Source: Pilasporangium apinafurcum (Eukaryota; Oomycota; Peronosporomycetes; Pythiales; Pythiaceae). From it: DNA of 30,704 nucleotides. This document shows, piece by piece, positions 1 through 30,704 of this stretch (positions are counted from its first letter, which is position 1; every line of letters begins with the position of its first letter). Location of the stretch: contig BCKE01000072.1 of assembly GCA_001600495.1 (NCBI GenBank), positions 52,123-82,826 of the forward strand. Reading direction: 5' to 3'. Made by a program: the position numbers and the translations under genes. Below the pieces are notes generated by a model. It searched no databases. It was not told the origin of the DNA and worked only from the letters and a program-made list of their open reading frames with translations.

Positions 1-227
1 GTCGAGTAAGTGAGTCGATCACCTGCCTTTGAGGTACGATAGACACCGATCTGACCGGTTTTGAGGCTCGTGTAGTTATTTGCGACTGAGTCACAAGACG
101 TTTCGTTGCAGACGCAGACTCCTTCGAGGTTCGTCTGGTAGCGTGTAGACCAGGAACTACAGGTGCCATCCACCGCTGTAGCTGATGTTACCGCCACTAA
201 GACAGCGATTGCGAATGACAAGCGCAT
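1..227 (-). CDS. GH30 glucosylceramidase, copy 1 (5' fragment, cut by window edge)
   Basis: The first 75 codons of a third copy of the GH30 (acid beta-glucosidase, GBA1-like) family; the rest lies outside the window. The ATG at 227 opens a signal peptide (MRLSFAIAVLVAV then Ala/Thr-rich to a likely cleavage near residue 20). The mature start reads CSSWSTRYQTNLEG, followed by CVCNETSCDS. This aligns directly with the same positions of the two complete copies downstream (CSSWSNRFQQEIEG, CVCNVTSCDE), and CVCNxTxCD is also the N-terminal signature of animal GBA1. The segment ends at AGDRLTYST, again matching AGDRLAYST of the neighbours. No catalytic residue is in view. It is expected to be secreted and to hydrolyse glucosylceramide or a related beta-glucoside. 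Whether the gene is intact cannot be judged here. Confidence 0.88.
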   Translation of the reverse strand, partial: MRLSFAIAVLVAVTSATAVDGTCSSWSTRYQTNLEGVCVCNETSCDSVANNYTSLKTGQIGVYRTSKAGDRLTYS

Positions 228-1157
228 GATATTGAAAGTGAAGATGATTTAATGCTTACAATGTGGGGAGCGGTTGGCTACTCGCCGGTGAATTGGAAAG
301 TGAGCGTATCAGTTTAGCCCATGCAGTAAGCGTACATTTGATCAAAAGGATCCTTTTGGAGTTGGTGATGATCATCAAGCATATATATTTCACTACGGGT
401 ATGTGTGCATGTGCATGAGATAGGTTTCTATCCTAGTCGATCTTCGGATTTCGTTGAAGAGATCAACATGATGGGGACACAACGATCCTGAGCCATTTCT
501 TGTGTCAAAGAGCTACGTAACATAAATTACCCATATAAATTACCGACCAAATGAAGTGGCGCGACATTTTGGTGGACACGTTGCCCTTCGTCCCCTATCT
601 ACTTGATTAAGTATCGATATTAATAGAAAATTCCATATGTTTACTCTTATGGAAATTATCTGTTAAAATATCCTGCGTTCGATTTTTTTCGCATTTTTTT
701 TTTCGAACGGTACAAGAAACATGACGGCTCCTTCGTTACTTACGCGCTAGGTATCTCAAGCGGATGCGCCACCATCCATCACCACCTCATTCCTGTCCGA
801 TCTCGACCTTTTACGCGATTGTGAGCATTGAGACTGACATGGTCACCAGCAGATCACTTTGATGTGCAACGTTAGGCAGTGGATTTACTGCATTCCATTT
901 GCGATCGAATGGATGATAACACACTTTGAAGTTGCGACTGCAACTGCAATCACATACTAATATCAAGCTGCATGCATAGTGCAAGATCAAGGACAGACTA
1001 AACAATAAGGGCTATATTCAAAACACAAGTCGATGTTTGCTTAATAACACTTCAAGACTTCGACTCATGCATTTCCATCACAAAATAATGCTTTGTGTAC
1101 AACTTCACGACGTCTGAACATAATAGACAGACTAGCTTCTCATCAATTGGGCAATTC
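228..1157. other. Intergenic, between GH30 copies 1 and 2
   Basis: No supportable gene. It is the upstream region of copy 1 and the 3' flank of copy 2. AT-rich patches include two direct copies of TAAATTAC (523-530, 536-543), a motif that recurs upstream of the gene at 24035. Open frames of about 60 codons here show no protein-like composition. Confidence 0.6.
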
Positions 1158-2936
1158 TCACAAAAATGAACGCATCCCAATCACCATACACATGACAATA
1201 GCAAGAGCGTAGGATCCGATACCACTCGTCTCTGCACTAGCAACAGAAGAAGACGAACCGGCTGCATCATCACCATCACCAGAGCTGCTACTGATCACTC
1301 CATCTACACCAAACAGCACGGTCTGCACTGCATTTGCTGGTAATGTGATTGCAATCTGCCGTTGCTGTGCTGATAGACTTATTTTGATGCTCTTTTCCGC
1401 TGCATCACGGTTTGATAGCACGATCGCCAAGAGCCCTTCAGGTGTAACGAACGCCACTTTGTCGACGTTTTCCAAGTCGGACTCTGCAGCGTCACTCACA
1501 TTCAGCGCCACACGCACAGATCCGGGTGTGATAAACTTGGAGAAATGGCCCATGATGTAGTACATTGGCTGTTTATAAAACTCTTGCAGCCCTTCTTCAT
1601 CAATGAGAATCGGCGCATCGACAAAGTTCTGTGCCCAATTCGGTCCGCCGTTGGTGTCCAGCACCAAGTTCCAGTCAGTCCACCCTGCAGCAAAGTTGGC
1701 CAAGTCGTTGATAATGTCTCTTGCGTAGATTTCCGCGCGCCACCATGTCACATTGTACTGTAACACGGCTGTGCCAGCACCGGTGCCGATGCCAGCGAGT
1801 AAATAACCCGCACATGCTTCCGTCGGGAGGATGAACAGATCAGGATATGCTTCATGAAACGTCGCGAGGTCAGCAAAGTTCCCATAGGTGTCCAAGATGA
1901 AATCTAAATCCTTGTACCAATGCACACCAACACCGGAAACGTACTGTAGTGCTTCTTCGTCCACAAGGGATGCATTCCAGCTCAAGATGTTATCCTTTTG
2001 GTCGTCCAAAATCATAATCTTCACATCAGGGTGATTCGTTGCCAACATGGGGCCAAGGTCTTTCTTAAGGAAATCGCGTTCCGTCTCGGCATCAAACCGC
2101 AAACTCTGCCATTCATTCAGCGTGATAGGTTGCTTCACCGGCTCATTCTGCGTCGTAAGTCCCCAGATCTTGATGCCTTCTGCTTCATAAGCAGAAAGAA
2201 ACTTGGAATAGTAAAGTGCCAGTGCCTGCCAGTATTCGCCACCAGGAGAGCCTTGCAATTCACAATTGAGTGTCGTATTCTCGGTCGTCATCCACGCCGG
2301 AGGCGCCCAGGAAGACGCAAACAGCGTGACGTTCCGCTCGGTCGTGTTGAGTGCGCGGTGGATGAATGCGATCTTGCTCGTGTTGCTGGATTTGTCAACA
2401 TCAATGGAGAAATGTTCCATCTCGAAATCATCCACAACGTCGTTGTATGAGTAAATATACTCGGAGAAATCGGTCGATGCGATCGGAATGCGACCAAGTG
2501 TATATTGGAGACCGTTGGCACCATAATATGCATCCACAATCAGCTGCTGAAGCTGCTCATTCATCTTGTAGACGTTTATAGAAGAAGCGTCGGTGAACGC
2601 GCCGCCAAACCCAATGATTTCCTGGTATGTCTTTGTTGTGTCGATCACAAGGTCGGCGTTCTCATCACTTGCTAACTCTTCACTGGGAAGCGTGGAGTAC
2701 GCCAGTCGATCACCTGCTTGTGATGTCTGAAAGACACCAACGGTGTCGTCTGCGAGTGTCTGATACTCATCGGTGATCTCATCGCAGCTGGTGACGTTAC
2801 AGACGCATGTGCCTTCGATCTCCTGTTGAAACCGGTTGGACCAGGAGGAACATGTGGCTTCAACAGTAGGAGAAGCCAACAGAAGAAGAGAAAGAAACAG
2901 CGGAGACGTCCTCATGAAGGGCTGGGTGCTGCGCAT
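1158..2936 (-). CDS. GH30 glucosylceramidase (GBA1-like), copy 2, probable GPI anchor
   Basis: A single-exon gene of 592 codons. The family hydrolyses the beta-glucosidic bond of glucosylceramide by a retaining mechanism. Signal peptide: residues 1-27, with a Leu-rich core at 12-20; Met8 is an alternative start. An N-terminal Cys cluster (CVCNVTSCDE) and GGAFTDAS near 111 are typical of GBA1-like GH30. The acid/base is Glu265 in TTQNEP and the nucleophile Glu373 in LPTEAC, both present. The C-terminus has a Ser/Gly/Asp-rich spacer (about 549-572) followed by a hydrophobic end (SYALAIVMCMVIGM) after small residues, the layout of a GPI-attachment signal, so the enzyme is probably held on the cell surface or wall. 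Many N-x-S/T sites are present. It lies between copy 1 and copy 3 in the same direction. Family call is sure; the substrate is inferred. Confidence 0.95.
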   Translation of the reverse strand: MRSTQPFMRTSPLFLSLLLLASPTVEATCSSWSNRFQQEIEGTCVCNVTSCDEITDEYQTLADDTVGVFQTSQAGDRLAYSTLPSEELASDENADLVIDTTKTYQEIIGFGGAFTDASSINVYKMNEQLQQLIVDAYYGANGLQYTLGRIPIASTDFSEYIYSYNDVVDDFEMEHFSIDVDKSSNTSKIAFIHRALNTTERNVTLFASSWAPPAWMTTENTTLNCELQGSPGGEYWQALALYYSKFLSAYEAEGIKIWGLTTQNEPVKQPITLNEWQSLRFDAETERDFLKKDLGPMLATNHPDVKIMILDDQKDNILSWNASLVDEEALQYVSGVGVHWYKDLDFILDTYGNFADLATFHEAYPDLFILPTEACAGYLLAGIGTGAGTAVLQYNVTWWRAEIYARDIINDLANFAAGWTDWNLVLDTNGGPNWAQNFVDAPILIDEEGLQEFYKQPMYYIMGHFSKFITPGSVRVALNVSDAAESDLENVDKVAFVTPEGLLAIVLSNRDAAEKSIKISLSAQQRQIAITLPANAVQTVLFGVDGVISSSSGDGDDAAGSSSSVASAETSGIGSYALAIVMCMVIGMRSFL

Positions 2937-3509
2937 GGCTGCTCCCTTCTTGTGCAGTAGGTGGCGAATTCAGTTGTGCGTGACATGAGAGTTGGTTGGG
3001 GGAGCAGACCGAACATGAGGGTCAGTCTGTGACTTGGAACTGCAAGTACCACAGGTCATCAATTGGGACCTATGCATAGACTAATCAATGCGGATTTAAT
3101 AGAAATTAATAAACTGTTTAATATGATTTTTTATAGTTAGCGCAGGCTTAATAAGTAATGCGGACTTAGCTGATACAGGTCAATGACAAGGAAATCCTAC
3201 TGTGTTGTGTCTGTTGGATTTGCATCTTCATCTTTCCCACATGCACACAGTAGCGGTAATGCTTATTGGTTTACATCGATATACGACCACTTTACTCTTC
3301 TACAAGGTGAAAAAAGATGATTTTTTGATCTGTTCAATATCTTTCTTTTTTAATTGCTTCTACAAACGCGATGATAAAGCTGGGGAGGTAGATACTCGCA
3401 CTCACATGTATTTTTTGTTGAACAATTGTTTGTTGTTTGCATCATGACTGCATGTGGAAATGAACGAATACGTGCACAATGCAGCTACAGGATTTCATTT
3501 GTCGGGGGC
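2937..3509. other. Intergenic, between GH30 copies 2 and 3
   Basis: No gene that I can support. It serves as promoter of copy 2 and 3' flank of copy 3. Loose repeats of the form AATGCGGAYTTA occur at about 3089 and 3161. A plus-strand open frame at 3202-3447 has Phe/Leu-rich low-complexity translation and starts without ATG support. Confidence 0.5.
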
Positions 3510-5150
3510 TTAGCATGATGCACGCTTCGTCGCACCAATAACGATTGTCTGAACGGAATTGGCTGGGATCGTGATGTTGGCATGGCGCGACTCCACCGAC
3601 AGACTCAGCGTAAACGTGTGGTCGGTCGTGTCGCGGTTGTTGAGCACCACGACCAATTGGTTGTCAGGTGTCACGAATGCCACCTTATCCACGTTCTTCA
3701 ACGTCGTTGTGACAGCCGTGCTGGTGGTCAGAGCTACGCGTACCGAATTAGGGGTGAGGAACTTAGAGACGTGACCCATGACGTAGTACATTGGTTGCTT
3801 GTAAAATTCTGCTCCGCTCTCTTCGTCGATTAGAATCGGGGAATCGACATAGTTTTCCACCCAGGTGGGACCACCTGTCGAGTCCAACACCAGGTTCCAG
3901 TCCGTCCATCCGCTGGCATAATTGGCCAAGTCGTTGATGATATCACGAGCATAAATCTCGCCACGTTTCCACACCACCGACGGTTGCAAGAGCTTAACAC
4001 CGGCGCCGGTGCCAAGCGGCTCAATCAAGTATCCTTCACACGCTTCTGTAGCCAAGATGAACAGGTCGGGGTTCGCTGTGTGGAACGTGGTGAGCGCTGC
4101 AAAGTTGCCCAGCGTCGACGTGACAAAATCCAGATTCTTATACCAGTGCACGCCAATTCCCGACACGTATTTCCGCGCATCGGCATCGTTCAGCGCAGCG
4201 TTCCAGCTGTTGGTCAAGTCCTTCTGATCATCGAGTATGATGATTTTCAAATCGGGATGATCTGACGCCATTCTAGGTCCGAGATCCAATTTGATGAAGT
4301 CGCGTTCAGTGGCAGCATCGAACCGCATACTCTGCCAATACTTGAACGCAGTCTGGTAATTGGGCTCGTTCTGCGTCGTCAGCGCCCAGATGTTAACGCC
4401 CTCAGCTTCATATGCAGTGACGAACTTGGAATAATAGAGTGCCANTGCCTCCCAATACTCCTCACCCGGTGAACCGATCAACGCACAGTTGATGGTTGTG
4501 TTCTCCGTCGTCATCCATGCTGGTGGTGCCCAAGAAGATGCAAACATATTGATCTCGCGTTTCGTAGTACTCAATGCCCTCTTGATGAGGTTGAGTTTGT
4601 TTGAATTCGGCGACTTGTCGACATCAATCGAAAAATGCTCCATTGCCAAGTCACCCTCGACGTCGTTGTAGGAGTAGATGCTGGTAGAGAAATCAGTCGA
4701 AGCAATGGGGATTCGTCCAATCGTGTACTGCAGGCCGTTCGCTGAGAAGTACGCGTCTACCACCTTTTGCTGCAAGTCTTCATTGAGCTTGTAGACATTA
4801 ATTGCTGATGCATCGGTGAAGGCGCCACCAAAGCCGATGATCTTCTGGTATGTCGTGCTGGTGTCGATGACAATGTCTGCATCCTCAACCGTGGCATCTT
4901 CCAGATCTACCGTAGAATAAGCCAAGCGATCGCCAGCCAGTGAAGTCTGGTAGACGCCCACTTCCGTTTCGGTAAGGAATAGATGTCCGTTGTAGATTTC
5001 ATCACAGTCCGAGGCCGTGCATACACAAACACCTTCGATGTTCTGCTGGTACTTGTTGGACCAGTTAGAGCAGGCACCTGAAGCGAGCGACAGTGAGTGT
5101 GCTGTCAGTAACGACAGCGCGTACGCGAACAGAGGCTTGACGACCAACAT
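3510..5150 (-). CDS. GH30 glucosylceramidase (GBA1-like), copy 3, secreted
   Basis: Single exon. The frame is open to 5186, but codon 1 there is TTG; the first ATG is at 5150 and gives a clean signal peptide (MLVVKPLFAYALSLL, cleavage after a Ser/Ala/Gly stretch), so I start there (546 aa). The body aligns throughout with copy 2: CVCTASDCDE, GGAFTDAS, FASSWAPPAWMTTENT, acid/base Glu in TTQNEP and nucleophile Glu in LATEAC (residues 262 and 369 from this start). Unlike copy 2 it stops at about ATKRASC with no Ser-rich spacer or hydrophobic tail, so it should be soluble and secreted. Base 4445 is N: the codon is NTG, which is Leu, Met or Val whatever the base (Leu in copy 2), so the frame is not affected. 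An Inr-like motif lies about 32 bp upstream of the start. Confidence 0.94.
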   Translation of the reverse strand: MLVVKPLFAYALSLLTAHSLSLASGACSNWSNKYQQNIEGVCVCTASDCDEIYNGHLFLTETEVGVYQTSLAGDRLAYSTVDLEDATVEDADIVIDTSTTYQKIIGFGGAFTDASAINVYKLNEDLQQKVVDAYFSANGLQYTIGRIPIASTDFSTSIYSYNDVEGDLAMEHFSIDVDKSPNSNKLNLIKRALSTTKREINMFASSWAPPAWMTTENTTINCALIGSPGEEYWEAXALYYSKFVTAYEAEGVNIWALTTQNEPNYQTAFKYWQSMRFDAATERDFIKLDLGPRMASDHPDLKIIILDDQKDLTNSWNAALNDADARKYVSGIGVHWYKNLDFVTSTLGNFAALTTFHTANPDLFILATEACEGYLIEPLGTGAGVKLLQPSVVWKRGEIYARDIINDLANYASGWTDWNLVLDSTGGPTWVENYVDSPILIDEESGAEFYKQPMYYVMGHVSKFLTPNSVRVALTTSTAVTTTLKNVDKVAFVTPDNQLVVVLNNRDTTDHTFTLSLSVESRHANITIPANSVQTIVIGATKRASC

Positions 5151-5181
5151 TTGGAAGGTTCTCTCTTCAACGTAGGTTGTT

Positions 5182-5190
5182 GGCAAATGA
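5182..5190 (-). promoter_or_regulatory. Oomycete initiator (Inr) of GH30 copy 3
   Basis: On the minus strand this reads TCATTTGCC, close to the oomycete core-promoter initiator (TCAYTYY type), about 32-40 bp upstream of the ATG at 5150. It overlaps the TTG that would otherwise extend the frame, which supports the 5150 start. Motif match only. Confidence 0.4.
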
Positions 5191-5267
5191 TGTGAAAAGT
5201 TTTAGCAATAAAATAGCTATACATCGACCCTAGGTTACATGTTGATGGCGCTTCCACCCATGTTTCT

Positions 5268-5581
5268 TTATTTTGCGGGGGTGTGCTTTCTATTCACAGA
5301 CAGATGCAACAACTGACAAAGAGGATCTCGGGGTAGGCCCACTTTGCGCAAGTGTCCCAGCAACGCTTGATAAGCAAGATGTCCATTGATGACAATTCCA
5401 AATCCAAGCAGATACATCGGGTTTTTCATATTTAAACCTTGACTTGATGGGCTAAATTCATCAACATAATATAAAACCCACACATATAGCACCGGATTTT
5501 TTGCTTCATTATAAAACACGGACTTTTGTTGTAAAAACCCATGCTTCGTTCATATGCGACGTTTTTCGAAACTGTGGTCAT
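5268..5581 (-). CDS. Possible small membrane protein, two exons (75 aa)
   Basis: Not a recognised family. Proposed exons 5524-5581 and 5268-5437, intron 5438-5523 (86 bp; donor GTCCGT, acceptor CAAG), and the frame closes at 76 codons. The protein starts MTTVSKNVAYERSMGFYNKS. It has one probable membrane segment, NPMYLLGFGIVINGHLAYQA (about residues 25-44), then a basic tail ending NRKHTPAK. NP...LG followed by a short hydrophobic stretch is reminiscent of HIG1-type mitochondrial proteins, but the match is too weak to name it. The donor GTCCGT is unusual; other donors here have the same GTNNGT shape. It lies upstream of the GH30 array on the same strand. It could be noise. Confidence 0.38.
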
Positions 5582-5843
5582 TTTGGTGTTGCTTCGGGCA
5601 GATTTTCGAAACGAGACCTGTCAATTCCTTACACCAATGATCAACGACAGTGGGACTTGACCCGAACACAAGCCCAAAGTTAACGCTTGTCAATCAATCA
5701 TCGTCCCAGTTCTTTCAACGCAATTTCCACCAGTACGCAGGGGTAAACATTATGGTCACATCAACTCGGTAATCACGCCATTCTTACCAGTCGATCTCGG
5801 ATCTTTTGCTTTCTCTTTCTTTTTCTCTACCAACTTTACGGAT

Positions 5844-8040
5844 TCAGCGATAAGATCGGCGCTGAGTCGTGGTGAAAAGCTGAACTCCTTTCCCTCCTTT
5901 CTTTTTGCTCTTTTTTGTATCAAGACTCAATGGAGGTGGACTCGTAGACATATTTCCCCATGCCGATGGCGAGCCGTGAGATTCTGAGAACAACTCAGCA
6001 CGACTATCACCAAGACGAGGGAAGTACCCGGAGTTTCTGGTGATTGTCGCGAATGAGCTTTCAGTATCATAAACACCACCAGATGAGGGAGGTGTGAATG
6101 GCGATCTTGTCATGTGTTCTACATGGTCATCTTCATGGATTTCCTCACTTTCGATGCTAACACTTTCTTGAAAAGATTCTGACAAGACAAGTTCTGCGGG
6201 AGCTGGCCATGACATACCTTCTTGCTCTAGTGAAAAAGACGGGGGGAGTCTAGTCGGAAACGGTGGAGACGATGCATGGGCTGGTCCACGGGGTGTTTTT
6301 TGTTTAACCTTTCGCTGCTTGTCGCGTTTCTTCAATTCATTGCGAAAAGCATCCAGTGTGGACGGCGACAACTGGTCAGACAAATCAATTTCGCAAAGAT
6401 AAAAGTCGCAAAACCTGGGCAAGTGACTCAGGAAGCGATACCGTTTTAGGGCTTCGTCATCCATCACAACGTGCTCCACATCTAAAACACGCCCATGGAT
6501 ACGCTCAGGCAACAAATGGTATGGTGTTCCATTGTGCAACTCTGAACCGACAGAAGATGATGAGGGCGGCTCAGTCCACGCCACTTGAAGATCATTCTCG
6601 CCTTGTCGATGCTCAGACGACTCGACTGAATGTTCGGTATATTCCTTCAGCAAACACTTCATGTTTAGTGGATGAAGTACGACATAGCTGCCATTGACAA
6701 GCTGATAAAAATGGTACATATCTCCACTGGATGTAGATGCTTCACATTGCACACCTGCAGGATCAGTATTAGTATGAGTGCCCGTCGATTGCTGGCCAGA
6801 CACATCGTTTTGTGCAAGTCGCCCAGAAGTAGCTCGCATCGCTTCTTCGACAAATGGCAAGCTGTCGATATCTCCAGCGCTTCGAAATTCGGCATCCAAA
6901 GCCTCTAGATCGCGCATCTCATCCAGCAACAAATGTGTTACATATTCACCAGTAGCCTCCACAATACGAGAATAGATTGCGTCTTCATCATACACACTTG
7001 GCACTTTCCGATTCTGCCTATTCAAATTAGTTTGAACAGCTGAGTGCAACGCGCTCCGAAAATTCGGAAACATACTCGTCTTTCGACGCTCTAAAAATTG
7101 AAATGTCGCTTCTGAATCCACACGTGGTGGTAGCTCCATGCTCTCCAGTCGTACACTGCGTAGCTGTCCTTTTTGAACTGATTCAAAGCACATTGGACAA
7201 CGACGCCAGTACTTGTCTGTCAGAGAGAGATAGCGCAAGATGCATGGCCAGCTGTAATCAAAACAAAATAATAAAAAAACAAAACAAATAGAGCACGAGT
7301 TAGCGTAAAATTTCACCATCTGTGCATCGTAAAACAATCTACTGCATACCAGAAAATATGCCCACATTTGGTGATCTTTGGAGTGCGGAAGTTGTCCAGA
7401 CAGATTGGACACGTGAGCTCATTGTCTGTATCATACCATAGTAGCACCTGTTCCACGTTCTTCCCTGAAATACAATGTTCCGATCGAGATAAGCCATCAA
7501 TGCACTTCTTCAGTCTACTAAGAAAAAAACAAGTACTACAGGCACTTGCATTCTGTCAGCGCTTCAATGTCCCAACTGGCAACCTCTCCGTCGTCATCAA
7601 AGGGAGAAATTACAAAGCGAAAACTGTAGCATTCGCTGTAAGAAAGAAATGTCGTGTAATCAACCCATTTAGTGCAAATACTAACGAACTTACTTGGCAT
7701 GCAGATACTCGGTTTGCGTGCGCGACTGCACAGGTTTCGTCTTTTTCTTCGTATATACCTGCTTCTCACGTTCTGGTAAGGAGAAGTTGAGCAAATGGTT
7801 GGCGGAAATGCCATTCCGCGTCGCGCGACCTTCATAATCTAAATTTCGTTTCTGAAGCAAATGACATTAAGAACTCCTGGAGTTACCTGATAGTAACCCC
7901 AAGAGACAAGCCAACCACGTACCGATTCCCGACGGGGACCTCTTCTTCCGTTTCCGTTGCTTCTTTAATTACAAAAAGCAACCAGTACTGTCACGACATG
8001 AACGTGTCAATCTTTTCATTTTCCCATCTACATACCTCAT
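5844..8040 (-). CDS. RNF10: RNF10-type RING-finger E3 ubiquitin ligase
   Basis: Six exons: 8036-8040, 7923-7962, 7694-7851, 7550-7635, 7350-7464, 5844-7251; the spliced frame closes at 603 aa. The first coding exon is only ATGAG, followed by a GTATGT donor. The N-terminus is basic (GNGRRGPRR), then ANHLLNFSLPER, the short LLNF block typical of RNF10. The C3HC4 RING is at residues 115-156 (CPICLDNF, KCGHIFCWPCILRYLSL, CPMC), all eight zinc ligands present and CGHIFCWxCIL as in RNF10. The long last exon is Ser/Pro-rich with acidic patches and ends KKSKKKGGKG, probably disordered. Role: transfers ubiquitin from an E2; animal RNF10 acts on 40S ribosomal proteins. Intron 7465-7549 starts GC rather than GT (AT|GCAAGT); only this choice keeps the frame and joins WDIEALTE to WKNVEQVLLW. 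The start is 399 bp from the divergent LYR gene. Confidence 0.88.
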
Positions 8041-8439
8041 AACGTGCTTGGAGTTGTTTAAATAGTAGACAGACAGATATAATGTGAAATAGATAGATAG
8101 GTGTACAGAGAGGTGGGAGTGTTGTAGCTTTCGGCTGTTACAGCAGTCGTATACGTAGTATATACAAACAAGGCAGGAAGGGAATGCGCGTGCGGGTGTC
8201 CTTCTTTCCTGCGCGACTTCAGGAGTGTGCCAGGTTTGATGCAAAAGATTCATTACAACCCATTTTTACCCAATTATATACTCTTATCCATCATAAATAA
8301 GATATTATTGGATGAAAAAGTAACACTTTTGTTCAGCCGCATTTGAACAACTAACAGTCTAGCGGATATTTGTTTCATTCCTGTGAGGAGCTTAGGGACC
8401 ATCACTCCTATCACAACATTCGTCACAAACCAGCGCAAA
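8041..8439. promoter_or_regulatory. Divergent promoter region, RNF10-like / LYR gene
   Basis: A 399 bp gap between the start codons of two divergent genes. It holds short tetranucleotide runs (GATAGATAG near 8091) and AT-rich sequence around 8270-8320. No further gene is seen: a minus-strand frame at 7969-8253 overlaps real exons and looks random. Confidence 0.5.
8375..8381 (+). promoter_or_regulatory. Oomycete initiator of LYR gene
   Basis: TCATTCC fits the oomycete Inr consensus TCAYTYY and lies 59 bp upstream of the ATG at 8440. Motif match only. Confidence 0.4.
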
Positions 8440-8757
8440 ATGGCAATGGAAGGAAAAGAGGTGGCGCGCATGTATCGCCGTATTCTGAAGCTGGCACAGA
8501 ACTATCCGAGCGTCAAGCGCAATGCTATCATCCGTGATATCAAGCTGGAGTTTCATCAGAACAAGCACCTGGTCGACGATAACGTCATCAACAAAAAGAT
8601 TGCAGAGGCACGCGCAGGCATTAAGGAGCTCTCGATGTATGCAGGTTTGAACCCGTCGGCCATGAATTGGGCAGTGGAAGTGGGGAGAGATGTGGATCAC
8701 ACACCGCCACCGCAATCGGCGTCCGTGAATGTCAAGAGAGTGGGGGAGAAGGAATAA
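8440..8757 (+). CDS. LYR-motif (complex 1 LYR) mitochondrial protein
   Basis: Single exon, 105 aa from the ATG at 8440; upstream in-frame codons reach 8383 but start at GTG. The N-terminus MAMEGKEVARMYRRILKLAQ carries the LYR-type motif (MYR/LYR plus downstream basic residues), followed by YPSVKRNAIIRDIKLEF with the conserved Phe (LEFHQNK) of the Complex1_LYR domain. A helical stretch to about residue 70 then gives way to a low-complexity tail. LYRM proteins are small three-helix adaptors that bind mitochondrial acyl-carrier protein and help assemble Fe-S proteins or respiratory complexes. The subtype (LYRM2-, LYRM4- or LYRM9-like) cannot be fixed from the sequence alone. It is divergent from the RNF10-like gene and convergent with the small gene ending at 9041. 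Confidence 0.82.
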   Translation: MAMEGKEVARMYRRILKLAQNYPSVKRNAIIRDIKLEFHQNKHLVDDNVINKKIAEARAGIKELSMYAGLNPSAMNWAVEVGRDVDHTPPPQSASVNVKRVGEKE

Positions 8758-9040
8758 AGACGTGCATGGTAAAATCAAGTAATAGAGAACAGACAAATGA
8801 TCAATTTTGCGATGTTACTTTTCTGATCTTTGATATCGGAGAACAGAGCGGACAGCCACGGCAGCACTTCTCACACACCGGCCCAAATTGTGTCTGCGGG
8901 ATGAGGATAAGATCTCCTGTCTGCTTTGACGTTGCCATGTTCAGGAATTGGCTCACAGGTTTGTTTTCGTCCGCCACCTATTACATCATCCAACACACCC
9001 ATCCTGAATGTACATCGATATCAAGGACATAGTTCATCGC

Positions 9041-9515
9041 TTATCTCACCGTTATAACGGTTGGGATGGTTTCATTTTCGTCAGTAAAATAACCGAACCA
9101 GTACGTTTGCAGCGAACTTGACGGCCATTGATGAGGGTTTGCGGATGTCGCGATGATTGCGAGCACTTCTTGGAACATGAGACTTCTCCTGCAGCAAACA
9201 AGATTATTAAATACTCGAAAGAATCAACTAAAGAGTAGGTTACGAGGACTATAGACCTGATCATGCCATTATCTTCCTTTAGTTCGATACGTGGCCGCAG
9301 TTGAGCAAACGTGACGGATTCGTACTCATTCTCTTCTAGTTTGAGCGTCCCAACTGTTGGAAGATGCCCTCCCTTTCTGACCACCTTGAATTAGTGCATC
9401 AACTTCTTCCACAATAGACATAACAATGACCGACCTCCACTGTGCCAACAATATACGAGTTTTGCTCACGCGGATCAGATGGGAATGTGAATACTCGGAT
9501 TTTCAATCGCACCAT
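9041..9515 (-). CDS. Conserved-looking small protein of unknown function, three exons (118 aa)
   Basis: Exons 9435-9515, 9257-9384, 9041-9188; introns 9385-9434 (50 bp, GTCGGT...TTCAAG) and 9189-9256 (68 bp, GTCTAT...GCTGCAG). Frames close exactly at 119 codons. The N-terminus is MVRLKIRVFTFPSDPREQNS, followed by an apparently beta-rich region (YIVGTVEVVRKGGHLPTVGT, then LKLEENEYESVTFAQLRPR) and a helical segment (SLMFQEVLAIIATSA). It ends TYWFGYFTDENETIPTVITV. Alternating hydrophobics and the aromatic YWFGYF block look like a folded domain. No signal peptide or membrane segment. I do not recognise the family. Residue composition changes sharply at the proposed splice sites, which supports the model. 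Both donors are GTCNNT types, less usual than GTRNGT. Confidence 0.6.
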
Positions 9516-9878
9516 GGATGAACTATTGCATTCGCTAACAGACAGTTCCGACCTTTCAAGATCCTGATGTTCTAAGGAATCGAGTCAATAGTGAGAAGAG
9601 TACGCTAAGCTATACACGAGCAGTCAGCAACAAGCGACAATGTAAGTGAAATGAAATCCATTACAGATAAGTTATTTTCTTTCTCAACCGAAACTATAAG
9701 AATATACACGCAGTTGCATTATGCATAAATATTCAGAAGGGTAACACGTTATCGCATGCCAGTACGCCACGACATTCGTAGTCTTCCATCATTGATCCTT
9801 GCATGCAAACGCTTGATCATTGACTGTACGCATCTTGACAGCGCTTGTTCCATTAAAATCATGTTCGTGGATCGTCGT
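9516..9878. other. Intergenic, no gene seen
   Basis: Upstream flank of the 118-aa gene. AT-rich (for example 9660-9735), with no motif I can name. Open frames on both strands around 9749-10064 shadow one another and have no clear protein character except the small ORF listed next. Confidence 0.4.
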
Positions 9879-10034
9879 TTAAATGTACACCCATCCCGAC
9901 CGTTCAAAGGCAGTCGAGATATCGGATTTCGATTCATTCACCGAGAGCGCTGTCGGGCTAGCAATGCGCTTCTCCACAGACGATCGCTTCTCGTGAGTAG
10001 GACGAGTCAACACGGTCTTCAGTTGGTCCAACAT
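9879..10034 (-). CDS. Possible small ORF (51 aa)
   Basis: Unrecognised. ATG at 10034, stop at 9879. It is polar and charged: MLDQLKTVLTRPTHEKRSSV at the start, Ser/Glu/Lys-rich in the middle, ending TAFERSGWVYI. An in-frame TGA lies just before the ATG, so it is either a complete micro-gene or the last exon of a gene whose upstream exon I could not find. Composition is more protein-like than the overlapping frames on either strand, but an ORF this short occurs often by chance. Confidence 0.28.
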   Translation of the reverse strand: MLDQLKTVLTRPTHEKRSSVEKRIASPTALSVNESKSDISTAFERSGWVYI

Positions 10035-10604
10035 CTTTCGTCACTTGGGGTTTGCTTCGACTAAACAGAGGAGACTTCACACAGTCACAGAGGAAATTGG
10101 AAAGTGAGCAAAACAAAAGCTCGTCAGGACGCTGGCGATCCGTCCACAGCATCGCCACAGATTACATCAAACCAAGCCATCCAGATGTTGCATGGCGAGT
10201 CATGCAACACCATCAAATCTCTTACATTTTATTTTACTCATAAATTAATATAATTTATAATGTATATACATATAAAATACCTTTATTTACTAATTAAATT
10301 CTTTATTTTGATGAAATATCACTTCTTCCCACCTTGTCTGCATGGTGTGCAAAGGCTGCGCGAAAGTTATGTTCAGCCACACTACTGTGCGCTGATTGGT
10401 CAATTTCGTTACGAGAATCCTTCATCCATGACGTCGCTGCGTCACCGCCTATGCACCTATCCACTCTCTTCGTGGTGATTGGCTGAATTACCTCAACCTG
10501 AGAATTTCGCACAAGATGCGTCTCTTGATGGCGTTACCTCCGATCTATGGATGTGTCTCCGTGGGATTTTATCGCCTTCTCCTGCTGCTTCTAGAAGATG
10601 AGCG
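10035..10604. other. Intergenic, promoter-like elements
   Basis: Very AT-rich at 10235-10310, then a stretch with two CCAAT-type boxes (GATTGG near 10392 and 10477) around a CRE-like TGACGTC (about 10430). This could drive the small plus-strand ORF that follows. No supportable gene inside. Confidence 0.35.
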
Positions 10605-10863
10605 ATGTATTATGTTGGAATATGTCGTCTGTGTATGTCTCCTGTGCTTTGGTTCTCACAAAGAAAAGACGTAAGACGTGGACTTTATCTTGCAAGTGAA
10701 AAAACCATCTTTCTATCTGAACATGCCTAATTATCCCAAGTTGAATATACCAACAACTGTTGGAACCATCGACCGACGAGACAGAAACAGCATCGGCCAA
10801 GAGCAGTTGTTGAAGTTACAACATCATGTCGCTTTAAACGGCCAGCCCCATCGCGTTCCGTGA
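10605..10863 (+). CDS. Possible small two-exon gene (64 aa)
   Basis: Unrecognised. Proposed exons 10605-10632 and 10697-10863 with a 64 bp intron (canonical donor GTATGT, acceptor TTGCAAG); the frame closes at 65 codons. The second exon is the convincing part: it contains NMPNYPKLNIPTTVGTIDRR, then polar residues with QEQLLKLQHHVALNG, ending QPHRVP. The first exon (MYYVGICRL) is short and could be wrong; the gene may instead start at the internal ATG of NMPNYP. It sits downstream of CCAAT and TGACGTC elements. Confidence 0.3.
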
Positions 10864-11306
10864 ATGTGATATGAATGCGTTACGTGTATTATAGCCTCTA
10901 ATCCTAGGATGATACTACTTGTACGACGGTTGGAGCTTGATGGCAATCGGCTCAAGCTGTGCAACACAAGAGCCACATTCTGTGAGGCTATTTGATCGTT
11001 TTGAAGCTATTTCAGCCTGTGGTTAGTTTGAATATGGGCATTTAGACTGCGTTTGAAATGTGTTGGCGATAGTGACGGCCAAGGTCTTGGTTGTTGCAGA
11101 TACAATATATGGAAAGATCCTGAGTACTCCAGTAAGACGCCCACATTATAGATAGAACACGCGATAAAGGTTTATATGGTTTGTCTAGTAAAGGCAAAGT
11201 TGTACATTTAGTGATTTGAGCGGAAATCTACACAATACTTATACGAGCATGCCTTCCACTAATCCTTGCTAAGATCCTGGGGGAACCACATCTTTGCCAT
11301 ACTAGT
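10864..11306. other. Intergenic, no gene seen
   Basis: About 440 bp between convergent small genes. All three frames on each strand are broken by frequent stops, and I see no repeat or RNA gene. Confidence 0.5.
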
Positions 11307-11481
11307 TTACTTCTTCTTTCCCTGACCCTTGCCTTTTTCTACATACAACACATCCTTGTTAGCATTCTAACCCAATGTGAATCGACACAGACAAGCAACA
11401 CAAACCGTCTTTGGCAGCGGCAGCGACTTTTTCAGCGGCAGGTTTCTTGTCCTTTTCTCCCTTGTCTTTCTTTGGCGGCAT
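11307..11481 (-). CDS. Lys/Ala-rich 35-residue peptide resembling the eS25 N-terminal tail
   Basis: Exons 11406-11481 and 11307-11338, intron 11339-11405 (67 bp, GTTTGT...ATGTAG); the frame closes at 36 codons. It starts MPPKKDKGEKDKKPAAEK, then Ala/Lys, and ends KGKGQGKKK. Ribosomal protein eS25 typically begins with MPPK plus a Lys/Ala-rich tail leading to KKKKWSKGK. Here a TAA comes right after the Lys run, and no winged-helix eS25 domain is readable downstream, so this is either a stand-alone basic micropeptide or the detached 5' end of an eS25 copy. A split start with a proper intron argues against random sequence. Its start is only 68 bp from that of the divergent gene at 11550. Confidence 0.5.
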
Positions 11482-11549
11482 CTTGAGATGTATCGGTGTG
11501 CTTGTGTGAAAGAGCTTCTGTGGGTTTGCTTTAGCCGAGTGATTCAAAA
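11482..11549. promoter_or_regulatory. Very short divergent promoter
   Basis: Only 68 bp separate the start codons of the 35-residue peptide gene and the plus-strand gene at 11550, so the two must share or overlap 5' regulatory sequence if both gene models are right. Confidence 0.35.
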
Positions 11550-12024
11550 ATGAACAGGTTGGTGCTTTGGTCGCCTATGGCCCTACAGATCCGCTCGTTA
11601 CCACGTCTTCCATCCTCCAGTTGCATGTGCGACCGTTAAGGCATTAAAGAAACCACCCACAAAGATCGATAGCGACGGGTGGCAACACTCGGTTTCTCAT
11701 ACAGATCTATCAGCATTGTTGACCAGATGGGCCATATTGATTGGCTGCATCGATGTCTTCAAGCAGTTATACTCATATTACTCTCAAATGATGTGGGCAG
11801 GAAAGGACACAATAGTTGTCGCAAAGGAACGTTGGAATCCAGGCACGCGATTCCTCACATCCGAGCCCAGCAAACGAGCGGCTGAGACACAAAGCACTCT
11901 GGCAGAAATCGCTGGCGATAGCAGAGCGACATCGTCTAGCAGCCAATACTGCACAGACACTCTCCTTGATCCCACTGATTTGTTGGACATTGAGAGTGAA
12001 GAAGACAATAAAGTCACTCTGTAA
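11550..12024 (+). CDS. Unknown protein, possible mitochondrial leader
   Basis: Unrecognised. Best model: exons 11550-11619 and 11705-12024, intron 11620-11704 (85 bp, weak donor GTTGCA, good acceptor TCTCATACAG), 129 aa. Exon 1 reads MNRLVLWSPMALQIRSLPRL, basic and hydrophobic like a mitochondrial presequence. Exon 2 is clearly coding: LTRWAILIGCIDVFKQLYSY (amphipathic or membrane-like), QMMWAGKDTIVVAKERW, a Ser/Thr-rich section, then an acidic end DPTDLLDIESEEDNKV. An alternative intron (donor GTGCGA, acceptor GATAG at 11692) also keeps the frame. The stop at 12024 is firm; the 5' structure is not. Confidence 0.5.
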
Positions 12025-12323
12025 TCATCTTTACCAGAAATGTTTAAAAGCGAGTTTGTGAGCTCCATCATTGTGATAGATGGACAAGATTCACAATCTT
12101 CCGTCAGTCACAGCAGACTACGTCTGCAAGTTCCTGTAACGATAGATTTACTAGAGCAACGAAGAAAAAGAATGGGTGACTGTAGTTCCATCACAACAAC
12201 TCCAGACTGTGTACACAGCACCTGCTGATCTGACTGAAGAAGACAATTGTTAACAAGACAGTATAGTTAATTTTCTTACGAACCAAGCAAAAAAAGCGGA
12301 TGACCCGAGTTCAAACAAATGCG
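12025..12323. other. Convergent intergenic region with a possible small ORF
   Basis: Lies between the 3' ends of the unknown plus-strand gene and VPS11. An ATG-started frame (12040-12228, 62 codons, beginning MFKSEFVSSIIVIDGQDSQS) is in view, but it has no homology that I recognise and sits in a likely 3' flank, so I do not call it a gene. Confidence 0.35.
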
Positions 12324-15300
12324 CTAATACTCGTTGCTAAAGCGCGTGTCGAAGGAGCCATCGTCCACGACTTCATCGTTGTTCTTGAAAATTCCCTTGC
12401 CAAAGTACTCGGCGATGGTGTGGAATCCATCTGCGGCTGTCTCCAGTTGGTTGTAAAACTGCTCGTGATTGCCTGCCTTCTGCTCCAATTGCGTTTTCAA
12501 CCCCATAATGTGGCGATGGTCCATCGAGCACGTGATGCACTCGCGATCAGTCTCTGAAATGCAGTTGAGATGGAAGCTGTGTTGACACATAAAGTGCACG
12601 GCCGGCAGATCGAGGTCGTGGTTGCAGAGATCGCATTTGGTGGCCTGGAATACCACAGCCTTGCTACTCAGTTGCGCGATTTCCTCCTTCATCTGCTTTG
12701 TATCGCTTTTAAAGGCTTTAATCTTTTCTTCGTCTTCTTCGATTTTCTTTTCATCTGCCAATAACTGATTCACTACGTACTGCTTGATCACAGAGACCGG
12801 TAATTCACGCGATTGACTCAGCACTTGCACGACCTGCAACGGTGGAATTACTGGATTTGTATCAATCAGTTGCAGCAATTGCTTCAGTTCTTTCCATTCT
12901 TCTCCTGATGTTACCCCCTTTGGTAATGGTCCACGTTCGGCAAAGTATTTGAGCGCCAATGACCACAGATTTGGGTCTTTCTCGCCATGTTTCCGCACTT
13001 CATCAATGATGCTCTGGTCGTCATTTTCTTCAATATGAAACTGCACCAGCATATGATACATGTGCAACTTGTTGTACAAATACCGCTTGCCTTTTTTCAT
13101 GCCATGCATCTGCAGATGGATCAGCGCATGGTCTTCGTCGTACTTCACGCGTGGGTTGTCCAAAATCTGCATCACTGCGTCCTCTTTCTCTTCATTCGTA
13201 CGCTCACCCGAGTCATCATCACTCAAAACCATCTCCAGCAAGGTATTGCCGATCAACGTGTTGCTCACGGTCTCCACCTCGACGATATACTGCAAAAACT
13301 CCTTCAGCTGAGCGCGATGCGACACAAACAAGTGCAGGTAATCGCCCGGATCAGATTTCAAACTCGGGTTCCCTGGCACAAACTTGCCCGTGCACAATCG
13401 TTTAAGCAGCTCCGTTGTCGGGGCTGGTAAGTGCGTCACCAGTGTCCGGCCGTACTTGCGCAGATTTGAATCGGCCTCAGAAAAGCTCAAGTGCGTAATG
13501 TACTCCAGTGCGTCGGCCACGCGCTCCTTCTCGCTTTCGGACAGCGCGACCGAATCTTCGGATTCCACGTAACTAATGCGATCTAATTGGATTTTCAGGT
13601 ACCAACTATGCTCTTCGTTCTTCTTGGCGAGTTTCAATGCGTGTTGTGGGTAATTCTCCCACAACACACTGATGGCTGTTTCCACATCAAAGTTTAGTGT
13701 TGCTGCTCCTCCTGCTCCTTTCTTATTGTTGTTAGCATTTCCGTTAATTGACGAAGAATCAGCATCGCCTGCACTAGTCCCATTGACACCGAGTTTAAGT
13801 TCTCCATTCAAATCAGTTTTCTTGGCATCCGAGACTTCCTCCAACTGGATAAACTTGTCCAGTTTCTTCACGTCTTTCAATTTCGTGTAACAGTTGAGCA
13901 GCAGTGTCGTATGCTCAGCATTCGCAAACGCTTTTTCATGCAATGCTTCCAGGTACGTCGTGAGGTTGTGAATGCGCTGCGCATCCAAAAAGCGTCGAAT
14001 TACATACGACGGCTCAACGTGGCCGATAGTGCGCGCGTATTGGCGGAGTGAGCCGTCATAATCACCTTTCTGGTATAAATGGTCGCCATACATGCGGAAG
14101 ATATCCATAATACTGTTGACATCGTAATTTGAGCTGAATGCGAGCGAAATGGCAATCGAGTACAGGTTTTTTCGAAACAAAATCTCGAGCTTCGATGTCG
14201 TGTCTTTTTCTGTCAGGCGATACACATGGCCAACCGACGAGACTACGAAAATCGCCCCGAATTCGCACACGACATGCCGAATTTCTTCCATTTCATCCAG
14301 GCCAAAGCGTGCCCCTGGTGCACGCGCGTTTGCGGCGAGTGGTGGTTTTCGACCGGCCAATGCACCACCTTTCCCTGGCGCCGCAGCCGTTAACGTCCAA
14401 TTGAACGCGATAAACTTGTTTTGTAGATCGTAAACGTTGATTTGATGGCGCCCACGAGGATCCACATGCGCCACGAGCAAGTAATGCTTAAAGAAACTCA
14501 GGTATTTTTTCTCGCCTTCGAAGCCAAAGCACACGGAACGATCCTCGGTCGTATAGAAATATACCGCATCAGTCTGGCCCACAGCAAGTTCACCTTCATC
14601 GCTCACACAAGAGCAGTTCATGTCTACACCACGCTCGTCCAGTACGACTGTCCGCGGTGGAAGTCCCGTGGTGCCGGCCGATTTCACGAGCGCTGGATCG
14701 TCATGCGTACAGTGATAACACGTTAGTCCACGGCGCGTCGACGCGTAAAGGAACACGTGCGACACCGTCGCGGTGACGGGTTTACTGGTAAATGCCAAGC
14801 CGGTCACGGGATATTGACCTGCAGGCTGCAGCAGATGCGGTGGTCGGTCGGAGCGACGCTTGAGATCACTACGGAAGAGAATGACAGCACCATTCTTCAG
14901 CCCCACGGCGAATTGGCTAATGTCGTCGTTCACAGCAAACGCTGTCACGGCTTCCTCTGGATACTACAGATGTGGGTGATAGAGGGTGTAAGGGAGCTGA
15001 AAAAGAGACATGATGTAGTACACACACGCACCTTTTTGGCAAAAATCGGGATTTGCTGCAAGAGTTTGGGTTTCCCGTCACGATCCTGCAGATCTGTCCG
15101 CCAGAGTCGTACCACCGCCGTGCTCTTCCCCGACGGTTTCGCTGCGTACATCTACCAATGATAATCACGACAACGGAGGGGGGTGAAATCAGTGAATAAG
15201 TGAAATGCACCCCCACTGGCAGTACGCCAAGGTCCACTAACGTACATCTTCAGTCACAGCTGATCGGCCTGCTTCGGCAACAGCTTTGGATTGCGCCTTC

Positions 15301-15737
15301 AGTTCATCACTTCGTGGATCAATACCATCACCTATCGTCACTAGAATATTACTTCGCTTGATCTACAGAAACATACACACAGGAACAAACCAACAACAAT
15401 CATGCATCAATCACCGCACCCATTGGGAAGGTTAATACAAGCAGTACACTGACCATGACGAGATGCGAGACGAAATGCTCGTGAGCCTGAAATTTCCTGA
15501 CTTCCAGCTGCCGATTCGCCAGATGCACGTAGCCATCGGCATCACCTACACAGATGAGCCCACGATTTGCGCTCATGGATGTAATATCCACCCCCTTTTC
15601 ACATAATAAAAAATATCAGCACCAGCACCATAAATGCAAACTAAGGTAATAAAAAACTTTCCCACCTTTAACCATAGTCCATTGGCGTCCTTCAGCACCT
15701 CCTTATCAAAGAACGCAAAGCGCCGCCATTGCGCCAT
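12324..15737 (-). CDS. VPS11: VPS11, core subunit of HOPS/CORVET tethering complexes
   Basis: Five exons: 15666-15737, 15454-15594, 15246-15362, 15032-15151, 12324-14963; 1029 aa, near the usual length for the family. Introns (68-94 bp) start GTGGGA, GTCAGT, GTACGT and GTGCGT. The N-terminus MAQWRRFAFFDKEVLKD matches the QWRRFxFFDKE start of VPS11. Residues to about 400 form the beta-propeller region (ITSMSANRGLICVGDADGYV). A long alpha-solenoid follows (YLEALHEKAFANAEHTTLLL, YPQHALKLAKKNEE). A coiled coil (KKIEEDEEKIKAF) precedes the RING-H2 at about 927-962 (CDLC, CQHSFHLNC, CITC). Role: together with VPS16/18/33 it tethers endosomal and vacuolar membranes before SNARE fusion; the RING region contacts other complex members. 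Intact, with no missing motif seen. Confidence 0.96.
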
Positions 15738-15867
15738 AGTGATCGTAGCTCTTCACTCTCTCAACACTTCTTTCCTTCCCTATTTGCCCTATTTCATATC
15801 CTAAGAAGGTTTTTTATTACTTAAAATAAAACCTTATCAAGCGAAAACCCACTTCATATTCTTACTT

Positions 15868-15889
15868 CAGTACTTAAACCCAAGTACTG
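15868..15889. repeat. Perfect inverted repeat (8-bp arms)
   Basis: CAGTACTT at 15868-15875 and its exact complement AAGTACTG at 15882-15889 are separated by AAACCC. It lies in the 165 bp gap between the VPS11 start and the stop codon of the next minus-strand gene, so it may be in that gene's 3' UTR or in the VPS11 promoter. Confidence 0.7.
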
Positions 15890-15902
15890 ATGTCTGTTAA
15901 CA

Positions 15903-17123
15903 TCAATGGGTATCGTTGAGAATCTCGTCCATGATGGATTCATCCAGATCATCAATCTCGAGATCACGAGTAATGGATTTCTGAGAGCGCTGCGATTTGA
16001 GCGAAGCTGTGCATGATGCCGAGCGTAACTCCGGCGTTTTGGGAGACAGGTTGTTTTGAGGAGTGGTGGTGATCATCACTGAGCGTGTCGTTGAAGAATT
16101 GGTAGTGAATGTAGTCGCGGTGTACTGCTCGAGATCTTCTATATCTTCTAGAGTGTCGTCATCGCTGTGTGCGAAATCCTGCTGTTCTGAGCTACTACAG
16201 GACTGCCTTCTACTAGATGGAAACACGCCTTCTTTTCGCTCCGTGAAGCGATTTGGAGACGACGCCTAGACAGCAGTATTTCATGTCATAAGAAATCCAA
16301 CGTTATGTTTCAGCAGCAGCATGCAACGAAGATATCGTACCGTTGGCTTTGGACTCGGAAAAGATGATATCGGCGGCAAAGAAGACCGCGGTGATTGCTT
16401 TGCCAGGTCTATAGCAAGTGATTGGCTGATTGACCTGGACTTTGTCAGTTCTTGATCAATCGGTCGTCTCCGTCCGTCAAAACCAAACATTCGCGAAGGT
16501 GAATCTAATTTTGCAGGTCGACCAGATACATCATTGAGCTCATCAAGAGCATATGCCTCCTTGATTTGCTCAAAATATTTGAGCTTTTGATGTGTCTCCG
16601 ATGGGGCCTTTTTCACCTTGTGCACTTCGTTCAGCTGAATCAGCGAAGATTCTGACAGCGCCTTTTTTTTCTTCTTCTTTTTCTTCATTTCTGTGTTTGG
16701 AAGCGCATTCACTCGATCTGCATTGGATTCGTCACAGAATGAAATGGATTGACTCTTTAATTGTGGTGGGGACGATGTCCAAGTTGTGATAGGTGGCTTC
16801 GTTTCCCAAATTTCCTGTACTTTGCTCACTTTTTGGCTGGTTGTGATGTGAATCTGCTCGATGCAGTTGACATAATTGTCTTTTTCATGGGAATCCTGCT
16901 GCATGTTGGTATCTATGAAGGTTTCGATGACTGTGGTTGTATCAACTTCACCTGGTTTGGTTTTGGAGCTCTTCCCTCCCATCTCCGCGAAATACCGCAA
17001 TCGCACCAGAAACTCTACCACTCCATCCACCTGGTAATTGTTTATCTTTGAGCTGTCGTGGAGGATAGAGCAAGAGACTGATACTACAGATGCATCTATC
17101 ACCAGAGAGCCTTTAACACTCAT
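15903..17123 (-). CDS. Unknown Lys/Ser-rich protein, two exons (381 aa)
   Basis: Exons 16341-17123 and 15903-16265, intron 16266-16340 (75 bp, GTACGA...GTCTAG); the frame closes. I do not recognise the family. The N-terminal 50 residues look folded (MSVKGSLVIDASVVSVSCSI, VDGVVEFLVRLRYFAEMG). The rest is largely polar and probably disordered: a run of eight Lys at 147-154, KYFEQIKEAYALDELND near 185-200, Ser/Pro-rich patches (SLPPISSFPSPKP) and a basic R-rich stretch (FGFDGRRRP). The C-terminus is Thr/Ser-rich, then acidic (LEIDDLDESIMDEIL). No signal peptide or membrane span. Basic clusters suggest a nuclear or nucleolar location, but this is a guess. The start lies 246 bp from the divergent transporter gene. 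Confidence 0.8.
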
Positions 17124-17369
17124 CTCTAGCAGCTAAATTTATTACTATCTTCAACCTATTTTTGATTACCTTCATACTTACTTATTATTGGTTATAATTA
17201 TCTAAATTTAATCCAATCAGTGGCGTGTTAGATGACTTTCATTAAAAGTATTAGCGTTACTTCAGTGGACTGCCGACGAAGAAGTGACTGAAGAATGTGT
17301 CGACTCATCTTCCACTATCACGTGATCCACGTACCTTCCAGACTTATTTCAGGCACGAAAGCGAGAGAA

Positions 17370-18668
17370 ATGAGCACCAAACCGCTGCCATTAGCGCCGC
17401 CGATGCTCAATGTGGAATATAGAGTCGCGCTCTGCATCTCCGGTACGTGTGGATCTATGTGTTTAACTTTTCTCGCTTTAATTTATTTGACTATAGTGAT
17501 GTGTTGTATTGTGTTTAGCGTGGTACCTGCTCAGTCTGATCACGCTCTGGACGAACCGCTATGTCGTGGCGGATCTAAAGGTCGACTCGAATCTTCTGTC
17601 ACTGGCGCAGTTGGGCATGTCTGTTGTCTGTGGGTTTGGGTCGGAAATCTATTTGGTCGGCTGGGTTGCCTGTAAGAATGGCATGGGCAAGGTCATGCGG
17701 GAAGGACTGAAAGATATGATTGTACTCGGAGGTGTCCGTGTACTGACTGTACTATTGGGACTCACGGCATTAAAGTACATCGCTGTTTCCTTCACGCGTA
17801 AGTTCTTTTATTGTATAGCTTTTGTCTCGTTTGAGAATGAAATGTCTAAAATGTATTGTCTCCACAGAAACGATTAAATCGTCTGCACCATTCTTCACTG
17901 TTGTGCTCACCTATTTCCTTCTTGGTGAACGTACTGGTTGGCGCGTGAATGTGTCGCTGATTCCGATCGTCACGGGTCTGGTGTTCTGCAGTCTATCGGA
18001 CAGCTCCTTCCACGTCATCGGATTTGTCGCCGCGTTGCTGTCGAACTGTGTTGATTGTATCCAGAATGTTCTCACCAAGAAGCTGCTCAACAAAGCCTAC
18101 ACGTACGTATCTGCTGGGTGATTGCGTCTAAGATTTATGTATCTTTTTGCTGACATCTTCTGCTGTTCATAGTGTCTCACAGCTCCAACTATACACGAGT
18201 ATCATTGCCGTGGTCATGCAAGTGATGTTCATTGCGTATAACTGGTTTACTGCGCCGGGGGAACAGGCTGTTGTTGCCAATAACATTCCACAGAACGAGT
18301 CGAATCTCTACATCTTCATTCTGCTGGTGATCGCTGGCTTGGGGTTTTACTTCCAGAGCGTATTTGCGTACATGCTCATGAGTCTTGTATCGCCAGTCAC
18401 ACACAGTGTAGCGAACTGCGTCAAGCGTGCATTGCTTATCACGCTCTCGATCTACCATTTTGGGGATGTCGTGACGTTTATGAACTGGTCTGGCATGGCT
18501 CTCGTGATCTTTGGGGTCTATTTCTTCAACGCCGCCTCGCGCATTGAGTCTCAATTGACGACTACCAAAGGACCGCTCATCGCACCGGTACTCCCATCAC
18601 TCGTGGAGAAAAGCACGATCAGCGTACTCTCGGAGATCCGCATTGACAAAGGAGCCAAGCTTGGGTGA
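17370..18668 (+). CDS. SLC35E2/TPT-family drug/metabolite transporter
   Basis: Exons 17370-17442, 17519-17797, 17868-18102, 18173-18668; introns of 76, 70 and 70 bp with GTACGT, GTAAGT and GTACGT donors; 360 aa. A polytopic membrane protein of about ten helices. Signature blocks match the triose-phosphate/nucleotide-sugar transporter family, SLC35E2 branch: ALKYIAVSFTQTIKSSAPFF, YFLLGERTGWRVNVSLIP, DCIQNVLTKKLLNKAYT, and ASPVTHSVANCVKR-like (read SPVTHSVANCVKRALLITLS). The Lys in IKSSAP and the KR pair in CVKRA are the substrate-site positions conserved in this family. It probably exchanges a phosphorylated sugar or nucleotide sugar across a Golgi/ER or organelle membrane; the substrate cannot be read from sequence. 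ATG 17370 is the first in frame with a short polar N-terminus. The C-terminal tail is cytosolic, ending DKGAKLG. Confidence 0.9.
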
Positions 18669-18976
18669 AAGACGATATCTCCCTGAGGTTTCCAAACTTT
18701 TCAGTTTGTGGTGTGTTTGATGTAAATTTTGTGATGAAAATTGGCTAGAAAACAGGAAAATTTCAACTTTTTACCGAAAATTAATTGAAGTATATCAATT
18801 TTTTGTCCAATAAAAATCCTCAATTGCTGGAATACGAGCTGATGATTGGTGAAATTGATTGAAAAGAATTTAACTTGGTTAAAGTATTGGGCGTTGGATG
18901 TGGAGTTCTCTTCTGGTTATTCGGTGTGCAGGACAGATAACCACAGGGACGAAGAAGGGAGAAAGACACGAAGAGG
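18669..18976. other. Intergenic between transporter and UBC genes
   Basis: AT-rich. It holds a likely poly(A) signal AATAAA at 18809-18814 for the transporter and a CCAAT-type GATTGG near 18844 ahead of the UBC gene. No gene is seen. Confidence 0.5.
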
Positions 18977-19766
18977 ATGGCAGGCGCGACGGAGTATGCG
19001 AGAGAGCTGCTGCGAAGGCAATTTTTAGGTACGTTTCCAGACTTCTCCTTTCTTCTTTCTCCCCCTATTCTGCCTTTATTATTCAAGAAAAGCCCTGGTT
19101 GACTTTTGCTGGTTGTGTTGCGGCTGAATGTTCTAGAAATGAGCCGCAATCCGCCTGAGGGGGTGTCGGTCGGTCTGGGCGACGATGAAAACATTTTCAA
19201 CTGGGAGATTTTGCTCGTCGGTCCACCGGATACTCTCTATGAGGGTGGGTTCTTCAAAGCGACTCTGGAGTTCCCACAAAACTTCCCCAACATGCCACCA
19301 AAGATGACGTTCAAGTCGGAAATGTGGCATCCCAATGGTGAATATGCATATGACTTTACTCTATTATTGATATATATATTGTGTATGCTGAAGACGTATG
19401 GTATGGTATGCGTTTATAGTCTACCCGAACGGCGTGGTGTGTATCTCCATCCTGCATCCGCCTGGTGAGGATCAGCTGAATCAACAAGAAACGGCCGATG
19501 AACGATGGCGTCCAATCTTGGGAGTGGAGTCGATTTTAGTGTCGGTGATATCCATGCTCTCGGATCCGAACGATGAATCCCCCGCTAACATTGACGCAGC
19601 GGTATGTCCATTCATTCTTGCATTGCTTATGAATAATATGTTCATGGTTAGTTCTCTACATTTTACTCATTATGAACTATGTTGCCAGGTTGAATGGCGA
19701 AATGACAAGGATGCGTTCAAGAAACGCTGTCGTCGTATTGTGCGGAAATCTCAGGAAGATATTTAA
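18977..19766 (+). CDS. UBE2G1: Ubiquitin-conjugating enzyme E2 G1 type
   Basis: Exons 18977-19028, 19137-19337, 19420-19601, 19689-19766; introns of 108, 82 and 87 bp; 170 aa, the same length as animal UBE2G1. Start [16 protein letters not shown] is the N-terminal helix. The UBC fold carries [19 protein letters not shown], the HPN motif (Asn84, oxyanion) and catalytic Cys92 in [14 protein letters not shown]. Insertion of the acidic loop after the active site ([15 protein letters not shown]) and the ending [11 protein letters not shown] are diagnostic of the UBE2G1/Ubc7 group, which builds Lys48 chains and serves ER-associated degradation or cullin substrates. All key residues are present. The neighbouring RNF10-like E3 is unlikely to be a specific partner on position alone. 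Confidence 0.95.
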
Positions 19767-20400
19767 AATCACAACAACCTCCATCCGACCCTGATGACAA
19801 AAATCCCCAAGTGAGTGAAAGAGAGATAAAAGAATGAGCCAGATCCATCACGTACAACAGAGCGAGAAAAAATGAGCTGAGAACATTAAAGAGCGAGAGA
19901 AGATTATACCAACACAATGCATCCACACTGCCATCCTTCATTATTTTCTCATTCTTAGAACGTTTGCGTCTTCGTACAATATTGGATTGGAAAGATCACA
20001 TCTGTCGCCGATATGCTTGGTTGAATCCTCGACTCATGACAAAAACTTCAGCCAAGTTCTGGTGCATTTACTGCTTTCTCCTTCACGCTAACTATCAGTC
20101 ACAACGTACAAAGTAGAAGAGAACGAAGTAGTAGTAGTAGAAGAAGAAGAAGAAGAAGAGGAGGAGGAGAAGGAGAAGGAGGAAGGCAGAAGAGTGAGCT
20201 CTCTGCTCATATGGAGCAGTCAAATGAGCTAACACTTGACCCTTTGGTTAACCTTTTATGCCATTCGATTGGTTAAAAATATGTTTTTTGACACGCTGAT
20301 TGGGCAAATCCTGTCGCCTGTTCCTTGATGACGGAATCCATGATCCAAGACAGTGCTGATAAAACCATTTGCCAAAGCGGAAGCTACACCGAACGTAACG
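19767..20400. other. Intergenic between UBC and TIP30-like genes
   Basis: Contains the purine microsatellite listed separately and two CCAAT-type sites (GATTGG near 20267 and 20297) shortly upstream of the next gene. No coding region is supported. Confidence 0.5.
20125..20192 (+). repeat. GTA/GAA/GGA trinucleotide purine tract
   Basis: Successive triplet runs: GTA repeated about four times, then GAA/AGA about seven times, then GGA/GAAGGA units. Nearly pure purine on the plus strand over some 60 bp. It is non-coding and lies about 210 bp upstream of the TIP30-like gene. Confidence 0.85.
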
Positions 20401-21358
20401 ATGTCATATGTGGCAATGGTGATCGGTTCGACGGGCGCCATCGGGCGGGATCTCGTGGCAGAACTAGTGCAGTCACCTAAATGTACCAAAGTCATCGCAC
20501 TCACGCGGCGCGACGTCCCCTCAGCTCAATGGTCAACAACTTTCCCTGCGTTGGATGTGAAGGAAGCGGAAACGAAACTGGAGATCCGCAAAATAAACTT
20601 TGATAATATCGCAGAAGAAAACGTGGCAGCGACAGAGCGTGTGGATGCATCATTCTGCTGCTTGGGTACAACAAGAAAAGGTAATCATATTGTTTATTGT
20701 TATCGTACATAGGTCTCTTTTTATAATGGATTCTCTCAATGTACCTGACGTAGATGCTGGATCGGCCGAAGCGTTCCGCAAAGGTAAGGACTATAGTATA
20801 GTTGTTTTCAACGGACAAAAAGTGATGTTGGTGTTTATGATGCAGTGGATTTGGAGTACGTCACTCGGTTCGCAGAACTCTCCAAGGGTGCCAACATCCC
20901 CTATTTCGGTTTGGTATCTTCTGTTGTACGTTTATTCACTATAAACAATATATCTTTTATCGATCTGCGGGATCACTCATGCATGCGGGGCCAAATTATG
21001 AACGGCTATGTAGGGTGCGTCCAAGAGTAGTTGGTTCCTATATCCCCAGACGAAGGGAGAGGCAGAAGAGAACATAAAAAACTTGGCATTCACCAGAACT
21101 TCGATCTTCCGTCCTGCCTTACTCAAGCGTGGCGATTTAGCACGAATGGGAGAGAAACTGATCGCCAGTTTTGTGCCTAACGTAAGTGAATATCATCGGT
21201 TCTATGTATATGTGATGTGGTTGATAACAGCATTCTCATTGCTCTTGTAGATAACCACTCAAGCAGTGGCGAAGGCTATGGTGGCCGATTATGAAAATGG
21301 AGCGACGTCTGCTGATGTGAAAGAGTGGACGAATGCAGAGATGAAGGCGTTTGAGTAG
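20401..21358 (+). CDS. HTATIP2: TIP30/HTATIP2-like NAD(P)-binding protein
   Basis: Exons 20401-20680, 20754-20783, 20846-20925, 21014-21181, 21251-21358; introns of 73, 62, 88 and 69 bp; 221 aa. Atypical short-chain dehydrogenase fold: the N-terminal dinucleotide motif GSTGAIG (residues 9-15), ALTRRD at the second strand, and FCCLGTTRK followed by DAGSAEAFRKVDLEYV as in TIP30. The active-site pair Tyr140 and Lys144 lies in SSWFLYPQTKGEAEENIKNL, then TSIFRPALLKRG. Exon 2 has only 30 bases. The choice of acceptor at 21013 is fixed by the match of GASKSSWFLY to the family. The protein is smaller than animal TIP30 (242 aa) but complete. Cytosolic or nuclear; precise substrate unknown. ATG 20401 lies directly before the Rossmann strand. 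Confidence 0.9.
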
Positions 21359-21452
21359 GCGGGATGAGGAGAAATGGGAGGAAGCTGTTGTATGCGCATA
21401 GTAGTATCAGAAAATCGAACCATGGATCAATTTTACTTACAATCAATAGGTT

Positions 21453-21482
21453 CGGTAAAACCGGTATAATTTCCGGTAAAAT
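21453..21482 (+). repeat. Three-fold CGGTA(A/T)AA repeat upstream of PGAM
   Basis: TTCGGTAAAA (ends 21460), CCGGTATAAT (21461-21470) and CCGGTAAAAT (21473-21482) lie 150-175 bp upstream of the PGAM start. Spacing of 10-12 bp places them on one helix face. They may be binding sites; function unknown. Confidence 0.5.
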
Positions 21483-21550
21483 TTCTGCTTGGGTGATGAG
21501 CTCCTCGTTTTTGTTTGGCTGAACACACTTGAGACCACCAGCTCTTTTGA

Positions 21551-21570
21551 CTCACTTGCAAACTTTTTCC
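21551..21570 (+). promoter_or_regulatory. Inr plus flanking promoter region (FPR)-like core promoter of PGAM
   Basis: CTCACTTGCAAACTTTTTCC resembles the oomycete composite start element, an Inr (TCAYTYY type) followed by a T-rich FPR. It lies about 60 bp upstream of the ATG at 21628. Motif match only. Confidence 0.4.
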
Positions 21571-21627
21571 AAGCAGAAAAAACCGCTCCAGTGCTCTCTC
21601 ACGTGCTTTTCCTCCTTTCCCAAAACG

Positions 21628-22552
21628 ATGGTGCTCGCTCTCCGCCGCTCGCTCAGCATCTACACACGCACTACCACCAACGCCTTCCTGAATCAACAGC
21701 AAAAGGCCATGAAACACACGCATACACTCGTGCTTATCCGTCACGGTGAGAGCGAATGGAACAAGCAAAACCGCTTCACCGGATGGTACGATGTCCAGCT
21801 CTCGGAAAAAGGTAAAGTATATCTTAGATGTAACTATGTCATCAAATGTGATTAATCTGGTATTTCTATCATGAATAGGCAGCAAGGAGGCTATCGCGGC
21901 TGGTCAGCTGCTCAAGAGAGAGGGCTATAAATTTGACATTGCGTACACGTCGTACTTGAAGCGCGCCATTCGCACGTTGTGGCACGTATTGGAACAAACG
22001 GATCTAATGTGGATCCCCGTGCTCAATTCTTGGCGACTCAACGAACGTCATTACGGTGCGTTGACTGGTCTGGATAAGCAAGAAACCGTGGAAAAACATG
22101 GATCAGAAAAGGTGAAGCAATGGCGACGTAGCTACAACATCCCTCCACCACAACTGGACACGACGAGTGAGTACTATCCGGGTAATGATGTACGTTATCA
22201 GAAGCTGCCGAAAGAAGATCTGCCGCTGAGCGAATCGTTGGAGCTCACGACCAAACGTGTCTTGCCTGAGTGGAATGACAACATTGTTCCTGTTATCAAG
22301 TCGGGCAAGAACGTGTTGGTGGCTGCGCATGGCAACAGTCTACGTGCGTTAGTGAAGCATCTCGATGGTATTTCGGAAGATGAAATCACGGAGCTGAACA
22401 TTCCCACGGGTATCCCGCTCGTGTACCATTTGGATGAAAATCTTAAACCGATTCCGCACAAGGACGCCATCGCGCCGTTGAGTGCGTTTTACTTGGGTAA
22501 CCAAGACGAGATCCGTGCGCGTATCCTTGGTGTCAAGAACCAAACCAAGTAA
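21628..22552 (+). CDS. PGAM: 2,3-bisphosphoglycerate-dependent phosphoglycerate mutase, mitochondrial leader
   Basis: Exons 21628-21811 and 21879-22552, intron of 67 bp (GTAAAG...AATAG), 285 aa. Converts 3-phosphoglycerate to 2-phosphoglycerate in glycolysis. The catalytic domain starts at about residue 31: [12 protein letters not shown] (phospho-acceptor His39), [26 protein letters not shown] (Glu117, acid), [13 protein letters not shown] (His212). The N-terminal extension of about 27 residues, [20 protein letters not shown], lacks acidic residues and is rich in Arg, Ser and Thr, the form of a mitochondrial targeting peptide. An internal Met28 right before the domain could give a cytosolic form. 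Mitochondrial targeting of the lower half of glycolysis is known in stramenopiles, which fits. All catalytic residues are present. Confidence 0.95.
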
Positions 22553-22750
22553 GGGTCTGCATACGAAGATAGTCTGCCATTAATCACAGATGCTACCATA
22601 TTCCTTTCATTCTGGAGCTTGTGTTTACCAAGAATCTCCGTTATTCACCCAAATATCCAAATATAGCACTATTTGCTTTTGTGAATAAAACCCAAATATT
22701 GATGTGTTTTTTTTTTGCGGTCCGGGTTTGACTACCCCTGTCCACCGGAA

Positions 22751-22766
22751 CCCATTTTGCTCAGTC
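22751..22766 (+). promoter_or_regulatory. Possible initiator of PPR-like gene 1
   Basis: CCCATTTTGCTCAGTC, about 80 bp upstream of the ATG at 22842, holds CATTTTGC and CTCAGTC, loose matches to the oomycete Inr. Weak. Confidence 0.25.
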
Positions 22767-22841
22767 GTGTGAGTGGAGGAGCTCCATACTCTTGAGCGGA
22801 TACGCGCAGAGCAAGTAGCAGGGGCAGGAGAGAACTACATT

Positions 22842-23702
22842 ATGCAGGCGATTCGCAGCGCATTCACTACCTGTGGACGCCAAGGTGCGCGCCAATTCGC
22901 CGCAAAGTCGCAACGCGCGTTCTCGGCGTCCAGTGTGCCAGTTTTATCTGCACAGGAATGGATGGAAAACATCCGCAATTCTGCCGAGAAGGACGTGCTC
23001 ATCAAGAAGACCAAGTTGGCGTCATACTTGAAATCTGTGACCACAAGCGAAGACCTCGTGGCGTCGAAGGAGATCATGAAGATCTACGAGCAGAAACGTG
23101 TGGATCCGGACGCTAATGCCGCTGGTTTATTCGTGAAGAAGGCGCTGGAGTTGGACGCTGCTGACCTTGTCTTTGAAGTGCTTGAGGCCAATTACCGTAT
23201 TGGACTCTTCCTGGAACCATCCACGCTTAACAAATTGCTGTCCAAGTTCTTTAAGGATGGAGAATTCGACAAGGTGTTTCAGTTGCATGAGATTGGCAAC
23301 CAGAAATACCATGTCAAGTCCACGGAACGCACCTATGACATCCTCATCCGTGCTGCTATTGAACAGGACGACATGGACAAGGCGGTGGCGCTCGTTAAGA
23401 CCGCAGCGTAAGTACATTTTCATTGCGTGTTGCGGAAATTAATGTACTGACAACGCTTGTTGCATACATATAGTGAAAGCCATAAGTTGCAACGCGTGAC
23501 GTGCAACAACTTGCTGTTCAAATTGAAGGAACGCGAATTACAGGACAAGGTAGACATGTTCTCTATCGTTTTAAAAGGTTGATTCGTTGATGCTAATTAT
23601 GTGTACGCTTGTGTTCTCTCACTATAGATTGATGAAGTAGCGGCATTGATGAAGGAGGCAGGTGTGGAGCCAAATGACACGACCAAGAAGATCTTGCAAT
23701 AG
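22842..23702 (+). CDS. Mitochondrial helical-repeat (PPR-like) protein 1
   Basis: Exons 22842-23407, 23474-23549, 23628-23702; introns of 66 and 78 bp; 238 aa. The ATG at 22842 follows in-frame codons that start without ATG. The N-terminus MQAIRSAFTTCGRQGARQFA, then KSQRAFSASS, is a mitochondrial presequence with a typical RAFS-type cleavage context. The body is all-helical and repeated: AADLVFEVLEANYRIGLFLE, NKLLSKFFKDGEFDKVFQLH, YDILIRAAIEQDDMDKAVAL. It ends IDEVAALMKEAGVEPNDTTK. Units of about 35 residues ending in position-like xxPxxxT, as in pentatricopeptide repeats. PPR proteins bind organelle RNA; a ribosome or respiratory-complex role is equally possible. It resembles the next gene in order, charge pattern and the site of its last intron. 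Confidence 0.75.
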
Positions 23703-24034
23703 ACAGACTCATAGTGACTACAGAAAGTATACACATACCCACACACGCTTACCCTATCAAAAGGAAGGGCATGTTCACAGCCCGTTACACCTACGCTAGA
23801 CAAGCCAAATGAAAAAACAAACAAATCGATCATTTTTCCATGAACTCGTGCATCATTTTCATGTGCAGTGGTAATTTACTAGCCATGTGAATGTAAATTA
23901 CATAAACTCCATAAATTACATCATATTGGGAACATTTCGTCGTAAATTACGAAATAATGGGAATATTTCACTGGTGTGCATCAATCACGCACTGAGCAGA
24001 TCCGATCGATTGACTTGTGTGTGTGGAGGAAGAG
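23703..24034. other. Intergenic between the two PPR-like genes, with TAAATTAC elements
   Basis: 332 bp. Besides the repeats listed next it holds no gene. The part after 23840 is AT-rich and appears to be the promoter of the second PPR-like gene. Confidence 0.5.
23871..23955 (+). repeat. TAAATTAC cluster with a palindrome, upstream of PPR-like gene 2
   Basis: Direct copies of TAAATTAC at 23894-23901, 23912-23919 and 23943-23950, and one inverted copy (GTAATTTA) at 23871-23878. The last direct copy overlaps a 7-bp inverted repeat: ATTTCGT (23934-23940) and ACGAAAT (23949-23955) around CGTAAATT. The cluster ends 80 bp before the ATG at 24035. It is likely a regulatory site; the binding factor is unknown. 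Confidence 0.6.
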
Positions 24035-24856
24035 ATGGCGCTCGTGCGTTCGCTGTTGCTGAGTCGCACCGGCGCGGCCATGCGGTTCACGGCCGTCCGT
24101 GCGTTCAGTGGTAATGTTGAATACCCAAAGATTGAAGGTACGGTCCCAGAAATCACGAAAGCGCTCACGACTATCGGCGCGCGGCTCTCGATCCCCACAG
24201 CTGCACTTTACTTCACGAAGCAGAAGATCAACCACATCGTGCGCGAGATGAAGGGTGTGGATGAGCTGCGGCAAGTGCAACAGACGCTACTGCTTGCGGA
24301 TGCCAAGCTTGTGTATCCGAGTGAATTTGCGTCAGGTTCGTTCTTCTCGGCGTGTTTGAAGCTTGATGCTCCTGAAGTGGCGCTTGAGTTCATGCGCAAG
24401 GCCGAAAACATGCGTCACTACGTCAACAACCAGAGCTTCGTGCGTGTGGCCAAGCACTACGCTTCGCTAGATGATCAGGAGGCAGTGGAGGAAGTTCTGC
24501 AGCTAATGCAGAAGGCAGAAGTGCAGCCAACGACCAAGCTCTACCATTTCCGTGTGCTGAACGCCAAGAACCAGAATCGCTTTGATGAGGCTGTGGCTAT
24601 TGCAAAGGAAGCAGCTGAGGCGCGACAAATCAATTCGAACCTCATCATCCTGTTGCTTAATGGGCTTGAGGGCGATGCGCTCACGCAACAGGTATGTCTA
24701 TGTCTGCATTGCTAGGTGTTTTATTCTATGTGACCTGTATGTGTTGCGGTTCTCATATGATGTATAATGTAATAGATTCCACTGGCCAAATACTTGGCTG
24801 CCAAGGGCGATGTCATTCCAAACGCCAAGCTGTTGGAGTTATTAGCAAATGAGTAG
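24035..24856 (+). CDS. Mitochondrial helical-repeat (PPR-like) protein 2
   Basis: Exons 24035-24691 and 24776-24856, intron of 84 bp (GTATGT...TAATAG), 245 aa. The N-terminus MALVRSLLLSRTGAAMRFTA, then VRAFSGN, is a mitochondrial presequence. Helical repeats follow: ALYFTKQKINHIVREMKGVD, SFFSACLKLDAPEVALEFMR, VRVAKHYASLDDQEAVEEVL (with QLMQKAEVQPTTKLYH, a PPR-like unit end), LNAKNQNRFDEAVAIAKEAA. The last exon is IPLAKYLAAKGDVIPNAKLL plus six residues. Its layout parallels the gene at 22842: in both, the final intron is phase 0 and sits just before an Ile that begins the last helix pair. Probably tandem paralogues. Role in mitochondrial RNA or complex assembly is inferred from the fold only. 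Confidence 0.77.
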
Positions 24857-24964
24857 ACGCACAACACAGAGAGAGGAGCGGCTAAATGCACAATCAAAAA
24901 TCAAACCAGCGTTCTCCTCTTCATTTTTTGGGTGTGTATGTATACATGTAATTGTATAATTGAC

Positions 24965-27858
24965 TCAGTCGTTGAGATTTTTCTCGTTCAGCAGTGACTC
25001 GGTGTAGAACGAATCGTTCCCACGCAGCGCTCGCTTCCTCAACTCCACTACAAAGAAAGCAACAAACGCGCCAAAGCCAAAGAGGGTGACTACTGCACCA
25101 ATGAAACTGGCTGCACGCTTGGACACACTATTATGATGTTTCTTATTTCCCTTGACTGTGCGACCGAATGCAAATGCAACATCACCATCTGCATCCACAT
25201 CCGCGACATTCCCATGGATCGCCCGCATCAGCACATCGTCCTGTGTGTGGAGCCGGCTCTCGTGGACAACCGCGCGGTTGTCCTGCGTCTCGCTCTTGTA
25301 TGTCGGACTCTCGTGGCTCTGTAACGACGGATACAACTGCCAGACTGCGTGGATATCCGAGACAGCAAGCAGCTCCCGTTGCCCCATTTTGCTCAGCACT
25401 TTCAAGCGCTCAATGGGGTCGGCGATGATCGGAAAAATGCTCTGGCACCATTCTGGGGAACTGAGTTCGTTTTGTCCGTTTTGTTCAACCCCCAGTTCCG
25501 TGAACTGCATGAACGCGCTCGCAGGATGGTGCATGATACTGAAGAAATCGTACGGAACTTCCAGAGCACTCTTGCTATTGTTCATGTCTTCGACGATGAA
25601 GTAGCTGCGTTTCGTCTCGGGCAGACACTCCCATGCGATCCGCACATGGTCGTCGCGGTCCAGGCGGTCGATTGTATGGTGCAGTCCGATGGCGTGCAGT
25701 AGTACATGCATAACGTTGCCCAAGCCACAATCCGCCGAGACTCCCAACAGCTGCTCGCCTCCAATCCGTCCGATATACGAGAAACAGGAAGATGAAGTGG
25801 CTTTGATCGTCACGTAATCGTGTGCACAATTGTGGTCACGGAGGCAGTCATTGTCTTTGCATCGTTGAAAGCTGAAATATGTGACTTCAGCGACGTGATT
25901 CATGGCGTTCCGCACCAAACGATCAAACATTTGTGCACTGGCGTCGATCTGGAAACACATCGTCGCGTCTTTCCAGCGATGGTCGCGTTCGGAATTGTAG
26001 TAGCCATGAAGTACGTGTCCAAACTGCCCATCGCCTCCATCTGCGTTCTTCCATATCTTGAGTTCACCAATGGCGATATCCCCTTGGATGATCATGATGT
26101 TGTCCTCTGCCAGCACGTAGTCATATTCGATACCTTTGAATGACACAACGTCTTCGTCATGGCGTTTTATAGTTGGTGTAACTTCTTCCACCGGCAAGCG
26201 GCACTCGCCACTCAACGGATTCAACACCAACGGCGCACGACACGCGGCTGCCTGCTCTTCAGGAGTCACCCCATCATCACTTGAAGGGACACAAACCATT
26301 TCTTCATCGTCTTCGTTCGTCATCTCGTATCCGTGGTAACATGTGCAGTCTTCATAGTCCATCAGTGGCCAGTTTGTGGCAAACGAATCGAGTGGACACT
26401 GTGAAAACGGCACTAACACATTGTCCGTCGGTGGCTGATTGCATTCAACTACGCGCTTCTTCTTCTCACGCCGGCGTTGCCGTAGACTCTTGTGACCAGC
26501 TTCCGCCTCTTCCACATCCGTTTCCTTTGTCATACTGATGCCGTAGATGCATTGACAGTTGGCCTTGTTCTGTAATGGCCAGTGTTTGAGGAATGCATGT
26601 TTCGGGCACCCGTTGTTGTCCGTTAAGAACCACTCGAGACACCCCTCAAGCGATTCGTCGCGGTAGAATCCACGCGCACAATCGCAATCGTCAAAAGACG
26701 TCTCGACGTGTGTCAGCTCCGAAGCTTTGAACGAATGTGGGGGGCAACTGTATGTAGACATGTGCACGCATTTCATGTCTGGGGTTTTCCATCCGTACCC
26801 AGGCAGGCACTGACATTGTTCAACCGAGTGAGCAAACGCAGCCACAGGCCTGGAATACGGTGGACATTCGAAAGGCTCTTGCTCAGCATCGTCGATTTGT
26901 TCATATTCTCTTCCATCTTCAGACACGTTCACCTCATCGCACGATTGTGTCATCTCGTTGCGTCGATAGCGTTTGCTCTCCAAACACTCGCAGTCTTTGA
27001 AACTCATGGGTCGTTCACCTAGTGGCAAGTCGCGACGCTTGAACGAGTTGAGTGGACATACAAATGCCGCTTGTTCACGTTTACATTCATTCATGACAGT
27101 GCGCACAAATCCCCAGTCACAATGGCAATCCGCGAACGAGTGCGGACGCATGTTAGCGGCAGGAGAGGAATTTAGTGGACACGTATAGTGGTCCATGAAC
27201 AGGCACTCGCCTGATTGGTCGTTCTTCTCGTACGGATCCACGCAGTCACAGTCTGCGAGCGACGTGACATCGCGGCGGTGCTTCTTCCTGAAGTAGTTGC
27301 CTGCGCGTGGGCATCTTCGTAATTGACAACGGCCGGTGGTGTTGTCCTTCGTATATGGATGCTGACAATCACAGTCGGCGATCGATTTGGCTGTCTTTAG
27401 TCCCGCCTTGAGCATGTACCGACCTTTGCATTGGAAGATCGCAGCCGTGCACGCCTTGTGTGTGTCGTCTCGCGTGTAGCCTTCCAGGCATTCACAGTCC
27501 GCGAAACTAAGTGGGTGTAAACGGATCGCAGCTGATCCTTCTGGGCAACGGAAGAGCGTTGATATTCCTGCTTGCTGCCCCATGTTGGCGTTATTGTTGT
27601 CAATTAGCGGGGAGATATTACCCTGACAAAGACAATCTTCCAGCGATTCCATGTCACGAGGAAGTAGCATTGCTTCACATGGAGAAGGACACACTAAGCA
27701 ACGGCAGCAACAGAACATGTGAAGCCTTAGAACAGCCCCACAGCGAGCTAGATGTGGTAGTACAATTTACCATAGAACGCAGCATGAGAGCTTGGAAGGA
27801 GGATACTGGTCGTGCATATTGCATACGAGAGAAGCCCCCAAGCGCGCCGAGTCCACAT
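24965..27858 (-). CDS. Type I membrane protein: Cys-rich repeats plus inactive-looking astacin domain
   Basis: Exons 27771-27858 and 24965-27693, intron 27694-27770 (77 bp, GTAAAT...TGCTTAG), 938 aa. Exon 1 gives the signal peptide (MWTRRAWGLLSYAICTTSIL, cleavage near HAA). Residues about 31-500 hold some ten repeats of 35-50 residues of the form CPxxS...FxDCxCxxGY...C, like the ephrin-receptor/GCC2-GCC3 type. An M12A astacin-like domain follows (about 535-820): CFSYIGRIGGEQ, the zinc site HVLLHAIGLHH (692-702), then RLDRDDHV, and Met-turn SIMHHP. The three zinc His remain, but the catalytic Glu of HExxH is Val693, the Glu after the third His is Thr703, and the Met-turn Tyr is His752. One transmembrane helix (about 892-912) precedes a short basic cytosolic tail. 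Likely a secreted-side binding protein rather than a protease. Confidence 0.9.
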
Positions 27859-28167
27859 CAATGACCGTAGAAATTGCAGAAGGAGATACTCAGGTTGCAC
27901 TGATCGGTGGCTTGGGCAGCAAATGTGAAAATGCGCTGAGGTGCTTCATCACCACCATTGCCATTCAAATACTGTGTGCATTCTTTCGAAAATCATGCAA
28001 AGATCTTTTCGCGACCTTTCGTGTTCCTTGTAGATTTCATCCAATCATTGATGCATTGCTGCTCATTCCAACGAATAGATCCTCAAAGACCAAAAATACA
28101 CACGATTGATTGATTGAAAATAGACAAACCTACCGCCTCATATCGACAGAAATTTGAATTCGCGATC
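27859..28167. other. Intergenic between pseudo-astacin and acyltransferase genes
   Basis: 309 bp: promoter of the minus-strand pseudo-astacin gene and 3' flank of the acyltransferase gene. No gene or repeat is seen. Confidence 0.5.
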
Positions 28168-30235
28168 CTAAATCTTGGAGGACCCAACGTAAATGACATT
28201 TCGCGAGAGACAAAGGTCGACCATGTCCAACAATGCCATCTCCAGATTGCGCTTGAACTTGACTGCATCTGTATCTGGGCAGACATGATAGCATGTGATG
28301 CTGATGTTGATGCGGTCCGGTTGGAACGCATAGCATACGCCGTAACCCTCGTTGTACATGGCAGAGAACCCGCCCCAGATAGGGCTAGCGCCTGTCCCGC
28401 CACTAATGTTACTGGTCGAGATGAGGAATTTCTTGCTTACATCGAAGGCTTTGTCCGTGAAAATCGAGGGCTTAGGGGTGATCCCTGACATTTCCGAGAC
28501 GATAAGAAGCCCCATGAGGTGGCGATCGATGCCTTCACCAGTCAGACACTTGACCAGCATTTGCTTGTGCGCTTCGATAGCGGCTTTCAATGCATCCCAC
28601 TTAGCGCTATCCGACGCATCTGACTCCATTGTTTTCACGAACGCCAACGATTCTTTTGACAGCGAACGGATGGTCTCCGTCCGGCCATGGTAGAACAACC
28701 GCGTGTGCGCAGTCTCATAAACGGCTGGTACTCGCTTGTGCATCTTGTAATGCGCCAACTGAATGGCCATCTGAATGAAGAAATCTGGCGTCAGTTTGTA
28801 GCGCTTCAAGAAGGCGTCACCGTAGTGGTTAAACTGGAGAGTGGTTAGGTCGCTCGCATTGATGAGTTTCCCCACAGCAGCACTGGCACACTCAATTGCA
28901 GTGTGTGCTGTGTTGTCCAACACCCACTCCAACCGCTTCGGCTTCAGATCCGGTAATGTTGGCTTGAGGTTCGAGCGATCAGCAAAGCGTGACTTGAAGT
29001 TCTCGTTCACATACTTGATGCAATAGTCGAAGAGACGAACCACCACCATGGCGTCTGCCCAGACGTGTTGGCCATTGAGACCACCGCGGGCATTTTCATG
29101 AATAATCAGCGTAAATGGTTTATCGTACCAGCGGTTGCGGCCATCACCGAGCAGGGAACTACGCGCAATCTGATTAAATGTAAATACTGTTAGTGTTACT
29201 AAAATTGATTGAGTTCAAGAAGATATATAAGCATAAAGATCATACCTCGTCATACGAGTGTGCCGAAGATTCATCCAATGCAATGCAAAACAATGCCCGT
29301 TCAATCAAATCAAATGACTGTTTGTTAATATCGTCCAGAGACATGATGTGTTCACGTGCTTTGGCCCAGTTGGTGCGGTTTTCTGAAGTCAAGACGCTGA
29401 CAGGAGGATACCGTTCCAAGTCGAACAATCCCGTAGCTTCTTCACGCACCAACTCAAATTGTCTAATAATGAAGGAATGAATGAGCAAATATTGCTATTT
29501 AGTTTCATAATTACCATTCAAAGACGCCAGCAAGTTTGTTACCTGAGAATATCTGCAAATGGAATCTCTTCTCCATTGTCATCCAGCAACTGTATAGTCC
29601 AAATGCAATTGTTGCGCAGGACAATAATGTGTTTGGCATCGTGTGGGTATGAACGAAGTTCATCGCACTCTTCCCCAGGGATAATACACGTGTTAAACAT
29701 TCGTGTATATGTGTGCATGCACAACGGTCGTCCCATCAACTTTTCACATGGATACTTTTCCCTGTTTCATATAGACAGTCATGAACGCGTTCTATACAAC
29801 AGGACAAGAAGTAGGTACTCACTCTAAGAAATTCTTCCGAAATTTGAGGATCGCGTGCGCAAAGATTGATGCCGCTTCGCACTGACTCATATCGCGTGGT
29901 CCCCAGTTGCCAGGTAAGACACCATACCAATTGACGTTGATCGCCGATGGGTAGCGTGGTTGCAGGTACGCAAAAGTCTCCCACCAATCCTCGATCCAGT
30001 TACGCTCCGAGTCTGCTCGTTCTTGCAGAATCGATTGAAGCTGTGGACCAACTCCGTTTAAAAAATCATGACAGACACCTTTCGTGTGTTCTAACTCTTC
30101 CGGTGTAAGTAACGGCTCGCAGCTCTTGATGTAGCGCTCAAGCGTGTCTTCCAGCGACGGCAGTGGTAGCGATGGTAGTGTGTCCTGGTACTGCAGCGTT
30201 TTCTCCTGTGCTGTTGCTGGTGGTTGTTCGGTCAT
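28168..30235 (-). CDS. Carnitine O-acyltransferase family enzyme, PTS1-like C-terminus
   Basis: Exons 29823-30235, 29543-29761, 29246-29462, 28168-29169; introns of 61, 80 and 76 bp; 616 aa. Transfers acyl groups between CoA and carnitine. Family blocks: LPSLPLPSLEDTLERYIKSC at the start, EDWWETFAYLQPRYP, NWYGVLPGNWGPRDMSQCEA, PLCMHTYTRMFNTCIIPGEE, NRTNWAKAREHI, and the catalytic His318 in GLNGQHVWADA. Near the end are FLISTSNISGGTGASPIWGG, GVCYAFQPDRINISITCYH and LSRNVIYVGSSKI. The last three residues Ser-Lys-Ile are a variant of the PTS1 peroxisomal signal. The N-terminus is acidic/Pro-rich with no mitochondrial presequence or membrane helices, so a peroxisomal acetyl- or octanoyl-transferase is more likely than CPT1. 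Length and motifs are complete. Confidence 0.95.
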
Positions 30236-30704
30236 ATTGATCTAATTTGCACGCGTCTCTCTCCTCCTTTTCTGCTTCCTCTGCAAGTTCAAAACTGCTC
30301 TTCCTGACAGAAATCGATCTTTTGCCTTTGCGCCGTTGACGCTTTTTTAGCCAATCCGCGCGGTGATTACCTGCAATGGGTGAGTCAGACGTTGCGGGTT
30401 GAAATTCTTTTTCTCTAGACCCATATTTTCAAAATATCTTAATATATATATATAAATGGGTATGAGCTGATATATACGGGTTTATGGTGAATGGGTTTGA
30501 TGACTCTGTCGCGTCATTTTTGTACTTGGAGCGTTGAGGGGAACAGTTTTGAGTTGGGCACTTCAAGTTCAACTGCACAACACCTAAGGAGATCCTCATA
30601 GATGCCAAAGATACCAAAGTACCAGACACCTACTCCCTCTTGGGCCTATAACACCAGTAAAGCTGGCAGGACTCCTCGAAGAAGGCGACTTCGATATTTT
30701 TTTG
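30236..30704. other. Upstream flank of acyltransferase gene; no gene seen
   Basis: AT-rich with an (AT)n run near 30440-30455 and several AAACCCA/TGGGTTT motifs. A frame on the plus strand starting at 30601 (MPKIPKYQTPTPSWAYNTSK) runs off the window, and a 66-codon minus frame lies at 30429-30629; neither can be supported. The right edge may enter another gene or a decayed repeat. Confidence 0.35.

Follow-up and report, generated by a model that had tools for sequence, protein, structure and literature searches.

One gene in the window, i.e., the 30,704-nt stretch of Pilasporangium apinafurcum contig BCKE01000072.1 analyzed here, encodes an astacin-like protein whose active site departs from that of the family, raising the question of whether this domain can still cleave peptides and, if it cannot, what a protein built around it may do. 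The spliced gene model (Table 1) translates into 939 codons including the stop, i.e., 938 residues followed by a stop. Exon 2 rests on an open frame at 24965–27718 on the minus strand, and each of the other five frames contained 21 to 43 stops across the exon 2 region. The product opens with a signal peptide and ten four-Cys repeats, continues with the astacin prodomain and the astacin domain proper, and ends in a single membrane helix followed by a short tail. The sequence-only reading of this DNA had described a signal peptide, a tandem Cys-rich ectodomain, and a single membrane helix; all three were recovered, the signal peptide by eye (its peak 19-residue hydropathy is only 1.27) and the helix by hydropathy, with residues 889–915 representing the sole strong hydrophobic segment. 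That reading missed the placement of the repeats N-terminal to the prodomain. The assembly (36.5 Mb in 136 contigs) contains 50 elicitin matches, as expected for an oomycete. Six of ten neighboring frames scanned matched a Pfam family, with none at E up to 0.001 for the other four; the upstream neighbor encodes a carnitine acyltransferase, and more distant neighbors include a histidine phosphatase, a sugar-phosphate transporter, VPS11, and a GH30 pair. The two GH30 glycoside hydrolase genes lie in tandem (1158–5186, minus strand), and the second contains an ambiguous codon.

Table 1. Features of the pseudo-astacin gene, in window coordinates.
Feature	Position	Strand	Basis or remark
Whole gene	24965–27858	−	two exons; one membrane-anchored astacin product, predicted to be dead
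Exon 1	27771–27858	−	start codon and signal peptide (MWTRRAWGLLSYAICTTSILLPSSHA...); translation and GT donor, splice sequence-inferred
Intron, 77 nt	27694–27770	−	GTAAAT...TTGCTTAG; GT..AG, joins the exons in frame; sequence-inferred
Exon 2 to stop codon	24965–27693	−	909 codons including stop; open frame
Ten four-Cys repeats	26267–27679	−	consensus CPxxS...SxADCxCxxGY...C; first degenerate
Polybasic stretch RQRRREKKKR inside repeat 9	26450–26494	−	convertase-like, putative
Astacin prodomain, residues 545–590, limits approximate	26012–26149	−	QGD motif; alignment with prokaryote astacin prodomains
Asp568, aspartate-switch residue	26078–26080	−	aligned to family Asp
Astacin pseudo-catalytic domain	25328–26011	−	PF01400 match and predicted fold
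Zinc-site motif HVLLHAIGLHHTIDRLDRD, residues 692–710	25652–25708	−	translation and alignment
Val693 codon	25703–25705	−	GTA
Thr703 codon	25673–25675	−	ACA
Met-turn SIMHH	25526–25540	−	His752 where the zinc-ligand Tyr is expected
His752 codon	25526–25528	−	CAT
Membrane helix, single	25040–25114	−	19-residue mean hydropathy up to 2.46
C-terminal tail, 24 residues, RKRALRGNDSFYTESLLNEKNLND	24968–25039	−	predicted cytoplasmic

Astacins for comparison were collected with a pattern scan of prokaryote genomes, which gave at least 591 pattern matches, 271 of them confirmed; the best 80 of these 271, from 79 loci, were used, and five astacin loci from a scan of viral contigs were added. The alignment had 86 rows, including the P. 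apinafurcum paralogues L002 and L004 (L003, without a tblastn match, was dropped), and residues were counted over 80 rows (75 prokaryote and five viral), with the own paralogues and four Legionella loci excluded. The domain reads HVLLHAIGLHHT...SIMHH. All three zinc His residues (H692, H696, and H702) are present, as each is in 80/80 comparison astacins, and the Met of the Met-turn (80/80) is retained. Val693 replaces the catalytic Glu of HExxH, which is found in 79 of the 80 astacins (Gln in one). Thr703 replaces the family-specific Glu after the third His (76/80, with Thr in 4/80), and His752 replaces the Tyr zinc ligand of SIMHY, a residue found in 80/80 rows, although most of these rows were picked with a pattern that allows only Tyr or His at this site. 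Codons and alignment bear out the Val, the Thr, and the SIMHH that had been read alongside intact zinc His residues. The accompanying argument, that three hallmarks changed together indicate a loss of catalysis, holds for Val693 and His752; it is weak for Thr703 taken alone, which does not mark a loss of activity because the four rows with Thr keep HExxH and SIMHY. Val693 is the main support for the predicted loss of activity, and His752 is second.

The SIMH pattern occurs in 77 of the 80 rows, and because the scan required part of the motif, the invariance of the Tyr and of the Met-turn is partly by construction; His was permitted at the Tyr site by the prokaryote scan yet was never seen, while any other residue had little chance of showing up. 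The pattern around the third His occurs in just three of the 80 rows, leaving Glu or Thr at that site nearly free of selection by the scan (73 Glu and four Thr in the 77 rows without the pattern). Neither pattern covers the catalytic Glu, on which the case for inactivity rests, so this check leaves the odds of inactivity unchanged. The four astacins with Thr (L014, L022, L027, and L032) are from Acidobacteriota and grouped in the tree. In a Bdellovibrionales astacin (L080), Gln takes the place of the catalytic Glu (HQLLH), and the HE and SIMHY are kept. The five viral astacins (L087–L091), all on IMG/VR contigs, present HELGH or HEIGH and an intact SIMHY; a 2023 astacin survey reported viral astacins from a single reovirus only (PMC9848320).

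In the 70 rows left once the alignment was thinned at 80% identity, 30 columns were conserved at ≥90%, and the pseudo-astacin domain keeps 25 of these. The five losses are Glu to Val, Glu to Thr, Tyr to His, Ile to Leu, and Ser to Ala, with the radical ones confined to the three named sites. The chance of finding these three columns among five random losses is 0.0025, a value that is indicative only because the columns were noticed for differing and part of the conserved set was imposed by the scan patterns. With the SIMH pattern set aside, four of 23 conserved columns are lost, including two of the named sites (P = 0.024); outside both patterns, three of 18 are lost, and the sole radical loss is that of the catalytic Glu.

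The Glu of HExxH is described as the required general base (PMC9848320), and because it is absent no peptide hydrolysis is expected; judged from these residues, the domain is almost certainly inactive as a peptidase. As a PF01400 homologue that lacks a residue essential for catalysis, it belongs with the M12A non-peptidase homologues. The loss of catalysis put forward by the sequence-only reading is well supported, as are the fold, the zinc ligands, and the membrane anchor. The zinc ligands are complete, as they would be in an enzyme that was active after all through an unusual mechanism, or whose key codons were misassembled; this is very improbable, given that a peptidase needs the missing base, that an assembly error would have to affect three separate codons, and that no second copy of the gene was found in the assembly.

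Homology of the domain to astacins is clear from the Pfam match (PF01400, 92.5 bits vs. a cut-off of 22.5); the best NCBIfam model was a bacterial astacin (99 bits, far under its cut-off of 300). No reprolysin-type (M12B) domain was matched, the Pfam scan at E up to 1 giving Astacin and one unrelated sub-cut-off match. A structure prediction, proposed earlier as a check, presented the astacin fold. An intact prodomain with the zinc-blocking Asp568, a feature new relative to the earlier description, precedes the domain; the corresponding Asp is found in 70 of the 80 comparison astacins and is replaced by Cys in eight. The blocks flanking the prodomain QGD motif were predicted at a pLDDT of 86–91, in a pose that is partly built in, as the predictor's input alignment consisted of proenzymes. 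Structure comparison speaks against a specifically zymogen-like match: Foldseek ranked mature BMP1 first and proastacin sixth; with VIA-align, zymogens led only in what amount to ties (Z differences <1), and two pro-meprin alpha zymogens (22.4 and 22.2) were placed under mature enzymes. Six bacterial astacins (L026, L042, L047, L050, L074, and L083) carry Cys at the site of the prodomain Asp, as in a cysteine switch; the further Cys rows, L089 and L090, by eye resemble lipoprotein signal cysteines.

The repeat array that precedes the prodomain is not a chance pattern. Each repeat has about 40 residues and four Cys, with inserts in some; ten [DNQ]CxC motifs were observed, whereas 10,000 shuffles averaged 0.52 and never exceeded four, and in leave-one-out HMM tests nine of the ten repeats scored above 999/999 shuffles and the first above 997/999. 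These tests show that the "about ten" Cys-rich repeats proposed from the letters are real. A full-length Pfam scan at E up to 1 gave no Cys-rich family for them, including Ephrin_rec_like (PF07699), and one sub-cut-off Ble-like_N match at ORF residues 335–354. Ephrin_rec_like was also rejected on an hhalign probability of 8.7% against 16 of the genome's 21 matches to that family. EGF_Mua-3, EGF_Tme5, and cEGF each matched one repeat (E 0.003–0.009, with EGF_Tme5 and cEGF below their cut-offs), and these weak single-repeat matches suggest a shortened EGF-like unit. The 509-residue repeat region matched nothing else in the genome at E ≤ 1, comparison with PDB profiles gave a single match at chance level (E = 0.8), and a structure predicted for four of the repeats was of poor quality (mean pLDDT 46.3). 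The polybasic stretch in repeat 9 is a possible convertase site; cutting there would shed the outer arm.

The signal peptide and the single C-terminal helix would place the repeats, the prodomain, and the pseudo-catalytic domain outside the cell, and the product is very probably a type I cell-surface protein; its layout is plausibly that of a receptor or adhesin.

Three other astacins in the same genome (L002–L004) have an intact HELGH or HEIGH, HE, and SIMHY; they share the astacin domain with this protein at 20–25% identity and showed, by eye, no repeats of this kind in their open frames. Scans of viral contigs with the domain or the repeats gave no orthologue, and the scan of genome contigs gave, among the matches listed, prokaryote records only. 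In a free quick tree of 62 rows, the pseudo-astacin domain was placed apart from the three paralogues and formed the longest branch (3.43 vs. a median of 0.88). In a second set of 52 rows, with nine long-branch or viral loci left out, a tree that joins it to the paralogues had a log-likelihood 9.04 above that of the free tree, and the joint placement was not rejected by the AU test (p = 0.708). While the free tree separates them, the higher constrained likelihood and the AU result indicate that a common origin is possible, and this alignment somewhat favors it; we do not claim horizontal transfer of the domain.

The long branch is also compatible with relaxed constraint, which counts against a maintained function for the protein and would fit drift, i.e., a recent loss of catalysis with the rest not yet decayed, or a strain-specific allele. 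A copy full of stops had been named beforehand as a sign of decay; the frame proved intact, with no internal stop in its 939 codons. Third-position GC in the pro- and catalytic part (0.631) falls within the range of five neighboring genes (0.556–0.663), two of the five losses among the largely intact conserved columns are conservative, and the Val693, Thr703, and His752 codons require at least four base changes, all of which makes drift unlikely. The idea in the sequence-only reading that catalysis was lost under selection gains only indirect support, from the intact frame and from radical losses that hit three functional positions.

A different use of a dead domain would be as a decoy or sponge, drawing off inhibitors or substrates meant for the organism's own active astacins. 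Three such astacins with intact motifs are encoded in the same genome, the stretch that we take to be on the cleft side is conserved, and oomycetes provide a precedent in PsXLP1, an inactive enzyme paralogue described as a bodyguard decoy (PMC5814044). However, identity to the paralogues is too low for an obvious mimic, the protein appears to be anchored in the membrane and has a large arm of repeats, and the cleft would be blocked if the prodomain stayed in place. The earlier suggestion of a decoy or inhibitor of active astacins gained no support of its own, and we regard it as improbable.

The reading that we favor, and consider probable, is a catalytically dead, membrane-anchored, zymogen-like astacin homologue that works as a surface binding protein. 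In mature astacins, one Glu acts as the base, a second Glu binds the freed N-terminus, and the Tyr acts as a switch. Because these mature-enzyme residues are gone while the zinc His residues, the prodomain Asp, and the Met-turn remain, we infer that the prodomain may be retained: the three His residues would hold zinc, and the prodomain would go on occupying the cleft, placing Asp568 at the zinc. Such a zymogen-locked state of the astacin domain may exist, although we hold it somewhat short of likely. More tentative still is the full proposal of a locked-zymogen pseudoprotease in oomycetes that lost the residues of the mature enzyme and kept those of the latent state, forming a permanent zinc-stapled receptor module below a ten-repeat surface arm; His752 and Asp568 would then possibly serve as further zinc ligands. 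Together with the locked domain, the Cys-rich arm may serve in binding or adhesion at the cell surface, and by analogy with membrane-anchored pseudo-ADAMs a binding role of the ectodomain appears reasonably likely. If true, a dead astacin with its latency machinery kept would show a route from zymogen to receptor; for oomycete biologists, the protein represents a candidate surface protein for ligand testing.

A search for "inactive astacin" by that phrase found nothing in the literature, and M12A non-peptidase homologues may be described under other terms; we do not claim this protein as the first pseudo-astacin. The table parts of a 2024 review list no astacin among pseudopeptidases (PMC11266112). 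According to its text on curation, the 2023 survey verified curated hits for intact motifs (PMC9848320), and genes for dead astacins may therefore have been filtered out.

Compared to the M12A astacins (e.g., crayfish astacin, meprins, BMP1/tolloid, and hatching enzymes), this protein shares PF01400, the fold, the three zinc His residues, the RxDRD motif, the Met of the Met-turn, and a prodomain with the Asp switch, and it has neither of the two Glu residues (catalytic and family-specific) nor the Tyr ligand. Meprin beta likewise has an astacin domain on a single-pass membrane protein; however, it is active, while this protein is predicted to be inactive, and its additional domains, like its membrane helix, come after the catalytic domain. 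The extra domains of meprins and BMP1/tolloid follow the catalytic domain (PMC9848320), whereas the repeats described here precede the prodomain. Pseudo-ADAMs are, like this protein, metzincin relatives that are anchored in the membrane, have Cys-rich parts in the ectodomain, and have lost the catalytic Glu, and some assemble synaptic complexes through surface loops (PMC11266112); they differ in family (M12B) and in domain order. In the table of the same review, seven of nine M12 pseudopeptidases have also lost zinc His residues, and ADAM7 and ADAM29 keep all three, as does this protein (PMC11266112). Pseudo-metalloproteases are well known among the ADAMs.
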